In this document: positions 1 to 64,000 of the stretch, piece after piece
How positions within the stretch are numbered: the stretch's first letter is position 1
Layout: the number at the start of each line of letters is the position of its first letter
NCBI GenBank assembly: GCA_012729535.1
Contig: JAAYCY010000060.1
Location: 1-64,000, forward strand
Direction: 5' to 3'
From: Methanomicrobiales archaeon
GTDB lineage: Archaea; Halobacteriota; Methanomicrobia; Methanomicrobiales; Methanospirillaceae
DNA length: 64,000 bases
Position numbers and translations under genes: made by a program
Notes under the pieces: generated by a model
Databases searched by the model: none
Seen by the model: only the letters and a program-made list of their open reading frames with translations
Told to the model about the DNA's origin: nothing

Positions 1-213
1 ATGAGCAATTGTTACATTCGAGTCCTCAATTATTTCCATTCCTGAAAAGGACTATTGTATGTACTCAGATTTAAATGTTTGTACGAAAATTAAGTTTCGT
101 AACACTTGTTGCCGCCGACTGTTCGTTCACGTTGATATTAATCATCAACTAATCACCTGACGGATTTAATTCTGCAAGATATTATGTATCTTCTTTACTC
201 TTGCTTAGGGGAA

Positions 214-663
214 TTAACCCGGAAAAAAGATAAGAGATGTGGAATTTATGCAGTATCGCATCCCTGTTGGTAACGGTCCGTCTTCAAAGACATGACCCAG
301 ATGTGCATCACAGCGGGCACATAAAACTTCGGTCCGGATCATTCCATGACTTGTATCTTCTCTCGTTTGTATGTTGATATTAGATACCGGACTTGTAAAA
401 CCCGGCCACCCTGTTCCAGAATCAAATTTATCAATTGAAGAGAAAAGATCAGTGCCACAGCAGGCACAACGGTATAGTCCGACATGTTTTGTATCATAAA
501 ATGCTCCAGTAAAGGCAGGTTCTGTATCTCCTTTCCTGGTAACAGCAAAAGTTTTGGAGTCCAGAATTTTCTGCCATTCGTCTTCTGAGCGGATAATCCT
601 GCTAACTCTTTTCATAGTTCCGGTTTCAGCCTGGTATATGTCAATTAGATTTTTTTCTGACAT
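214..663 (-). CDS. msrB: Peptide methionine (R)-S-oxide reductase MsrB
   Basis: Reduces the R-epimer of methionine sulfoxide in proteins in the cytoplasm, repairing oxidative damage. With the start used here (149 aa) I see both zinc CxxC pairs of the family (Cys66/Cys69 in YRCACCGTDLF, Cys115/Cys118 in LCARCDAHLGH) and the catalytic Cys138 in GMRYCINS. The WPGF motif is also present. Length matches ordinary single-domain MsrB. The open frame runs on to 720, but the extra 19 residues are not family-like. Met at 615 is another possible start. The nearest upstream gene is unrelated, so it is probably transcribed alone. Confidence 0.93.
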   Translation of the reverse strand: MSEKNLIDIYQAETGTMKRVSRIIRSEDEWQKILDSKTFAVTRKGDTEPAFTGAFYDTKHVGLYRCACCGTDLFSSIDKFDSGTGWPGFTSPVSNINIQTREDTSHGMIRTEVLCARCDAHLGHVFEDGPLPTGMRYCINSTSLIFFPG

Positions 664-766
664 ATCCAAAAATGGTAAGATAAAAGAGATAAAGGTGGCT
701 ATTGGATGACCGGTAATCACTGATAAAACACTAAAAATGTATTTGGAATCAAGCGAGGAGGAAAAT

Positions 767-1399
767 TTAACCAGTTCTTGTGCCGGTAAAATCGAGAGTT
801 CCGGTTACCCCGGCAGCACTGATGACTTTTGTCCCTTCAAACTGGTCACCAGTATATTGTGCATTCACATTCATGGTTATCGGGTAGTTGGACCCGGCAT
901 ATTTTACATTTGCATCGTTGGATATTAAATTCAGATTTCCATTCGGAGAGACTTGTCCGTGAACAGTACCCTTAACCTTGATTGTCCAGCCTTGTTCAAT
1001 GAACTTGTATGCAACCGTTCCGGATACTGAGTTATCCGGGGCTATGGTATAATCAATGTCAGCACCACCTTCGAAAAGTGTCCCGTCTACACCGGTGGTC
1101 TTTTTCATGGTCTTGTCCTGGTATTTCCCTGCAATATTATCCGTGAAAACCACCTGGCTTTTAGCCATGTCGCTCTCTGATGATGATTGTGAAACCAGGT
1201 TTACATGGAGGTTTCCATCATCGCCAACCGTTCCGATCCCCTTTGGAATATCAATCGGAAGTGATGATAGTGAGCTGGACTGTGAATTTACCGGGTTCAT
1301 GCCAAAGGGTTGTGTGGCTGCTGACACTGATGTAAATAATAGTATAATACATATGCACAGGCCGACCAGAGCAGTGGTGGATTTGAGCATTAATGTCAT
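767..1399 (-). CDS. Secreted protein of unknown function
   Basis: Predicted exported protein of about 210 aa. The chosen start has a GGGGAG ribosome site just upstream (about 1406-1412) and puts a clean signal peptide first: a short Lys-bearing N-end, a hydrophobic stretch (residues about 9-24) and a SVSA-type cleavage region. The remainder is polar, rich in Gly, Ser, Thr and Asn, with alternating patterns that suggest beta strands; there is no cysteine and no second membrane segment. I do not recognise a family. The open frame continues upstream to 1495 but that part lacks a ribosome site and would bury the signal peptide. Confidence 0.65.
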   Translation of the reverse strand: MTLMLKSTTALVGLCICIILLFTSVSAATQPFGMNPVNSQSSSLSSLPIDIPKGIGTVGDDGNLHVNLVSQSSSESDMAKSQVVFTDNIAGKYQDKTMKKTTGVDGTLFEGGADIDYTIAPDNSVSGTVAYKFIEQGWTIKVKGTVHGQVSPNGNLNLISNDANVKYAGSNYPITMNVNAQYTGDQFEGTKVISAAGVTGTLDFTGTRTG

Positions 1400-2175
1400 G
1401 ATGTTTCTCCCCTTGGACATGGATCCGTAAAGACCCGTGTTCACTACTCTTCCCGTTTTGTTAGAATTCATAAATACCATCCCAACGGAGTGCAAAATGA
1501 AGTTTATTTTGTAGTACTTTATAAGGGATGAAATGAGATGGCGAGGATTTGTAGTGCATTAGTAATCTATAAATATTGTTAAAAATTTGGGGGAATTGAC
1601 ACAGTAATTTAGACAATTAAACGAATATATTGATGAAATTATTCAAAATAATCGCAATCAAATGGTATCAAAAGAATCCTCTAACAATATGGCGTATATC
1701 ATCAAAATGAAAATACTTATTCGCTTACAATAATGGAATAATATTTACCGGACCTATCTGAAGGGTAGAAACAGCTGTAAGAAAATCGACAATTCTCTCA
1801 GATAAATGGTGCAATGAATACTTTCAGTTTCTCCAAAGCGTGTTGCTATTAATCCAGAAGAGGGGTATTTTTAAAAATCCGGTCACTAAACATTTATATC
1901 TTATATATGTCCAATGAGGAAGTTACCGGTTTTTCCCGGGATACCTAAAGAAGATATTCTGATGGGTACTGAAGATAGGGTAACGGAGCAATAATGGTGT
2001 GTTTTAGTATGGATATGGCTAAATTCGATTTCAAACCGATAAAATGCAAGATATTCTTCTTCGGTGAATTAGCTCTGTTGTTGGTTGCTATAAGAATTAT
2101 TGGGTATGCAGCCTTCACTCTAAATACTACGGTTGTATCCTCCTGCTCCAGGGAAACTTCAGAGTACCACAGAGC
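1400..2175. other. Intergenic region with no supported gene
   Basis: AT-rich stretch between the secreted protein and the chemoreceptor remnant. A TATA-like run lies near 1893-1909 (atttatatcttatatatg), followed by a 26-codon frame at 1914-1994 that abuts a 61-codon frame at 1994-2179. Neither resembles a known protein and neither has a clear ribosome site. Together with the remnant at 2176 this looks like decayed coding sequence rather than a functional gene. Confidence 0.5.
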
Positions 2176-2319
2176 ATGAATGTTGCTGCTGCGTCAGAAG
2201 AGGAAGCTGCATCTGTGGAAGAGATTCAGCTGGTTGTGGAAATAGTAAACCTGATTACCGATACTTTTCAGAAAGAAATAGATAAATTTTTTTTTCTGAT
2301 CCAGATTCAGATATTATAG
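2176..2319 (+). pseudogene. Remnant of a methyl-accepting chemotaxis protein C-terminus
   Basis: The 47-codon frame reads NVAAASEEEAASVEEI near its start and ends in a short Phe/Ile-rich tail. The intact chemoreceptor in this window (6672-9095) has [17 protein letters not shown] at the matching place in its signalling domain, so about 16 residues align almost exactly. The rest of the receptor (sensor, membrane segments, HAMP, hairpin tip) is absent. It lies directly upstream of the solute-binding/PAS sensor gene. I infer a partial copy left by recombination or decay; it is too short to work as a receptor. Confidence 0.6.
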
Positions 2320-2330
2320 GAGAGGAAACG

Positions 2331-4004
2331 ATGAAAAACTCCGGTAAGAAGAAAATAACTACACTTCCTGGTTCTCGTCTTTCTTACCTTTCAGTTATTA
2401 TCCTTTTTTTCTTTATTCTCTCTGCCTGTATCTTTTATTTTTTCATTATTTATTCATCCGAACTAAACACAATCGATGCTATTACAGGATACAACCAGGT
2501 TTATCTGAACCCGGAAGAAAAAAAGTGGATTTCTGATAATCCTGTTATTTCTGTCTGTCCTGATACAAATTATCCGCCTTTTGAGATGATATCTTTGGAT
2601 GGCGAATATGAGGGTATTTCAGCGGATTTACTAAGAGAAATATGCAAAAACACCGGTCTTACTCTGAATGTTATACATGATCCTGACTGGAGCAGCTGTG
2701 TTGATAGAATTAAAAGAGGGGAAGCGGAAATTTTGGGAGCGATTTATATATCCCCTATGCGGAGTGACTATCTCACGTACTCAGATCCGTACTATCATTC
2801 TCTCCTCCCAATTATTACCCGGGATGTAAGTTATACGGACCTTACTCTGGAACAATTATCTGGAAAGCGTGTTGCCTCCGTTACGGGGTACACCACGACT
2901 CTGCTATTGAAAGAATACTATCCTGGAATAATGATTCATGAAGTTCCTGATATAAGAACCGGACTTGAGCATGTCTCTCTTGGAACAGTCGATGCCTATT
3001 TTGGTGATCTTGCAGCATCCAGCTGGTATGTTGACAAAGAAGGGTTTAGCAACCTTCATATTGCTGGTGAATACAAACCAGAAAAGCCTGAAGAATTCAG
3101 TTATGCATTTGGGATTAGAAAAGATTGTCCAGAACTTGTTCAGATACTCAATAAGGGATTACATGCCATAACTCCTGAAAAAAGGGAGGAAATATTTAAA
3201 AAATGGATATCTCCAAGCCTGAGAAAACCCTCGATCAACCCTTTTTACGTGATGATTACTGCCGGGTTCATCGGAGTTCTCCTTCTAATTTCCCTGTTAT
3301 TTGTTGTCTGGAATTATACTCTAAAAAAGGTTGTTGAAGAAAAAACCCGGGTTCTCTCATGCGAATTGGTTGAGCATAAAAAAACTACTGACCGGCTGAT
3401 GATGACCAGGCAGGCTGTGGACCATAGTAAAGCCATGATTCTCTGGCTTGATGATACCGGAATAATCCTTGATGTTAATGAGACTACCTGTTACAACACC
3501 GGCTTGTCACCTGCTGATCTCATCGGGAAGCATTTAACCGTGTTAAAGCCGCAATACACCCAGGATCAGATAGATAAAATTTTACTCAGAATTCAGGAGG
3601 AAGGATATTTTCAGATAGAAACTTTTGTTACGATGCGAGAGGGAAGAGAAATCCCTGTAGAGGTTTTTGTATGGCATTTCTTGTTTGAAGAATCCGGAAT
3701 ATTCTGTCTTGAAATCCAGGATATTTCTGAACGCAAGAGGTACGAAGAGGAGAGAAAAACTGCAATAGATCAGATACAAAAAAATATGGCAGAATTATCT
3801 GTTCTTAACGATGGGATAAGAAACCCTCTTACTGTCATTCTTGGAATTTCAGAAAGTTATTGTCCTGAAAAATTTGACGTAATTGAAAACCACGTCAGGC
3901 AGATTGACGATACTATCAATCAACTTGACAAACGCTGGATGGAATCTGGTAAAATTCTTAACTATCTTAAAAAGCATTATGGTATTCAGATAAAAAAAGA
4001 ATGA
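2331..4004 (+). CDS. Membrane sensor: solute-binding domain plus PAS, degenerate kinase end
   Basis: A 557-aa membrane sensor. Residues about 22-43 are the first membrane segment. Residues about 60-290 resemble the extracytoplasmic amino-acid-binding fold (SBP_bac_3), with a typical VCPDTNYPPFE entry and a G-x-SADLL region. A second membrane segment is at about 306-328, and a PAS domain at about 365-475 (VDHSKAMILWLDDTGIIL). The last 70 residues contain NDGIRNPLTVILG, which looks like a kinase H-box (HEIRNPLT) with the His replaced by Asp, and no ATPase domain follows. A GGAG ribosome site precedes the ATG. It should bind a small ligand outside the cell, but how it signals is unclear. It may pass its signal through a partner. 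Confidence 0.8.
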   Translation: MKNSGKKKITTLPGSRLSYLSVIILFFFILSACIFYFFIIYSSELNTIDAITGYNQVYLNPEEKKWISDNPVISVCPDTNYPPFEMISLDGEYEGISADLLREICKNTGLTLNVIHDPDWSSCVDRIKRGEAEILGAIYISPMRSDYLTYSDPYYHSLLPIITRDVSYTDLTLEQLSGKRVASVTGYTTTLLLKEYYPGIMIHEVPDIRTGLEHVSLGTVDAYFGDLAASSWYVDKEGFSNLHIAGEYKPEKPEEFSYAFGIRKDCPELVQILNKGLHAITPEKREEIFKKWISPSLRKPSINPFYVMITAGFIGVLLLISLLFVVWNYTLKKVVEEKTRVLSCELVEHKKTTDRLMMTRQAVDHSKAMILWLDDTGIILDVNETTCYNTGLSPADLIGKHLTVLKPQYTQDQIDKILLRIQEEGYFQIETFVTMREGREIPVEVFVWHFLFEESGIFCLEIQDISERKRYEEERKTAIDQIQKNMAELSVLNDGIRNPLTVILGISESYCPEKFDVIENHVRQIDDTINQLDKRWMESGKILNYLKKHYGIQIKKE

Positions 4005-4154
4005 CCCGGGATACGTGTTATATTTTTCTGGATGATAGTAGTGTTGTCTTCAGGATTAACAGAAGAAACTGCATAGAATAGCTGGCAATAATTGCAGATT
4101 ATTTGGTGTAACAATGAGAGAAATATTTGCATTTGATAGAAAAAAGATAAAAAT

Positions 4155-4364
4155 TTATGCGAATTTCTCCGCAGCCATTTCTATATCTTCTTCCTTGAGA
4201 GTTTTCCGGCCTGCATGAATTGCGAGTTTGTTTGCTTCCTTCACAAGCTGGCCCAGAAATTCCTCAGTCTTTGCTACCATGATGGCTGCTGCATCCGCAC
4301 CTACACGTTCAGCACCGTTGTTCTTTGCAACCCGTACTACGGCTGCTACAGGTAAATCTGCCAT
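4155..4364 (-). CDS. Archaeal histone (HMf/HMt type)
   Basis: A 69-aa histone-fold protein without tails, the usual size of euryarchaeal HMf-like histones. It dimerises and wraps DNA in the nucleoid. The N-terminal LPVAAVVRVAKNNGAERV helix, the central helix with VAKTEEFLGQLVKEA, and the RKTLKEEDIEMAAEKF end match the three histone-fold helices and the loop 2 Arg-Lys-Thr DNA contact. It is a single gene facing away from the RecA-like gene at 4505; the two share about 140 bp of promoter region. No strong ribosome site is seen, which fits a short leader. Confidence 0.96.
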   Translation of the reverse strand: MADLPVAAVVRVAKNNGAERVGADAAAIMVAKTEEFLGQLVKEANKLAIHAGRKTLKEEDIEMAAEKFA

Positions 4365-4395
4365 ATTTTTATCAATTATTTATATAGTATATGTA

Positions 4396-4405
4396 GTATA
4401 AAAAG
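4396..4405 (-). promoter_or_regulatory. Probable TATA box of the histone gene
   Basis: On the minus strand this reads CTTTTTATAC, about 33-42 bp upstream of the histone ATG at 4364. Initiation about 25 bp downstream would leave a leader of only some 10 nt. A second AT-rich run at 4379-4386 is too close to the ATG to be the main box. Confidence 0.45.
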
Positions 4406-4445
4406 AATTTGGCGATAATTAATGAAGAGTTTATAAAGATCCCCA

Positions 4446-4481
4446 TTTCACTTTCACCCTGCTTCACTGAACTTTATAACC
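4446..4481 (+). promoter_or_regulatory. Promoter with 16-bp element shared with radA
   Basis: TTTCACTTTCACCCTG at 4446-4461 is identical to 12897-12912 upstream of radA. Exactly 10 bp later comes the TATA-like CTTTATAACC (4472-4481), the same spacing as at radA. The ATG at 4505 lies about 25-30 bp after this box, with no ribosome site, so the transcript may be leaderless. I infer an activator or repressor site joined to the core promoter. Confidence 0.6.
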
Positions 4482-4504
4482 TCTTTACCTGAAGTATTAC
4501 CACT

Positions 4505-5068
4505 ATGGTTCATCACTATCACAACTTCATCACCATACCTGCTGATTCATTTAGTATATTCATAGGTTCACGCCTTTTTCTCTCTGAAACTCTCGCGTAT
4601 ATCCCTCAAAAATTCAGCCACCAAAAAGTACTGTATCTCCATTCCGGTCACAGTCTTTTCTATCTTAATCCCCCGGAGGAGGAACAAAAATGGATAGAAT
4701 TCAGAATAGTTCTAAATCCTGTGGATATTCTGTCTATGGTGGAAAGTGATCCGGCCCGGTTTATGATAATAGTATACAATCCGGAGTGGTTCAAAGATTA
4801 CCCTGAGTATGTGCTCCCTTTTGGACATCTTTGCAGGGAGCGGTCCAGAAGAAGACAGGAAGTTATTCTCATTTCCCGGGTATGGGACCACACCATTGAA
4901 GAGCTTGAATCACTTGCAGATAAAGTTGCATGTGTCCAGGATATTCTGACAGCCCCAAATAATAACAAGTGTGCATGTTCTCAGGTAACCCTGAGTGATT
5001 CTCTCCCACATGAGGTAATTAGTAAAGTTCCCGTCAGGAAATATGGTCAACAAGCCTTGGGGCCTTAA
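4505..5068 (+). CDS. RecA-superfamily-like protein lacking Walker A, function unknown
   Basis: A 187-aa protein I cannot name. The layout suggests a RecA/RadB-type core: KVLYLHSGHSLFYL resembles the first strand after the P-loop helix; VDILSMVESDPARFMIIV resembles the strand leading to Walker B; and LCRERSRRRQEVILISRVWDHTIEELES resembles the next helix and strand. However, the position of the P-loop reads FIGSRLFLSE with no GKS/T, and Walker B lacks its Asp, so ATP binding is unlikely. The C-terminal 40 residues hold a CAC motif and look unstructured. It shares a distinctive promoter element with radA, which supports a role in recombination or repair. It could instead be a decayed paralogue. 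Confidence 0.55.
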   Translation: MVHHYHNFITIPADSFSIFIGSRLFLSETLAYIPQKFSHQKVLYLHSGHSLFYLNPPEEEQKWIEFRIVLNPVDILSMVESDPARFMIIVYNPEWFKDYPEYVLPFGHLCRERSRRRQEVILISRVWDHTIEELESLADKVACVQDILTAPNNNKCACSQVTLSDSLPHEVISKVPVRKYGQQALGP

Positions 5069-5707
5069 TATTCATGCATGCAATGCTGTGGCAGTGAAGG
5101 ATGTCCTGTCCTTCCTTCAGGCTTTCGTGATATGTTGATCCGCACAAAGGGGATTTGAGATATTCTCAATTATGTCTCTGTGATCAGAGTGTCGCAACTG
5201 GTTGCAACTCCTGAAATCAAAGATATATGTAAATTTAGTGAGTACACTCTGCGATTTATTCATTTCAGAATTTCATGAAAAAACCGGATGCAACTATTGG
5301 ATAATGACCTGTTTGGCTTGGTAACCGAAAGCTGTGAAAATTTTGAAAAATTTCGTGATAAATTGGTGGAAGATAGTTTCAGACTATTTTCCAGCGGTTT
5401 TACCTACGATCCTTATACACTGTTTCATACAACACTGGTATGTCACAAGAGAACCCCTTGCAAAAACTGGTCAGGAAAACTCTGGCTGGTTAAGGTTCTC
5501 TATGGTGAGTAGCGTTCAACATGTCCTCCTACAAGTGTTGTATTCCCCTCATTCATGTAAACCTAAAAATCTCCCCTGGGTCAGGAGGGGTTTTCATAAA
5601 TCCTCCATTTCTACCTCTCCTGACCTCAAAGAACTTCCGTCCGGTTGCGAAAGTAGCCGGGTTTTTCTCATCTCACAAAAGTTCCAGTAACTTATGGAGA
5701 TAATACG
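5069..5707. other. About 640 bp with no supported gene
   Basis: Three overlapping frames of 60-118 codons occupy 5288-5703 in different phases. None shows a ribosome site, family motif or plausible composition. A weak GC-rich inverted repeat followed by T residues lies near 5572-5592. I see no RNA gene. The stretch may be decayed coding sequence. Confidence 0.4.
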
Positions 5708-5956
5708 ATGATGCAAAATAAATTTAACACAAATTATAATGAAAGACAGGTATGCCTGATTAGCTACCTGAAAAGTCAGGTAAAACCTGGTGCAAATTTT
5801 TTCAAATCAAAGTATATTGCCAGGGATACTGGTCTCTCATCTAAAGAAGTCGGAACGAACATGGCAATACTCTCTGATATCTGTCCGGATTTTAAGATTG
5901 AGCGGTACAGTTATTCCAATAGTACCACCTGGCTGATTACCACCCCCCAGTTGTAA
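5708..5956 (+). CDS. Small winged-helix-like protein (DUF7123-type)
   Basis: An 82-aa protein of a type known in haloarchaea and some methanogens, which I recall as DUF7123. The FKSKYIARDTGLSSKEVGTNMAIL segment (about residues 36-60) has the pattern of a winged-helix recognition region. It is followed by a short strand pair ending YSNSTTWLIT, the usual wing of the family. It probably binds nucleic acid as a small regulator. An ATG follows a GGAGATAATACG stretch, giving a reasonable ribosome site. It stands alone with long gaps on both sides. The family is assigned from memory, moderate confidence. Confidence 0.65.
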   Translation: MMQNKFNTNYNERQVCLISYLKSQVKPGANFFKSKYIARDTGLSSKEVGTNMAILSDICPDFKIERYSYSNSTTWLITTPQL

Positions 5957-6136
5957 TCATAAAATCCTATATTTCTATCCATTTTTTCTCTCAAGTAATG
6001 ATATAACAACATCCTGGTATTCAGAGGACATACGGTTAATATGCTTTTAAACTCCTTAAATCCCTCAAATACCTGAAATATCCGGAATACTGTAAGATCG
6101 AATAGCTGGTGTTTCCTGCCCTGCTATGGAATTATA

Positions 6137-6205
6137 TTTTTCACCCTGACATTCCTATGATTATATACTAATCCCTTCACCCTGTTAAGAGGGACGAACA
6201 TATAC
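6137..6205 (+). promoter_or_regulatory. Two tandem copies of a radA-type upstream element
   Basis: TTTTTCACCCTG (6137-6148) is followed 10 bp later by GATTATATAC, aligning position for position with the element and TATA box of radA and the gene at 4505. A second copy, CCCTTCACCCTG, lies at 6174-6185, with AACATATACC about 12 bp on. The only frame downstream is 17 codons (6215-6268). It may drive a small peptide or RNA, or be left over from a lost gene. Confidence 0.4.
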
Positions 6206-6611
6206 CCTGACACTATGAAGAATGTTCAGGAGCCTCAAAAATTGACCAAATTATGTACAATCGGGTAACTATCCCGCTCCATGCATGTCTGGTTGAAAAT
6301 ATGAGGAATAACAATCCCCATGTCCGGACCTTGTCACACAATTAAAAAAATCTAATTTGACGTTAAAATTTAAAAAAAGACGGAATATGACGATTTATTA
6401 AAATTGATATCTTCAACACAATAAATACCTTCTTTATGGTAATTTAACTGGTTACCACAAATTTCATCAATTATGGAACCTGAAGGTTCATGTTGACCAA
6501 TCCACAGGATAACCAATTTTTTGTTTCTTCCATTCAAAGCCATTTATTTCTCATTACGCCGTCTTTGTATCAGATTAAACCATAATCTCTATCTGATGAG
6601 CGTGTAAGATC

Positions 6612-6623
6612 ATAAATATATAG
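6612..6623 (+). promoter_or_regulatory. Probable TATA box of the chemoreceptor gene
   Basis: ATAAATATATAG lies 49-60 bp upstream of the ATG at 6672, a spacing that leaves a leader of some 30 nt. A second AT-rich candidate (TTTATAAAA, near 6651) is too close for a leadered transcript. Confidence 0.4.
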
Positions 6624-6671
6624 AAGGGTAATTAACCTGTCTACACCAGTTTATAAAAATGTGGGAATGGC

Positions 6672-9095
6672 ATGAATAATTTTATTACATCCTGGCTTGA
6701 TAACGCCACCATAGGAAGAAAGATTTCAGTAATTTGTCTGATTCTTGTAATACTTCCTGCACTGGTGGTGGGGTATATGGCATACACCAGTGCAGAATCT
6801 GCAATTAAAAATGATATTCAGACAAATCTTGAGGTTCAGGTCAGTGACATTAACGATGAATCCAAAACGGTTTATGAACTGACTTTGGTTAAAGTAACAA
6901 GTGACCTCAATGTCCTGCATAATTATTTCTATGCAAAAGGAAGTCCTTCGATTGTTAATGATAAACTGGTCCTCGGTTCATCATATATTGTCAACGACAA
7001 TTTCCAGATAGTAGATGAGGTCCAGAAACTCCTTGGTGGGGCAGCAACCGTCTTCCAGAAGAAAGGAGACCAGGCAATTCGTATCTCCACGAATGTTATT
7101 GGTGAAGATGGTAAACGTGCTATCGGAACCTCGGTTTCAGATGCAGTCTACAATGAAGTCATAAACAAGGGTAATACCTATTATGGAACCGCAAAAGTAG
7201 TTGGAAAGGATTACATCACCGCATACGAGCCGATTAAAGACAGTTCTGGTAATATTATCGGTATTCTTTTTGTCGGAGTTGAAGAAGAGTCCACCATCGG
7301 ACTCCTTGAAGACCAGATAAAGGCGAAGAAAATTGGTGAGAATGGGTACATGTATGTCCTGAATAGTCAGGGAATTACAGTAATTCATCCAACCAATGAA
7401 GGAAGAAATGACTCTGACCTTCCGTTTGTAAAAGAAATGCTTGCGAAAAAGAACGGTTACCTGGAATATAATTACAATGGTGTAGATAAGGTTGCTGCAT
7501 TCACATATTTTGAACCATTTGACTGGATTATCGTGGCAAGCAGCAATCTCAGTGATTTCACCGGACCTCTTGATACCATAAGAAATACCATCATTATCGT
7601 CATTCTCATCGGAGCCATTGTCGGTGTTATCATCGCATTTTTCTTTGGCAGATCTATCTCCAGGAGGATGGATGACCTGGTCCAGCTCGCAAACCGTGTG
7701 AAGAATGGGGACCTCTCTGGTAATATCCAACTTTCCGAGAGTAATGATGAAATTGGTGTTCTAGGGCGCGCATTTGCAGATGTTGTCTCAACATTCCAGC
7801 TCTTCCGTGATGAGGTCCAGTCTCTCAGCAGGGCTGCTTCATCTGGAAATCTGCAGGTCAGGGGGGACGTAAGTAAGTTCCAGGGAGATTATGCAGTCAT
7901 AATCGACGGTGTGAATGAGACGGTTGATGCTATGGTCATTCCATTGCAGGAGGCAATGAAACTCTGTAATGATTATGCCAAGGGGAATTTCAAGGCCCGT
8001 GTAAATCCTGACCTGCACATGGAGGGAGATTTCATCAAGTTCCGTGATGCCCTCAATACCATTGGATCAGATGTATCCGAAGCATTAGTTGCTGTCCGCA
8101 CGCAGGTTGAAGACGTGAGCCTGAAAGTGGAAGAAGTAACGCGGAAAGTGGATGAAGTCACCAGTGAGACAAGCCTGGCCCAGAAGAGCATCCAGGATGT
8201 CTCTGAAGGAACCGGCCAGGTCGCCCGGATCGCAGCAGCAGTGAACGACCTTGCAGATAAAAGCGGAATGAACACTCAGCAGATCCTTGCAGCAATGAAC
8301 GATCTTTCAACCACAGTATCTTCGGTTGCAGCAAAGATGGAGCATGTTTCGGTTCTGACAAACACGGCTGCCGAGTTATCTGAAGACGGAAAAGATGCTG
8401 CCGGGCAGGCAGAAACGGGAATGACGGGTATCATGCAGGCATCGTCTGCAATTGACCAGATGAACCGTGAGATTTCTGAGCAGATGCAGGAGATTGGCAG
8501 AATTGTTGACATTATCAGTTCTATTGCAGAAGAAACAAACCTCCTTGCATTAAATGCTGCCATAGAAGCAGCACGTGCCGGAGATGCAGGTCTTGGATTT
8601 GCCGTTGTTGCTGCAGAAGTCAAAGAACTTGCAAACGAGTCCCAGAAATCTGCAGAGAATATTGCTGGAATCATATCAACCCTGCAAAAGAAGTCTGGTG
8701 CCATGGCTGATGCGGTCAGCAATTCCCTCTCTGAAGTTGAGACAGGAAATGTCTCGGTCAGCAAAACCCTGAATATCTTTAATGAGATAGTCTCATCTAT
8801 CTCAGTTATTAACGCTAACATGAGCGAGGTTGCTGCAGCAAGCGAAGAACAGGCAGCTTCAGTTCAGGAAGTCACTGCAACCGTTAATGAGTTCAGTGAG
8901 ATGGTAAATCAGACCGCAAAAGAATCGATTGGGCTTGCAGCTGCAAGTGAAGAGTCTTCCGCAGCAGTCGATCAGATTACGACCATGGTTTCACAGGTCA
9001 ACGAATCAATGGAAAACATAAACAGTATTGCCGGGCAGGCTATCGACTCTGTGCAGCGCATCCATGATGAAATGAACCGGTTTAAATATGACTAA
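6672..9095 (+). CDS. Methyl-accepting chemotaxis protein with Cache sensor
   Basis: Transmembrane chemoreceptor of 807 aa that would control archaellum-driven motility through CheA/CheW (not in this window). Residues about 20-40 are the first membrane segment and about 42-300 an extracytoplasmic Cache-type sensor, with the repeated [13 protein letters not shown] element. Residues about 305-327 are the second membrane segment. A HAMP domain spans about 325-380 and a further HAMP-like region about 400-470. The signalling domain runs from about 500 to the end, with the conserved hairpin tip [20 protein letters not shown] at about 615-635. Methylation-type helices rich in Ala, Glu and Gln flank the tip. 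Length and domain order are normal. The ligand cannot be read from the sequence. Confidence 0.95.
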
Positions 9096-9151
9096 AATTA
9101 CTACTTTTTTCCGGACATTATTATGAGTGCTGGTGGCTAACCTATACCACC

Positions 9152-10300
9152 ATGTTTGCACAAAGGATCGAAAATCTTCCACCCTATTTATTTGCCAGAA
9201 TTGACGAGATGAAAGCCCGTAAAAGGGCTGAAGGAGTAGACGTCATCGATCTTGGGGTAGGTGATCCTGATCTTGCAACGCCTCCCCATATCGTGGATGC
9301 CCTGGTAAACACCGCCAGGGAAACTGACAATCACCATTATCCCTCATACCTGGGGATGCCTGCATACCGCCAGGCGGTTGCATCCTGGTATAACAAGCGG
9401 TTTGGTGTTGAAGTAGATCCAGATACTGAAGTCATATCCCTCATGGGATCAAAAGACGGGGTTGCTCATATCCCTGAAGCCCTGGTCAGTCCGGGTGACT
9501 ACGTTCTGGTCCCAAGTCCCGGATACCCGGTATACAGTACCGGTGCTCTTTTTGCCGAAGGAAAAACCCACGAGATGCCTTTAACCTCTGAGAATAACTT
9601 CCTCCCTGATCTTGACGCCATTCCAAAGGACGTTGCAAAAAAGGCAAAACTCATGTGGATAAATTACCCGAATAATCCTACATCAGCTATTGCTCCGCCG
9701 TCTTTTTACCAGGAAGTGGTAGATTATGCCCGCGACAACGATATCGTGGTTGTCAGTGACAATGCATACTCTGAGATATCGTTTGATGGATACAAGGCAC
9801 CTTCATTTCTTGAGACTGATGGGGCAACAGAGGTTGGAATTGAGATGCATTCCCTTTCCAAGACTTATAACATGACCGGTTGGCGGATTGGTATGGCAGT
9901 TGGAAATGCCGAGGTTATCAGGGGTCTTGGTATCGTAAAGACCAATATAGATTCTGGTGTATTCAACCCGGTTCAGTATGCGGCAATAGCAGCACTTACC
10001 GGGCCGCAAAACTGTGTTGCAGAGGCCTGCAAAATTTATGAGGAACGCCGTGATGTGTTGGTATCCGGCCTGAAAAAACTCGGTTTTGATGTAATGACTC
10101 CGAAAGCAACTTTCTATATCTGGATGAAAGTTCCTGACAGCATGTCGTTTGCGGCAAAGATGCTTGATGAGGCAGGGATTGTCGTAACTCCTGGTATCGG
10201 GTTTGGAAAGTCAGGTGAAGGATATATCCGGTTTGCGATAACCAGAACTGCCTCTCGAATTCGAGAGGCTGTGGACCGGATGCAGGGGGTGCAATGGTGA
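9152..10300 (+). CDS. dapL: LL-diaminopimelate aminotransferase
   Basis: PLP-dependent class I/II aminotransferase, 382 aa. In methanogens it makes LL-diaminopimelate directly from tetrahydrodipicolinate and glutamate for lysine synthesis. The cofactor lysine is Lys237 in SLSKTYNMTGWRIG; the PNNPT motif and the carboxylate-binding Arg in IRFAITRT are present. Neighbouring LysA catalyses the last lysine step and starts inside this gene (7-bp overlap), which decides the DapL reading over a generic aspartate aminotransferase. The nearest upstream gene ends 56 bp away, so this is probably the first gene of the dapL-lysA-RPA operon. Confidence 0.9.
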   Translation: MFAQRIENLPPYLFARIDEMKARKRAEGVDVIDLGVGDPDLATPPHIVDALVNTARETDNHHYPSYLGMPAYRQAVASWYNKRFGVEVDPDTEVISLMGSKDGVAHIPEALVSPGDYVLVPSPGYPVYSTGALFAEGKTHEMPLTSENNFLPDLDAIPKDVAKKAKLMWINYPNNPTSAIAPPSFYQEVVDYARDNDIVVVSDNAYSEISFDGYKAPSFLETDGATEVGIEMHSLSKTYNMTGWRIGMAVGNAEVIRGLGIVKTNIDSGVFNPVQYAAIAALTGPQNCVAEACKIYEERRDVLVSGLKKLGFDVMTPKATFYIWMKVPDSMSFAAKMLDEAGIVVTPGIGFGKSGEGYIRFAITRTASRIREAVDRMQGVQW

Positions 10301-11589
10301 AATATCCTTCTCATCTTACCATAAAAAACAGTCATCTCATGATTGGCGGCTGTGACACGGTTAAACTTGCATTCACCTATGGGACTCCCCTGTATGTAAC
10401 CGACGAGGCCCGCATAAGGGAAAATTTCCGTGGATACATGACCACACTTTCCAGGCATTATCCGCATATCCGGGTTTTGTATGCTGCAAAGGCTAATGGA
10501 AACCTCTCCATCATGAAAATCCTGGCACAGGAGGGTGCAGGTGCTGATGTTTTCTCTTCCGGGGAGCTCCACCTTGCCCTTCTTGCTGGTATGAAACCTG
10601 AGCACCTGCTCTTTAATGGTTCCTCAAAGACTGAAGCAGACCATCGGCTGGCAATAGAAAAGGGTGTCAGGGTATCCCTAGACTCTCTTGATGAACTCGC
10701 CCAGATTGACCGGATAGCCGGTGATGCAGGAAAGATTGTTGAAATCTCATTCCGGGTAAACCCGGCACTTGATGTTCCGACCCATCCGAAGATTGCAACC
10801 GGTCTTGCCACTTCAAAGTTTGGTATTCCGGCAGCAGAGATTACTGATGCCTATGCAGCGGCCCTTGCCTGCAAGAATGTTGTTCCGGTTGGTATTCACT
10901 GCCACATAGGTTCCCAGATTCTTGAAGTTGAACCGTTTGCAAAGGAAGCCCAGGTCTTAATGGAGGTTGTCGAAGAACTCCACCGGATGGGTGTGAAGTT
11001 TAAGTTCGTAGATCTTGGCGGAGGTCTTGGGGTCATGTATGATCATAACGGACCGGATGCACCAACCCTCTCTGCTTATGCAGATGCAGTCATCCCGGTT
11101 TGTACTTCTGTTCTTGGAAGGCTGGGTATCAGTCCGGAGATCTGGATTGAGCCTGGACGGTCAATGGTCTGTGACTCCACACTTCTTCTGACAAAGGTCA
11201 ACTCAGTTAAAAAGGCACATAAAACCTTTGTAAATGTTGATGCAGGTTTTAATCTCCTGGTCCGTCCGGCTATGTATGATTCATACCATGAAGTGATCAT
11301 TGCAAACCGTGCGGATGAGAAACCTGCCGGAACCTATACGGTCACCGGACCGATTTGTGAGACTGGAGATATTCTTGCACATGATCGGAAACTTCCGGCA
11401 GTAATAGCCGGAGATCTGATTGCAGTCCTTGATGCTGGCGCCTATGGATATTCCATGGCTTCTCAGTATAATGGTCGTGGCAGGTGTGCTGAAGTCCTGG
11501 TAAAAGAGGAAAAGGCAGAACTTATGAGACGGGCAGAAAACCTTGATGACCTGATGGCAGCCCTGGTTACTCCCTCCTGGCTGAAGTAA
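10294..11589 (+). CDS. lysA: Diaminopimelate decarboxylase
   Basis: Cytoplasmic PLP enzyme, 431 aa, converting meso-diaminopimelate to lysine. It belongs to the alanine-racemase-fold decarboxylases. Lys66 in VLYAAKANGN binds PLP, the HIGSQI motif and the Gly-rich LGGGLGV phosphate-binding loop are visible, and GPICETGD near the C-terminus carries the active-site Cys contributed across the dimer. The ATG overlaps the dapL stop by 7 bp, implying translational coupling. Since DapL yields the LL isomer, DapF epimerase must be encoded elsewhere. Confidence 0.95.
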   Translation: MVKYPSHLTIKNSHLMIGGCDTVKLAFTYGTPLYVTDEARIRENFRGYMTTLSRHYPHIRVLYAAKANGNLSIMKILAQEGAGADVFSSGELHLALLAGMKPEHLLFNGSSKTEADHRLAIEKGVRVSLDSLDELAQIDRIAGDAGKIVEISFRVNPALDVPTHPKIATGLATSKFGIPAAEITDAYAAALACKNVVPVGIHCHIGSQILEVEPFAKEAQVLMEVVEELHRMGVKFKFVDLGGGLGVMYDHNGPDAPTLSAYADAVIPVCTSVLGRLGISPEIWIEPGRSMVCDSTLLLTKVNSVKKAHKTFVNVDAGFNLLVRPAMYDSYHEVIIANRADEKPAGTYTVTGPICETGDILAHDRKLPAVIAGDLIAVLDAGAYGYSMASQYNGRGRCAEVLVKEEKAELMRRAENLDDLMAALVTPSWLK

Positions 11590-11600
11590 GGAGTAGAACT

Positions 11601-12887
11601 GTGGTCAGGTATCACTATGCACTGGTGGATGATCTTGTCAGCAGGGAAGAATTTGACCGCCTGATAGAGAAAAAAATAGCAGATTGTGGGAACCTGGCCG
11701 ATGAAACGGCAGCAGCCCTTTTGGTTGTAAAGGACCTCGGGAGGTCCCATGTCAAGATCCGGGGACTAAGGGGAAAATCATCCCTCTTTTGTTTTTATGC
11801 AAAAATTATTGGATTCTCCGGGGTAACAGAGTTTGATCGGCAATCCGGGGAAAAAGGCCTGGTCGCAAGACTTACGGTTGCCGATGAGACCGGACAGGCA
11901 GACCTTGTCTTCTGGGATGAACAGGCTGCGGCTCTTGAAGAGACTTTTGAGATAGGGGACGTTGTAGAGATTATTGGGAGGCATGGAAAGTCAGCCCGTG
12001 ATATCATGCCTTTAAATCTGCGTAAGACACTCGTTGATATCGATTGTGTTATGGAGGTAAGAGAGCGGAAAACACCACAAAGAGTGGACCTTCATGCTCA
12101 CATTGTCTCCCTTGCAGAACCTAAGGAGTTTACCCGGAGGGACGGGACAAAGGGAGAGATGGTCAGCGGACTTCTTGCAGACAGCATGGGGACTGCTAGG
12201 TTGCTGGTCTGGGAAACTTCCCTGCTTGCCGGAATAAGACCGGGAATGTCAGTACATGTCTCTGGGGCCCTGGCAAAGGAGGGAGATTACGGGGGGAGGG
12301 AGATAGTGTTTGACGAAGAGACCGAGATAACGCCAGCAGAGACTGTTCCAAAAATTCCAATAACTCCTCTCAATACCTTGGTACCTGAACAGAATGTTAC
12401 CGTCAGGGGCACTCTAACTCGTATCTTTCCTGCAAAAATGTTTACGAGAAGGGATGGCACTACTTCATGGGTCAGGAATCTGTACCTGTCTGATGACTTA
12501 ACAGAGGTTCCCCTGGTTCTCTGGGATGAAGAGGCAAAACGGGCACTTCTTTCTGGTGAAAATATCATTATATACAACGCCTATGTTAAAACCGGAAGGA
12601 CTGGGGAGAATGAGATCTCTGTGGGCCGGGGAGGGGCGCTTACTGTTCTACCCGGTGAAGGAGAGCACATCAGGGTCGAGGGCATTGTGCTTTGTGTTCC
12701 GGAAGGGACAATCCTTTCATCACGGGATGGTTCATGGCTGGCCGATACAAAACTGCCTCATGGAACACCAGCGGTAATGACTGGTTTTGCATGTGGAAAA
12801 AGACTCTTTTGTGAAAGTGAAGAAGTCCTGGAATATGATGTAAATTCGATAAAGGGGAAACTAGATACCTTAATTTCATCACTTTAA
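11601..12887 (+). CDS. Replication protein A-like single-stranded DNA-binding protein (multiple OB folds)
   Basis: A 428-aa protein with at least three OB-fold repeats, starting at about residues 65, 165 and 270. Each has the pattern of a strand with an F/TRRDG turn followed by V-x-LVLWDE (VFWDE, LLVWET, LVLWDEE), the signature of archaeal RPA subunits that coat single-stranded DNA in replication and repair. No zinc-finger Cys cluster is seen, unlike the largest archaeal RPAs. The GTG start is fixed by AAGGAG at 11588-11593. It follows lysA by 11 bp and precedes radA, so lysine and recombination genes adjoin. Confidence 0.88.
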   Translation: MVRYHYALVDDLVSREEFDRLIEKKIADCGNLADETAAALLVVKDLGRSHVKIRGLRGKSSLFCFYAKIIGFSGVTEFDRQSGEKGLVARLTVADETGQADLVFWDEQAAALEETFEIGDVVEIIGRHGKSARDIMPLNLRKTLVDIDCVMEVRERKTPQRVDLHAHIVSLAEPKEFTRRDGTKGEMVSGLLADSMGTARLLVWETSLLAGIRPGMSVHVSGALAKEGDYGGREIVFDEETEITPAETVPKIPITPLNTLVPEQNVTVRGTLTRIFPAKMFTRRDGTTSWVRNLYLSDDLTEVPLVLWDEEAKRALLSGENIIIYNAYVKTGRTGENEISVGRGGALTVLPGEGEHIRVEGIVLCVPEGTILSSRDGSWLADTKLPHGTPAVMTGFACGKRLFCESEEVLEYDVNSIKGKLDTLISSL

Positions 12888-12896
12888 AAAAGCAGT

Positions 12897-12933
12897 TTTC
12901 ACTTTCACCCTGTTTATTTTAACCTTAAATACC
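12897..12933 (+). promoter_or_regulatory. radA promoter with 16-bp upstream element
   Basis: TTTCACTTTCACCCTG at 12897-12912 is identical to 4446-4461. Ten bases later is the TATA-like CCTTAAATACC (12923-12933). Initiation would fall near 12955, close to the TAAGGGA ribosome site at 12954-12960 and 10 bp before the ATG at 12970. A distinct promoter here means radA need not depend on the operon upstream. Confidence 0.65.
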
Positions 12934-12969
12934 CCCTGTTGCCACCTGTATGTTAAGGGATAAACTACT

Positions 12970-14190
12970 ATGGCAACAGAAGCATACAAACTTGAGGACA
13001 TTCCTGGTGTTGGGCCTACCACTGCGATAAAACTTCGTGAAGCAGGGTATGAATCAGTGGAGAAGATTTCACAGGCAACTACAACTGAATTATATGACAC
13101 CGCCGAGATAGGGGAGGCAACTGCCCGCAAAATGATCAAGTGGTGTACAACTCAGGTTAATCCTGGTGCATCATCTTCAGGTACCGGGCCCGCAATGCAG
13201 GATGATTCAGGCAATATGGTACAGCGGAGATTTGATATCGAAGATATTCCTGGTGTAGGGCCGGCAATCGCAGAAAAGCTTCGTGACGCTGGATTTTTAA
13301 CGATTGAAAGCATTGCAACATCTCTTCCTTCAACGCTTGCAGAAGCTGCAGAACTTGGAGAAGCTACTGCAAAAAAGATGATCAAGTGGTGCCGGGACCA
13401 GTCAGATGTTGGCGGATTCAAGACCGGTACAGATGTCTTTGAACAGAGGCTAAAGGTTAAGAAACTAAAAACATTAGTGCCCGAGGTTGATGAGCTGCTT
13501 GGCGGAGGGTTTGAAACCCAGGCCATAACCGAGATGTACGGTGAATTCGGATCAGGAAAGTCCCAGATAGTCCACCAGATGGCAGTGAATGTTCAGCTCC
13601 CGGAAGAACTCGGCGGTCTTGGTGGTTCGGTCATCTATGTGGATACTGAAAACACGTTCAGACCTGAACGTATTGAACAGATGGTCAGGGGACTTGAGAT
13701 TGAAGATGCTGATCCCCAGGAATTCTTAAAAAATATCCATGTAGCACGGGCACAGACATCTGATCACCAGATGCTCCTTATCGAGACATCCCATGAACTG
13801 GCCGAGGAATTAAAAGCTGCAGGAAAACCGGTCAAACTGATCATTGTTGATTCACTTACCGGCCTTTTCCGGTCTGAATATGCAGGACGGGGAACGCTTG
13901 CAGAACGTCAGCAAAAACTAAACCGGCACATGCATGATATCTTCAAACTGTGTGACGAGTACAATGCCATCGGTATGGTGACAAACCAGGTCCAGTCCAA
14001 TCCGGCAGTATTCTTTGGTGACCCAACAAAACCTATTGGAGGAAATATCGTTGGTCACACTGCTACCTTCAGGATATATCTGCGTAAGAGCAAAGGAGGA
14101 AAGCGTATATTCCGGCTGGTTGACAGTCCGAATCTCCCAGAGGGTGAGGCAACATTCCTTGTCGAGGAAGGCGGTCTTCGTCCCTGCTGA
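12970..14190 (+). CDS. radA: Recombinase RadA with duplicated N-terminal HhH domain
   Basis: Archaeal RecA/Rad51 recombinase that forms filaments on single-stranded DNA and catalyses strand exchange. The ATPase core has Walker [10 protein letters not shown], Walker [10 protein letters not shown] and the L2 region [20 protein letters not shown]. Family members are usually about 320-350 aa with one N-terminal helix-hairpin-helix domain; this one has 406 aa and two. Copy 1 covers about residues 8-59 and copy 2 about 90-142, each with [11 protein letters not shown]-(E/D)-AG and GEATA-(R/K)-KMIKWC. They are joined by a Gly/Ser/Asp-rich linker. The copies are similar but not identical, so the duplication is not recent. 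It has its own promoter with a distinctive upstream element. Confidence 0.96.
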
Positions 14191-14221
14191 AATAGAAAAT
14201 TAGAGAAACAGGAGTCTGATA

Positions 14222-14920
14222 GTGCTTCGGGGAGTGATAACTGATATAGATGGAACTTTAACCGACGAGAAGCGCAGGCTTTCAACCGCTGCTATTGAGA
14301 CAATACGAAAGCTTCAGGATAATGGGATTGAGGTGGTACTTTCATCTGGTAACACCTCCTGTATCCTCAAAGGCCTCTCCAAACTTATCGGTACCGGTGG
14401 CACATTTATCGGAGAAAACGGTGGAGTTTACCGGATTGGATTTACTGGCGAATTGAAACTAATCGCAGACCGAAAAATCGCAATTGATGCCCTGAATCTT
14501 TGTATTGAGCATTTTAAGCAGAAGGGAATCACTCTTGATCTCTTTTCATACCAGGAACGATTCTCGGATGTCGCCTTTGCACGGACAGTTCCCGTTGAAG
14601 AAGTCAGGTCTCTTCTTGCCGACTGGCAGGTTGATATCATGGATACAAATTTTGCAATACACATCCATCAGGCCGGTATTGATAAAGGAAAAACATTTGG
14701 GATCGTTGCAGATTGTCTGAGAATCAAACCAGAAGAGTTCCTGGCTATTGGTGATTCGGAAAACGACATTGGAATGATACAGGCCGCAGGGACTGGCTGT
14801 TGCGTTGCAAATGCACAAGAAAGAGTACGGAATATCTCTGATTATTGTTCATCAGTTCCGTACGGTGAAGGGTTTGTGGAAATAATGAAAAGGAACTTCC
14901 CTCACATTCTGGCCAGGTAA
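14222..14920 (+). CDS. Phosphoglycolate phosphatase, archaeal HAD type
   Basis: HAD-superfamily phosphatase of 232 aa, the length of the archaeal TA0175-like family, which hydrolyses 2-phosphoglycolate in the cytoplasm. The nucleophile motif is DIDGTLTDEKR near the N-terminus, motif 2 is VVLSSGNT, and motif 4 is IGDSENDIGM near residue 180. The type IIB cap lies between them. The start is GTG, with a GGAGT ribosome site about 10 bp upstream. It follows radA by 31 bp and overlaps the convergent PRC-barrel gene by 19 bp. The exact substrate is inferred from the family. Confidence 0.88.
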   Translation: MLRGVITDIDGTLTDEKRRLSTAAIETIRKLQDNGIEVVLSSGNTSCILKGLSKLIGTGGTFIGENGGVYRIGFTGELKLIADRKIAIDALNLCIEHFKQKGITLDLFSYQERFSDVAFARTVPVEEVRSLLADWQVDIMDTNFAIHIHQAGIDKGKTFGIVADCLRIKPEEFLAIGDSENDIGMIQAAGTGCCVANAQERVRNISDYCSSVPYGEGFVEIMKRNFPHILAR

Positions 14921-15153
14921 CGGTCAACGACAATAAAATCCTTGATATCTCTGACTGCTTCAAAGGGAATCAGCATGTTTTCCCCGTCTAAGGTATACCC
15001 GGTGGTATCAAATGCTGCATCAGGTTCAAGTACCAGGTCGGTAATCAGGCCGGTATCAAAATCAACCATGAGGTTGCGAAGTGATCCTATTGCTTTCCCG
15101 TCATTAGTCACGATCTGTTTACGTGATAGACTGCGGGCAAGTATGGACTTCAT
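14902..15153 (-). CDS. PRC-barrel domain protein
   Basis: Compact 83-aa PRC-barrel protein, a beta-barrel of the photosynthetic reaction centre H/RimM type. Single-domain versions are common in euryarchaea, often in several copies. The pattern DGKAIGSLRNLMVDFDTGLITDLVLEP followed by a second half with IPFEAVRDIKDFIVVD is characteristic. The role is uncertain; related proteins have been linked to RNA metabolism and cell division in archaea. Its 3' end overlaps the phosphatase gene by 19 bp in convergent orientation, so antisense transcription is possible. Confidence 0.85.
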   Translation of the reverse strand: MKSILARSLSRKQIVTNDGKAIGSLRNLMVDFDTGLITDLVLEPDAAFDTTGYTLDGENMLIPFEAVRDIKDFIVVDRYLARM

Positions 15154-15212
15154 ATATCAGATTTCAGTTGTATCCGGTAATAAAACTCCCGATCAATTAC
15201 CGATATCTTTCC

Positions 15213-16211
15213 CTATCCTCGCTGGGTTTTTATACTGGTTTGCTTCAGGGTTTTTTCAATCGACCAGTATCCCCGGTTAAATTCCACCTGTAAAATGAGG
15301 TTGATCTCTTTTTCAGACTTATCTGTACCTGATAATTCTATATACCTGTTCCTGAGCAGGTCTATCTCCTTCGCGGTCCAGGGCTTCCTGGTCAGTTTTT
15401 TTCCTGGCATGAGGGGAGTTCTGATCTGATCAAGCAGCGATCCAGGTACAATATCTTTCATCTCGTCTATACGGGCATCAAACATGGCAGATGAGATCTC
15501 AAATCCGATTACTCTGCGTGACAGGCCAATAGCAGCACGTGCGGTTGAAAATCCACCGAGGAAAAGGTCACATACAAGGTCTCCTTCATCACTGCTGTAC
15601 TGAATTATTCTGCTTAAGAGAGCAAAAGGGAGTTCATTTTTATTTTTTACCCGTCCAGGTTTATATTCCCTGTTGATTATCCAGACATCTTCCCTGTCCT
15701 GGTAATTAAGTGACCCTCCCTGTTCATCTTTTTCTGTAAGAGATATCCTGCATTCGGTGTTAAATGTCCTCTTTCCTCCTGGTTTCGCATAGAAGAGGAT
15801 ATGATAATGTGAAGACACATATTTCCTGCTGGTAAACACGCCGAAGTTATATTTCCAGATAATATGATTTATCTCTTCAAGACCTGTATGGTAGAGCGCA
15901 TTTAAAATATGAATCAGGTTGGTATATCCTGATACGATGTAGATGGATCCACCCGGACGCAGGATTCGCTCTGCCTCCAAAATCCAGTCCATGCTGAATG
16001 TTCCATAACGGTCAGCGGGGATCTCAACATATCCGTCGGTAACAAAGGATTCGTCCCGGTTATAATGACGGTGTAGTTTGTCCCCTTCGATACCATATGG
16101 AGGATCCGTAATGATTAGGTCAACAGAATTGTCTGCAATATCTGATGCACCTGAAATACAGTCTCCGTTATAAAAAATTCCTCCGGGAACTCTCACCATA
16201 CGCATGGTCAA
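15213..16211 (-). CDS. DNA methyltransferase, N4-cytosine/N6-adenine type, orphan
   Basis: S-adenosylmethionine-dependent DNA methylase of 332 aa. DPPYG (residues 36-40) is catalytic motif IV, and DLFLGGFSTARAAIGLSRR near residue 213 is the SAM-binding motif I region. IV before I is the beta-class order. The C-terminal 65 residues (LTRKPWTAKEIDLLRNRY onwards) look like an added helical, SANT/Myb-like segment. No restriction endonuclease is adjacent, so this is an orphan methylase. Its ATG overlaps the stop of the winged-helix/CBS gene by 4 bp (16208-16211), so the two are translationally coupled. Base and site specificity cannot be read from sequence. Confidence 0.85.
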   Translation of the reverse strand: MTMRMVRVPGGIFYNGDCISGASDIADNSVDLIITDPPYGIEGDKLHRHYNRDESFVTDGYVEIPADRYGTFSMDWILEAERILRPGGSIYIVSGYTNLIHILNALYHTGLEEINHIIWKYNFGVFTSRKYVSSHYHILFYAKPGGKRTFNTECRISLTEKDEQGGSLNYQDREDVWIINREYKPGRVKNKNELPFALLSRIIQYSSDEGDLVCDLFLGGFSTARAAIGLSRRVIGFEISSAMFDARIDEMKDIVPGSLLDQIRTPLMPGKKLTRKPWTAKEIDLLRNRYIELSGTDKSEKEINLILQVEFNRGYWSIEKTLKQTSIKTQRG

Positions 16212-17086
16212 TTTGTGGGAAGGGTTCGGAATATATCAGACTGGGTCAGAATCCCAACTGGTTTATTATCTTCAAATACAATAAGTCGTCCGATTGATCG
16301 CTCTTTGAATTTCCTAATAACTTCATAGAGCTGAACTGAGGCATCTGCATAGACAACGTCTTCTGTCATGACCTCACTGACACTGGTATCCAGAGGGAGG
16401 CCGTCTTCGATGGCCTGAAGGATATCAGACATGGTAACGATACCCATAAGAAATCCGCCGTCCATGACTGGTGCACCATGAATATGGTAGGCATTAAAGA
16501 GTTTTACTGCATCTTTCAGACTGGAATGGGTGGAGAGCATTTTAATGGGAGTTGACATATAGTCCCGGATAGGCTTTTTTGGTAAAGATACCATTTCAAG
16601 AATAGAAATTATCAAGGCAGGTTCGTTCTCATCTTTTCCGAACACTTCACCCTTGATAAGCAGTTTGTTGACCGGGGTTGGTCCGATTGTGATAACATCT
16701 CCATTGTTAAAGAGTTTCACGCTCCCGATTATTCTGATCTGGGCATGGCAGATATCAGCATGTGATAGCGTTGAAAAAATGATCTCTCCAACCTTTACTC
16801 CGGGAACAATTTCACCATCCCGTGAGATCTTCACCTCATATGTCTCGCCGTCACGTTTCAGATTCAGTTCCTTGTAGGCAAGCATGGTCGGGTGATATCC
16901 GCCCTTCGGTCCTGGAATTCCGTCAACAAGGCCTATTGCTTTGAGTGCCTGCATCTGGTTTCTGACAGTCCCGGGATTACGAAGAATGATTTCGGCTATC
17001 TCTTCTCCTTTTATGGGAATTGACTTCTTCTCATACAGGCTGATAAGGGTAATCAGGATGTCATTTTGAATGGGAGAGAGATCCAT
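16208..17086 (-). CDS. Winged-helix regulator with two CBS domains
   Basis: A 292-aa predicted transcription regulator. Residues about 1-65 form a winged-helix domain (IAEIILRNPGTVRNQMQALKA recognition region). Residues about 70-155 are an all-beta middle region, probably a small-ligand or dimer domain. Residues about 170-290 hold two CBS motifs (MSTPIKMLSTHSSLKDAVKL and VMTEDVVYADASVQLYEVIR), a Bateman module that binds adenosyl compounds such as AMP, ATP or SAM. This architecture is known in methanogen regulators. It is the first gene of a two-gene unit with the DNA methylase; if the ligand is SAM, it could sense the methylase's co-substrate, but that is speculation. Confidence 0.85.
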   Translation of the reverse strand: MDLSPIQNDILITLISLYEKKSIPIKGEEIAEIILRNPGTVRNQMQALKAIGLVDGIPGPKGGYHPTMLAYKELNLKRDGETYEVKISRDGEIVPGVKVGEIIFSTLSHADICHAQIRIIGSVKLFNNGDVITIGPTPVNKLLIKGEVFGKDENEPALIISILEMVSLPKKPIRDYMSTPIKMLSTHSSLKDAVKLFNAYHIHGAPVMDGGFLMGIVTMSDILQAIEDGLPLDTSVSEVMTEDVVYADASVQLYEVIRKFKERSIGRLIVFEDNKPVGILTQSDIFRTLPTN

Positions 17087-17441
17087 AATGATTAATCATG
17101 AAATTGATCTGGTTAATAGATAAGACTGATGTATTGAAAATTCAAACGGAAGTAAAAAATTAATATTGCATTGTGGTAACAATTTGCTTCTCACGCAGGT
17201 AATGGGATGCATGATGCTGTTAATGCTTGAAAAAGATAGCTCTTATTTTTTCTGTAATTGACTGTTGGATCGATAATAATCCTTATCTACCTGAATTTAA
17301 ATTCCAGGTTATTATCAGATCTCATAAAGAAAAACCAAATCAGGTGAATTTATTGGTAAAAATATCTGGAAAATTTCTCCGGAAAGGCAATAAACAAGCA
17401 GAGATATGATATTTAACTATCGAGCCTTGAAAATTGTTTTA

Positions 17442-17458
17442 GTTTAATCAAATTAAAC
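17442..17458. promoter_or_regulatory. Perfect 17-bp palindrome, candidate operator
   Basis: GTTTAAT-CAA-ATTAAAC has two perfect 7-bp arms around 3 bp. It sits about 83 bp upstream of the probable TATA box at 17541 and about 355 bp from the start of the winged-helix/CBS gene. AT-rich palindromes of this size are typical of archaeal winged-helix operators. Confidence 0.4.
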
Positions 17459-17540
17459 AGTAGATTATTCTAAAGCCTCATGGCTTATTGCGTTTCATAG
17501 TTTAAGGAATAGTTACCGGGTAAATCCGGGAATTTATGCT

Positions 17541-17553
17541 TTATACTATATAT
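17541..17553 (+). promoter_or_regulatory. Probable TATA box for the gene at 17591
   Basis: TTATACTATATAT lies about 40-50 bp before the ATG. A start point near 17572 leaves a leader holding GAGGGAC just ahead of the start codon as ribosome site. Confidence 0.45.
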
Positions 17554-17590
17554 GCCGTCTGAATCTTCATATATCTGAACAGAGGGACAT

Positions 17591-18049
17591 ATGGGGGGAA
17601 AATCAGTGTCAGACACGATTCAGGAGATTAAAAATTATATTAAGACCCCGGAAGGGGCAGAATGGTTTATGAATGCGGTAAAAGATGCCCAGGATCACAT
17701 GCAATCATCTGAAGGGAATAACTATGTAATTGATATTAAGCCTGAAATACCCCTGGTAAAAAAAGGGGGTAATGGGAAACCTTTAATGGTCTCCAGAAGG
17801 GAGATGGAGAACGTAAACTCATATACTGAAAAACATCCTGATCCGGATAAGAATGGAAGATATGTATTGAAGGTTTTATCCGTTGGAAACCGTCATGTTT
17901 TAAGACCTTCACTTCTGATGCGAGGAGAAAAGGTAAGCAACAGCCAGTTGATTTCTGAAGATCCGAAGAAAATACTATCTGGAGAAATATCCCGGGTTAC
18001 CACCCGCGGGACCCATACAGAAACATATGAGATCTTCCTGACGGATTAA
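17591..18049 (+). CDS. Uncharacterised 152-aa protein
   Basis: I do not recognise this protein. It is soluble, charged and without a signal peptide or membrane segment. Residues about 8-35 are predicted helical (TIQEIKNYIKTPEGAEWFMNA), and the C-terminal two thirds look beta-rich, with a repeated S-x-T-x-RGTHTETYEI-type ending. Lysine and serine are frequent and there is no cysteine. The ATG has a GAGGGA ribosome site and a good TATA box upstream, so it is probably expressed from its own promoter. It is flanked by regulatory-looking palindromes and faces the TPR genes. Confidence 0.7.
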   Translation: MGGKSVSDTIQEIKNYIKTPEGAEWFMNAVKDAQDHMQSSEGNNYVIDIKPEIPLVKKGGNGKPLMVSRREMENVNSYTEKHPDPDKNGRYVLKVLSVGNRHVLRPSLLMRGEKVSNSQLISEDPKKILSGEISRVTTRGTHTETYEIFLTD

Positions 18050-18260
18050 TACAATAGCCACGGGGTCAATTCATCCAATTTTTTTATTGTGTTTGTTCAG
18101 GGTTATACAAGACTGATAGTTATAGTTATGAACGGTTACAGGATTCTGCCGACTTTGGGATTTTCTGGCAGATGTTGGTGGATAGCATCGATGTTGATAT
18201 TCATATAATAAGATATGGCAGATATCCTGTCAGCGTATAAATTACTCCGAATTTAACGCA

Positions 18261-18821
18261 TTATACCTGGCACGAACTCTCCTGTTCTTCTTCTACCAAA
18301 GCAGCCATGTCAAATGCTTTGATAGCTTCTTCATACCTCCCCAGAAAATTCAATGCAAAAGCCTTGTTATTCCAGGCATCGGCATATTGTGGATCAATTT
18401 CCAGAGCCTTGTCAAATGAACTGATGGCTTTTTCATAATCTTCAAGGTAATTCAGGGCAAATCCTTTGTTGTTCCATGGGTCTGCATAATCTGGCTTAAG
18501 CCATATTGCCCTCTCACAGGCCTTTATGGCCTGTTCATATTTACCAAGAATATTGAGAACATGTGCCTTATTGTTCCATGCCATTGGATCTTCCGGATTA
18601 AGCGAAATTGCCTTTTCACAGGCCTGTAATGCTTCCTCATATCTTTCAAGCAGATAGAGGACTACTCCTTTGTTAATCCAGGTATCAGTATTAGCAGGAT
18701 TTTCTTCTAATGCAGTATTGCATTCCTGTAGTGCCTCCTCATAATTATCCAGGCTTTTTAGAATATCCTGTCGTAAGGACAAGGAATTATCATCTTTTCC
18801 AAAAAAAGAGAATTTATCCAT
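18261..18821 (-). CDS. Tetratricopeptide repeat protein (cytoplasmic)
   Basis: A 186-aa protein made almost entirely of four to five 34-residue TPR units (for example AWNNKAHVLNILGKYEQAIK and AWNNKGFALNYLEDYEKAI). The repeats build a curved helical scaffold for protein binding. The central repeats carry the WNNKG variant often seen in methanogen TPR families. No signal peptide is present. The gene is followed by 120 bp and then another TPR gene in the same direction, which has a signal sequence; the two may act as a pair or be duplicates. Confidence 0.9.
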   Translation of the reverse strand: MDKFSFFGKDDNSLSLRQDILKSLDNYEEALQECNTALEENPANTDTWINKGVVLYLLERYEEALQACEKAISLNPEDPMAWNNKAHVLNILGKYEQAIKACERAIWLKPDYADPWNNKGFALNYLEDYEKAISSFDKALEIDPQYADAWNNKAFALNFLGRYEEAIKAFDMAALVEEEQESSCQV

Positions 18822-18944
18822 AAGGAATTTTTTACGAGGATGAGGTTAAGATTTGTGTTCTGCGTCCTGTTGAAAATATCATGTTGACATCACAACAAAA
18901 CCCTGATATCATCTGCCAGTAGTCAGGAATATGGTTAGGTATCA

Positions 18945-19604
18945 CTACCATGACTTAAATTTCATGTCTGCAAATCTCCGTTCAGCAATTTCCAGGCGTT
19001 TTAAGGCTTCGTTATGATGAGGATTTATTTCCAGGGCTCTGTCAAAGGCATCGATAGATTGTGAATATTTGCCCATATCCAGGTATACCAGGCCCATGTT
19101 ATTCCAGATATTTGCATCTTCAGGATTGATCTCCGATGCTATATTGAAAGCCTGGACCGCTTCTTTGTATGAACGAAGGTAATAAAGGGTCATACCTTTT
19201 TTATTCCAGATACCAGGATCATCCGGCGTGATATTTAGGATTTTATTATATGTTTTCAATGATTCCTGATAATTTCGTTCGATGTTAAATATTTTTTCTT
19301 TATAATAGAGGGCTTTAAGAAATTCCGGGTTAATTTTGAGTGCTTCATCAAAAGACTGGATAGCTTCATGATTTCTTTGAAGAGAAAACAAGGCATCTCC
19401 CCGGTTATACCATATGGTCTCATTTTCAGTATCAAGGTTTAATGAATTATCGAATGCCTGAATTGCTTTTTCAAATTTTTGCATCTGAAAAAATTCAATT
19501 CCCCTCTCAGACCAGTTCTCCGCTGTTAACGCCCCTACGACCCCTCCGGTCAGTGATATCATAATGAAGAATGAACAAAGGATAATGACCGGGGATCCAT
19601 TCAT
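18945..19604 (-). CDS. Tetratricopeptide repeat protein with signal peptide
   Basis: A 219-aa protein. Residues about 5-27 form a hydrophobic signal peptide or anchor (SPVIILCSFFIMISLTGGVV). The rest is about five TPR units, each with WYNRGDALF-, WNKKGMTLYY- or WNNMGLVYLD-type helix A. The C-terminal 20 residues are basic. It probably sits on the outer face of the membrane as a protein-interaction scaffold. It shares direction and repeat style with the TPR gene at 18261-18821. The partner is not apparent from the neighbours. Confidence 0.88.
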   Translation of the reverse strand: MNGSPVIILCSFFIMISLTGGVVGALTAENWSERGIEFFQMQKFEKAIQAFDNSLNLDTENETIWYNRGDALFSLQRNHEAIQSFDEALKINPEFLKALYYKEKIFNIERNYQESLKTYNKILNITPDDPGIWNKKGMTLYYLRSYKEAVQAFNIASEINPEDANIWNNMGLVYLDMGKYSQSIDAFDRALEINPHHNEALKRLEIAERRFADMKFKSW

Positions 19605-19800
19605 GGGTGATCGTTACTCCCTGAGAAAAATAATGCTATTTATTCAAAATTGATTATGGAAATGAGCATAATTGGCCGGTTAATGGTATATTCTTCTTCA
19701 CATCTTCACCTCACCAGAGTATGAGCCTGCTCCGCAGTACCAGTTTGACTACCAGCACAGTATCAAATAGCTGTACGAGAATACATGAGGGTGAAATATT

Positions 19801-20769
19801 GTGAGTTTTGAAAAAATCCCAACGGTTCCAACAGCAGACGAGGTGCTTGACAGGGCACTGCGGCGTGCTGCAAAAAAAATGAAGGAAAAGCCGAATAAAA
19901 AGCGGGCAAGCGTAGAATTTGTCGAAGCAGCATACCTATCAGTCCATGATAAACTGGTTTCGGTTATCCAGTCTTTTCCAACGCTTTCAGAAGAACCACA
20001 GTTCTACCAGGATGTAGTGGAAATAATGTGGACTACTGACCGGCTGAAAAAATCTCTTGGTGCAGTGGGCTGGGCAGCGCGTTGGTCCAAGGATCACCGT
20101 GGTGGTTTGGCAAAAGATGTCAGGTATTCATCCGAAGATAACGCACCTGCTGCTCGCAAAAAAGCAATTGCAAGACTATCATCAGTGGTTCACCAGGTCG
20201 AAAAAGATCTTCTCTTCCTCAACGAAGTAAGAAACATCCTTCGGAAATTACCAACGGTAGAAGACGTCTTTACCATCGTGGTTGCAGGATTTCCAAATGT
20301 TGGTAAATCTTCCTTTATCCGGAGCGTATCTTCTGCAGAACCAGAAATTGCATCATATCCCTTTACCACGAAGGGGATTATTGTCGGTCATTATTATAAG
20401 GGACATGAAAAAATCCAGCTCATCGATACTCCCGGATTATTAGATCGGCCGGGGATTGAACGAAATGCAATTGAACGGCAGGCAATTTCAGCCATTGAAA
20501 ATATCGCAGATGTCCTGCTCTTTATCCTTGACCCAAGCGCTCATTGTGGCTATCCCCTTGAGGACCAGGTAAGCCTTCTCAAAGAAGTAAAACAGCTAGT
20601 AAATGTCCCGATATTAGTCGTTGCAAACAAATCGGATATAACGACCCTATCAGAATATCCTTCAATGTCAACAGGCAGCGGAGAAGGGGTCGAGGAAGTC
20701 CTTGAAGCTCTGCTGGTTTATAAAAAAGGTTGGGAACCAAAGTCCCATCCACCTCCTGATCAACCCTGA
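19801..20769 (+). CDS. NOG1-type GTP-binding protein
   Basis: Archaeal homologue of nucleolar G-protein 1, 322 aa, thought to act in large ribosomal subunit assembly. The Obg-like G domain starts at about residue 160: G1 GFPNVGKSSF, switch region YPFTTKGI, G3 DTPGLLDRPG, G4 NKSD. The N-terminal 150 residues are the helical bundle of NOG1. The GTG start is supported by GAGGGTGA at 19787-19794, about 6 bp upstream. It stands apart from its neighbours and probably has its own promoter. Confidence 0.9.
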   Translation: MSFEKIPTVPTADEVLDRALRRAAKKMKEKPNKKRASVEFVEAAYLSVHDKLVSVIQSFPTLSEEPQFYQDVVEIMWTTDRLKKSLGAVGWAARWSKDHRGGLAKDVRYSSEDNAPAARKKAIARLSSVVHQVEKDLLFLNEVRNILRKLPTVEDVFTIVVAGFPNVGKSSFIRSVSSAEPEIASYPFTTKGIIVGHYYKGHEKIQLIDTPGLLDRPGIERNAIERQAISAIENIADVLLFILDPSAHCGYPLEDQVSLLKEVKQLVNVPILVVANKSDITTLSEYPSMSTGSGEGVEEVLEALLVYKKGWEPKSHPPPDQP

Positions 20770-20787
20770 CATCCGGAATAATCTTTT

Positions 20788-21960
20788 TTATTCGTGCCTG
20801 AGGGCTTCAATTGGCCGTAGGTCTGATGCTTTCCAAGCCGGATACAATCCTGAAAGGATACTGGTTGCAATGCCAAAGAGCATACCATAGGGAATCTGGA
20901 TAAAACTGGAGAATTCAAAAAGGTAGGATGTTTCCTGGAGTATCAGGGCTAATGCAACATATCCTCCTATAAAACTCAGTATCCCACCGATAATGGACCC
21001 GGAGACTCCGAGGATCAGGGATTCGTAGATGAACATGCTCCTGACCTCAGCCCGTTTTGTCCCAATTGAGCGGAGAATACCAATTTCCCGGTACCGCTCC
21101 ATCACCGACATCATCATGACATTAAAGATTGACACCCCTGCAACAACCAGGGAAATTCCACCGATGGCCATGGTAAATGTGGAAATCTTCCCGAATGTAT
21201 CAAGAATTGTCTCAAGGATTGCCTTGGTGTCATAGATGTCAACTTCGTCTTCACGCCGGTTTATCTGGGCATCAATGGAGTCCTTGACTTTTTCGATGTC
21301 ATTGAGGTTTTTCACCTTGACAATAACCTGGTCGTACCCTGACACATTGTAAAAGTTCTCGTACCACTGCTGTGATGCAAGGATTGCATTATCTGGACTT
21401 AGATCAAATCCCATACCCCGTTCTTTCAGAATACCCACTACCCGGACTCCGTTTTCTTCTTTTCCGATAAGAATTCGTGATCCAACGGTCAGGTCATTAT
21501 CTTTGGCAAGTTTTGATCCAATCATGACTCCGGAAGCGCCGCGTAGGAACTGGCCTGTTTCAACGTCGAGAAGGGTTGGGATATCCTGTGGTTCAATGCC
21601 ATAAATTGACGCAATTTTAATTTCCCTTCCTATCCTGATCCGGTCTCCACCAGTATATACGGGCACCACTTCATTGTTTCCTGATGCCCGTCTGATTTGT
21701 TCCAGTTGCCGGTCGGTAATTCCGCTGGCTGTTCCCTCTGCTCCAAATCCGCCGAATGATGTGTGTGGAATGACCACAACTGAATCTCCCACATCGGTCA
21801 GTGATTCTGCAACGGACAGAACCAGACTGTTTCCGAGAATACCCATCGATGAGATGGCCACGACCCCGATGATGATTCCAATCGCTGCAAGAAGTGATCT
21901 GAGCCAGTGGATATGCAGGTTTCTAATAGCAAGGCTGAAAAAGAGACGATGACTGGTCAT
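20788..21960 (-). CDS. ABC transporter permease, MacB/FtsX type
   Basis: Permease of 390 aa with the MacB layout: one membrane segment at about residues 18-40, a large extracytoplasmic MacB_PCD domain at about 40-250, then three membrane segments in an FtsX domain to the C-terminus. The cytoplasmic YREIGILRSIGTKRAEVR coupling motif is present. The start used gives the usual N-terminal LAIRNLHIHWLRSLLAAIGI and overlaps the ATPase stop by 4 bp (21957-21960). The longer frame to 22071 lies inside the ATPase gene. It is the last gene of the six-gene leftward cluster. Such systems extrude or handle envelope substrates by mechanotransmission; the substrate here is unknown. Confidence 0.9.
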   Translation of the reverse strand: MTSHRLFFSLAIRNLHIHWLRSLLAAIGIIIGVVAISSMGILGNSLVLSVAESLTDVGDSVVVIPHTSFGGFGAEGTASGITDRQLEQIRRASGNNEVVPVYTGGDRIRIGREIKIASIYGIEPQDIPTLLDVETGQFLRGASGVMIGSKLAKDNDLTVGSRILIGKEENGVRVVGILKERGMGFDLSPDNAILASQQWYENFYNVSGYDQVIVKVKNLNDIEKVKDSIDAQINRREDEVDIYDTKAILETILDTFGKISTFTMAIGGISLVVAGVSIFNVMMMSVMERYREIGILRSIGTKRAEVRSMFIYESLILGVSGSIIGGILSFIGGYVALALILQETSYLFEFSSFIQIPYGMLFGIATSILSGLYPAWKASDLRPIEALRHE

Positions 21961-22649
21961 ATGCCATTCTCCGTTATTTTTCCGTCCTCGATGAGGATAG
22001 TCCGGTCTGCATATTCTGCAATTCTTGGGTCGTGGGTGACCATGACGATGGTTTTGCCCTGTTCCCTGCACAGGCGGGTAAGCAGGTCCATTATGGCCAT
22101 ACCAGTTTTGGTATCAAGGTTTCCGGTGGGTTCATCACAGAGGAGAATTTCAGGATCATTAACAAGAGCCCTTGCTATTGCTACCCGCTGTTGCTGACCA
22201 CCTGAGAGCTGACCAGGTCTGTGGTGCCAGAGATGGGGAGTAAGGCCGACTGCAGCAAGGACTTCTTTGCACCGTTCTGTGCACCCGGTTTCTCCTGTTT
22301 TAAGGATAAGCGGATATTGCACGTTTTCCAGGGCATCAAGGAGAAGGATGAGGTTAAACTGCTGAAAGATAAAACCCAGGACGTCACGCCGCAGTTCAGT
22401 GAGCTGGTCATCATTCATGCTCCTGATATTCTGCCCGGCGATGTAGACATCCCCGGAAGTAGGGATATCCAGGCATCCCATCATGTTCAGGAGCGTTGAC
22501 TTTCCTGAACCGGAAGGCCCCATGATGGCAATGAATTCTCCCCGGGAGACTTCAACATCAACGTGATTTAACGCAGTAACGTCGCCTGACGCAAGGGGAT
22601 AAATCTTGGTGACATCATGAAATGCTATCACCATCCCGGTATCTTTCAT
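21957..22649 (-). CDS. ABC transporter ATP-binding protein, LolD/MacB type
   Basis: A 230-aa ATPase partner of the permease. Walker A is MGPSGSGKSTLLN, the Q-loop is in IFQQFNL, the signature motif is LSGGQQQRVAIARAL, Walker B is ILLCDEPTGNLD and the switch His is in MVTHDPR. This is the standard sequence of the MacB/LolD subfamily. It overlaps both the upstream COG1361-like gene (22646-22649) and the permease (21957-21960) by 4 bp, so the three proteins are made in a coupled fashion. Confidence 0.96.
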   Translation of the reverse strand: MKDTGMVIAFHDVTKIYPLASGDVTALNHVDVEVSRGEFIAIMGPSGSGKSTLLNMMGCLDIPTSGDVYIAGQNIRSMNDDQLTELRRDVLGFIFQQFNLILLLDALENVQYPLILKTGETGCTERCKEVLAAVGLTPHLWHHRPGQLSGGQQQRVAIARALVNDPEILLCDEPTGNLDTKTGMAIMDLLTRLCREQGKTIVMVTHDPRIAEYADRTILIEDGKITENGI

Positions 22650-23809
22650 GCCCGTTGTTTCCGACTGTACCAGACTGCGACCATAACTCCCGCAGCGATT
22701 ATTACGAGAACTCCAATGATAACCGGGGATAGTCCCTCATCATCCTGCTGTTTTTTAGGGTCTTTGCCTTTCCCGAGTTCTACCTGGGTTATGCTGCTGA
22801 ATTCATTTCCATCATCATCCTTAAATGAGGCTTTTAAGGGAACTTTTGTAACATTCACATCAGCATCGAATGTTACTTCAAAACTGGCAAAGTCATCCGG
22901 TTTTAGTGCTCCAACAGCATAGACCTTGTAAGGAAACACCGGAATGGCCGGATCTTCTGATGTAATAACTACTGCATTTGCATTTTCAAGTCCGGCATTG
23001 GTAACATCTCCGGTTACCCGGTAAAATTCACGTTCTACATCGACCTGTACATTAGATAGAACAGTGTCTGCCTGTTTTCTGCTCTTCATTCCAGTTATAA
23101 CCGGAAGAGTATAGGAGACCTCATGCTGGTTTATACCATTTTGGTACTGGATGGTGAAGATCACTGGTTCATCTCCATATGGGGTAATAGAGAAAGGAAT
23201 GTCCAGAGAATTATCCGATTGTATGATTCCGGCGAAATAGGATGTCGGAGTTATTTCATGTTCTCCCTTCGATGGGGTGATGATGACTCCGTTGACAGCA
23301 TTATCACGTGGATTTCCGATATGGATAACAATGTTTTCTTTCTTTCCCTCGACCCATGTTTCTGGTTTATTAAGAACAGAAACCTCAAGTGGATTTTCCT
23401 GTACTGTTACTTTGAACGGGTATCTGAGGTAATTGGCATCCCTGAAATCAACCGATAAAACCGGGTAAAATATTCCGGCAACTCCTCCTGCCTGGAGGGT
23501 GTATGTAAAACTCATCGAATTTCCAGCACCAATGGCACCAACCTTGCCATAATCATCAGACAGCACTTTTACATCCTTGGATTGTATTTCGGCACCTGAT
23601 ATTGCAACACTCTTAGTCCCGGTATTTGAAAGAGTGATGGTGACCGTTGCGGTGTCATAAGGCATGAGAATTAACGGATCGATGGTGAGATCAGTTACCT
23701 GTATCTGTGCCGCAGCTGCTTCATTCTCCGCCTGCATTTCTGCTCCTGCCAGTGGGAGAAGCAGGAACAGGGAAAATAGACAGTAAAAAAGAATTTTACC
23801 GGTGTTCAT
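22646..23809 (-). CDS. Secreted, membrane-anchored COG1361-like envelope protein
   Basis: A 387-aa exported protein: signal peptide at residues 1-23, then three to four Ig-like beta-sandwich repeats of the archaeal COG1361/CARDB kind (TVTITLSNTGTKSVAISGAE, then ENIVIHIGNPRDNAVNG and VTGDVTNAGLENANAVV). A single membrane segment near residues 362-382 is followed by a basic tail. The Ig domains face outside. It lies between the Yip1-like and ABC genes with 4-bp overlaps on both sides and is probably an accessory or adaptor subunit of the ABC system. Confidence 0.85.
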   Translation of the reverse strand: MNTGKILFYCLFSLFLLLPLAGAEMQAENEAAAAQIQVTDLTIDPLILMPYDTATVTITLSNTGTKSVAISGAEIQSKDVKVLSDDYGKVGAIGAGNSMSFTYTLQAGGVAGIFYPVLSVDFRDANYLRYPFKVTVQENPLEVSVLNKPETWVEGKKENIVIHIGNPRDNAVNGVIITPSKGEHEITPTSYFAGIIQSDNSLDIPFSITPYGDEPVIFTIQYQNGINQHEVSYTLPVITGMKSRKQADTVLSNVQVDVEREFYRVTGDVTNAGLENANAVVITSEDPAIPVFPYKVYAVGALKPDDFASFEVTFDADVNVTKVPLKASFKDDDGNEFSSITQVELGKGKDPKKQQDDEGLSPVIIGVLVIIAAGVMVAVWYSRKQRA

Positions 23810-24480
23810 GCAGCTCCCCCGGTAAACAGGAGGAGTGATGAAAGGGTGTATGCAATGTATATGACAACCGGAAGCCCTCCCACGATGAGTGCTTTTTTGG
23901 CAGAGAGACCACAGCAGCTTTCAACCCCTATCGACCAGAGGTTTGCTACCCAGATAAGGAAGATGATAGAGATAATGGTTGAAATTATCGTGTATTGGTG
24001 CAAGGCAGGATCTTCCAATAGTGACATTGCAGCCATGCTTATCTCCTGTGGGTCAGTTGTCCTGATTGGGGTGATTTCGGCCTGGGGAATGTAGTATGCA
24101 CCGATAATTACGGATATAATGGTTGCTATTACCAGGGGGATCATCCCATATCCGGATATCTCCATAACTCGTTTGAATGTACCTGTTCCCTGCAATACTT
24201 TCTGCAATGCAAACAGGATGATGGCTGCAATTAGCCACATAATACATGATCCAATAAAGGTCGAACCAGCTGCACTTATTGCAGTAATCGTCTCAATGCC
24301 TTCCATGAGGCCGGATAACATTTTTCCGGAGAGTTCTCCCATCATGTATCCGCTGATAGAGCCGATTACTGCCATTGCCAGGACTATAAGGGCTGGTTTT
24401 TTTAACGAAGGTTCATTTTGACTGATAGTGGTAAAAAAATTTCTTGGATTTGTGAGTAATTCATTAAACATAATGTTCAC
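23806..24480 (-). CDS. Yip1-domain membrane protein
   Basis: A 224-aa integral membrane protein with about five membrane segments and the N-terminal FNELLTNPRNFFTTI lead typical of archaeal and bacterial Yip1-domain proteins. Glycine-rich GYMMGELSGKM and GYGMIPLVIA segments match the family. Its role is unknown; in archaea it often accompanies MacB-type ABC genes and Ig-domain secreted proteins, exactly as here. It overlaps the next gene by 4 bp and starts 23 bp after the regulator's stop. Confidence 0.82.
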   Translation of the reverse strand: MNIMFNELLTNPRNFFTTISQNEPSLKKPALIVLAMAVIGSISGYMMGELSGKMLSGLMEGIETITAISAAGSTFIGSCIMWLIAAIILFALQKVLQGTGTFKRVMEISGYGMIPLVIATIISVIIGAYYIPQAEITPIRTTDPQEISMAAMSLLEDPALHQYTIISTIISIIFLIWVANLWSIGVESCCGLSAKKALIVGGLPVVIYIAYTLSSLLLFTGGAA

Positions 24481-24503
24481 CTGGTGTATGTACTGTTGAT
24501 TTC

Positions 24504-24725
24504 TTAGGGGTTTACATCTTTTTGAGGGAATTCATCATCGAAATAAAATATCTCGTTAATGGGTGTTTTCAGAATAACCGATATCTGGATCGCAAGGCGC
24601 AGTGAAGGATTATATTTTCCCTTTTCCAGGAAAACAATGGTTTCACGGCGTACACCAACCTGCTCTGCAAGCTCTGCCTGGGTAAGTCCACACCGTGCCC
24701 TGAGTTCTTTTATCCTGGTATACAC
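24504..24725 (-). CDS. XRE-family helix-turn-helix regulator
   Basis: A 73-aa single-domain DNA-binding protein. [21 protein letters not shown] and [17 protein letters not shown] are the helix-turn-helix of the short Cro/XRE type common in bacteria and methanogens, where it is usually paired with a small multi-spanning membrane protein. It follows such a gene (24736-25290) by 10 bp. Because tandem 16-bp palindromic sites lie in the promoter of that pair, it most likely represses its own operon. An effector is not apparent. Confidence 0.93.
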
Positions 24726-24735
24726 AGTTTTTCTC

Positions 24736-25290
24736 CTAGTAAACGTCCCCTTTTTGGTTGAAATAATACTGAAACAGAATTGTACTGACCGGCATCATGA
24801 TTATGAAAACCAATAGCACCGTATTAGCAGAAATCTGCATACCTCCAAAACTGATGGCAACGGAGAGAAAGATAACCAGAACATAAGTCAGGTACCAGGA
24901 ACAGGAAATGCCATATGTCCCGATACGCAGTGATCGTTCATCCTGTATTCCTGCGTCACTACCCTGACGTTTCATTCTCCAGTGTAAGAGGATGAGAATC
25001 ATACTCATGGTAAATCCCATTCCCGGGGTTGCCGGGAGAAGAGGGACATCCAGTAGTATTGTTCCAAAGGATATGCTCAGCACTATTACTGCTATTATCG
25101 CAATAACACGCCTGACTTCTGGCGTGTTATGTTTTTTCAGCAGATAGAGCGCTCCGAATCCAACTGCAACAAGGAGTGTCCAGAGCAGTGCATCATAATA
25201 GAAACCTGATGCATAGAATGTTCCGATGATAAACATCAGGACAAGGCATGAAATGATAATTTCCAGGGTGATAAGTGCAGACTTGTTCAT
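24736..25290 (-). CDS. DUF2178-like multi-spanning membrane protein
   Basis: A 184-aa membrane protein with five to six hydrophobic segments and a short cytoplasmic loop [13 protein letters not shown] near residue 120, the hallmark I associate with DUF2178 proteins. These are typically next to a short XRE regulator, as here. The function is unknown; a role in sensing membrane state or stress is often assumed. It is the first gene of the leftward cluster, immediately downstream of the operator-like sites. Confidence 0.8.
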
Positions 25291-25299
25291 CAGATCACT

Positions 25300-25317
25300 G
25301 TGTGTTATTTCTCACAC
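25300..25317. promoter_or_regulatory. Inverted repeat in the leader of the DUF2178-XRE operon
   Basis: GTGTG-TTATTTCT-CACAC, 5-bp arms around 8 bp, 10 bp before the ATG at 25290. It lies where initiation is expected and might be an additional operator or a leader hairpin. It differs in sequence from the two sites next to it. Confidence 0.4.
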
Positions 25318-25320
25318 TAA

Positions 25321-25356
25321 GTTAGATATATGTAACCTATGTTAGATAAACCTAAC
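25321..25356. promoter_or_regulatory. Tandem 16-bp operator-like palindromes
   Basis: GTTAGATATATGTAAC (25321-25336) and GTTAGATAAACCTAAC (25341-25356) share GTTAGATA and a GTTA-N8-TAAC dyad. Their centres are exactly 20 bp apart, two helical turns, so two dimers would bind on one face. They overlap the likely TATA box (minus strand ACATATATC) of the leftward operon. The XRE regulator encoded in that operon is the natural candidate to bind. Confidence 0.65.
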
Positions 25357-25360
25357 TCGC

Positions 25361-26293
25361 CTAGAGCACTTTCCACCGAACGAGAATAAAGAGCCCCAAA
25401 GCACTGGCAGCGAGGGCACCAAACATGATAAATAAAAAGGCAAATGGATTTTCCTGCAGGGGAAGAACTACATTCATCCCATAAATGCTGGCAATAAGTG
25501 TTGGTAAGGCGATAAGAATAGTGATGCTGGTCAGGAGTTTCATTACGACGTTTACATTATTATTAATAATTGAGGCAAATGCATCGCTCATTCCAACGAT
25601 AATTGACTGATAGATGTTTGCCATCTCAAGAGCCTGTTTGTTTTCAATAACCATCTCTTCATAGAGGTCAAGTTCATCATCTGTCATTTCAAGGATATTT
25701 GAATACGAAATTTTCTCAACCATGAGAGAATTTGAACGAAGTGAAGTGATAAAGAAAACAAGGCTTTTGTGCAGGCTTAACAGGTCAAGAAGTTGGTCAT
25801 TTGTTGTCGACCGGTACAGGTTCATCTCAATAAGGTTACTCATCCGGTTAATGTCTTTTAAATACCTGAGAAACCTGAGAGCAGTCCGGTAACAGATCTG
25901 AAGGGCAAAACGTGTCCTGATTTTTGTATCAGAATTCCTAACCCATCCGGATATGAACTCATCAAGAACATCCACTTCAGTCAGGGTCACCGTAATGATG
26001 ACATTCCCGGTCAGGATAATACCAATAGGGAGAGTAATATATGGGATGACAGCTTCTTCAGGTTCACGACGCGGCGACCTGATAAGAATGAGGATATTAC
26101 CTTTATCAACCTCAAATCTGGCCCGTTCATCAACATCGAGAGGATCAGTAAAAAATTCAATGAAGACACCAAATCGCTCAACAAGAAGGGCTATTTCCTT
26201 TTCGGTAGGATTTACTACCTTGATCCAGCACCCGTCTACCCATTCTTCTACAGGGACAAGACCCTCATGTGAAGTAATATATGCTGCGATCAT
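25361..26293 (-). CDS. corA: CorA-type magnesium/metal ion transporter
   Basis: A 310-aa CorA-family channel, a pentamer in the membrane. The large N-terminal cytoplasmic domain (about residues 1-240) ends in a long helix. The two C-terminal membrane segments follow, with the family motif YGMNV (GMN signature) at the end of the first near residue 272 and a basic C-terminal end, RWKVL. Length is typical. It probably carries Mg2+ or Co2+/Ni2+; the substrate cannot be settled from sequence. It is transcribed towards the DUF2178 cluster but the operator-like sites lie between them. Confidence 0.92.
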   Translation of the reverse strand: MIAAYITSHEGLVPVEEWVDGCWIKVVNPTEKEIALLVERFGVFIEFFTDPLDVDERARFEVDKGNILILIRSPRREPEEAVIPYITLPIGIILTGNVIITVTLTEVDVLDEFISGWVRNSDTKIRTRFALQICYRTALRFLRYLKDINRMSNLIEMNLYRSTTNDQLLDLLSLHKSLVFFITSLRSNSLMVEKISYSNILEMTDDELDLYEEMVIENKQALEMANIYQSIIVGMSDAFASIINNNVNVVMKLLTSITILIALPTLIASIYGMNVVLPLQENPFAFLFIMFGALAASALGLFILVRWKVL

Positions 26294-26526
26294 GAATCAT
26301 CCCCCCAGAGTAAACGTGAATAGTACTACTGACTCTTGGTATATAGTATAGTGCAGGCAACCTGATAAACACAGATAATACTGCTTAACCTATGAAATGA
26401 ATTTCCGTAACTCTTTGAGAATAATCTTCGTATCAGTTAAGTTTTTAAACCTTTTGCATAGAACCATCTGCCTCTCTATACCCGGACGTGTAACACATAT
26501 CCGAAAGAAGAGCAATAAGTAATCCT

Positions 26527-26844
26527 ATGCAGGAATATCCGGTAAAACGTACCCACATTAAGGTCCTTCCTGAGAACATATCCGGAAAAATCACCGAGCA
26601 TTTTGAAGTAACTCCGGTAGAAAAAGATGGAACGTATTCGATTTCTTATGGCGCTCTTGAATCCATGGAGGTCAGACTAGGAGATGCTAAGAAATCTGTT
26701 ATTGTCTCTACGGTTTCAAAACAGGGTATCGAGGATGAACAGATAATTCTTGATACAAACAAGCGATTCCGCCGGTACCTTGATGATGTGACCGGGTACT
26801 CTACGAAAGAACGGGTAAAAAAAGCAAAAACAGTAGAAAAATAA
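26527..26844 (+). CDS. Conserved methanogen protein, DUF5611-like
   Basis: A 105-aa soluble basic protein. I recall this type as DUF5611, found in methanogenic euryarchaea, with unknown function. It has an alpha-beta pattern: VKRTHIKVLPENISGKITEHF, then two strands containing YSISYGALESMEVRLG, and a C-terminal helix ending in Lys/Arg. No catalytic motif is visible. A TATA-like GTTTTTAAACC lies about 80 bp upstream. It converges on leuS, 3 bp apart. Family naming is from memory. Confidence 0.7.
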   Translation: MQEYPVKRTHIKVLPENISGKITEHFEVTPVEKDGTYSISYGALESMEVRLGDAKKSVIVSTVSKQGIEDEQIILDTNKRFRRYLDDVTGYSTKERVKKAKTVEK

Positions 26845-26847
26845 TTT

Positions 26848-29622
26848 CTACTCTATTATTATTGCTGGTTTGAAGGGCAGGGCTGATCCAGCCTTCATGT
26901 GACGGCAGTCTTCGGACTTTGAAACTTCGATCTCCAGGTTCGTGTCTTTAGACAGGAATTCTGCAGCAGACTGGAAAATTGATAATTCATCAGGTCTGTT
27001 TTGAAGAATACGTTCCACCAGATCTGAAGGCAGTTTGTGGAAAAGGTTTGTACACTGCTTTACTGCATCTGCTGCTTCTTTTCCCCGGGATTTAATATCT
27101 TCCTTCTGCATCACGTCACGGATGACATTTTTCCTGTCCTCTGCATTGGCAATGAGCGTGAATACGTCCCATTTCCATGAAGGAGTGATACAGATGGTTA
27201 CTTTTCGCGGTGGGTTTCTCATTATCCGAAGGATTGATTCGATATCTTCAATAGTTTTGACAAGGAGTTCTTCGGCAATTTCAGTTGAAACATCAATACG
27301 GGAGGGATCCGGCTCAGGCCATGAGGCAAAAGAAACCAGTCCGGTAGACATGTCTTTCCAAAGGTCTTCGCAGGTATAGGGGATTATTGGTGCCAGCAGC
27401 CGTACCCAGACCGAGGAAAGATATTTCATAGTTTCCTGCCCGCCTGCAGCCAGTCCTTTCCGTCGTCGATACCATTTAAAATCTGATTCTATTCCAAAAA
27501 AAGCCTCCTGGAGTGCCTGACGGGTCTGGAAATTCTCCATGGCTTTTGTTACAAGACTGATATGTGTTTGAATCCGTGATATGAGCCACCTGTCAATATC
27601 AGATTCTGGTCCGTTTGCAGTTAGGTTCTCTCTGATTGTTGAAATAAAGCGTTCAATTTGTTTTCTGGTCGATGAGACGAGTTCATTTCTCCAATCAAAA
27701 TCCTGCCATGGTTCTCCGGATCCAACAAGGAACATTCTGACGGTGTCTGCACCAAAGTCGTTGATGGCATCTTCAAGGAGGTAGACATTTCCTTTAGATG
27801 AGGACATCTTGGCACCATTCAAAAGACCCATGCCAAATACTACCATGCCATGTGGGAGAAATTCTTTGGGGAAAATGGTACAATGATGGAAGAGCTGGAA
27901 AGTCAGGTGGTTTGAGATGAGATCCTTTGCTGAGAACCTGAAGTTATACGGGTACCAGTACAGGAACTCTTTTCTCATTCCATCCAGACGTTCCCGTTCA
28001 GGAAGGTTCTCAGTCTCTTTCCCAAGGAAAATATAATCAAAAACCTCCGGAGTGAGAAGGGAAGGATCAATATGCTTAATCCTGGATGCGATGGTGTAAT
28101 AAGCCATATAAACGGTGGAGTCTGAAAGTGGCTCAATCAGCCACTCCGGATCCCATGGCATACGGGTCCCAAGACCAATCCTTCTTGAACAGGCCCAGTC
28201 TTTAAGCCAGTCAACCGTCCGGAAAAATTCAGCACGTACTTCAGGGGGGACCAGTTCCATATCCTCTAAGTGGTCTTTGACCTGCTTTTTCCAGGCAGGG
28301 TCACTGTATTCAAGGAACCATTGGTCATGAAGGACTTTGACAAAGACCCGTGCCCCGCACCTGCAGACAACCGGTCTCGTGTCAAATTCGTACATGATCC
28401 CTGAGTGGTGCTTTTCAGTAAGAACCTCTGCGACCTCTTCACGGGCAAATTTTACCGGTTTTCCGCCGTACTTCTCGTACATTTTTCCGGTGGCATGTTC
28501 TGCAGAATAAACGGTCTGTGTCAGTTCCTCCAGGTTCGGGTCATCCTGGTTGATGATGTCAGCCTTTTCAACGGCTTCAACTGCAGGAAATTCCCCATAT
28601 CCTACTACGGTGATAAGTCCGACTGGTTTGATTTCTGTATACTTACCTTTCTGTTGCAGGTCACGAAGAGCAATGTAGTCATACGGTGCATGTGCCGGAA
28701 CACTCATGACAAGACCTGTTGCCATGTCAGGATCGACAAAAAATGCCGGAAGAATGGTGACTTCTCCACAAAATGGATGGGAAACCTTCTTGTCCACGAG
28801 TTCTGATCCAGGGATGGTTCCGGTTTCGGTGACTTCATGATCCTGGAATGCCAGTTTTTCCATGGCCTGGCGAGAGAGAATCCATTCTTTTCCATCAACC
28901 GTGCACCTGACATAGGTAACTTCAGGATTCACCCAGAGGTTTGTGACTCCGTAAATGGTTTCAGGCCTGAGCGTTGCACAGGGGATGAATGCATCCCCAT
29001 AGGTGAACATGATAAGGGTAAATTTCTGGATCTCGGCTTTGTCTCCTTCGAGCAGGTCATGGTCACCAACAGGATTTTCGCACTGCGGGCAATACCTCAC
29101 CGGGTGTGCTCCCTTGTTGACATGACCGGCGGCTCTTAAATGGTGCCACTGCCATTCGATGAACTTGCTGTAGGTGGGTTCAACCGTGGTGAACCGGCGT
29201 GACCAGTCAATTGAGAGACCCGCCTTTGTCATCACCCGCTCGTATTCATTTGAAAAATGGTTGACAATGTTTAAGGGGTCGGTAAAACTGTCGAGGATAT
29301 CCTGGGGGACTTTATACAGGTCACGATATAACTTGATCGCTGATTCGTCATTTCGGGCGATACGTTTTGATATCCCGATAACCGGAGCACCGGTTACGTG
29401 AAATGCCATCGGATAGAGTACTTCTCTTCCCCGCATGCGCCAGAACCTGGCAATAACATCAGGAACAATGTATGTCCTGCCATGACCAACATGCATTGCC
29501 CCGCTTGGGTACGGATAAGCAACATTCAGGTAAAATTTCTGCTTCTCTGAAGGGGTAGCAATAAACACCCCTTCCCATTTTTTATGAACCGAAGCTTCAA
29601 GTGCCTGTGTTTCATCAGTCAT
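26848..29622 (-). CDS. leuS: Leucyl-tRNA synthetase
   Basis: Class Ia aminoacyl-tRNA synthetase of 924 aa, charging tRNA-Leu. The HIGH-type motif is YPSGAMHVGHGRTY at about residue 36 and the KMSKS motif is KMSSSKGN at about residue 608. The editing domain inserted in the Rossmann fold (about 160-380) keeps the threonine-rich TLRPETIYG and the AHAPYDY segments. The C-terminal region has the archaeal form. Size and motifs are normal. It precedes the PIN-ATPase gene by 10 bp in the transcript order (PIN-ATPase first), so the two are likely one unit. Confidence 0.97.
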   Translation of the reverse strand: MTDETQALEASVHKKWEGVFIATPSEKQKFYLNVAYPYPSGAMHVGHGRTYIVPDVIARFWRMRGREVLYPMAFHVTGAPVIGISKRIARNDESAIKLYRDLYKVPQDILDSFTDPLNIVNHFSNEYERVMTKAGLSIDWSRRFTTVEPTYSKFIEWQWHHLRAAGHVNKGAHPVRYCPQCENPVGDHDLLEGDKAEIQKFTLIMFTYGDAFIPCATLRPETIYGVTNLWVNPEVTYVRCTVDGKEWILSRQAMEKLAFQDHEVTETGTIPGSELVDKKVSHPFCGEVTILPAFFVDPDMATGLVMSVPAHAPYDYIALRDLQQKGKYTEIKPVGLITVVGYGEFPAVEAVEKADIINQDDPNLEELTQTVYSAEHATGKMYEKYGGKPVKFAREEVAEVLTEKHHSGIMYEFDTRPVVCRCGARVFVKVLHDQWFLEYSDPAWKKQVKDHLEDMELVPPEVRAEFFRTVDWLKDWACSRRIGLGTRMPWDPEWLIEPLSDSTVYMAYYTIASRIKHIDPSLLTPEVFDYIFLGKETENLPERERLDGMRKEFLYWYPYNFRFSAKDLISNHLTFQLFHHCTIFPKEFLPHGMVVFGMGLLNGAKMSSSKGNVYLLEDAINDFGADTVRMFLVGSGEPWQDFDWRNELVSSTRKQIERFISTIRENLTANGPESDIDRWLISRIQTHISLVTKAMENFQTRQALQEAFFGIESDFKWYRRRKGLAAGGQETMKYLSSVWVRLLAPIIPYTCEDLWKDMSTGLVSFASWPEPDPSRIDVSTEIAEELLVKTIEDIESILRIMRNPPRKVTICITPSWKWDVFTLIANAEDRKNVIRDVMQKEDIKSRGKEAADAVKQCTNLFHKLPSDLVERILQNRPDELSIFQSAAEFLSKDTNLEIEVSKSEDCRHMKAGSALPFKPAIIIE

Positions 29623-29631
29623 GTGATTACC

Positions 29632-31614
29632 TCACACAGTTTTGAGCCTGATGGGCTCACCTTCATTGTATCGGCGCAACATTTCCTGAGCGATGGTACT
29701 GTTTTTAGCAAGGTGGATTTCCCCTGAGTCATTGACGGTTGCAGTAAACAGGTATTCACGTCCAGCAAAAACGTCTACTATCCTTCCAGTATTTTCTGGA
29801 GAAATAATGGAAAGTTGTTTTTTGTCAATCCTGACCTGAAGCCCGTCTCCAAGATTCAGTTCTTCATGTTCACTTTGTGTGGGACTTAACGCTCTTACTT
29901 TCTTGGCAAGTTCAGAAGAAGGTCTGATGTCAATGCCTACACCGACCTTGTTTACTATTGCGGCAATATTTTTCCCGCCTTTACCTATTGCTGCCGGAAC
30001 ATCCCGGTCATCGATGTATACCACCGCTTTTGTTGCGGAAAGCATTTCAACACTTACTTCTCCGCCGGTATATCTTCCAATTTCTCGCTGGATGTCACGC
30101 TCGGTTATGTTCCATGCAGAGGTCTCTTCTTCCTCTTCGTCTCCATCATCGTTCTCTTCGTCTTCGACCTCACTGGACTTCTCTTCCTGTCTGACCTCTG
30201 GTTGTGAAGTAAGAATGGTCTCTTCCGGAGGCAAATACTGTTCGTTGTTTTCTACCGGTTCATTCTCTTCTTCTACCGGAAGTACGATTGTTTCAGTGCC
30301 GTACCTGAATATCTCAAAGACCGGTTGATCAGTTTTAATGTCTGAAACAGTTGTAACCGGCCTGATTTGCATATCTGAGTCAATACCTTCAGGGACTTTC
30401 ATTGAAAAAGCAGTAGAACAAATTTGGTTGATTTGCCCATCCCTGACATAAATCATACTGCCAAATATCTGTGCAAGGACAGAAAAGTCAAGTCGGTCGG
30501 CAAACCTCTGGAGCGCTTCGTGCGGTGAGACGGCATGGATGATTCCAATCATCCCGATTCCGGCAAGTCTCATATCTGCAAAGACTTCGAAATCCTCATT
30601 TTTGCGGAGTTCGTCAAAAATAACAAAATCCGGCCTTACCAGTAACAGGACATCTGCAGTGTTGACCATGCTTCCATCCAGAGCACTATACTGGGTAATC
30701 TGGTCAGGAACAAGCATTTCTCTTGGTTGTTCCATGGTCTTGATGATGCACCCGGCATCACAAAGGTATGTTGCAATAGCCTGTGCAAGGGTCGTTTTTC
30801 CACAGCCCGGCGGTCCGATAATGAGAATTCCTGGTTTTTCCCCTTTCAGCATCTGTTTGATGAGATCTGATTCTGAGTAATCTTCCAGGGCCAGGTCAAC
30901 AATCGGCCGGACTGCTGTAATTTCCATCCCGTCTGAGAAGGGGCGGCGGGTAATAGAGATTCTCATTGAACCGATCTGGACTACGGTTACTCCCCTCTTT
31001 TCTATTTCAATAAACCCATCCGGGTCACGTTTTGCCCGTTCCAGAATCTCCTGGGCGATCATCCGGAGTTCGTATTCCGTGCAGAGTTGTTCTCTGACAA
31101 TCATTGTTTCTGTCTTCTGGATCGTCCCTTTCCTGGCTATCGGCTTTGCACGCTCTTTGAGGTAAACCGCGATGGTATGTTCATCAAAAAACTGGTCTAT
31201 CGCAAGCGGGGTGAAATCCTCTACCTGGGGCTTGAGATATAACACATCAAGACCCTTGGCTTTTGCAACTTCCGACTGGACAACGTCACTGGTAATAAAC
31301 CGTGCACCATAGTCGATTGCAACTTTCCGGATTAACGCATCAATTTCTCCGCCGCTGGCAAGTTTCACCTGTTCAAGGGTGGGTCTGACTCCCACAAACT
31401 CTATAGATATTATGCCCTGTTCTGCAAGTTTACAAAGCTCCTGCAGTTCAGTAAGCCCGGAAAAACCTATTTCTCTCCCCTGGTTTGCCTGTGCTTCAAG
31501 CTCGGCAACAACTGCTTCCGGTATTATTATATGGGCTCCGTTATATTCTCCTGTATCTATTAGATTGGTGATGCGTCCATCTATTACGACGCTTGTATCA
31601 GGAACTATTTTCAA
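29632..31614 (-). CDS. PIN-ATPase-KH protein (PilT-like, COG1855 type)
   Basis: A 660-aa archaeal protein with a PIN nuclease-like domain (residues 1-130, Asp in VPDTSVVIDG), a type II/IV secretion-like ATPase (about 250-430; Walker A GPPGCGKTTL, Walker B FVIFDEL), a highly acidic linker (about 480-505), and a KH RNA-binding domain (about 525-600, GKGGKNI loop). It is conserved across euryarchaea; the domains indicate nucleotide-driven handling of RNA, possibly in ribosome or RNA turnover, but its target is not established. It is followed by leuS and preceded by a short intergenic region containing no clear partner. Confidence 0.93.
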   Translation of the reverse strand: MKIVPDTSVVIDGRITNLIDTGEYNGAHIIIPEAVVAELEAQANQGREIGFSGLTELQELCKLAEQGIISIEFVGVRPTLEQVKLASGGEIDALIRKVAIDYGARFITSDVVQSEVAKAKGLDVLYLKPQVEDFTPLAIDQFFDEHTIAVYLKERAKPIARKGTIQKTETMIVREQLCTEYELRMIAQEILERAKRDPDGFIEIEKRGVTVVQIGSMRISITRRPFSDGMEITAVRPIVDLALEDYSESDLIKQMLKGEKPGILIIGPPGCGKTTLAQAIATYLCDAGCIIKTMEQPREMLVPDQITQYSALDGSMVNTADVLLLVRPDFVIFDELRKNEDFEVFADMRLAGIGMIGIIHAVSPHEALQRFADRLDFSVLAQIFGSMIYVRDGQINQICSTAFSMKVPEGIDSDMQIRPVTTVSDIKTDQPVFEIFRYGTETIVLPVEEENEPVENNEQYLPPEETILTSQPEVRQEEKSSEVEDEENDDGDEEEEETSAWNITERDIQREIGRYTGGEVSVEMLSATKAVVYIDDRDVPAAIGKGGKNIAAIVNKVGVGIDIRPSSELAKKVRALSPTQSEHEELNLGDGLQVRIDKKQLSIISPENTGRIVDVFAGREYLFTATVNDSGEIHLAKNSTIAQEMLRRYNEGEPIRLKTV

Positions 31615-31856
31615 ATATTTTCACCGGGTTATAATTGGTCATTCATTCCTTTTATTATATACCTTATCTGGCGCAAATGGACAGTCAGAAATCGATTTTA
31701 CAATTATTGTCCGATACCATCCTGTGCATGGTACTCCGAAAACGGGGGTATTTCCTGCCCGGCTGCCGGGAGGATAATTATTATACCCAGTCTGGAGGGA
31801 CATCTCTGTTTGTCCAGGGTAATACCTTCAAAAAGTTAGGCAGGTTATATCGTTGG

Positions 31857-32681
31857 TTATAACCCGGCAAACCTTGCGAATAACATAAAAAAATCTCCAA
31901 AAATCATTGCTGTAATAAAACCGGCAGTGATAGGAATCAGAAAGGGAACTCCATAACTTATCCAGACATTTCCTGCTTTTTTATATATATTAAGTTCGTA
32001 TTGGTATTTTTTTGGATTTTCCTTTAAGGATTTGGTATATATTCTATTTCCTCCCGAAATCATTTCCCTGATAGCCGTTCTGACCGGGATAAATTTCCTT
32101 GATAACTCTCCTTTTTCTTCGGTGAACTCTTCCATGACTATTCCGAACTCATCTGCAATCGTTTCACCCCTGACCGGGTATCCAAGAAACAGGTAAGGGA
32201 GAGGAGCCCGGTTTCCTTTGAATATATTCATGAAGAAGAAAAAGACCGGAAGAAGGAGGTTTAAGATCACCGCATTAAAGAGGACACTAAACGGGAGGAA
32301 TACATAGGGGGGGATACCGAATACCGGGTAGCCGGTAAGGGGAACGAGTGGAAAGCAGGGTACCAGAACGGTAATTAGAATTAGTGCCTTGGTATCAGCC
32401 ATTCCCATGAGATGGTACCGGGTAAAGAGATAGAATGCCATCACGAAAAAGAGCATGAGCACAATGAGGGGCATCATAAATGGCAGGTCCTGGGCACTCA
32501 CGACCTGGGACCAGAACCAGATGAGCATAACAATACCAATTGCCACAGCCGGATACCACATGACTACCGGAACTGCCCGTTCCCTGATATCCTCCCGGCA
32601 TCCGTATAAAAGGGTGACAAGAAGAACAATTGCATTAACCAGGAGGGGAATCATTATCGGAGGTACTGAAAAGGGATCCAT
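31857..32681 (-). CDS. Archaeal prepilin/preflagellin peptidase-like protein (A24 family)
   Basis: A 274-aa membrane aspartyl protease of the A24 family (FlaK/PibD/EppA group), which removes the class III signal peptides of archaellins and pilins. About six membrane segments are seen. Asp31 in GCREDIRERAVP and Asp96 in MGMADTKAL (the G-x-G-D-like motif, here GMAD) are the expected catalytic pair. The loop between residues about 170 and 220 is cytoplasmic and longer than in FlaK. No pilin or archaellin gene lies nearby, so its substrates are encoded elsewhere. Confidence 0.85.
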   Translation of the reverse strand: MDPFSVPPIMIPLLVNAIVLLVTLLYGCREDIRERAVPVVMWYPAVAIGIVMLIWFWSQVVSAQDLPFMMPLIVLMLFFVMAFYLFTRYHLMGMADTKALILITVLVPCFPLVPLTGYPVFGIPPYVFLPFSVLFNAVILNLLLPVFFFFMNIFKGNRAPLPYLFLGYPVRGETIADEFGIVMEEFTEEKGELSRKFIPVRTAIREMISGGNRIYTKSLKENPKKYQYELNIYKKAGNVWISYGVPFLIPITAGFITAMIFGDFFMLFARFAGL

Positions 32682-32750
32682 AAACCAGATCTGGTTGGTT
32701 TAAAAAAGGATATTATGTTCCTCAATATACCACTTGAGCCGGTATCGGTG

Positions 32751-33851
32751 TTACTGCTTTAGTATGTTCATATCTGAAAGCCGGGCGGGAAGGTATTCAT
32801 CAGTAACAAAATCGAGACCCCGTGCTGCAAATGCCTGCTGTTCTGATTTCAGGTTCAGATCAAGCTGCAGGTTTATCTGTTCTTTCCAGTAATCGTTGGC
32901 AAATCTGGGGTCTGTAAGTTCTGCTTTCAATGCAGAAATGTCCTGTTCAGTCAGGGTATCCGAAGGAAGATCGTAATCCCTGATATCAGATGGCTGTACC
33001 CCGATAAACCGGGCAGATGGTGTCACGAGGATCTCGGATATATGGGCACTTTTAATCGCACCATATGCAACACTTGCAAAGATACGATAAGACCAGGGAT
33101 CTCCATCAGTAAAGACGGATACCGGGAGTTTGAACTCACTGGCCAGACGGTTTAAAACCCGGCGGGTAGACCGTGCCGGCTGGCCTTTCAGGTGGACGAG
33201 TATTGCATTGTACTTCTCGTCAAATCCGTTTTCGATTAGCCGTGCATACATACCACCAGTTTCAATCGCAATGACTACCTGTGCATCATGATCAATCAGT
33301 TCAAGAGAGTCAACGTTGGTTGGGATCTGGTATCCTGACTCCCCGACATCGTCCTGACAATGTATCTCCTTAGGCCCCCTGCGGGTATCTTCCTTTATCT
33401 TAAGGGGCCCAAAGATACTCGCACCATCTTCTTCAGGCCGGAGATGGAAATGCTCACGTTGGACATCGGTTAATATTTCAAGATCCTCAACGAGGAGATT
33501 AGAGTCATTTTGAGCTGAAAATTTGGCACGTTTCCATCCTTCAGATATATAATAGAGTTCTCTTAAGGTTGATGACCGGTTCTCTGCGATCTGGTGTTTT
33601 AAAAACCAGATGACATATGCCATTTTCAGGATATGAAGAGCACTCTTTTCTGTCCCGGCTTCCCTGAGTCGTTCCCGATCACCATATTTCCAGACTTCTG
33701 TTTCTTCGTCATACGCGATATTTTTCTTAGTCCTGGTTGGCATGGTGATGGATGGAAGTTCACCCCCCATCATCTGTCCATACCACCGATCAGGAATAGA
33801 CAAGAGCCGTTTTATGGTACGCTCCCTTATCTCCTGTTTAGGATCGGTCAA
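32751..33851 (-). CDS. top6A: DNA topoisomerase VI subunit A
   Basis: The DNA-cleaving subunit, 366 aa, homologous to Spo11. The catalytic Tyr is in the LRELYYISE pair (Tyr100/Tyr101) within the winged-helix domain. The Toprim acid residues lie in [11 protein letters not shown] and VFTDGDPW. It works with subunit B as an A2B2 type IIB topoisomerase that relaxes and decatenates DNA with ATP. The start overlaps the end of top6B by 14 bp, so the two are co-translated. Confidence 0.97.
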
Positions 33852-35661
33852 GATCTATCACCACCTTTTTATTCTCTTCAACTCCCCTGATGTCAATCAT
33901 CCCATTTCCTGTTCCCGGGTATTTTACCTGCCATTTCTCCCCTGCAGCAATCCTCACATTCCAGACTCCTGACTGGTCCTGGTCCATTTCTTCAATAAAA
34001 AACGGCTCTGGCTGCGCCGATTTGATTTCGTCGGACGTTATGACGTACAGGGTCAGGTCCAGCACATGTGAGGTGTAATTCTGCAGCGTTATTATGACAT
34101 TCCCGTCTTCTGTCTTTTTCTTGGCGACCAGACGGCGCATTATTTTTCCTTCAATGGGTGAAATATCTGGAACAGGTTTTTCGAGGGTTTCAGAGACCTT
34201 TTCTGCTATCTCGGGAATGATTGCACAGATGGCCCGTGCCTTCTCTTCGGTCAGTCTGCTTTTATCCCGCCGCGAAAGAAAGGTCTTCAGGTCCCGGCCA
34301 AGCTCCTGCAGGGCAAGGGTAATCTCCCGTTCAATCTCCGGTATTGAAGCGACAGCGTCTTTACTCTCACTGGTAAAGGGCACGTTTGTTGAAGCAACGT
34401 GGATAAGGAGGAGTAGCGGGCCGGTAGGTAGTCCGGACTGGCTGATGTTGTATGTTTTCCAGTTCACTGAGCTGATGCATCCGGTTATTGCACAGGCTCC
34501 TTGCTGGTACATGAGCGGAACCCGGTTTGCAAATCTCATGATCCTGGCAGTCCCTTCTGATTCCAGTTTTCCTCCATAACCAAGAGCCGCTTCAACGATA
34601 AAGGGATGTCCGTGATAGACAGATGAAGGGCGTGTCCGTGCTGAACAAAAATCAAATTCATATTCTTTTTCAAGTCCCTGCCTGATAAGCACTTCACCAA
34701 TCGGAGAGAGACACTGGCTTGCAGGAGGAGGAGGAACTTTTGCCTGCTGCATCGCGGCCTGGAGATTTGAAAGATCAGCAGGAGAAAGGTTGTTGGCTTT
34801 TTTGTTAGGTTTCAATCCGGCAAGTTCAAGAATTTCTATTGCCGTCTTCTGACCTACCCTGGAGAAGCTCTTAACAAGAAATGATTCAAGCGATTCAGTG
34901 GATCCAGCAGCGATCCGCTTGAGTTCGCCAAGTTCTACCCCGTGAGGATGAGGGAGAATTGCCTGCGGCGGGATGATAGGTTCATCACTGGCCCGATCAA
35001 AAAGGATTGCTTCCCCGTCAAGTTCCACTCGGATACGGGCATGGGGGTTAACAACCGAAGTATAACGGAGATATTCTACCAGGCGTTTTCTTGCCGTCAG
35101 GGAACTCCTAAATTCTATTTCAATACGTGTTCCATGGATCCGGTCCCAGGTCGTTTCTTCATTTTCCAGGATCTCGGGTTCGTTGGTTTCGGTCTTTATC
35201 TGCAAGCGGAACTGGTGTGCCTTCCTGTCTTTTCCGCACCGGGAAATAACAAGGGTTGGCCTCCCGCTCGTAAGCTGGGCATATAATACGGCTGCTGATA
35301 TCCCGATACCCTGTTGACCCCTGGACTGCCTGATCTGATGAAACCGTGACCCATAGAGTAGTTTTCCAAAGACATATGGAATGTTTTCAGGTACGATGCC
35401 GGGACCATTGTCTTCGACGACAACTTTGAATATGTCCCCCTCCATCCGGAATATGCCAAGATAAATATCCGGGAGAACACCTGCTTCTTCGCATGCATCA
35501 AGGGCATTGTCAATTGCCTCCTTGACGGTAGTGACAATTCCCCGTGTCGGGGAGTCAAATCCAAGTAAGTGCTTGTTTTTCTCAAAAAACTCTGCTACGC
35601 TGATACTCCGTTGCTGTTTTGCAAGTTCATCAGCACTAGCAGGTTTTAATGGGGAAGCCAT
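33838..35661 (-). CDS. top6B: DNA topoisomerase VI subunit B
   Basis: The ATP-hydrolysing subunit, 607 aa, with a GHKL ATPase fold: N-box [15 protein letters not shown]1 VEDNGPGI, G2 [10 protein letters not shown], and a switch lysine region. A helix-two-turn-helix domain and transducer domain follow (about 230-470), and a C-terminal beta-sandwich ends the protein. Length is close to the usual 530-620. It precedes top6A with a 14-bp overlap and follows hisS by 11 bp; hisS-top6B-top6A may form one transcript. Confidence 0.97.
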
Positions 35662-35672
35662 ACTGGATATCC

Positions 35673-36896
35673 TTATGGACTGAGTTTCCTGACAACATCA
35701 TCAACAGACAGCCTTTCCTGGGTTCCGGCTTTCAGATTCTTTAAGGTGACATCACCTGACGTTACCTCTTCCTTTCCTATGATGACAGCATAGTCAGCAC
35801 TTTTTCCTGCAGTTTTCATCTGAGCTGAAAAACTTCGTTCCATGAGATCTATTTCCGTGATGATCCCGTTTTTGCGGAGTTCCTCAGTCACAACCAGGGC
35901 ACGGTCACGCCCCTCACTGGTTGCAACAACCATTACCTGCGGAGTATCAGGACTCCATACACTATCCCCAAGAGCTACCATCACCCGGTCAAATCCGATT
36001 GCAAAACCTGCAGAAGGTGTATCTTCTCCTCCAAACAGGTGTGCAAGCCGGTATGCCCCTCCACCGAGAATCTGGTTTTCTGCACCAAGACCCTCGGCAA
36101 AACACTCAAAAACAACACCCGTATAATAATCAAGACCTCTTGCTATGGCGGGGTTTATTTCATAGGGAATCTGGTTTACATCAAGGATGTGAAACATCTC
36201 CCGGATCCTCTGGCTTTCCGGAATCTCTCCGATGACTAAAAAGACTTCCTCCAGTGTCCGAGCACCACAAAGCCTGATTAGGGGTTCACAGAGTTCTTCA
36301 TGCCCGATTACCTTAAGGTGAGAAACTGCTGCATCTTCCTCCCTCTTGTCAAGAAATGCCCTGATCTTCTTTTTATCCTCTTCTGCAAGGTTTGAAAGGA
36401 GGGTTCTCATGAAAGAGAGATGTCCTATCTTCAGGACAAACCTGATTCCGGCGGTCTTTAGGAGATCATACCCGAGAATAATAACCTCTGCATCAGCCAT
36501 TGCTGAGTCTGCTCCGATAAGCTCTGCACCGAACTGCCAGAACTGTCGGTATCGTCCCTTTTGTGGCCGTTCGTACCTGAAACAATCGGCAAAGTAGCAC
36601 CACTTTACTGGTTTGTTCAGTGATCTTCCCTCTTCGACGAACATCCTGAGAACTGGTGCAGTAAGTTCGGGACGAAGTGATAATGACCGTCCTCCCTTGT
36701 CTTCAAAGACATACATCTCGTTTATGATGCCTTCTCCTGACCGGATGGTAAAAAGCTCAAGTTCTTCAAACACAGGGGTTGATATCTCGCGAAAACCCCG
36801 TAGCCGTGCCCGCCCCCGCATTCGTGCTTCTATTTCCCTGCGCTTTTCCATCTCATCGGGCAACATATCCCGTGTTCCGCGTGGTTTTTGTATCAT
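35673..36896 (-). CDS. hisS: Histidyl-tRNA synthetase
   Basis: Class II aminoacyl-tRNA synthetase, about 407 aa from the start used. Motif 2 is in [12 protein letters not shown] and the His-specific [13 protein letters not shown] loop is intact; motif 3 is GFAIGFDRV. The C-terminal anticodon-binding domain (about 320-400) is present. The start at 36896 ([12 protein letters not shown]) matches the family N-terminus; the longer frame to 36959 overlaps the upstream gene and is not family-like. It follows the small membrane protein gene by 4 bp. Confidence 0.95.
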
Positions 36897-36900
36897 AGTA

Positions 36901-37251
36901 TCATCTTTTGCTATTGTTCCGGGGAACACTCCCGAAGAAACGGGTAATAGCTGGTTCATTCGTCCATATCTTTTCTTTTACTTCCTTTCCCTGGAAATAT
37001 AATGCAAGCATTACAATGCCTGTTCCCAGTATGGATGCTTCCGGCCAGAACCATACAATTCCCGCACCTGCCGTAGCCAGCGCAGTATGGAGAACTCCTT
37101 TCCGTGCTGCTTTGCGGTAACCTGGAAGGCCGGATCGTGCCCATATCCTGATATCCCGGAGCCAGAGGAAGATACAGGCGGCAGCTCCGAACAGAGAGAT
37201 TGGAAAAAGAATAGTCATTGCAATGAACCTATTATGTACTGTTTTGAGCAT
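36901..37251 (-). CDS. Small membrane protein, unknown function
   Basis: A 116-aa protein with two to three hydrophobic segments (about 10-30, 56-75 and 74-88). The middle loop WARSGLPGYRKAARKG is strongly basic and likely cytoplasmic. No family is recognised. It lies immediately upstream of hisS (4 bp), so it is co-transcribed, but its role is not suggested by that. A shorter start at Met 37218 has a better AGGTTC site and would free more space for the divergent larB promoter. Confidence 0.6.
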   Translation of the reverse strand: MLKTVHNRFIAMTILFPISLFGAAACIFLWLRDIRIWARSGLPGYRKAARKGVLHTALATAGAGIVWFWPEASILGTGIVMLALYFQGKEVKEKIWTNEPAITRFFGSVPRNNSKR

Positions 37252-37267
37252 ATCGTACTTATTCCAT

Positions 37268-38044
37268 ATGCAAACGGTTCACAGTCTGAAACGACTTCTG
37301 CAGGCAGCGTATGATCATGAGCTTGACCCTGACGAAGCCCTGGCACATATCGCAAATGATCTGGTTTTACCGGTTGAATCATGTGCCTGTCTTGACATTT
37401 CCCGAAAGTCCAGGTGTGGGATTCCTGAGGTGGTCCTTGCAGAAGGAAAGCACCCTTCCCATCTCCGGTCGATTATCGAATCATATGTCACATCTATGGG
37501 ACGGTGTATCATTTCCCGGCTTGATCCGGCACTAGCAATGACATTTATCGAATGGGCACGAACTGAAGATATTTCCGCGTACTGGTCTGATGAGGGGCGC
37601 GTCCTCGTCCTGGCAAAAGGAACTCATGTTGAAAAAACCGGAGGTCTTATCGGGATTATCACCGCTGGGACGTCTGATATCAGGGTTGCAGAAGAAGCAC
37701 GGATCATTGCAGAAGAGATGGGATGTGATGTAAAAACCGCTTATGACGTGGGTATTGCCGGTATTCATCGTCTTTTTCCGGTAATCAGCCAGATGGAAGC
37801 ATGTCATGCCTTGGTTGTTGCTGCCGGAAGGGAGGGAACGCTGCCATCCGTTGTTGCGGGCCTAGTGGATCGCCCGGTAATTGGTGTGCCGGTTTCCACA
37901 GGATATGGATATATGGGAGAAGGGCAGGCCGCCCTTGCCAGCATGCTCCAGTCATGCTCGGTATTGACGGTGGTAAATATTGATGCCGGATTTGTTGCGG
38001 GAGCATCTGCAGCGATGATTGCAAACATGGTGGTACATGCATGA
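37268..38044 (+). CDS. larB: Nickel-pincer cofactor biosynthesis protein LarB
   Basis: An AIR-carboxylase-fold enzyme of about 258 aa. LarB carboxylates and hydrolyses nicotinic acid adenine dinucleotide, the first step towards the nickel-pincer nucleotide cofactor of lactate racemase-type enzymes. Family features include the [13 protein letters not shown] segment, [16 protein letters not shown] and the C-terminal [24 protein letters not shown]. The start at 37268 places the protein just downstream of a TATA-like stretch; the longer frame at 37223 enters the divergent gene's promoter. LarC and LarE are not in the window. It overlaps nadM by 4 bp. Confidence 0.9.
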
Positions 38045-38583
38045 TACGGGCACTTTATATCGGAAGATTCCAGCCATACCATAATGGTCATCAGTACGTG
38101 ATCGAACACATTGCCAGGGAAGCGGATGAACTTGTCATTGGTATAGGTTCTGCACAACTGAGTCATGAACCAGCAGATCCGTTTACCGCTGGAGAAAGAA
38201 TGCTCATGATCACCCGCGCCCTTCAGATGATTAAAAAACCGGTGTATGTAATACCGCTGGAAGATATTAACCGGAATGCTTTATGGGTCTCTCACGTGAG
38301 AGCCATGACACCCCCATTTCACCAGATATATTCAGGAAATCCCCTGGTAATACGGTTGTTTCATGAAGCTGGCATAACGGTTCTAACCCCGGCGATGTAT
38401 GAACGGGCAACCCTTTCTGGAACTACTATTCGTGAACGGATGATATGCGGAAATAACTGGGAAGATCTTGTTCCAGCTCCTGTATATCAGGTAATCCAGG
38501 AAATTGATGGTGTCTCAAGGGTACAGGCACTTGCCCGCGATGACATGACCTGTCCTGAAGATGGAGAATATGCTGCATGTTAG
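38041..38583 (+). CDS. nadM: Nicotinamide-nucleotide adenylyltransferase NadM
   Basis: Archaeal NMN adenylyltransferase, 180 aa, a nucleotidyltransferase that forms NAD (and usually NaAD) from the mononucleotides and ATP. The [10 protein letters not shown] motif with its HxGH element (HNGH) is at residues 7-16, and the [10 protein letters not shown] motif (ISSTxxR type) is near 133. Length matches MJ0541-type enzymes. It starts inside the larB stop (ATGA overlap) and its stop lies inside the next gene. The pairing with larB is meaningful because NaAD is LarB's substrate. Confidence 0.95.
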
Positions 38584-39869
38584 AGAGAATCAGGAACTTA
38601 ATTAGTAAAAAACCAGAACCGAAGCCTGGTAAAACAATTACCCTGGATGAGCTTCCTGCCTGGCTTGATATGCAGGAACAGAACTGCATAGCAGAGCGGA
38701 GCATAGCTATCAAAGCTTCCCGGGAAAGAATCATAACCTTTGAACAGGATCTCCGCCAGTTGCTGAATGAATTTGGTGAGGAATCAGTAGATGAACCACA
38801 TCACCACAAGGTTGAACAGGTAAACCGCCATGCACTTCCCCAGTTCTGCAAAAAAATTGATTCAGAACTAGAAGGAGATTTTTCTGATGATGACGAAGTA
38901 TTTTACCAGGAAGTTGCAGGACTGATGAATGGCTGCTTTAAAGCATTCAAAGGTCCGGGACGGTACCTGCACCACCTGTATCCGGAAGAAATAAAGGAAT
39001 TTCGCCTGACCCTTGATAATATGGGACACGAACTTAACAGGATGACTGATATTATCAAAAATTCCCGGGAACACCTTTCACACCTGCAACAGGTCCGTGA
39101 TGCATTTGATGAACGAAATGAAATGATACGAGAATTTTCCCGTGCATCAGAAGAGCAGGATAAATATAAATCAACACTTTTAACGTTAAACGAAAACATG
39201 GAAAACCTGCAATCAGATCTCACCAAACTCACCTCTTCATCTGAATACCTGAATTATACCCAGCTAGAAGAAGATATCCAGAAATCCGAGGAACAATTAC
39301 ATCAACACATTGAATCATATGAATCTCATCTTAGAAATGCCGTTCCGGTCTGGAAACGGGCCGGGAAAATCTTCCAAGAGAAGGGTGATGATGATCACGA
39401 AAAAAATATGGAAGATCTTGTTCACATGGCATCAGCACCCCGAAGGCAGGATGACGAGATAGCCCAAAAAGTGAATACTTCTGCCCGGGCATTGTTTTCT
39501 CTTTTTGAAAATGGTTCTCTTCAGGCGAAAAATACCTTTGAAAAGCACCTTTTTACAACACCTGATGAATATACTGTCAAATTGTCACAGAGTGTCCAGA
39601 ATATACATACCATATCTGATGATCTTAAAAATAAACTGGAAAAACGCGAAAATAGTTCTGTTCTAGAGAAAAAAACAGAATTCAATCGCCTGATTGAAAA
39701 TGTAGGACACGAAATCAGGAAGGTCAGGGATGAAGAAAGTATACGCATAGAGCGTATGTCATCAATGGAAGAAAAAATGGCCAAATCCCTTAAAAATATT
39801 CAGGAAAAATTTGATGAATGTTGCCATGACGGGTCAATTCTAGTAGAACCGGAGAAAACAGATGAGTGA
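38577..39869 (+). CDS. Coiled-coil protein of unknown function
   Basis: A 430-aa, strongly charged protein that is mostly helical. Long heptad-like stretches run over residues about 145-250 and 330-420, separated by a lower-charge region. Without a Walker motif or hinge it is not an SMC protein. The N-terminal 35 residues have many Lys and Pro residues. A His-rich [13 protein letters not shown] segment lies near residue 72. It overlaps nadM by 7 bp and the next gene by 8 bp, so it belongs to the larB-nadM operon. I recall similar proteins only in methanogens related to this group. Confidence 0.75.
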
Positions 39870-40128
39870 GGTGTCCGGTAAAAGACTCCCCGTCTCCGGA
39901 GGGTTTGTCCATTGTCTTCCTGGAAAACCGGAAGAAGTTCAAAAATGCCGGTTTTGTGTTCATTCGGTACGTTTCATCACACGGACAAAAGACCTTCCAT
40001 CCCCGGCCCGTGCTTTTTGCACCATGGTACGGGGCACAGAAGATGTGGACATAAAAGATGTTATCGAAGTAGTCTGCGATGATGTAAAACAGGAAGGATA
40101 TCGCAGCATACTCAATGTAATCAGTTAA
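39862..40128 (+). CDS. Small cysteine-containing protein of unknown function
   Basis: An 88-aa protein with five cysteines: one in VHCLPG, a pair in KCRFC, one in AFCTM and one in VVCDD. The spacing could bind a metal or iron-sulphur centre but does not match a standard ribbon. It has a basic middle and an acidic C-terminal helix. It is the last gene of the larB-nadM operon, overlapping the coiled-coil gene by 8 bp, and converges on cobQ with an 8-bp overlap. I do not recognise a family. Confidence 0.65.
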
Positions 40129-41557
40129 AATATTTGAGTATCTCTTCTGTTTTTACATGTTTTTCAATATGGTTAGCAAGCGCATCATAGGGATCTCCCA
40201 ATTTTTTTTCCTGTGTCCACGATACCCCTTTCCGGTCACAGAGGAATGAAACAAAAGCAGATGCGACATCTGGGGAAGTGAACAGACCGTGCAGGTATGT
40301 TCCTATCAACAAGCCGTCTTCACTGACCACCCCTTCGCCCAAAAAAGCCTCTTTCATCCCACTGGTATTCGTCTGACCCATGTGGATTTCGTACCCTGAA
40401 ACGGTGGACACGTTACTGAGAAACGGACCATGTCCAGATGATGTCCTGGTAACCTGCTCGGTAGTTTTCCTGTAATCAGAGAATGTTGTGGTGCAGTGAA
40501 TGAGACCAATTCCCTTGTGCCTGCCTTGTTTTGATTCCACTCCGGAATCAATGATGGTATCACAGAGCATCTGATATCCCCCGCATATTCCCACAATTGG
40601 TACACCTGCATGACGGGCACTTCTGATCTCTTCATCTGTTCCGGCTTTTATCAGTTCATACAGATCATCCACAGTATTCTTTGTTCCTGGTAGAATGATA
40701 GCGTCATACCCTGCAAGTGAATCACCAGGTTTTACGTATGTCACCGAAGCATACCGCTCCAGCAATTCATAGTCGGTAAAATTTGAAATTCGGGGGAAAT
40801 GAATTATTGCAATCTGTATAGGAGAGTTACCTGTTTTTTTATCTGGCAGGGAGAGTGAGTCTTCACTTGGAATATCAACCTCAGTCATGGGAACCAGGCC
40901 GAAAACGGGAACATTTGTCAATTCTTCAAGAATTTTCATCCCCCCTGAAAACAGGGTTGGATCACCTCTGAATTTATTGACAATAACTCCTTTTACAAGA
41001 GGTCTTATATCGTCAGGAAGCAGTGAAATAGTCCCATAAACCTGGGCAAATACTCCCCCCCGTTCGATATCTGCAACCAGGATGATTGGATACTTTAGTC
41101 TTCTGGCCAGACCGATATTTGCAATATCCCGATCATAGAGGTTAACTTCTGCGGCACCACCCGCTCCTTCGACAACCAGTGCCCCATATTCACGTACCAG
41201 TGTTTGTGCAGAACTGATGGCAATTTCCAGGAGGTCTTCAGTAAACTGATAGTAGTTTTTGGCATGCACATCGGTGTGTGGTTTTCCAAGAAGCACAATC
41301 TGAGAGCTTTGATCACCTTTTGGCTTGAGAAGAATGGGATTCATGTGGACCGACGGGGTAAGGCATGCTGCGTGTGCCTGCATCGCCTGGGCAATACCTA
41401 TCTCCCCCCCGTCTTTTGTTACCCAGGAGTTCAGGCTCATATTCTGTGATTTAAATGGGGCAGCAATTAGGCCGTGGCGATGTATGATGCGGCATATGGC
41501 CGCAACGATTGTACTTTTCCCTACATGAGAAGCGGTCCCAAGGACCATTACAGACAT
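40121..41557 (-). CDS. cobQ: Adenosylcobyric acid synthase (cobyric acid synthase)
   Basis: Glutamine-dependent amidase of cobalamin biosynthesis (CobQ/CbiP), 478 aa, which amidates the corrin ring to cobyric acid. The N-terminal BioD-like domain has the P-loop ASHVGKST; the C-terminal type 1 glutamine amidotransferase has the nucleophile Cys in GICGGYQML and the catalytic His in YLHGLF. Length is standard. It is probably transcribed alone, converging with the larB operon. Methanogens need corrinoids for methyltransferases. Confidence 0.96.
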
Positions 41558-41625
41558 ATATCTCAGATATGACCGTCTGGGATATTAGTGTGCAACAACC
41601 GCTTCCACCCATAGATATTAAAAAG

Positions 41626-41640
41626 CCCGAAAAAATCGGG
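41626..41640. promoter_or_regulatory. Small palindrome between cobQ and aIF1
   Basis: CCCGA-AAAAA-TCGGG has 5-bp perfect arms. It lies in the 131-bp space between the divergent cobQ (starts at 41557) and the aIF1 gene (starts at 41689). It could be an operator or a hairpin in either leader. No cobalamin riboswitch structure is visible here. Confidence 0.3.
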
Positions 41641-41688
41641 ATATTTTATGATAAGCATTTAATAGTAAAACATGAGATGGAATAAGTA

Positions 41689-41994
41689 ATGAATGGTGGT
41701 ATCTGCTCCATATGTGGGCTACCAAAAGAACTCTGTATTTGTGAGGAAGTTGCAAAAGAACAGCAGCGTATTAATGTTAAAGTAAATAAACGGCGGTATG
41801 GAAAAGAGGTCACGGTAATCGAGGGACTAGATCCCACTGATATCGACCTTGAAGACCTTTCAAAGTTTATGAAAAGCAAATTGGCATGTGGCGGTACCGT
41901 CAAGGGCAACTCCATTGAATTACAGGGTAACCACCGTGAACGGGTAATCAATCTCCTTGGCACCAAGGGCTATGCGGTGGATAATATCTCATAA
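41689..41994 (+). CDS. Translation initiation factor aIF1 (SUI1)
   Basis: A 101-aa SUI1-family factor that ensures start-codon fidelity on the small ribosomal subunit. The zinc-like [17 protein letters not shown]-terminus is the usual archaeal extension (four cysteines). The SUI1 core follows with [13 protein letters not shown] and [14 protein letters not shown], matching the family hairpin, and ends in the usual helix. TATA-like ATTTAATAG is near 41656-41664, about 30 bp upstream, so the transcript may have a very short leader. Confidence 0.95.
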
Positions 41995-42007
41995 ATGAGA
42001 ATTTTTA

Positions 42008-42391
42008 CTATTTTTTACGTTTCTGCCTGATCATTGAGTGCAGGTCAAGACGATAATTATCATCCTGACCCATCTTTACAACCAGGTCATCAGATTCGAT
42101 AAGACGCGAAAGATTCAGGTCATACCTTCCAGGTTCGAGTATGTGTATACTTTCGATGGAATCAGGGTCTCCCTCTTTATGTACTGATTCCTGTTGTCCA
42201 TCTGGTATTTCTTTTTCTTTCTGTTTTTCGGCGGTAATTAAAGGTTTTTCAGGTACTTTTTGTGATCGAGTCTCTTTTCTATCCGTTCCTTTTTCATAAA
42301 TAAATTTGCCGGATCCACAGACCGGGCACCCATCCTTGAGATACCTTGCATCAGGAAAAAGAGTATTGCATCCGGCACAACGATGAGGCAT
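42008..42391 (-). CDS. Zinc-ribbon protein of the archaeal OapC/ArvC type
   Basis: A 127-aa protein. The N-terminal 30 residues are a zinc ribbon (CAGC and CPVC pairs); the middle is a charged linker rich in Glu, Lys and Gln; the C-terminal 45 residues contain ILEPGRYDLNLSRLIESDDLVV, the conserved end I associate with the OapC/ArvC family. It ends the three-gene operon with the DUF2073-like protein and the Era-like GTPase (3-bp gap). The set is conserved in euryarchaea and thought to form a GTPase system; its cellular job is not settled. Family names are from memory. Confidence 0.78.
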   Translation of the reverse strand: MPHRCAGCNTLFPDARYLKDGCPVCGSGKFIYEKGTDRKETRSQKVPEKPLITAEKQKEKEIPDGQQESVHKEGDPDSIESIHILEPGRYDLNLSRLIESDDLVVKMGQDDNYRLDLHSMIRQKRKK

Positions 42392-42394
42392 ATC

Positions 42395-42763
42395 CTACCT
42401 TCCAGAAATCCACGCACTGATAAGTCCACGGTCTTTACGGATCATTTTAAGTTGGTTTGCAGGGCCGATTACCGTGAGTCTTCTGGTTTCATCTCCTTTT
42501 AAAAGACGTGAGAATACGCTTGAACTACGCTGTTTGGACGGATATGACTCAATTTCAATGCCAGAAAAACCATCCGGAAGGATCTCCTGCATGGTCATTT
42601 CAACAAGTGTTGACTGCTCATCAGGGGACAGGCCGCTTTCAAGGATAACGATGGTCCCTTCCCTCACATTATCCAGAATGAGTCTGATCTTTTCCATGGA
42701 TGGCATCTGTGCAAGCCGTTCTTCAGATATAAGATCAATTCTTACGCCCTGCATTATGCTCAC
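42395..42763 (-). CDS. DUF2073-like protein (OapB/ArvB type)
   Basis: A 122-aa protein conserved in euryarchaea as DUF2073. It begins with GVRIDLISEERLAQMPSMEKI, then a strand-helix pattern (EGTIVILESGLSPDEQSTLVE), and ends with RLTVIGPANQLKMIRKDRGL. It overlaps the GTPase gene by 4 bp (42760-42763), so it is co-translated with it and is a probable partner or regulator of the GTPase. No catalytic motif is visible. Confidence 0.82.
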   Translation of the reverse strand: MSIMQGVRIDLISEERLAQMPSMEKIRLILDNVREGTIVILESGLSPDEQSTLVEMTMQEILPDGFSGIEIESYPSKQRSSSVFSRLLKGDETRRLTVIGPANQLKMIRKDRGLISAWISGR

Positions 42764-43389
42764 CTGAACTTCTTTACCATCTCTTCATAGAGACTTTCAA
42801 TCTGTGTTCCTTCGAGACATGAGACTGGGACTACCGGGTGCTGTGGAAAAGCAGTTCGTATCCGTTGAGGAGATGCATCTGGAAGATCTATCTTATTTGC
42901 AGCAATAATAACCGGGAGCTTACGGCTCTCGATAATTCCAATCATCATGATATTAACCTGGGCAAAGGGATCAAGGGTGGCATCGATCATATAAATTACT
43001 CCGTCAATGTCCTCTCTAAGCCAGTGCATGGCTTCTGCCACACCTTCGGTAGCTTCACGTGCCCGGGTAATCGCATCTTCCCGTTCAATTCCATATTCCA
43101 GGAATTCTTTATAGTCAACACGCGTGGTAACACCCGGTGTATCAACGATGTCAATTGTTATGGATTTGCCATTTGAACCGGATATTGTAATATTTCCTGT
43201 GCGGACAGCTCGCCTGGTTTCATGAGGTACTTCACTGGTATTTCCTGCAACAGTGCCTGACCAGTCATCAGCTATCCTGTTTGCAAGGGTTGTTTTTCCT
43301 GCATTGGGTGGTCCATAAATGCCGATGCGGGCTGTTTTCTTCTGAAAAAGACCTGATAGGATTCGCGAGAGTGTATGGCTTATTCCCAT
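42760..43389 (-). CDS. Era-like small GTPase (OapA/ArvA type)
   Basis: A 209-aa GTP-binding protein. G1 is GIYGPPNAGKTTLANRIA (residues 23-40), G3 DTPGV, G4 NKID, and G5 is near SCLEG. The GTPase differs from bacterial Era in lacking a KH domain. Conserved in euryarchaea at the head of this three-gene operon. It may control membrane or DNA-related events; that is unproven. No TATA box is obvious in the short upstream gap. Confidence 0.85.
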   Translation of the reverse strand: MGISHTLSRILSGLFQKKTARIGIYGPPNAGKTTLANRIADDWSGTVAGNTSEVPHETRRAVRTGNITISGSNGKSITIDIVDTPGVTTRVDYKEFLEYGIEREDAITRAREATEGVAEAMHWLREDIDGVIYMIDATLDPFAQVNIMMIGIIESRKLPVIIAANKIDLPDASPQRIRTAFPQHPVVPVSCLEGTQIESLYEEMVKKFR

Positions 43390-43602
43390 TGTAGTTACGT
43401 CCCGACGCCGTTATTAAAAAAACCAGGCCCCATATGTTCGCCTGTCTTAAAGGATATGACAGGGAGTATTATTATTGTTGTCGTCCCACCTGTTTCGGAT
43501 CTAAATACCTGAAAAACTGTTCCCCGGAGCGATGGATTAATACCGAATCCCGATAATTATCAGAGCAATGCATCTGCCCGGGGGTACTGAGAGGTGAAAG
43601 AA

Positions 43603-44169
43603 ATGAGCTACAACAGTGACAAAATCCAGCTCGAAATAAAGGTTCCAGTACGGGAAATAATGCGAACAAACCCGAAGACTATTGATTATCATGCAACAGT
43701 AGCCCATGCAGCACGAAAAATGTGTAGCAAAGATCCCTCTGGCAGTTGTATTGTTTTAAAGGACGGTGTTGCCGTGGGAATAGTCACCGAGCAGGACATT
43801 AACTGTAAGGTGGTCTCACGGGATAAGCGTCCAAGTGAAGTTCATGTGAATGAAATCATGACTTCACCATTAATCACAATGGGCACCGATAAAACAGTGG
43901 AGGATGCTGCACACCTGATGATCAAAAACAGGGTCAGAAGGCTGCCAATTATCAATGAAAAGGGAGTTGTAATTGGAATTGTAAGTGTCAGGGATATTGT
44001 TGCCATCAGTACAGAAATAAATGAACTGATGGGAGAACTGGTTGTCATCAACCGGGCTGACGATATCAGTTCAGGGATGTGCAGCAGGTGTGGGCAGATG
44101 TCAGATGACCTGACAAGTGTTGACGGCTCACTTGTTTGTCCCGACTGTCTTGAAGATGACCGGTTATAA
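43603..44169 (+). CDS. CBS pair protein with C-terminal zinc ribbon
   Basis: A 188-aa protein. Two CBS motifs cover about residues 12-70 (VREIMRTNPKTIDYHATVAH) and 78-140 (VNEIMTSPLITMGTDKTVED), forming a Bateman module that binds adenosyl nucleotides. The C-terminal 40 residues are a zinc ribbon (CSRCGQ and CPDCLE). The ATG at 43603 is fixed by GAGGTGA at 43591-43597; the upstream GTG (43594) sits inside that site. It is the first of four adjacent CBS genes, followed by a 234-bp gap. Confidence 0.9.
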   Translation: MSYNSDKIQLEIKVPVREIMRTNPKTIDYHATVAHAARKMCSKDPSGSCIVLKDGVAVGIVTEQDINCKVVSRDKRPSEVHVNEIMTSPLITMGTDKTVEDAAHLMIKNRVRRLPIINEKGVVIGIVSVRDIVAISTEINELMGELVVINRADDISSGMCSRCGQMSDDLTSVDGSLVCPDCLEDDRL

Positions 44170-44403
44170 TGCAGAATGATGATTACCTGGTTAAATCCGG
44201 GTTATCAAAAAAAGATTCTGTATACGTTCCGGTTTTACATGGGTGCGACGAAAATGCTGGGAATGGTGTAAAACCATCAGGTTTCGGAGAATAATGCCCT
44301 GCGGTATAAAAATTTTTGAATTTCTTTAGAAAAATGTCAGATTTATTAGTCTGCTCTGCAGGTATGTCACATAAGGCCCGAATAATCTAAAGGCTGGTAT
44401 CAC

Positions 44404-45282
44404 ATGAATTTACAGAATGACCAGGAAAAACGAATGGTTGTATCATCAATAGCAACGTCAAAGATTATTTCTGCCCCTCCTACAATGCGGATTTACGGGG
44501 CCATTGAAACCCTGACTCAGTGGGGTTTTCGCAGACTGCCTATCGTTGATCCGGGTACTCGCCGGCTGAAAGGGATCATCACAGCACGTGACGTTATTGA
44601 TTTCCTTGGTGGAGGAGAATTATTCAATCTCATCAATGTTAAGCATTCAGGAAATTTTTTGGCAGCGATAAATGAGAGTGTCAGCAAGATCATGAAGACT
44701 GATGTCAGGACGCTTCATCCGGATGCATCGATCCAGGAAGCACTTGAGATTATTCTTCGTGACCGCATCGGTGGAATTCCAGTTGTTGACGAAGATGGAG
44801 TTCTGACTGGAATTGTAACCGAAAGGGATGTCCTGAAAGTCTTGTGCCGGTCACATGCAGCACTCCGGGTAGAGGATGTGATGACGAAGTCTTTACTGGT
44901 CCAGGAGCCAGGTTGTCCTCTTTCAATGGTTACAAAAGTTATGACCGAACACCAGTTCCGCCGCCTCCCTATCGTGAAAAATGATGTTTTATTTGGAATA
45001 ATTACTGCAACTGACATCGTGCGTTACATTGGTTCAGGAAAGGTATTTGAGAAACTTATTACAGGAAATGTCGCTGAAGTGATGAGTATTCCTGTTCGTG
45101 ACCTTATATCAGGTAATCTCTTTACAACTGAACCTAATGTGACTATCACTGATGCAGCACGGGCCATGATGGCGAAAAAAGTAGGTGCATTGCCGGTCAT
45201 TGACCAGAGCAGACTTGTCGGTCTTGTGACCGAGTTTGACCTTGTAAAAGCATTTGATTCAGGAATTAATAACAGGAGATAA
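44404..45282 (+). CDS. Four-CBS-domain protein
   Basis: A 292-aa protein consisting of four CBS motifs, centred at about residues 35, 110, 175 and 240, that is, two Bateman modules. Each ends with a GIITARD-, GIVTERD-, GIITATD- or GLVTEFD-type strand and helix, the usual nucleotide-binding sequence. There is no fused enzyme, channel or DNA-binding domain. It is followed after 3 bp by the next four-CBS gene, with an AGGAGAT site. It presumably senses adenine nucleotides or SAM and regulates an interacting protein. Confidence 0.88.
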   Translation: MNLQNDQEKRMVVSSIATSKIISAPPTMRIYGAIETLTQWGFRRLPIVDPGTRRLKGIITARDVIDFLGGGELFNLINVKHSGNFLAAINESVSKIMKTDVRTLHPDASIQEALEIILRDRIGGIPVVDEDGVLTGIVTERDVLKVLCRSHAALRVEDVMTKSLLVQEPGCPLSMVTKVMTEHQFRRLPIVKNDVLFGIITATDIVRYIGSGKVFEKLITGNVAEVMSIPVRDLISGNLFTTEPNVTITDAARAMMAKKVGALPVIDQSRLVGLVTEFDLVKAFDSGINNRR

Positions 45283-45285
45283 ATA

Positions 45286-46044
45286 ATGCTGGTTTCTGAT
45301 CTGATGTCAGCACCTGTTCATGCGGCAAGTCCGCATGATACGGTGTCATATGCACGAAACCTGATGCTAAAGCACCGGATATCCAGGATATTGATAATTG
45401 ACGAGGGTCGCGCACAAGGAATTGTTACAAAAAAGGACATCGGGTTTCGCCTGCGAAAAAACGATCCTGACTGGAGGTTTCGCCTGATTGATAATGAGCC
45501 TCTCTTCCGGGTTATGACTGGGAATATTATCGGCCTTTCACCTGATAGTAGTATCAGGGATGCGCTGCTCCTTATGGTTACCCATAAGATTTCCGGCGCT
45601 CCGGTAATTGACCAGGGAATGGTAATGGGGATTCTGACAAGGACTGACATACTCCGGTCAAAAGTTGTTAGTGATCTAAACATTTCTATCCGTGAACTGG
45701 TACATGAGCCTGTAACGGTTACATCCAGGCATTCATCAGCTCACATCGTGGATTTGATTAAAAAAGGAGCTGGAGCAGTCATCGTTGTTGATGATGGAAG
45801 ACCAGTTGGAATTATTACCGATACTGATCTCGCATTTTATGAAGATCGGCCTGAAAATGCAGGTTCTGGTACTGCAGCAGGAATGATGCGGTCAGTAATT
45901 CCTTCCCTTCCTGAAACAGCGAGAACCGGTGACGCCGTGGCGTTGATGCTTGAAAACGTCTGTTCGTGTGTTATAGTCACCGGTGAGACTGGCATTATTG
46001 GAATAATTACCAGAGATGACATAATACGGGAAGTGGTTTTATGA
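45286..46044 (+). CDS. Four-CBS-domain protein
   Basis: A 252-aa protein with four CBS motifs and nothing else (VSDLMSAPVHAASPHDTV; VMTGNIIGLSPDSSIRD; VHEPVTVTSRHSSAH; MMRSVIPSLPETART). The GIVTKKD, GILTRTD, GIITDTD and GIITRDD turns are all present. It starts 3 bp after the preceding gene behind an AGGAGAT site and overlaps the next one by 4 bp, so the proteins should be made in fixed proportion and may associate. Confidence 0.88.
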   Translation: MLVSDLMSAPVHAASPHDTVSYARNLMLKHRISRILIIDEGRAQGIVTKKDIGFRLRKNDPDWRFRLIDNEPLFRVMTGNIIGLSPDSSIRDALLLMVTHKISGAPVIDQGMVMGILTRTDILRSKVVSDLNISIRELVHEPVTVTSRHSSAHIVDLIKKGAGAVIVVDDGRPVGIITDTDLAFYEDRPENAGSGTAAGMMRSVIPSLPETARTGDAVALMLENVCSCVIVTGETGIIGIITRDDIIREVVL

Positions 46045-46820
46045 CCAATACCATATTTGTACGAGACGTGATGACTAAACCAGTCACCATTGCAAAATCT
46101 GCACCGGTGACTGAGGCCTTGGATAAAATGCTTGATACCGGACTTGACCCCCTGGTGGTTCTCCACCATGATGACGTGGTCGGGACAGTATCGCGGCAGA
46201 AGATAGTAGAAAAACTTGGTGCAAAACACAGTTCAGAAGTAGCGCCGACCGCAATTCACGTCTCCAATACCATTGATACAGAATTCACCATCGTGTATGA
46301 AGACCAGGAACTTGATGTCTTAATACCCCTGCTTCAGAACCAGGCAAAATTGGCTGTAGTATACAACGAAGATCACAAACTGGTCGGACAAGTATCTTAT
46401 GGAGACCTGCTTGCAAAGATGGTTCCTGAAGGTAATCTTTCTTCTGTAACCGATCCTCATCACGTAATAGAAGCTGGGGAGAGAATGGTTCATCTCAGAA
46501 GAAAAATGGTGGATGAGAAGATTGCCAGATACGTGGTTATGGCAGAGAATAAACTTGCAGGACTTGTCTCTGAAACAGATGTTGCAATTGCTATCACAAA
46601 GTTTCGGGAAACGGTTGATGACAGGCACCAGGAACACCAGGTTCGAAATATTCTAATTAAAGATATTATGAGTTCCCCGGTGCTCAGCGTTGAAGCGAAT
46701 TCATCAGTTAATGATGTCGTATCAAAGATGCTTGCTAAAAACATCAGCAGTCTTCCAGTTACGGATAATGGTAGAGTTGTCGGTATTGTGACCCGGGAGT
46801 CTCTCATCCGGGCATTATAA
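46041..46820 (+). CDS. Four-CBS-domain protein
   Basis: A 259-aa protein with four CBS motifs. The first (VRDVMTKPVTIAKSAPVTEA) and last (IKDIMSSPVLSVEANSSV) are canonical. The second and third are more diverged: the VGQVSYGDLL turn lacks the usual T-x-x-D, and the third reads LVSETDVA. The inner pair may therefore have lost ligand binding. ATGA overlap with the preceding gene. Deoxyhypusine synthase starts 36-51 bp downstream. Confidence 0.86.
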   Translation: MTNTIFVRDVMTKPVTIAKSAPVTEALDKMLDTGLDPLVVLHHDDVVGTVSRQKIVEKLGAKHSSEVAPTAIHVSNTIDTEFTIVYEDQELDVLIPLLQNQAKLAVVYNEDHKLVGQVSYGDLLAKMVPEGNLSSVTDPHHVIEAGERMVHLRRKMVDEKIARYVVMAENKLAGLVSETDVAIAITKFRETVDDRHQEHQVRNILIKDIMSSPVLSVEANSSVNDVVSKMLAKNISSLPVTDNGRVVGIVTRESLIRAL

Positions 46821-46855
46821 CTTTTTTTATTTCGATATTTCCAAATACGTTCAGA

Positions 46856-47839
46856 GTGATAACCGCTCATATGATTCTTCCACCTGTGGAACCTGTAAGT
46901 CCGGACTGTCGGGTTGACTTTTTACTGGATAAGATGAGCAGAACTGGTTTTCAGGGAAGAAAACTGGGAGAATCGGTTTCTGTTATTAAACAGATGATCA
47001 TGGACCCCCGGGTTACAATAATCGTGGGGCTTTCAGGTGCAATGATTCCTGCAGGAATGCAGGAATGTCTTATTGAACTTCTTGAGCACCGGTTTATTGA
47101 CGTACTGGTTTCAACAGGTGCTAATATTTTTCACGATATCTGTGGCCATTGCGGGGTAAACCATTACCTTGGGTACCATCAGGCAGATGACCAGGAATTA
47201 TTTAAAAAGGGAATTGACAGGATATACGATGTTTTTGCATATGAGAATGAGTTTCGTGGTGTTGATTCCTTTATTGCATCATATGCAGCAACAATAACGA
47301 AATTCTCCGGTTCTTCAGCAGAATTTATCCGTCTGCTTGGACTGCATCTTTTGGAGATGTATCCCAAAGAGCGATCAGTTACCGGAGTGGCAGCAAAATT
47401 GGGTATTCCTGTTTTTATACCTGCACTTACTGATTCTTCGATAGGAATAGCCCTGGTCATGGCAAGAAGAAATGGTATTTCAATCTCAATTGACCAGCTG
47501 GCTGATGCGGATGAGTTAACCGGGTACGTGGAGCGCGCTCAATCTACCGGCGTGATCTACATTGGTGGTGGTGTTCCTAAAAATTTTATTCAACAGACGC
47601 AGGTTATTGCGTCAATTGATAATCATGGATGTGGGGGTCATGATTATGCAGTTCAATTTACAACTGACACACCTCAATATGGTGGTTTGTCAGGATGCAC
47701 GTTTGATGAAGCCATATCATGGGGAAAGGAGTCCTGCACCTGTAAAAAGGTTCAGTGCTTTTGTGATGCAACAATTGCACTCCCCTTTGTTACATCCGCT
47801 CTTCTGGCGTCGGGAATCTCACGAGGACATGAGGTTTGA
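46856..47839 (+). CDS. dys: Deoxyhypusine synthase
   Basis: NAD-dependent enzyme of about 327 aa that transfers an aminobutyl group from spermidine to a lysine of aIF5A, the first step to hypusine or deoxyhypusine. The active-site lysine lies in GGGVPKNFIQQ near residue 243; the STGANIFHDI and CGVNHYLG regions bind NAD. The GTG at 46856 and an in-frame ATG at 46871 are both possible starts; the ribosome site is weak. Spermidine genes speD and speE are in the same window. It follows the CBS cluster, with unclear functional meaning. Confidence 0.93.
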   Translation: MITAHMILPPVEPVSPDCRVDFLLDKMSRTGFQGRKLGESVSVIKQMIMDPRVTIIVGLSGAMIPAGMQECLIELLEHRFIDVLVSTGANIFHDICGHCGVNHYLGYHQADDQELFKKGIDRIYDVFAYENEFRGVDSFIASYAATITKFSGSSAEFIRLLGLHLLEMYPKERSVTGVAAKLGIPVFIPALTDSSIGIALVMARRNGISISIDQLADADELTGYVERAQSTGVIYIGGGVPKNFIQQTQVIASIDNHGCGGHDYAVQFTTDTPQYGGLSGCTFDEAISWGKESCTCKKVQCFCDATIALPFVTSALLASGISRGHEV

Positions 47840-47963
47840 ATATATGCTGATGAGAGTTGAGGATATCATAATCCTTATATGAGATTCTCATCCACATTAG
47901 TAAGCACAATTCCTGTAGCAGCAGATCATCTGTTGCGAGTGTCGATAAGATGCGATTTTGCAT

Positions 47964-48047
47964 GTTGAGGTAGCCAAGCCAGGTATGGCGCAGGGTTGCT
48001 AACCCTGTGTCCCTTGGGACTCGGGGGTTCAAATCCCTCCCTCAACG
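47964..48047 (+). tRNA. tRNA-Ser (GCT)
   Basis: Full cloverleaf of 84 nt. Acceptor arms GTTGAGG and CCTCAAC pair perfectly, with discriminator G at 48047. The anticodon stem CAGGG/CCCTG closes the loop TTGCTAA, giving anticodon GCT (reads AGC/AGU). A long variable arm (class II) and T arm with TTCAAAT follow. CCA is not encoded. It lies 35 bp before the S13 start codon, so it may be cut from the leader of the ribosomal transcript. Confidence 0.96.
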
Positions 48048-48082
48048 CTGACACGCAGGCAATTCCCGAAGTGAGGCATTGC

Positions 48083-48538
48083 ATGGCTCAGGATGACCAG
48101 GAGATAAACTACTTTGTCAGGGTTCATAATACCGACCTAGACGGGACAAAGCCCGTTCTTATTTCCCTGACCGGTATTAAAGGGGTCGGACGACACACTG
48201 CCAAGTTCATTACTGAAACTGCAGGTGTTGATAAAAAAGTATTGATGGGTAAATTAGATGAGGCATCTGTTGACCGGATTCGTGAAGTGGTAAGCAATTA
48301 TTCTGACCGTATCCCGGTATGGATGAGCAACCGGCCCAAGGATCTCTACACTGGTGTCAAGCGCCATCTGCTTGGAACTGACGTGACGATGACCGTTGAT
48401 GATGACATCAATCTTCTCAAAAAGATTCGTGCATATCGTGGTATCAGGCATGAAACGGGTCAGAAGGTCCGTGGGCAGCGCACCAAGTCTACCGGAAGAA
48501 CCGGTCTGATTGTCGGTGTTAAGAGAAAGAAAGCCTAG
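48083..48538 (+). CDS. rps13: Ribosomal protein S13 (uS13)
   Basis: A 151-aa small-subunit protein at the head of the small subunit contacting tRNA and 16S rRNA helices. The start MAQDDQE behind GTGAGG (48071-48076) gives the family length; the earlier frame runs through the tRNA gene and is rejected. The [15 protein letters not shown] and C-terminal [11 protein letters not shown] ends are conserved. First protein gene of the superoperon. Confidence 0.97.
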
Positions 48539-48550
48539 GCGGGATGAAAC

Positions 48551-49096
48551 ATGGGTTATCCAGGTAAAAATCATAAGCAGTACCAGACCCCTAAGCGTCC
48601 ATTTGAACTTTCCCGTATTGAGGAAGAGACCCGCCTTGTAATAGAGTATGGTCTTAGAAACAAGCGGGAAGTCTGGATTGCCAAGGGAGCTCTCCGGAAA
48701 TACCGGAAAGCAGCACGTGAGATCATAGCTCTCCAGTCCACTGGTTCAGATCAGGCACGAATTGACCGGAAAAAAGAGGAACTGATCGGTTCTCTGCAGC
48801 GTTCAGGGATGCTCTCTGAAAACGCTGACATTGATGGTGTGCTTGCACTAAAAGTCGAGCAACAGCTTGATCGGAGACTTCAGACTCAGGTATACCGCCG
48901 TGGGTTTGCCCGTTCACCAAAGCAGGCACGACAGTTTATTACACACGGGCATATTGCGATTGGTGGACGACGTGTCACCATTCCAGGTTATGTTGTTAAT
49001 GCGAAGGAACAGGAAGAGATTTCGTATTCCGGTTCTTCTCCACTGGTAAGTGATATTCACTCTGAACGCCAGCGAATTGCAAAGGTTGGGAGATAA
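48551..49096 (+). CDS. rps4: Ribosomal protein S4 (uS4)
   Basis: A 181-aa small-subunit assembly protein. It has the S4 RNA-binding domain ([20 protein letters not shown] at about 115-135) and the archaeal N-terminal [16 protein letters not shown]. It lies 12 bp after S13 and 2 bp before S11, in the conserved archaeal order. Confidence 0.97.
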
Positions 49097-49098
49097 TA

Positions 49099-49494
49099 AT
49101 GGCTGAAGGGAAGGAGAAATGGGGCGTTGCTCACATATACGCATCATTTAACAATACCATCATCACCGTTACGGATTTAACCGGTGCTGAAACTATTACC
49201 AAAAGTTCCGGAGGTATGGTTGTCAAGCAGGACCGGAATGAAAGTTCTCCGTACGCTGCCATGCAAATGGCAGGAAATGTGGCACAGGCAGCCAGAGAAA
49301 AAGGATTTGTAGGCCTTCATGTAAAGGTCCGGGCACCAGGACGTGGGAAGCAGCGTTCACCAGGCCCGGGAGCCCAGGCTGCAATTCGTGCACTTGCCCG
49401 TGCCGGAATGCGTATCGGACTCATTGAAGATGTGACTCCGGTACCTCATGACTCTATCAGGCCAAAAGGCGGGAGAAGGGGTCGTAGAGTCTGA
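49099..49494 (+). CDS. rps11: Ribosomal protein S11 (uS11)
   Basis: A 131-aa platform protein of the small subunit, contacting 16S rRNA near the mRNA exit. Conserved [18 protein letters not shown] and the C-terminal [12 protein letters not shown] are present. Its TGA shares one base with the ATG of rpoD (49494). Confidence 0.97.
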
Positions 49495-50312
49495 TGAAGA
49501 TCGAATTCAGCAGTCTTGAAGAGGGCATTTCAAAGTTTGCTCTGAACGATGTATCACTTGCGTTTGCAAATGCTCTTCGCCGGGCAATGATCAGTGAGGT
49601 CACGGCCTTTGCGATTGAAGATGTCAAGATATATGACAATACAAGTGCTCTCTTCGACGAAATTCTGACACACCGGCTTGGATTAATCCCGCTGGTGACT
49701 GATCCTGACAGTTTTGTCCCACGCAGCCGCTGCTCCTGTAATGGAGCCGGTTGTCCGCAATGCACGGTTATGTTCACTATGAGTGTTGAAGGACCGTGTG
49801 TTGTTATGTCCGGCGACCTGATCTCACAGGATGCTGTGGTGCGGCCTGCATTGGATAATATTCCCATTGTGAAACTTGAGAAGAACCAGAAGGTAGTGAT
49901 CGAAGCACAGGCATACATGGATCGGGGAATGGAACACGCGAAGTGGTCCCCTGTTACTGTATGCGGATATAAAAATTATCCGATAATTGTCCATAATGAA
50001 AAATGTGACGGTTGCGGACTTTGTGTGGAGGTCTGTCCAAAAGAAATTCTTGAAGTGAAAGGATCTGCAATTGGTGTAAAAGATGGTGCTCTTGAATCAT
50101 GTTCACTCTGCCGGCTCTGTGAGCAGGCTTGTCTTAACAGCGGCATTGGAGATGAACCCGCAATTCATATCGGAATGGATGATCGGCGTTTTCTCTTCAC
50201 AGTCGAGAGTGCTGGAGCATTACCAACTGTTGGAATTATCAGACAGGGACTGCTGTTTCTCAAAAATCAGTCAGATGAATTACACGAGGCTTTGAGTGAA
50301 ATTAGAGGGTAA
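49494..50312 (+). CDS. rpoD: RNA polymerase subunit D with ferredoxin-like domain
   Basis: A 272-aa subunit Rpo3, the counterpart of bacterial alpha and eukaryotic Rpb3, which starts polymerase assembly with subunits L, N and P. Residues about 1-45 and 215-270 form the dimer-like fold and about 46-165 the insert domain. Inside that insert a ferredoxin-like region (about 162-215) carries two complete four-cysteine motifs (CDGCGLCVEVCP and CSLCRLCEQACL), so two [4Fe-4S] clusters are possible. Some archaeal D subunits have none or one. It overlaps S11 by one base. Confidence 0.96.
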   Translation: MKIEFSSLEEGISKFALNDVSLAFANALRRAMISEVTAFAIEDVKIYDNTSALFDEILTHRLGLIPLVTDPDSFVPRSRCSCNGAGCPQCTVMFTMSVEGPCVVMSGDLISQDAVVRPALDNIPIVKLEKNQKVVIEAQAYMDRGMEHAKWSPVTVCGYKNYPIIVHNEKCDGCGLCVEVCPKEILEVKGSAIGVKDGALESCSLCRLCEQACLNSGIGDEPAIHIGMDDRRFLFTVESAGALPTVGIIRQGLLFLKNQSDELHEALSEIRG

Positions 50313-50317
50313 CGGGT

Positions 50318-50683
50318 ATGACCAGAAGGAATGATAAGTCCAATCCGCGCCTAGCCGAACTCATCAGACTCCTAAAACAGACGTCGCGTGAGAATGAAGT
50401 TGAGATCTGGGGCGATATCGCCCGCAGACTTGAAAAGTCACGGAAAAATTACGCGGAAGTGAATGTCAGCAAGATAAACCGGTATGCACAGGAAGGGGAA
50501 ACCCTGATTGTTCCGGGAAAAGTGCTGGGGAGTGGTGTTGTAGAGGCAGGTGTGACGGTAGCTGCACTGAGTTTTTCAGATGCTGCAATTAGCAAGATCA
50601 CCGGAGCAAACGGGCAGTGTATCAGTATTGAACAGCTGCTGTCCCTAAACCCGAAAGGGAGCAGGACCCGGATACTCAGGTAG
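50318..50683 (+). CDS. rpl18e: Ribosomal protein L18e (eL18)
   Basis: A 121-aa large-subunit protein with L15/L18e fold. [23 protein letters not shown] is the typical N-terminal part and the RNRYAQEGE-like turn and [10 protein letters not shown] segments follow. It lies 5 bp after rpoD and 11 bp before L13. Confidence 0.95.
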
Positions 50684-50694
50684 GTGTAAGACTC

Positions 50695-51117
50695 ATGGTA
50701 ACGGTAATTGACGGCGATGGCCTGCTTTTGGGGAGACTTGCGAGTACAGTTGCAAAACGTGCCCTGGCTGGAGAAGACATTGCAGTGGTTAATGCAGAAT
50801 TAGCAGTGGTGTCCGGTAGCCGAGCACGTGTCCTCGGCAATTATAAACAGAAACGCCAGCGCGGTTCACGAGAAGGTGGTCCGTTCTTCCCCAGAAGACC
50901 AGACCATATCCTGAAACGGACCATTCGTGGCATGATTCCCTACAAGCGTGAGCGGGGAATTGAGGCCATGAAGCGGATTAAAATTTATGTCGGTGTGCCC
51001 GATGAGTTATCAGGCCAGCCGAGTGAAACGATTAACGATGCAAGTAAGAAACGGCTGGGAAACCCGTCACATGTGACTCTTGGGGCAATCAGTACGTTCC
51101 TTGGAGCAAAATATTGA
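50695..51117 (+). CDS. rpl13: Ribosomal protein L13 (uL13)
   Basis: A 140-aa early-assembly large-subunit protein. The [17 protein letters not shown]-terminus and the [21 protein letters not shown] region are conserved. It sits in the archaeal L18e-L13-S9 order, 11 bp from each neighbour. Confidence 0.96.
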
Positions 51118-51131
51118 TCAGGTGACCTTTG

Positions 51132-51530
51132 ATGAAAATAATCAATACTAGTGGGAAAAGAAAAACCGCGGTCGCCCGGGCAACATTCCGGCCAGGTAAA
51201 GGAGTTGTCAGAGTAAACTCGTTTGCCCTTGATGTGTTCTCCACCGAGCTTGTCAGAATGAAGATCTCTGAACCACTTCAGCTTCTTCCAGGAGTGCTGG
51301 AGGGTGTGGATGTCTCAATTAAAGTATCAGGCGGAGGAATCATGGGGCAGGCAGAGGCTGTACGCACAGCACTTGCCAGAGGAATTGTGAAATGGCATAA
51401 CGATCCCCGCATGAAAGATGTTTATCATGTTTACGATCGTAGTCTTCTCGTAAATGATTCACGTCAGAAAGAAGCCAAGAAGCCACATGGTCGTGGGGCA
51501 CGTAAGAAATTCCAGAAATCATACCGGTGA
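51132..51530 (+). CDS. rps9: Ribosomal protein S9 (uS9)
   Basis: A 132-aa small-subunit protein whose basic C-terminal tail ends in KKFQKSYR, reaching the P-site tRNA. The SGKRKTAVARATFRPGKG N-terminus is typical. The ATG at 51132 follows GGTGA; an in-frame TTG at 51129 would add one residue only. Confidence 0.96.
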   Translation: MKIINTSGKRKTAVARATFRPGKGVVRVNSFALDVFSTELVRMKISEPLQLLPGVLEGVDVSIKVSGGGIMGQAEAVRTALARGIVKWHNDPRMKDVYHVYDRSLLVNDSRQKEAKKPHGRGARKKFQKSYR

Positions 51531-51570
51531 GCTTTATATCTATGAACTATAACATTAGTGGAGCAATCAT

Positions 51571-51759
51571 ATGATACCGGTTCGCTGTTTCACCTGCGGA
51601 AAGGTGATCTCCACTGCTTACGAGGAATATAAACGCCGTCGGGATGCGAACGAGGATCCAAAAATGATCCTCGACGATCTCGGTTTGGATCGGTATTGTT
51701 GCCGGCGTATGTTACTCACGCACAAGGAGATTATTGACGTTCTTAACCCATACCAATGA
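51571..51759 (+). CDS. rpoN: RNA polymerase subunit N
   Basis: A 62-aa zinc-binding subunit (Rpo10, like Rpb10). It has the RCFTCGKV pair and the CCRRML zinc pair typical of the family, and a VLNPY-type end. It contacts subunit D. Its stop is immediately followed by tRNA-Pro with no gap. Confidence 0.97.
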
Positions 51760-51834
51760 GGGATCGTAGGGTAGCCTGGACCATCCTAGGGCGTTCGGGA
51801 CGCTCTGACCTGAGTTCGAATCTCAGCGATCCCA
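51760..51834 (+). tRNA. tRNA-Pro (CGG)
   Basis: A 75-nt cloverleaf. Acceptor arms GGGATCG and CGATCCC pair perfectly, with discriminator A. The anticodon stem GGGCG/CGCTC closes the loop TTCGGGA, giving anticodon CGG with G37, as expected for tRNA-Pro. The T arm CTGAG-TTCGAAT-CTCAG is intact. It begins directly after the rpoN stop and ends 33 bp before rpoK, so it must be excised from a message that carries both genes. No CCA is encoded. Confidence 0.96.
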
Positions 51835-51867
51835 TTCTTGTGCCAACGGATTTTTGAGGAGTTACGC

Positions 51868-52035
51868 ATGCAAATATATACTCGCTATGAGAAAGCGCGG
51901 ATTGTAGGCGCCCGGGCACTTCAGATATCAATGGGTGCCCCGATTCTTGTTGCATCTTCAAGTATTGATCCACTTGAGATAGCATTAGAAGAATTCGAGC
52001 GTGATGTCATCCCGATTACTGTAAAACGGAGATAA
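51868..52035 (+). CDS. rpoK: RNA polymerase subunit K
   Basis: A 55-aa subunit (Rpo6), the counterpart of bacterial omega and Rpb6, stabilising the large subunits. [21 protein letters not shown] and [11 protein letters not shown] are diagnostic. The ATG at 51868 follows a GAGGAG ribosome site; the longer frame from 51838 runs into the tRNA end and is rejected. Confidence 0.96.
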
Positions 52036-52043
52036 TGGGCTGA

Positions 52044-53252
52044 ATGACTATCACGCGCACGATCACTCTGCGAATCATCCTCGATTCCCGGGGGAAGAAA
52101 ACGGTTGAAGCTGAGGTCCGAACAGAAGGTGGGTTTGGAAGAGCAGCAGCTCCTGGTGGAGCAAGTACTGGAATATTTGAAGCAGTAGTACGGGATCCGA
52201 CTGAAGCTGTTGCTGAAGCTGAGATACAGGTAATTCCTCATCTTATCGGGATAGATTCTTCAGATCAGACAGGTTTCGACTCACTACTTCACGAAATTGA
52301 TGGTACTGGAAATTTCTCCCGGATTGGAGCGAATGTTGCCGTTGCGTTATCACTTGCTTGTGCAAAAGCAGCAGCAGATTCGAAAAACATGCCATTATGG
52401 CAGCATCTGGGAGGAGTGTTTGTAAACCATGCTCCCCGCCCGCTAGGAAATGTAATCGGCGGCGGGGCACATGCACCTCATGCAACAGAAATCCAGGAGT
52501 TCCTGGTGGTTCCCACTGGATGTGATCGTGTTCGTGATGGAATATTCGCAAATGCCCGGGTTCATGCCCTTGTGCGTGAACTTCTGACAAAACGTGGAAT
52601 AAATGCAGGAAAAGGGGATGAAGGGGCATGGGCTCCCCCGATCTCTGATCCTGAAGCCTTTGAAATCCTTTCAGAAGCAGCAGATATTGCTTCAGGTGAA
52701 GCAGGATTCGACATAAGTCTTGGAATCGATGTCGCAGCAAGTCAACTCTATGATCCGGAAACAAAAATGTACCGGTACAGGGATGGGAGACTTCGTTCAT
52801 CAGAAGACCAGGTAACATACATAGCGGATCTCATCGATGAATATGAGCTGGTATATGTTGAGGATCCTCTGTATGAAGAAGATTTTGACGGATTTGCTGC
52901 TCTGAACAAGGAAACTGGAAACAGGTGTCTGATTTGTGGGGATGATCTTTTTGTCACAAACAAAAAGAGAATAAAAGAAGGTCTGAAACACACAAGCGCC
53001 AATTGCGTTCTTATTAAGCCCAATCAGATTGGAACCCTGACTGATACCTTTGACGCAATACAACTTGCGCAGGGTAATGGTCTTGAAACGGTAATGTCTC
53101 ATCGTTCAGGTGAAACGGAAGACGTAACAATTGCACATCTTGCGTGTGCATTTAATTCTGTATTTATAAAAACGGGGGTTGTCGGCGGGGAGCGGACAGC
53201 CAAACTGAATGAACTCATACGTATTGAGGAGAGTATCTATGAACGGAAATGA
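52044..53252 (+). CDS. eno: Enolase
   Basis: Phosphopyruvate hydratase of 402 aa in glycolysis and gluconeogenesis, cytoplasmic and Mg2+ dependent. Metal and catalytic residues lie in [13 protein letters not shown], the [14 protein letters not shown] region and [12 protein letters not shown], with the catalytic lysine in [14 protein letters not shown] and SHRSGETED near the end. It is 8 bp after rpoK and its end overlaps rps2 by 14 bp, the archaeal rpoK-eno-rps2 order. Confidence 0.96.
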
Positions 53253-53847
53253 AATGGAGATTGAACTGAACGAACCACTGGTTTCAGTTGAAGAGTATCT
53301 TGCAGCAGGTGTACATATTGGTACCCAGCAGAAAAGCAGCGACATGAAAAAATTCATCTATCGCGTTCGCGGAGATGGATTATATATTCTTGACATCAGG
53401 GAAACTGATGAGCGGATAAAACTGGGAGCTAAGTTTTTATCCCAGTATGATCCTGCAAAAATCCTGATTATTACATCCCGTCAGTACGGACAGTATCCTG
53501 CTCGCAGATTTGCAGATTCTATTGGTGCAACCGCAATTATCGGGAGATATATTCCAGGTACCCTGACGAATCCACACCTTCCAAGGTATGCAGAACCTGA
53601 TGTTGTCGTCGTTACAGATCCTGTCAGCGATCTACAGATAATCAAGGAAGCAATTCAGGTAAGTATACCTGTTGTTGCACTCTGTGATACAAACAATATG
53701 ACAAGTCTTGTGGATGTTGTTATTCCAACCAACAATAAGGGTCGCAAAGCACTCTCCATGATATATTTCCTCCTGACAAAGGAGTTTCTTAGACACAAGG
53801 GATACAGCACATCTTTAACACCTGAAGATTTCGAAACTGAAATGTAA
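53239..53847 (+). CDS. rps2: Ribosomal protein S2 (uS2)
   Basis: A 202-aa small-subunit protein. The start ([10 protein letters not shown]) has a GAGGAG ribosome site inside enolase's end; the longer frame at 53209 adds ten unlikely residues. [20 protein letters not shown] and [20 protein letters not shown] are conserved, and the [11 protein letters not shown] region near the end is intact. Confidence 0.95.
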
Positions 53848-53905
53848 GGTATCAGGATCAATAACACCGATATCCTGAAACGTAACCGGGATCAATCCCT
53901 CGTCC

Positions 53906-54700
53906 ATGATACGCAGGACAAGTACCGTTGCCGGGATGTTTTATCCCGGCAACCCTGATCAACTCAGGTACCTTCTGTCAGAACTCTTCAGGGGTTTACC
54001 ATCATCTGGCGATGCAGCAGGTATTGTATCACCTCATGCAGGGTATGTATACTCAGGTAGAACGTCAGCACAGGCGTTTTCTGCCATAAATGAATCGTTC
54101 AAGGGAACATTTCTGGTAATTGGTCCAAGTCATCGTGGGTTTTCAACCTGTATATCACAGATTCCATGGGAAACTCCTCTTGGACTTATTGAATCTGATA
54201 CGGATCTGGGAGCAGCACTAGAACTTCCGGTAGATGAACGGGCAATGAGTTTTGGGTCAGAAAACTCACTCGAGGTTCAGTTGCCTTTTATCCAATATCG
54301 ATTTCCCGGAGTCCGTGTTGTTCCCCTCATGATGGGTCATCAGACCCTTTCTGACGTATATAAAATCTCCTCCAAGATCATCAAGGCTCTTGAAATATAC
54401 AAAAAACCGGTAAAAATCGTGGCATCAAGTGACTTCTCTCATTATGTCTCTGCGGAAAAAGCATTCCGTGATGATCATTATGCTATTGAAGCGCTGGTTA
54501 AAATGGACATTCCAGAGTTTTTTTCCAGAATTCAGTCTTATAATATCACCGCATGTGGATATGGACCCATCGGGTGCATGATTGAGGTACTAAAGGCCCG
54601 GGGGAAAACCCGGTGCGATCTGCTCGGATATACCACTTCAGGGGAGACGAGTGGTGATTATGATCAGGTCGTAGGATATGCAGCATTGGCGGTGCAATAG
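53906..54700 (+). CDS. MEMO1-family protein (AmmeMemoRadiSam component B)
   Basis: A 264-aa protein of the MEMO family, a class III extradiol-dioxygenase-like fold. VSPHAGYVYSGRTSAQAFS holds a conserved His, followed by IGPSHRGFS and VASSDFSHY with two more; these could bind a metal. Related proteins occur with an AMMECR1-domain protein and a radical SAM enzyme, neither of which is in this window. It ends in the GTG of mevalonate kinase (one-base overlap), so its job may be tied to isoprenoid enzymes or to the ribosomal operon, but the chemistry is unproven. Confidence 0.9.
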   Translation: MIRRTSTVAGMFYPGNPDQLRYLLSELFRGLPSSGDAAGIVSPHAGYVYSGRTSAQAFSAINESFKGTFLVIGPSHRGFSTCISQIPWETPLGLIESDTDLGAALELPVDERAMSFGSENSLEVQLPFIQYRFPGVRVVPLMMGHQTLSDVYKISSKIIKALEIYKKPVKIVASSDFSHYVSAEKAFRDDHYAIEALVKMDIPEFFSRIQSYNITACGYGPIGCMIEVLKARGKTRCDLLGYTTSGETSGDYDQVVGYAALAVQ

Positions 54701-55569
54701 TGGCAACCTGGAGTGCACCTGGAAAAGTCTTTTTATTTGGAGAACACGCTGTTCTCTATGAAAAACCCGGTATAGCACTTGCCATAAGGCCGCGGGTATA
54801 TGTAACCGTCAGAAAAACAAATCATCCCCACCATGCAAAATCCCCATATATCGATCAATGTTTTCGTGAGTTCGGGGTAAAGGGGAGTGTATATATTAAT
54901 TCCCAGCTTCCAAGTTCTTCCGGTCTTGGATCGTCAGCAGCGGTTACTGTCGCAACGCTTGCTGCAATAAATGATGAGTTTGACCTCGCGAGAAACAGAG
55001 AACAGATAGCTGAAATGGCCTGGAAAATCGAGAAAAAAGTTCAAAAGGGTCGGGCCAGTGCAACAGATACAACCGTTTCAACCTATGGAGGTATGTTTCT
55101 GATAAAAGGGGGATCACGCAAGCGCCTGGCTCCTCAAAATTATCACCTTGTAGTAGGAAATTCCCAGGTTTCACATTCAACAACCAGAATGGTTGAGAAA
55201 GTTGCAGAAACAAGACAGAAACATCCTACAATAATTAATCCGATACTCGATTCAATTGAAGCGATTGTTATGGATGCAATGAAGCATCTTGATGAACCTG
55301 CATATCTTGGAAAACTCATGGATATGAATCACAGTCTTCTTGAAACCCTGGGTGTTGGTCACCCACAATTGTCAAGACTTGTACTTGCGGCACGATCCAC
55401 CGGTGCACATGGTGCAAAGATAACTGGGGCTGGTGGAGGAGGATGCATGGTAGCCCTTGCTCCAAAAAATATCCGTGCACGTATTGCCGGCGCAATTGAG
55501 GTCTTTGACGGCCGGGCAATCATAACCTGTCTTGACACGGAAGGACTCAGAAAGGAGCGGGATGCCTGA
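54700..55569 (+). CDS. mvk: Mevalonate kinase
   Basis: GHMP kinase of 289 aa that phosphorylates mevalonate in archaeal isoprenoid synthesis. The ATP-binding GHMP motif is PSSSGLGSSAAVT at about residue 68, the N-terminal GEHAVLYEKP and the C-terminal TGAGGGGCMVAL are present. The GTG start shares one base with the MEMO stop. It overlaps ipk by 8 bp. In archaea a decarboxylase step forms isopentenyl phosphate before ipk acts. Confidence 0.96.
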   Translation: MATWSAPGKVFLFGEHAVLYEKPGIALAIRPRVYVTVRKTNHPHHAKSPYIDQCFREFGVKGSVYINSQLPSSSGLGSSAAVTVATLAAINDEFDLARNREQIAEMAWKIEKKVQKGRASATDTTVSTYGGMFLIKGGSRKRLAPQNYHLVVGNSQVSHSTTRMVEKVAETRQKHPTIINPILDSIEAIVMDAMKHLDEPAYLGKLMDMNHSLLETLGVGHPQLSRLVLAARSTGAHGAKITGAGGGGCMVALAPKNIRARIAGAIEVFDGRAIITCLDTEGLRKERDA

Positions 55570-56329
55570 TAGAACAATTCTGAAATTAGGGGGTAGTGTC
55601 ATCACGGATAAATCCGGTGGTGATGAGACCATCCGGATTGATACAATAACGGAAGTAGCCAGGGCTCTTACTTATTATCCGGATATATCCTTACTTCTTA
55701 TTCATGGTGCAGGTTCATGCGGACATCCGCAGGCAAAACAATATCATATCCAGGAAGGTGTCTCAAAAGAGAATAGAATAGGTATTTTTGAGACTCATCA
55801 GGCTGTTTCACGTTTGAATGAACTGGTTGTCAGGACTCTGCGAAAGGAAGGGATTGAGGCAATTAGTGTTCACCCGCTTCAGGGGATGGTTGCATCAGCT
55901 GGTGAACTATACGGCTCCTGCATGGATCATATCAATATTATGCTGAATCTTGGTATCGTTCCGGTACTGCATGGAGATGTGGTCATGGATATGATAAAAG
56001 GAGCATGCATCGTTTCCGGTGATCAACTGATCAGGGTATTAGCGAAACAACTCGGCATGAAACGCATCGGGCTTGCAACTGATGTGCCGGGATTGCTGGA
56101 TGCTGATGGATTAGTTGTGAGGGAACTGCGTCGAAGCATGGCGCATACCATAAGGATTGGTGGCTCCGGACACGTAGACGTGACCGGAGGCATGCAGGGA
56201 AAAATATCTGAACTCCTGCGTCTTGCAGATATGGGTATTGAATCTGATATCTTTCATATTTCGCGGCTTAAGGAGTTTTTAAGCGGGACTGATCATGGTG
56301 GAACCCGGATCATGCCGGAGGCAGAATGA
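55562..56329 (+). CDS. ipk: Isopentenyl phosphate kinase
   Basis: Amino-acid-kinase-fold enzyme of 255 aa converting isopentenyl phosphate to isopentenyl diphosphate, the hallmark step of the archaeal mevalonate pathway. KLGGSVITDK is the nucleotide-binding loop; the diagnostic His is in IHGAGSCGHPQAKQY near residue 52. The start at 55562 matches the family; a frame from 55532 adds an unlikely N-end within mvk. It overlaps fni by 4 bp. Confidence 0.95.
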   Translation: MPDRTILKLGGSVITDKSGGDETIRIDTITEVARALTYYPDISLLLIHGAGSCGHPQAKQYHIQEGVSKENRIGIFETHQAVSRLNELVVRTLRKEGIEAISVHPLQGMVASAGELYGSCMDHINIMLNLGIVPVLHGDVVMDMIKGACIVSGDQLIRVLAKQLGMKRIGLATDVPGLLDADGLVVRELRRSMAHTIRIGGSGHVDVTGGMQGKISELLRLADMGIESDIFHISRLKEFLSGTDHGGTRIMPEAE

Positions 56330-57417
56330 AAAAAAGAGATTTCACCTCCTCCCGTAAACTTGACCATCTTCGCATTTGTCTAGATGAATCCATAGAATCT
56401 GGCAGTACTGGTTTTGAGGATATCAGACTGGTCCATGAGGCACTCCCTGATACTGACATGGATAGTCTTTCTCTTGATACCCGGTTTCTAGGGCATGAAT
56501 TAGGTTCTCCCCTTTTTATTTCTGCCATGACTGGTGGACATCCTGAAACAAAGGAAGTAAATGCTGTACTTGCAGAAATTGCCGGTGAGTTTGGTTTAGG
56601 TATTGGTGTTGGATCGCAAAGAGCAGCAATTGAGAATCCTGGCCTGGCCGATACCTTTTCTATTGTTAGAGAAAAGGCCCCGGATGCCTTTGTTGTAGGA
56701 AACCTGGGGATAGTTCAACTCAGGGATCATGGCATTGAATGGGCAGAACGGGCTGTTGAGATGATTGATGCCGATGCTCTTGCCATTCATCTCAATTTTT
56801 TACAGGAATCAATTCAACCGGAAGGGGATCACAATGCAGGAGGGTGTTATTCTGCTCTTCGGAATCTCTGTAATGAATTGAAAGTCCCGGTAATTGTGAA
56901 AGAGACTGGTTGTGGGATTTCATCCGAGACTGGTCTTCGTTGTTATGGAGCAGGTGCTGCCTGTATTGATATTGGTGGATTTGGGGGTTCTTCATGGGCT
57001 CTAATTGAAAGCCACCGGTCTGGAAGTGTTTCAGGGAGCGAAGATCTCCATCTTAAGGGACTTGGAGAACGGTTTGGAATATGGGGTATTCCAACCGCAG
57101 TGAGTTTATTCGAAATAAAACAGTGTAATGGGCCGGTTATTGCAAGTGGGGGGATCCGTTCCGGGATAGATATTGCTAAAGCACTGGCTCTGGGTGCGAA
57201 TGCTGCCGGAATGGCACTGCCACTTTTAAAACCCGCCTGTAACGGCCCGCAGGCGCTTCGCGAGGCAATACATACTATTCACAAAGAACTTCGAATAAGC
57301 ATGTTTCTCACTGGTAAATCCCGAATATCCGAGTTATCAAAAGTCCGGTGGTATGTAACCGGCAAAACACGGGATATGATAGAAAACCGAAAAGGAGGAA
57401 ACAAAATTGGATATTGA
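56326..57417 (+). CDS. fni: Type 2 isopentenyl-diphosphate isomerase
   Basis: FMN-dependent TIM-barrel enzyme of 363 aa that interconverts IPP and DMAPP. Its landmarks are RKLDHLRICLDE, FISAMTGGH, GIGVGSQRAA, VIVKETGCGIS and the FMN-phosphate loop IASGGIRSGIDIAKALALGA. It replaces the type 1 enzyme in most archaea. Its stop lies within the start region of the RNase J gene (11-bp overlap). Confidence 0.95.
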   Translation: MKKRDFTSSRKLDHLRICLDESIESGSTGFEDIRLVHEALPDTDMDSLSLDTRFLGHELGSPLFISAMTGGHPETKEVNAVLAEIAGEFGLGIGVGSQRAAIENPGLADTFSIVREKAPDAFVVGNLGIVQLRDHGIEWAERAVEMIDADALAIHLNFLQESIQPEGDHNAGGCYSALRNLCNELKVPVIVKETGCGISSETGLRCYGAGAACIDIGGFGGSSWALIESHRSGSVSGSEDLHLKGLGERFGIWGIPTAVSLFEIKQCNGPVIASGGIRSGIDIAKALALGANAAGMALPLLKPACNGPQALREAIHTIHKELRISMFLTGKSRISELSKVRWYVTGKTRDMIENRKGGNKIGY

Positions 57418-58744
57418 AATCCTTGCAGTAGGCGGATATAACGAGTTTGGACGAAATATGACCGCCGTCCGCTGCGGAAAAGAAATAGTAATATTTGATA
57501 TGGGTATCAGGCTTGATTCGCTGATGATGTACCCTGATATTGAAATGGAAAATACCCACTCATTAGATCTCATTCAGATGGGGGTTATTCCAGATGACAC
57601 GGCAATGAACCAGTTAGAGGGAACGGTAAAAGCGGTTATTCTTTCTCATGGTCATCTGGATCATATTGGTGCAGTGCCAAAACTGGTACACCGGTATAAT
57701 GCACCGATAATAGGGACACCATATACAATAGAACTGGTAAAACAACAGATAGAGAGCGAGAAAAAGTTTGGCGTCAGCAATAAGTTGATAGCTCTCAAAT
57801 TTGGGCAGCGGTATAACATTTCAAATACTCTTTCTATGGAACTTGTCCGGACACAGCACAGTATCATAGATACGGCAACTCCTGTTCTGTACACTCCGAA
57901 AGGAGCAATTGTCTATGCACTTGATTTCAAACTGGACCGGAATCCAGTGCTGGGGGAACCACCGGACTTTGCCAAATTCCAAAAAATCGGTAAGGAAGGG
58001 GTACTCTGCCTTATTACCGAGTCAACTAATGTTAACCGGAAAGGCCGGTGCCCAAGTGAGCAGATTGCAAAAAATATGGTCCGGGATGTAATGACTAGTT
58101 ACGAAGACGATAAAAATGCAATTATCGTCAGCACTTTTGCATCTCATATCGCCAGGGTTAAAACAATTGCTGAATGTGCAAATGAAATTGGGCGAAAACC
58201 CTTGCTTCTTGGACGATCTATGGAACGTTTCTGTGTTACCGCAGAACAGATGAAAATGGTAAGGTTCCCCGACACTACCAGTGTCTTTGGTAACCGCCGT
58301 GTGGTGGAACGCACTCTTAGACGTCTGATAAAAACCGGAAAAGAACAGTATGTTCCGATAGTTACCGGTCATCAGGGCGAACCTGGATCTATTCTGACAA
58401 GAATTGCCCAGAATGACACTCCCTATAAAATTGAAAAGGGTGATAAGGTAATGATAAGTGCCCAACTTATACCTAATGATATGAATCGGGCCCAGCGATA
58501 TCGTATGTTTACTATGCTGAAAAGGCAAGGTGCACGCTTGTTCGATGAATTACATGTGAGTGGTCACGCTTTCTGTGAAGACCATTATGAATTTGTGCAT
58601 CTGCTCAATCCCCAGTATATTGTGTCAGCCCATGGTGGTATTGATCTTACATCCGAGTATCTCGGGCTGGCAACCGAAATGGGTTATACCCTGAATAAAG
58701 ACTTTTTCCTGATGGCAAATGGTCAGCGGCAGAAACTGGCGTAA
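57407..58744 (+). CDS. rnj: Ribonuclease J-type beta-CASP nuclease
   Basis: A 445-aa metallo-beta-lactamase/beta-CASP nuclease, homologous to bacterial RNase J, acting as a 5'-3' exoribonuclease in RNA decay and maturation. The zinc motif is LSHGHLDHIGAVP at about residue 76. The beta-CASP insert and the C-terminal VSAHGGIDLTSEY are present. A TTG start is set by AAAGGAGG at 57391-57398, 8 bp upstream. It lies between the lipid genes fni and idsA, an arrangement shared by several methanogens. Confidence 0.93.
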   Translation: MDIEILAVGGYNEFGRNMTAVRCGKEIVIFDMGIRLDSLMMYPDIEMENTHSLDLIQMGVIPDDTAMNQLEGTVKAVILSHGHLDHIGAVPKLVHRYNAPIIGTPYTIELVKQQIESEKKFGVSNKLIALKFGQRYNISNTLSMELVRTQHSIIDTATPVLYTPKGAIVYALDFKLDRNPVLGEPPDFAKFQKIGKEGVLCLITESTNVNRKGRCPSEQIAKNMVRDVMTSYEDDKNAIIVSTFASHIARVKTIAECANEIGRKPLLLGRSMERFCVTAEQMKMVRFPDTTSVFGNRRVVERTLRRLIKTGKEQYVPIVTGHQGEPGSILTRIAQNDTPYKIEKGDKVMISAQLIPNDMNRAQRYRMFTMLKRQGARLFDELHVSGHAFCEDHYEFVHLLNPQYIVSAHGGIDLTSEYLGLATEMGYTLNKDFFLMANGQRQKLA

Positions 58745-58760
58745 TGGAAACTGATTACCT

Positions 58761-59723
58761 ATGGAGCTTGAAACGTACCTGAAAAAAACTGCAGAAGAGG
58801 TAAACAGCCTCCTTGATGATTGTTATGGAAATCCGAAAACTCCCCTCTCCACAGCAGCAAATCATCTGCTCTTTGCTGGTGGAAAACGCCTTAGACCCGC
58901 TCTTTTTAAGTTGGCAGCTGATGCAGTAAGGCCCGGTTCTTCCAAAATGATTATGCAAGCGGGTCTATCTCTTGAGGTAACTCATAATTTTACTTTAATT
59001 CATGATGATATCATGGACAAGGATGAATACCGGCGTGGTCAAAAGACTGTCCATACACTCTGGGGGGAGCCTGTAGCAATTCTTGCCGGTGATGTACTTT
59101 ATGCACGTGCATTCTCCCTTATCTGCGAGGCTGAATCTTCAGAACCTGAAAAGGTAAAAGCGGTAGCCCTGTTGGCGAAAACCTGTGAACAGATATGTGA
59201 AGGACAACAGCAGGATATGTCTTTTGAAGATCTTAAGGACGTGTCTCGTCATGAATACCTTGAGATGGTTACTAAGAAAACCGGGGTATTATATGGCGCT
59301 GCTGCAGCAATCGGAGTTCTATTGGCAGGAGGTTCTGATGCCCAGGTTGATGCCTTGTATAATTATGGATGTAAAATTGGTGCAGCGTTTCAAATCCAGG
59401 ATGATATAATTGATCTCCTTGCTTCATCAGAAAAATCCGGAAAAGATCAGGCTTCAGACATTCGGGAGGGAAAGCAGACTCTGATTGCAATAACAGCCCG
59501 GGAAAAAGGGATTGATCTGAAACCCTGGCGTCGTCACTTAAACAAGGATGAGATTTCATCGCTCATCTCGATGCTCACTGACAAAGGAGTAATTGATGCG
59601 GTTCAGAATGAAGCAGAGCAGATGATAACTTCAGCCATTGATGAAATTTCTATATTACAGGATACAGTTGAGAAACACCTGCTCTGTGAGCTTGCCTGGT
59701 TTTTTATCAGAAGGGACTACTAA
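58761..59723 (+). CDS. idsA: Geranylgeranyl/farnesyl diphosphate synthase
   Basis: A 320-aa trans-prenyltransferase elongating IPP and DMAPP to the C15-C20 chains used for archaeal ether lipids. The two aspartate-rich motifs are LIHDDIMDKDE (about residue 82) and FQIQDDIIDLL (about residue 215). The GGKRLRPAL motif is present. The residues before the first motif are compatible with a C20 product but do not prove it. It starts 16 bp after rnj and shares one base with gltX. Confidence 0.94.
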   Translation: MELETYLKKTAEEVNSLLDDCYGNPKTPLSTAANHLLFAGGKRLRPALFKLAADAVRPGSSKMIMQAGLSLEVTHNFTLIHDDIMDKDEYRRGQKTVHTLWGEPVAILAGDVLYARAFSLICEAESSEPEKVKAVALLAKTCEQICEGQQQDMSFEDLKDVSRHEYLEMVTKKTGVLYGAAAAIGVLLAGGSDAQVDALYNYGCKIGAAFQIQDDIIDLLASSEKSGKDQASDIREGKQTLIAITAREKGIDLKPWRRHLNKDEISSLISMLTDKGVIDAVQNEAEQMITSAIDEISILQDTVEKHLLCELAWFFIRRDY

Positions 59724-61408
59724 TGGACGAGGTTCATTCAGCATTACTAATCGCCGCTCTCTCAAATGCGGTAAAACATAAGAGTGTCCCATCAGCCGGT
59801 GCAGTTATGGGTGCTGTCATGGGGAATCACCCTGAATTGCGGTCAAAAGCTGCTGAAATCAAGGGATTATTAGGGTCAGTACTAAATGAAGTATCTTCCC
59901 TTTCTGTCGAAGAAAGAGAAATAAAACTCCAGTCCATTGCTCCTGATGAATATTCATGTCTTTTTGAGAAAAAAGAGAAGAAAAAGACCGGCCTTCCTGA
60001 TCTTCCGAGTAGCGACGGCGGGGTGGTTATGAGATTCGCTCCAAATCCTTCCGGTCCACTCCACCTTGGTCATGCACGGGCAGCATTTCTCAACGATGAG
60101 TATATCCGGCGATATGGTGGTAGTTATATCCTTCGGATTGAAGATACTGATCCAAAACGGGTTGACCCTGAAGCATATGACATGGTCAGAGAAGATATTG
60201 AATGGATGGGGCTTAAGATCTCCACGACCATCTTCCAGTCAGACCGTTTCTCGAATTATTATGAGGTCGGAAAGGAACTCATCAGTAAGGGTCATGCATA
60301 TGTCTGCCGTTGTGACAATGAGGTGTTTAAAAACCTGAAGTTGCATAAAACGGCGTGTCCCTGCCGGAGCCAGTCCTCTGAAGAAGCGATGGAACTTTTT
60401 GAGATGATGCTTGATGGTGCCTTTAAAGAAGGGGAAGTCGGAGTGAGACTCAAAACTGACCTCAACCATCCTGATCCTGCCATGCGGGATTATCCGCTGT
60501 TCAGGGTGCTCACCTCAACTCCTCACCAGCGGGTAGATGCAATTGTATATCCTCTCATGAACCTTTCCGTCTCTGTAGATGACCACCTTCTTGGTATGAC
60601 CCATGTTATCAGGGGGAAGGATCATATCGCCAACACAAAACGACAGGAGTTTATCTTCAATTATATGGGCTGGGAAAAACCTGTTTATCGTCATTATGGC
60701 CGGATGGGCATTGAAGGTGTTGTCCTTTCAACTTCGCAGATGAGGGCAGGCATCCAGTGTGGAGATTATTCCGGATGGGATGATGTCAGGCTTGGGACAC
60801 TCCGCGCTATGGCACGTCGGGGAATTCAGCCACAAGCGGTCAGAAATGCTGTTGTTGATATTGGAATCGGAGAGACTGACATCCAGTTCTCATGGGAGAA
60901 TCTCTATGCGAAAAACAAGGAGATCATCGACAGTAGTGCTGATCGTTTCTTCTTTGTGCCTGATCCGGTAAAAATCACGATATCCGGATCAGATCCGGTA
61001 ATTGCACGGGCTATGAAATATCCGGGAGATCAATCACGGGGATACCGGGAGATACCTTATGAGGGTTCAGTGTACTTGCCAGGAGATGAACTTTCAACCA
61101 AAGCAGAATTTTTCCGGCTCAAGGATCTCTTTAATATCAGAATATTCCATGATGGAAATGCAATACATGGAGAATATGCTGGTGATGATCTCATGGAGGC
61201 ACGCAGTAAAAAGGCTCCTATCATTCAGTGGCTGCCTGAAAACCATGCACATGCATGTATTCTAAAATGTGCTGAGGGTGATATCAGTGGTGTCTGTGAG
61301 CCTGAAGCACTCAGCCAAAAAGATCAGATTGTCCAGTTTGAACGGGTTGGTTTTGCCAGAATTGATACCCTTGGAGATCCTGCGGTGGTTTATTACACCC
61401 ACCGCTAA
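59723..61408 (+). CDS. gltX: Glutamyl-tRNA synthetase (archaeal type)
   Basis: Class I synthetase of 561 aa, probably non-discriminating, charging tRNA-Glu and tRNA-Gln in archaea that then use GatDE. HIGH is in PNPSGPLHLGHARA at about residue 110. The KMSKS-like site is VVLSTSQMRAGI. The archaeal or eukaryotic GlnRS-like anticodon-binding beta-barrel end is present, and an N-terminal region of about 100 residues precedes the catalytic domain. It shares one base with idsA and converges on speE 4 bp away. Confidence 0.95.
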   Translation: MDEVHSALLIAALSNAVKHKSVPSAGAVMGAVMGNHPELRSKAAEIKGLLGSVLNEVSSLSVEEREIKLQSIAPDEYSCLFEKKEKKKTGLPDLPSSDGGVVMRFAPNPSGPLHLGHARAAFLNDEYIRRYGGSYILRIEDTDPKRVDPEAYDMVREDIEWMGLKISTTIFQSDRFSNYYEVGKELISKGHAYVCRCDNEVFKNLKLHKTACPCRSQSSEEAMELFEMMLDGAFKEGEVGVRLKTDLNHPDPAMRDYPLFRVLTSTPHQRVDAIVYPLMNLSVSVDDHLLGMTHVIRGKDHIANTKRQEFIFNYMGWEKPVYRHYGRMGIEGVVLSTSQMRAGIQCGDYSGWDDVRLGTLRAMARRGIQPQAVRNAVVDIGIGETDIQFSWENLYAKNKEIIDSSADRFFFVPDPVKITISGSDPVIARAMKYPGDQSRGYREIPYEGSVYLPGDELSTKAEFFRLKDLFNIRIFHDGNAIHGEYAGDDLMEARSKKAPIIQWLPENHAHACILKCAEGDISGVCEPEALSQKDQIVQFERVGFARIDTLGDPAVVYYTHR

Positions 61409-61412
61409 AACT

Positions 61413-62294
61413 TCACAAATTCCTGAGATTTTTTTTAATATATCCTGGCAGTGCAAACACTGCTTCATGGGTTGCCCCGTTATAATACTGCAGATCTGAT
61501 ATTTTTCTCTGCCTTATTCTCTCATCAACTTCTGCACTGGTGATTTTCCGAGGATCAGTCAGATCTGATGCACAGGCCATACCCCAGATTGTTCCATAAA
61601 GTGGAATATACACGAAGTATGGAGCAACGATAGTGAACACACCGGTGAGGTTTTTAAACAGGTCTGTAACCCTCTCTGGTTCAAACACCGGAGAACCAAT
61701 ATGGAGTGTGAATAATCCTTCCGGATGGAGTACGGCTTTACAATCTGCCATAAATTCTGATGAGTATAACTCTGCAGCCGGACCGATCGGATCAGTCAGG
61801 TCAAGAACAATGAGATCAAACAATTCACCTTTTTTGGGACCTATCTCCCGGACATAGGTAAGGCCATCCTCTATCAGGATCTCTAACCGTGGATCATCAA
61901 GGGATCCGTGGTGAATTGCCTGGAGAAATTTTCTGGAGAGGTCAATTACAGCCTTATCAAGTTCAACCATCACCACCCGTTCGATAGTCGGATGCTTGAA
62001 TATCTCATCAGCTGATCCCCCATCGCCCCCACCGATGATAAGGACATTTTTTGGGTTTGTGTGGGATATGAGGGCTGGGTGGATAATATTTTCATGGTAA
62101 AAAAATTCATCACGTTCGGATGTCATGAAATACCCATCCAATCTGAATAGTTTTCCCATTTCCGGAGTGTCCCAGACTTCATATGTCTGATAGGGTGTAA
62201 CTCCTTTTTCAAGCAGTTCACCTTTCCTAAAGAAGAATCCACTGTTTTGGCTTAGTGGTTCTGTCAGGAAATCTGAAAAATTGGTTGGATTCAT
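61413..62294 (-). CDS. speE: Polyamine aminopropyltransferase (spermidine synthase)
   Basis: A 293-aa Rossmann methyltransferase-fold enzyme that transfers aminopropyl from decarboxylated SAM to putrescine or a relative. The GGGDGGSADEIFKHP motif (about residue 88) binds the nucleotide; the catalytic Asp is in VLDLTDPIGP. It follows speD by 3 bp in the same direction. Its product spermidine is the substrate of deoxyhypusine synthase, also in this window. Confidence 0.95.
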   Translation of the reverse strand: MNPTNFSDFLTEPLSQNSGFFFRKGELLEKGVTPYQTYEVWDTPEMGKLFRLDGYFMTSERDEFFYHENIIHPALISHTNPKNVLIIGGGDGGSADEIFKHPTIERVVMVELDKAVIDLSRKFLQAIHHGSLDDPRLEILIEDGLTYVREIGPKKGELFDLIVLDLTDPIGPAAELYSSEFMADCKAVLHPEGLFTLHIGSPVFEPERVTDLFKNLTGVFTIVAPYFVYIPLYGTIWGMACASDLTDPRKITSAEVDERIRQRKISDLQYYNGATHEAVFALPGYIKKNLRNL

Positions 62295-62297
62295 GGA

Positions 62298-62696
62298 TCA
62301 ATTGCTAGCCATTGTGGCTGTATTAATCTCTCCTCTGATAACTTCGTGCCTAGCAATTTCTCCGGGAGCGAGAGCACTGGTCACTTCGTTGAATGTCTGT
62401 CTTGCCCGGTCACTGTTGTCCCGGCTGTAATTACAGACATACACATCAAGGGTCACCCCGTTATTTTCCGGCCAGGTGTGGATGGCGAGGTGTGACTCTG
62501 CCAGAACCACGTTACCAGTAACTCCTGCCTTATTACCATTTTCATCCATAAACTGGTGGAAATATGTTCCAAGCGGGGTAAGACCAGCGTTTACACATGC
62601 TTCTACACATACCTTCTCTAGCTTGCTCTGGTCACAAAGAAGATCAGCAGTGCAGGTGCAACGATACATATCAGCAATTAGATGTAGTCCATTCAT
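62298..62696 (-). CDS. speD: S-adenosylmethionine decarboxylase proenzyme
   Basis: A 132-aa class 1B (bacterial/archaeal) proenzyme. It cuts itself between Glu67 and Ser68 in LAESHLAIHTWPE, the Ser becoming the pyruvoyl cofactor that decarboxylates SAM for polyamine synthesis. Length and motif are normal. A strong AGGAGGG ribosome site precedes the ATG, and a 7-bp-arm inverted repeat lies in the region just upstream. It is the first gene of speD-speE. Confidence 0.95.
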   Translation of the reverse strand: MNGLHLIADMYRCTCTADLLCDQSKLEKVCVEACVNAGLTPLGTYFHQFMDENGNKAGVTGNVVLAESHLAIHTWPENNGVTLDVYVCNYSRDNSDRARQTFNEVTSALAPGEIARHEVIRGEINTATMASN

Positions 62697-62724
62697 TCGC
62701 CATCCCTCCTGTAAGGTTGTAGGG

Positions 62725-62745
62725 TGGTCTCCCTATGAGAGACCA
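62725..62745. promoter_or_regulatory. Inverted repeat upstream of speD
   Basis: TGGTCTC-CCTATGA-GAGACCA has two perfect 7-bp arms. It lies 29-49 bp ahead of the speD ATG, next to a possible TATA (minus strand ATTATTATACCC, 62748-62759). It could be an operator covering the start point or a hairpin in the leader; polyamine feedback would be a natural use. Confidence 0.45.
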
Positions 62746-62880
62746 GTGGGTATAATAATGAGATAGCAATGACGATAAAGCTATTTGGTAAACAAAATGG
62801 TTTAAGCTGATAAATTGAAATTCAGAAAAAAATTTATTGTCTTTTTTTACAAATTCATAGGATCTTTAATTGAATCGTGA

Positions 62881-64000
62881 TTAGAGAGCTGGTTTTTTAA
62901 GCTGGCGGGTCTGCTCGTATCTTTCCTCTATATCTTCTGCAGTGTTTGCTTCTTTAATGTCTTTATCTTCCCTGAATTCAATGAAACGAGGAAATCTGAG
63001 TGCATACCCTCCTTCGTAATTCGGACTTTTCTGTATCTCTGAGTATCCTATTTCGAATACCAGTCTTGGTTCAAAATAAACCATTTTTCCTTTCTCTATT
63101 TGAATATCCCCCTGGAGTGTGTCATGAAGCCAGGCCAGTTGTTCGTCTGAAAATCCGGTTGCAACCCTGCTGATTGGGACAAGTTTCTCTCCGCTTCTGA
63201 CAGAAAGGAGGAATGATCCAAAAAGATGCGCTCTTTTTCCTTCCCCCCATTCAGCTCCGGTTACTACAAGGTCCAGGGTATCTGCTTCCGGTTTGATCTT
63301 TACCCAGTCTTTTCCCCTTACTCCGGGAGTGTATCGGGAATCCTGGAGTTTTAACATTACTCCTTCATGTCCGGCGTCAAGTGCAGCATGGTAATATGCT
63401 TCTATCTCTTCTTCGTTATCTGATACCAGTTGTGGCGTTACATACGTATGCACAATTTTACACAACATCTCTCTTCTTTTATAAAAGGGGAGTCCGATTA
63501 GCATCTCTCCGTCATAGTAAAGAATGTCAAAGAGATTTGGAACCATACTGATGGCATCCGCTGCCTGGGCAACGTTATGCTTTCTTCGAAATCTTCGAAG
63601 TACTGTCTGAAAGGGGAGTGGGTGTCCATCACTGACTGCGATAACTTCTCCATCAACAATTACATCATCTGGCAGAGCTGCATCAAGCAGAGCAATAACG
63701 TCCGGCATAGCACTGGTTACATCTTCCAGGCGGCGGGAATACATTTTGCAGTGTGCATTTTGTTTATGAAACTGAAACCTTGCACCATCATACTTGTATT
63801 CCACAGCAACCGGTTTTCCTTCCTCCAGGACACCTAATATGGTTCCCTGTCGGGCAAGCATCATTCTGACAGGATGGAATGGGACAAGCCTGACTGATTG
63901 CAGGGCATCTTCTCCCCTTTTTGAAAGAACCGCAACCTCACCTGGATCATTTCTAACCTGGTTTGCATATTCAACAAGCCTGGGATTGACAGAAAAAGCC
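62881..64000 (-). CDS. lig: ATP-dependent DNA ligase, 5' end outside the window
   Basis: C-terminal 373 codons of a family B DNA ligase. The coding frame continues without a stop to the window edge; the first Met inside the window (63864) is not the true start. The catalytic lysine is in [10 protein letters not shown] (codon at 63793-63795). Motif III is [11 protein letters not shown] is VMLKLQDS and V is KDWVKIKPE. The OB-fold domain follows and the ending is intact. It joins Okazaki fragments and seals nicks. The missing N-terminal part should be the DNA-binding domain. Confidence 0.95.

Follow-up and report, generated by a model that had tools for sequence, protein, structure and literature searches.

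Upstream of a block of membrane-protein, regulator and exporter genes, the window (the whole 64,000-nucleotide stretch of archaeal DNA analysed here) carries tandem 16-bp GTTA-N8-TAAC dyads, which in all probability are the operator of the co-encoded XRE-type protein of 73 residues. The pairing of site and regulator, the helical phasing of the sites and, for part of the genomes, their presence before a second target cassette can be read directly from the sequence comparisons described below, and from these we expect that the XRE protein would bind the dyads directly and that its sites would overlap the TATA box.

The dyads and the operon that they precede

The original prediction placed two dyads 20 bp apart, centre to centre, in front of an operon that encodes its own regulator, and both features were confirmed (Table 1), the XRE gene beginning 10 bp behind the membrane-protein gene on the same strand. 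The number of sites held only in part, since both dyads are real but a third, degenerate one lies 21 bp (centre to centre) from the nearest of them and is clear in the Methanospirillum-type relatives. Together the dyads fill the 70-bp gap bounded by the corA stop at 25361 and the first position of the membrane-protein gene at 25290, and the core of the middle dyad is the likeliest candidate for the TATA box. Taken alone, the third dyad of the window has a score of 5.9 and ranks 17 among 63,985 window positions. In the six aligned Methanospirillum-type promoters the three dyads are found at spacings of 20 and 21 bp, and the third reads GTGAGAAATATCTCAC in three of the six and GTGCGGTTTATCGCAC in one aligned relative, a paired change by which the symmetry is kept; the operator in these promoters consists of three sites, the third one degenerate. 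A reading of the dyads as a terminator was rejected, the terminator scan having returned none at 25300-25356, and a scan for sigma-type promoters is uninformative here, the host being an archaeon.

Table 1. Putative operator dyads and neighboring genes in the window
Feature	Position	Strand	Remarks
Operator dyad 1 (distal)	25341-25356	minus	GTTAGATAAACCTAAC; on the minus strand GTTAGGTTTATCTAAC; aligned with five relatives
Operator dyad 2 (middle)	25321-25336	minus	GTTAGATATATGTAAC; on the minus strand GTTACATATATCTAAC; ATATATCTAAC invariant in 6/6 aligned promoters
Operator dyad 3 (proximal, degenerate)	25300-25315	minus	GTGAGAAATAACACAC on the minus strand
corA	25361-26293	minus	upstream of the dyads, co-directional with the operon
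Membrane protein, 184 aa	24736-25290	minus	six predicted long helices; QDERSxxIG motif
XRE regulator, 73 aa	24504-24725	minus	Pfam HTH_3 9.5e-15; closest solved structure CylR2 (1utx, 2e-11)
Yip1-domain membrane protein	23806-24480	minus	Yip1 9.2e-30; first cassette gene behind XRE
Exported CARDB-like protein	22646-23809	minus	weak match, CARDB 0.0062, below cut-off
MacB-type ABC ATPase	21957-22649	minus	ABC_tran 6.3e-33
MacB/FtsX-type permease	20788-21993 (start approximate)	minus	MacB_PCD 2e-25, FtsX 6.2e-20

Within the window GTTA-N8-TAAC occurs at two places, both at 25321-25356, where 0.46 would be expected by chance; two or more occurrences anywhere in the window were reached in 7 of 100 shuffles, and since this is only mildly unusual the case rests on conservation. 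The 3.09-Mb genome holds 17 occurrences, and a tandem pair is formed only once within the searched range, by the window pair. Further regulon sites had been looked for by means of the more specific form GTTAGATA-N4-TAAC, which is present at the window pair and nowhere else in the whole genome. A near-consensus search of the same genome, with up to three mismatches allowed, returned 13 places against 8 for the backward control; a count of two mismatches or fewer was reached by the pair of the window and the winged-helix C13 locus alone.

The operon runs beyond the DUF2178-XRE pair originally described, into a Yip1-CARDB-MacB cassette, and the strand and spacing of the six genes from the membrane protein to the permease suggest that they form one transcript. 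The HTH_3 domain of the XRE protein scores 54.8 bits against a curated Pfam cut-off of 23, the protein is 90% identical to the XRE of the relative G010, and one stretch of 11 residues is invariant in an alignment of 12 class-1 XRE sequences. The label DUF2178 had to be withdrawn from the membrane protein of the window, which shows no match to this family (PF09946) at E values up to 10 and none to any other Pfam family above cut-off. DUF2178 is weakly found in 2 of 17 aligned members (best 0.0044), and some distant partners in the position of the membrane gene match DUF2178 or DUF3796, two of them (L306, L334) matching DUF2178 above cut-off. As DER is invariant throughout the 17-row alignment, the protein may belong to a family not yet described, with kinship to DUF2178/DUF3796/DUF6442. 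As its structure model has a mean pLDDT of 73 and a pTM of 0.55 and a Foldseek search of the model against the PDB returned nothing with an E value below 1.2, no fold is claimed for this protein.

In some genomes (L019, L030) the membrane-protein operon runs on into a different ABC ATPase, that of L019 starting with MNIITVENLQKAFKGRPVLKG, which indicates that the type of exporter behind the operator varies. An ABC ATPase as a constant neighbor was also considered and rejected, since a motif test, crude and sure to miss some, found one on the same strand in only 5 of the 80 named loci.

Conservation, spacing and helical phase

A search with the membrane protein gave matches in 70 of 121 related genomes, from each of which one locus was taken, and the upstream stretch tested began 250 bp ahead of the first open frame and included the initial 120 bp of that frame. 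Across these 70 homologous operons 89 exact dyads were counted in 25.9 kb of upstream DNA versus 3 in the remaining 283.7 kb of locus DNA, and two of those three form a tandem pair that belongs to the same operon but lies farther upstream. As the original prediction had anticipated, homologous operons are preceded by sites, in exact form in 54 of the 70 loci, 33 of which carry at least two; for 13 of the remaining 16 a weight matrix built from the exact sites recovered degenerate pairs that are significant. The tested stretch lacks an operator in three loci only, namely L069, in which none was found, L057, with a single dyad 316 bp away, and L016, with a pair about 445 bp upstream. A dyad upstream of the regulator's own operon is kept among orthologues, as in regulators of the autoregulatory type, and the putative operator is a strong phylogenetic footprint.

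The sites also keep to a spacing. Among 75 distinct tandem pairs the centers are 21 bp apart in 42, 32 bp in 11, 41-43 bp in four and 54-55 bp in another four, the remaining 14 having spacings of 16-24, 30-33 and 36 bp. At a period of 10.5 bp these 75 pairs give a mean resultant R of 0.77 and a mean phase of 0.13 bp, but the sequences are related, so that phase and count statistics overstate independence and the p-values are inflated. The spacings fall on whole turns, as originally proposed and as expected for side-by-side binding, and would place the dimers along a single helix face, in the layout of cooperative binding. Nevertheless, given the variable spacing (16-55 bp) and the loci with a single exact dyad, cooperativity may not be needed everywhere.

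Reach beyond the order

In a sample of 392 genomes of the phylum the tandem pattern was found in 78, and the same class of XRE is encoded at those loci outside the order that were opened and have 21-bp pairs. A search for named XRE proteins, from which the best 80 of at least 578 relatives were kept, requires RETIVFLE or GKYNPSL, and the protein motif is in consequence shared partly by construction, which does not apply to the DNA. Within 1,200 bp upstream (some of these loci end earlier) an exact dyad was found in 58 of the best 80 of at least 578, two or more in 36, and in a further eight a dyad lies beyond that distance; the dyad sites at these best-80 loci add up to 97, whereas two scrambled patterns yielded 1 and 3. 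A membrane open reading frame with at least two predicted transmembrane segments stands directly before the XRE gene in 78 of the same 80, in archaea and bacteria. Six of the best 80 are labelled as bacteria (Thalassobacillus pellis, a Bacillota, an Acidobacteria, a Magasanikbacteria and two Dehalococcoidales bins), and all six have a dyad and four a tandem pair. Five of these loci come from metagenome bins and may be misbinned; T. pellis is a named strain, and its locus lies within a 1.2-Mb contig. Fifteen distant genomes were chosen from this set, and a tandem cluster was found in 11 of them, each time at the XRE gene and nowhere else, the control giving none. The set of 70 loci, the phylum sample and the best-80 set overlap in several genomes. 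The pairing of the putative operator with the XRE gene reaches Asgard, Bathyarchaeia, DPANN, Thermococcus and Bacteria.

Proposed mechanism and related systems

The closest solved relative of the window protein belongs to the CylR1/CylR2 system of Enterococcus faecalis (1utx and related structures), in which CylR2 is a small XRE repressor of 66 residues; the match covers 60 residues (3-62 of 72) with an E value of 2e-11. CylR2 is encoded with the membrane protein CylR1, proposed to pass the signal, and is described as binding its promoter in the inactive state, with CylR1 needed for induction by a route reported as unknown (PMC3709268). An adjoining, co-encoded membrane protein is likewise present in the window and in the 78 of the best 80 of at least 578 relatives mentioned above. 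In contrast, the target of CylR2 is a divergent lantibiotic operon, while the module of the window heads its own operon with exporter genes, in an archaeon, and the three predicted helices of CylR1 compare with six predicted here. A further related protein, BcrR, is of the XRE type and binds two inverted repeats. BcrR of E. faecalis comprises a DNA-binding part and a four-helix membrane part and controls an exporter (PMC3968067, PMC13384398), but it is one fused chain that activates, whereas the system of the window is made of two separate genes. In LytTR regulatory systems a DNA-binding protein is described as restrained by a separate membrane protein (PMC13384398), which resembles the window in the separation of the two proteins, although the DNA-binding domain here is HTH_3/XRE and not LytTR.

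Based on these likenesses, we hypothesize that an XRE dimer would recognize each 16-bp dyad via its R-R-E-T-I recognition helix, and that two or three neighboring dimers, all on the same DNA face, would cover the TATA box and the start region. The bound protein would shut off the synthesis of the membrane protein, of XRE itself and of the Yip1, CARDB-like, MacB-type ATPase and permease proteins, in what would be negative autoregulation. The membrane protein would most likely sense an envelope-active compound or the condition of the membrane, and in response would release or modify XRE, as proposed for CylR1 acting on CylR2, and this release would induce the membrane protein, XRE and the exporter cassette. 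In this scheme repression rather than activation by XRE is probable, the role of the membrane protein as a signal relay is somewhat favored, and the chances that the signal comes from the envelope are about even.

The main alternative is that XRE acts as an activator or dual regulator, which stays bound and stimulates the operon upon a signal from its membrane partner, in the manner of BcrR, reported to be membrane-anchored while stimulating transcription (PMC13384398). Such a role could suit the dyads located far upstream of the XRE gene in some loci. However, a TATA-like core is present in the middle dyad of the window, and the dyads of most loci adjoin the first gene at its start, which favors blocking; moreover, CylR2 is described as a repressor (PMC3709268), and we regard activation as unlikely.

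Probable specificity for the class-1 XRE

When the 121 genomes were searched by DNA alone, tandem dyads were found in 41, against one for the backward-read control, and 39 of the 49 tandem places left after merging overlapping matches have a class-1 XRE gene no more than 3 kb away. A tandem pair is present in 40 of the 92 genomes with a class-1 XRE versus 1 of the 29 without (Fisher p 2.7e-5), and the one exception is of a winged-helix kind. Ten tandem places away from XRE were inspected, of which four stand before Yip1-CARDB genes (G101, G111, G059, G043) and six, which differ in their dyad interior and adjoin a winged-helix regulator, in five of the six with a divergent gene opposite it, are a different system.

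A regulator of this winged-helix kind with similar GTTA-type tandem dyads, or a class-2 XRE paralogue, might be proposed as the protein that binds the dyads, the more so because a PadR/HxlR-like regulator in the genome of the window is accompanied by a GTTA-type pair with 41-bp spacing and because most of the off-XRE places are of that kind. This is very improbable, as the winged-helix dyads have another interior and accompany another gene pair, the consensus-type tandem operator was not found among the 29 genomes without class-1 XRE, and in distant genomes tandem dyads occur at class-1 XRE genes only. Class-2 paralogues are 42-52% identical and have a helix of the form R-Q-T-I in 18 of 20 sampled, and no exact dyad was found in the 8 kb upstream of these 20 genes. 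One relative (L263) has a T-R-Q helix and dyads 24 bp apart.

The winged-helix loci constitute a second tandem-dyad system, in which GTTA-type dyads are 18 or 41-42 bp apart beside the PadR/HxlR-like regulator. It was observed at L075 1460-1517 (in the genome of the window, G000:C13:7667-7723) and also at L088, L094, L100, L112, L117 and L121, mostly with a divergent protein of about 180 residues that has an I[FY]GSF motif and no Pfam name; in the genome of the window the regulator is followed by a DUF3467 protein. At L271 and L272 dyads lie beside the same kind of divergent gene.

Another reading takes the membrane protein and XRE as a toxin-antitoxin pair and the dyads as the operator of the antitoxin. 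The two-gene autoregulated layout would agree with it, and HipB-like and other antitoxin models of NCBIfam match the XRE weakly, all below cut-off. On the other hand, the partner is a multi-helix membrane protein in nearly all of the best-80 loci, class-1 XRE genes are mostly single-copy per genome, and the same operator is also found before a transport cassette in some genomes, which leaves this reading with little credibility. Finally, the notion that the dyads are chance occurrences or an AT-rich promoter without specific binding, compatible with the shuffles of the window, is refuted by conservation in the footprint and in the backward-pattern and scrambled-pattern controls, and its probability is negligible.

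The Yip1-CARDB cassette as a putative second target

The Yip1 gene is widely kept apart from XRE, with homologues in 106 of the 121 genomes searched. A total of 104 Yip1 loci were examined, 16 weaker matches being left out, and exact dyads were found within 400 bp upstream in eight; these upstream stretches (41.1 kb) hold 12 sites versus 5 in 223.7 kb elsewhere, and all five are operators of membrane protein-XRE operons. Pairs were scored in 103 of the loci (the upstream stretch of one was too short), and 11 reached the pair-p floor of 60 shuffles where about 1.7 were expected, L164 and L185 looking weak among them. Some Yip1 homologues have a tandem operator of their own, and cis linkage of XRE and Yip1, with a gap below 300 bp, is found in G000, G003, G009, G010 and G103, with a gap of about 0.9 kb in G001. 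With exact dyads at only 8 of 104 loci the cassette was rejected as a general target of the regulon, and it may have been captured by the regulator in some genomes only, in cis or in trans.

Precedents and significance

Autoregulatory XRE proteins with palindromes and membrane-linked XRE proteins are known kinds. A survey of bacterial XRE motifs reports autoregulatory proteins with upstream palindromes and gel-shift binding in 9 of 10 tested pairs (PMC12565409), but it covers bacteria only, whereas the module of the window is archaeal; its main text contains none of GTTA, TAAC and 'archaea', and its supplementary motif table may hold an equivalent. In the openly licensed literature searched DUF2178 is absent, the matches to DUF3796/DUF2178/DUF6442 look unrelated, and the operator is recognizable in no paper; within that literature the archaeal module, the operator word and the depth of its conservation are without precedent.

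To our knowledge, operators are known for few archaeal regulators. In the present case a single small protein would be enough to test one 16-bp word and one class of regulator, together with a list of sites in archaeal lineages and some bacteria. A role open to testing is thereby proposed for the membrane partner, which has no Pfam name in the genome of the window, and a regulator for the exporter cassette. Taken together, an RRET-type XRE, a small multi-helix membrane partner and a phased GTTA-N8-TAAC operator may form a transferable, cross-domain switch, a generalization for and against which we consider the odds to be balanced, in which the same DNA word and 21-bp layout would serve on archaeal (TBP/TFB) and bacterial (sigma) promoters. 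The switch would report the state of the membrane and would recruit cassettes for envelope or export functions, Yip1-CARDB-MacB for example, in cis or through a copy of the operator before them. If one operator served both transcription machineries, this would be a natural comparison of an unusual kind.
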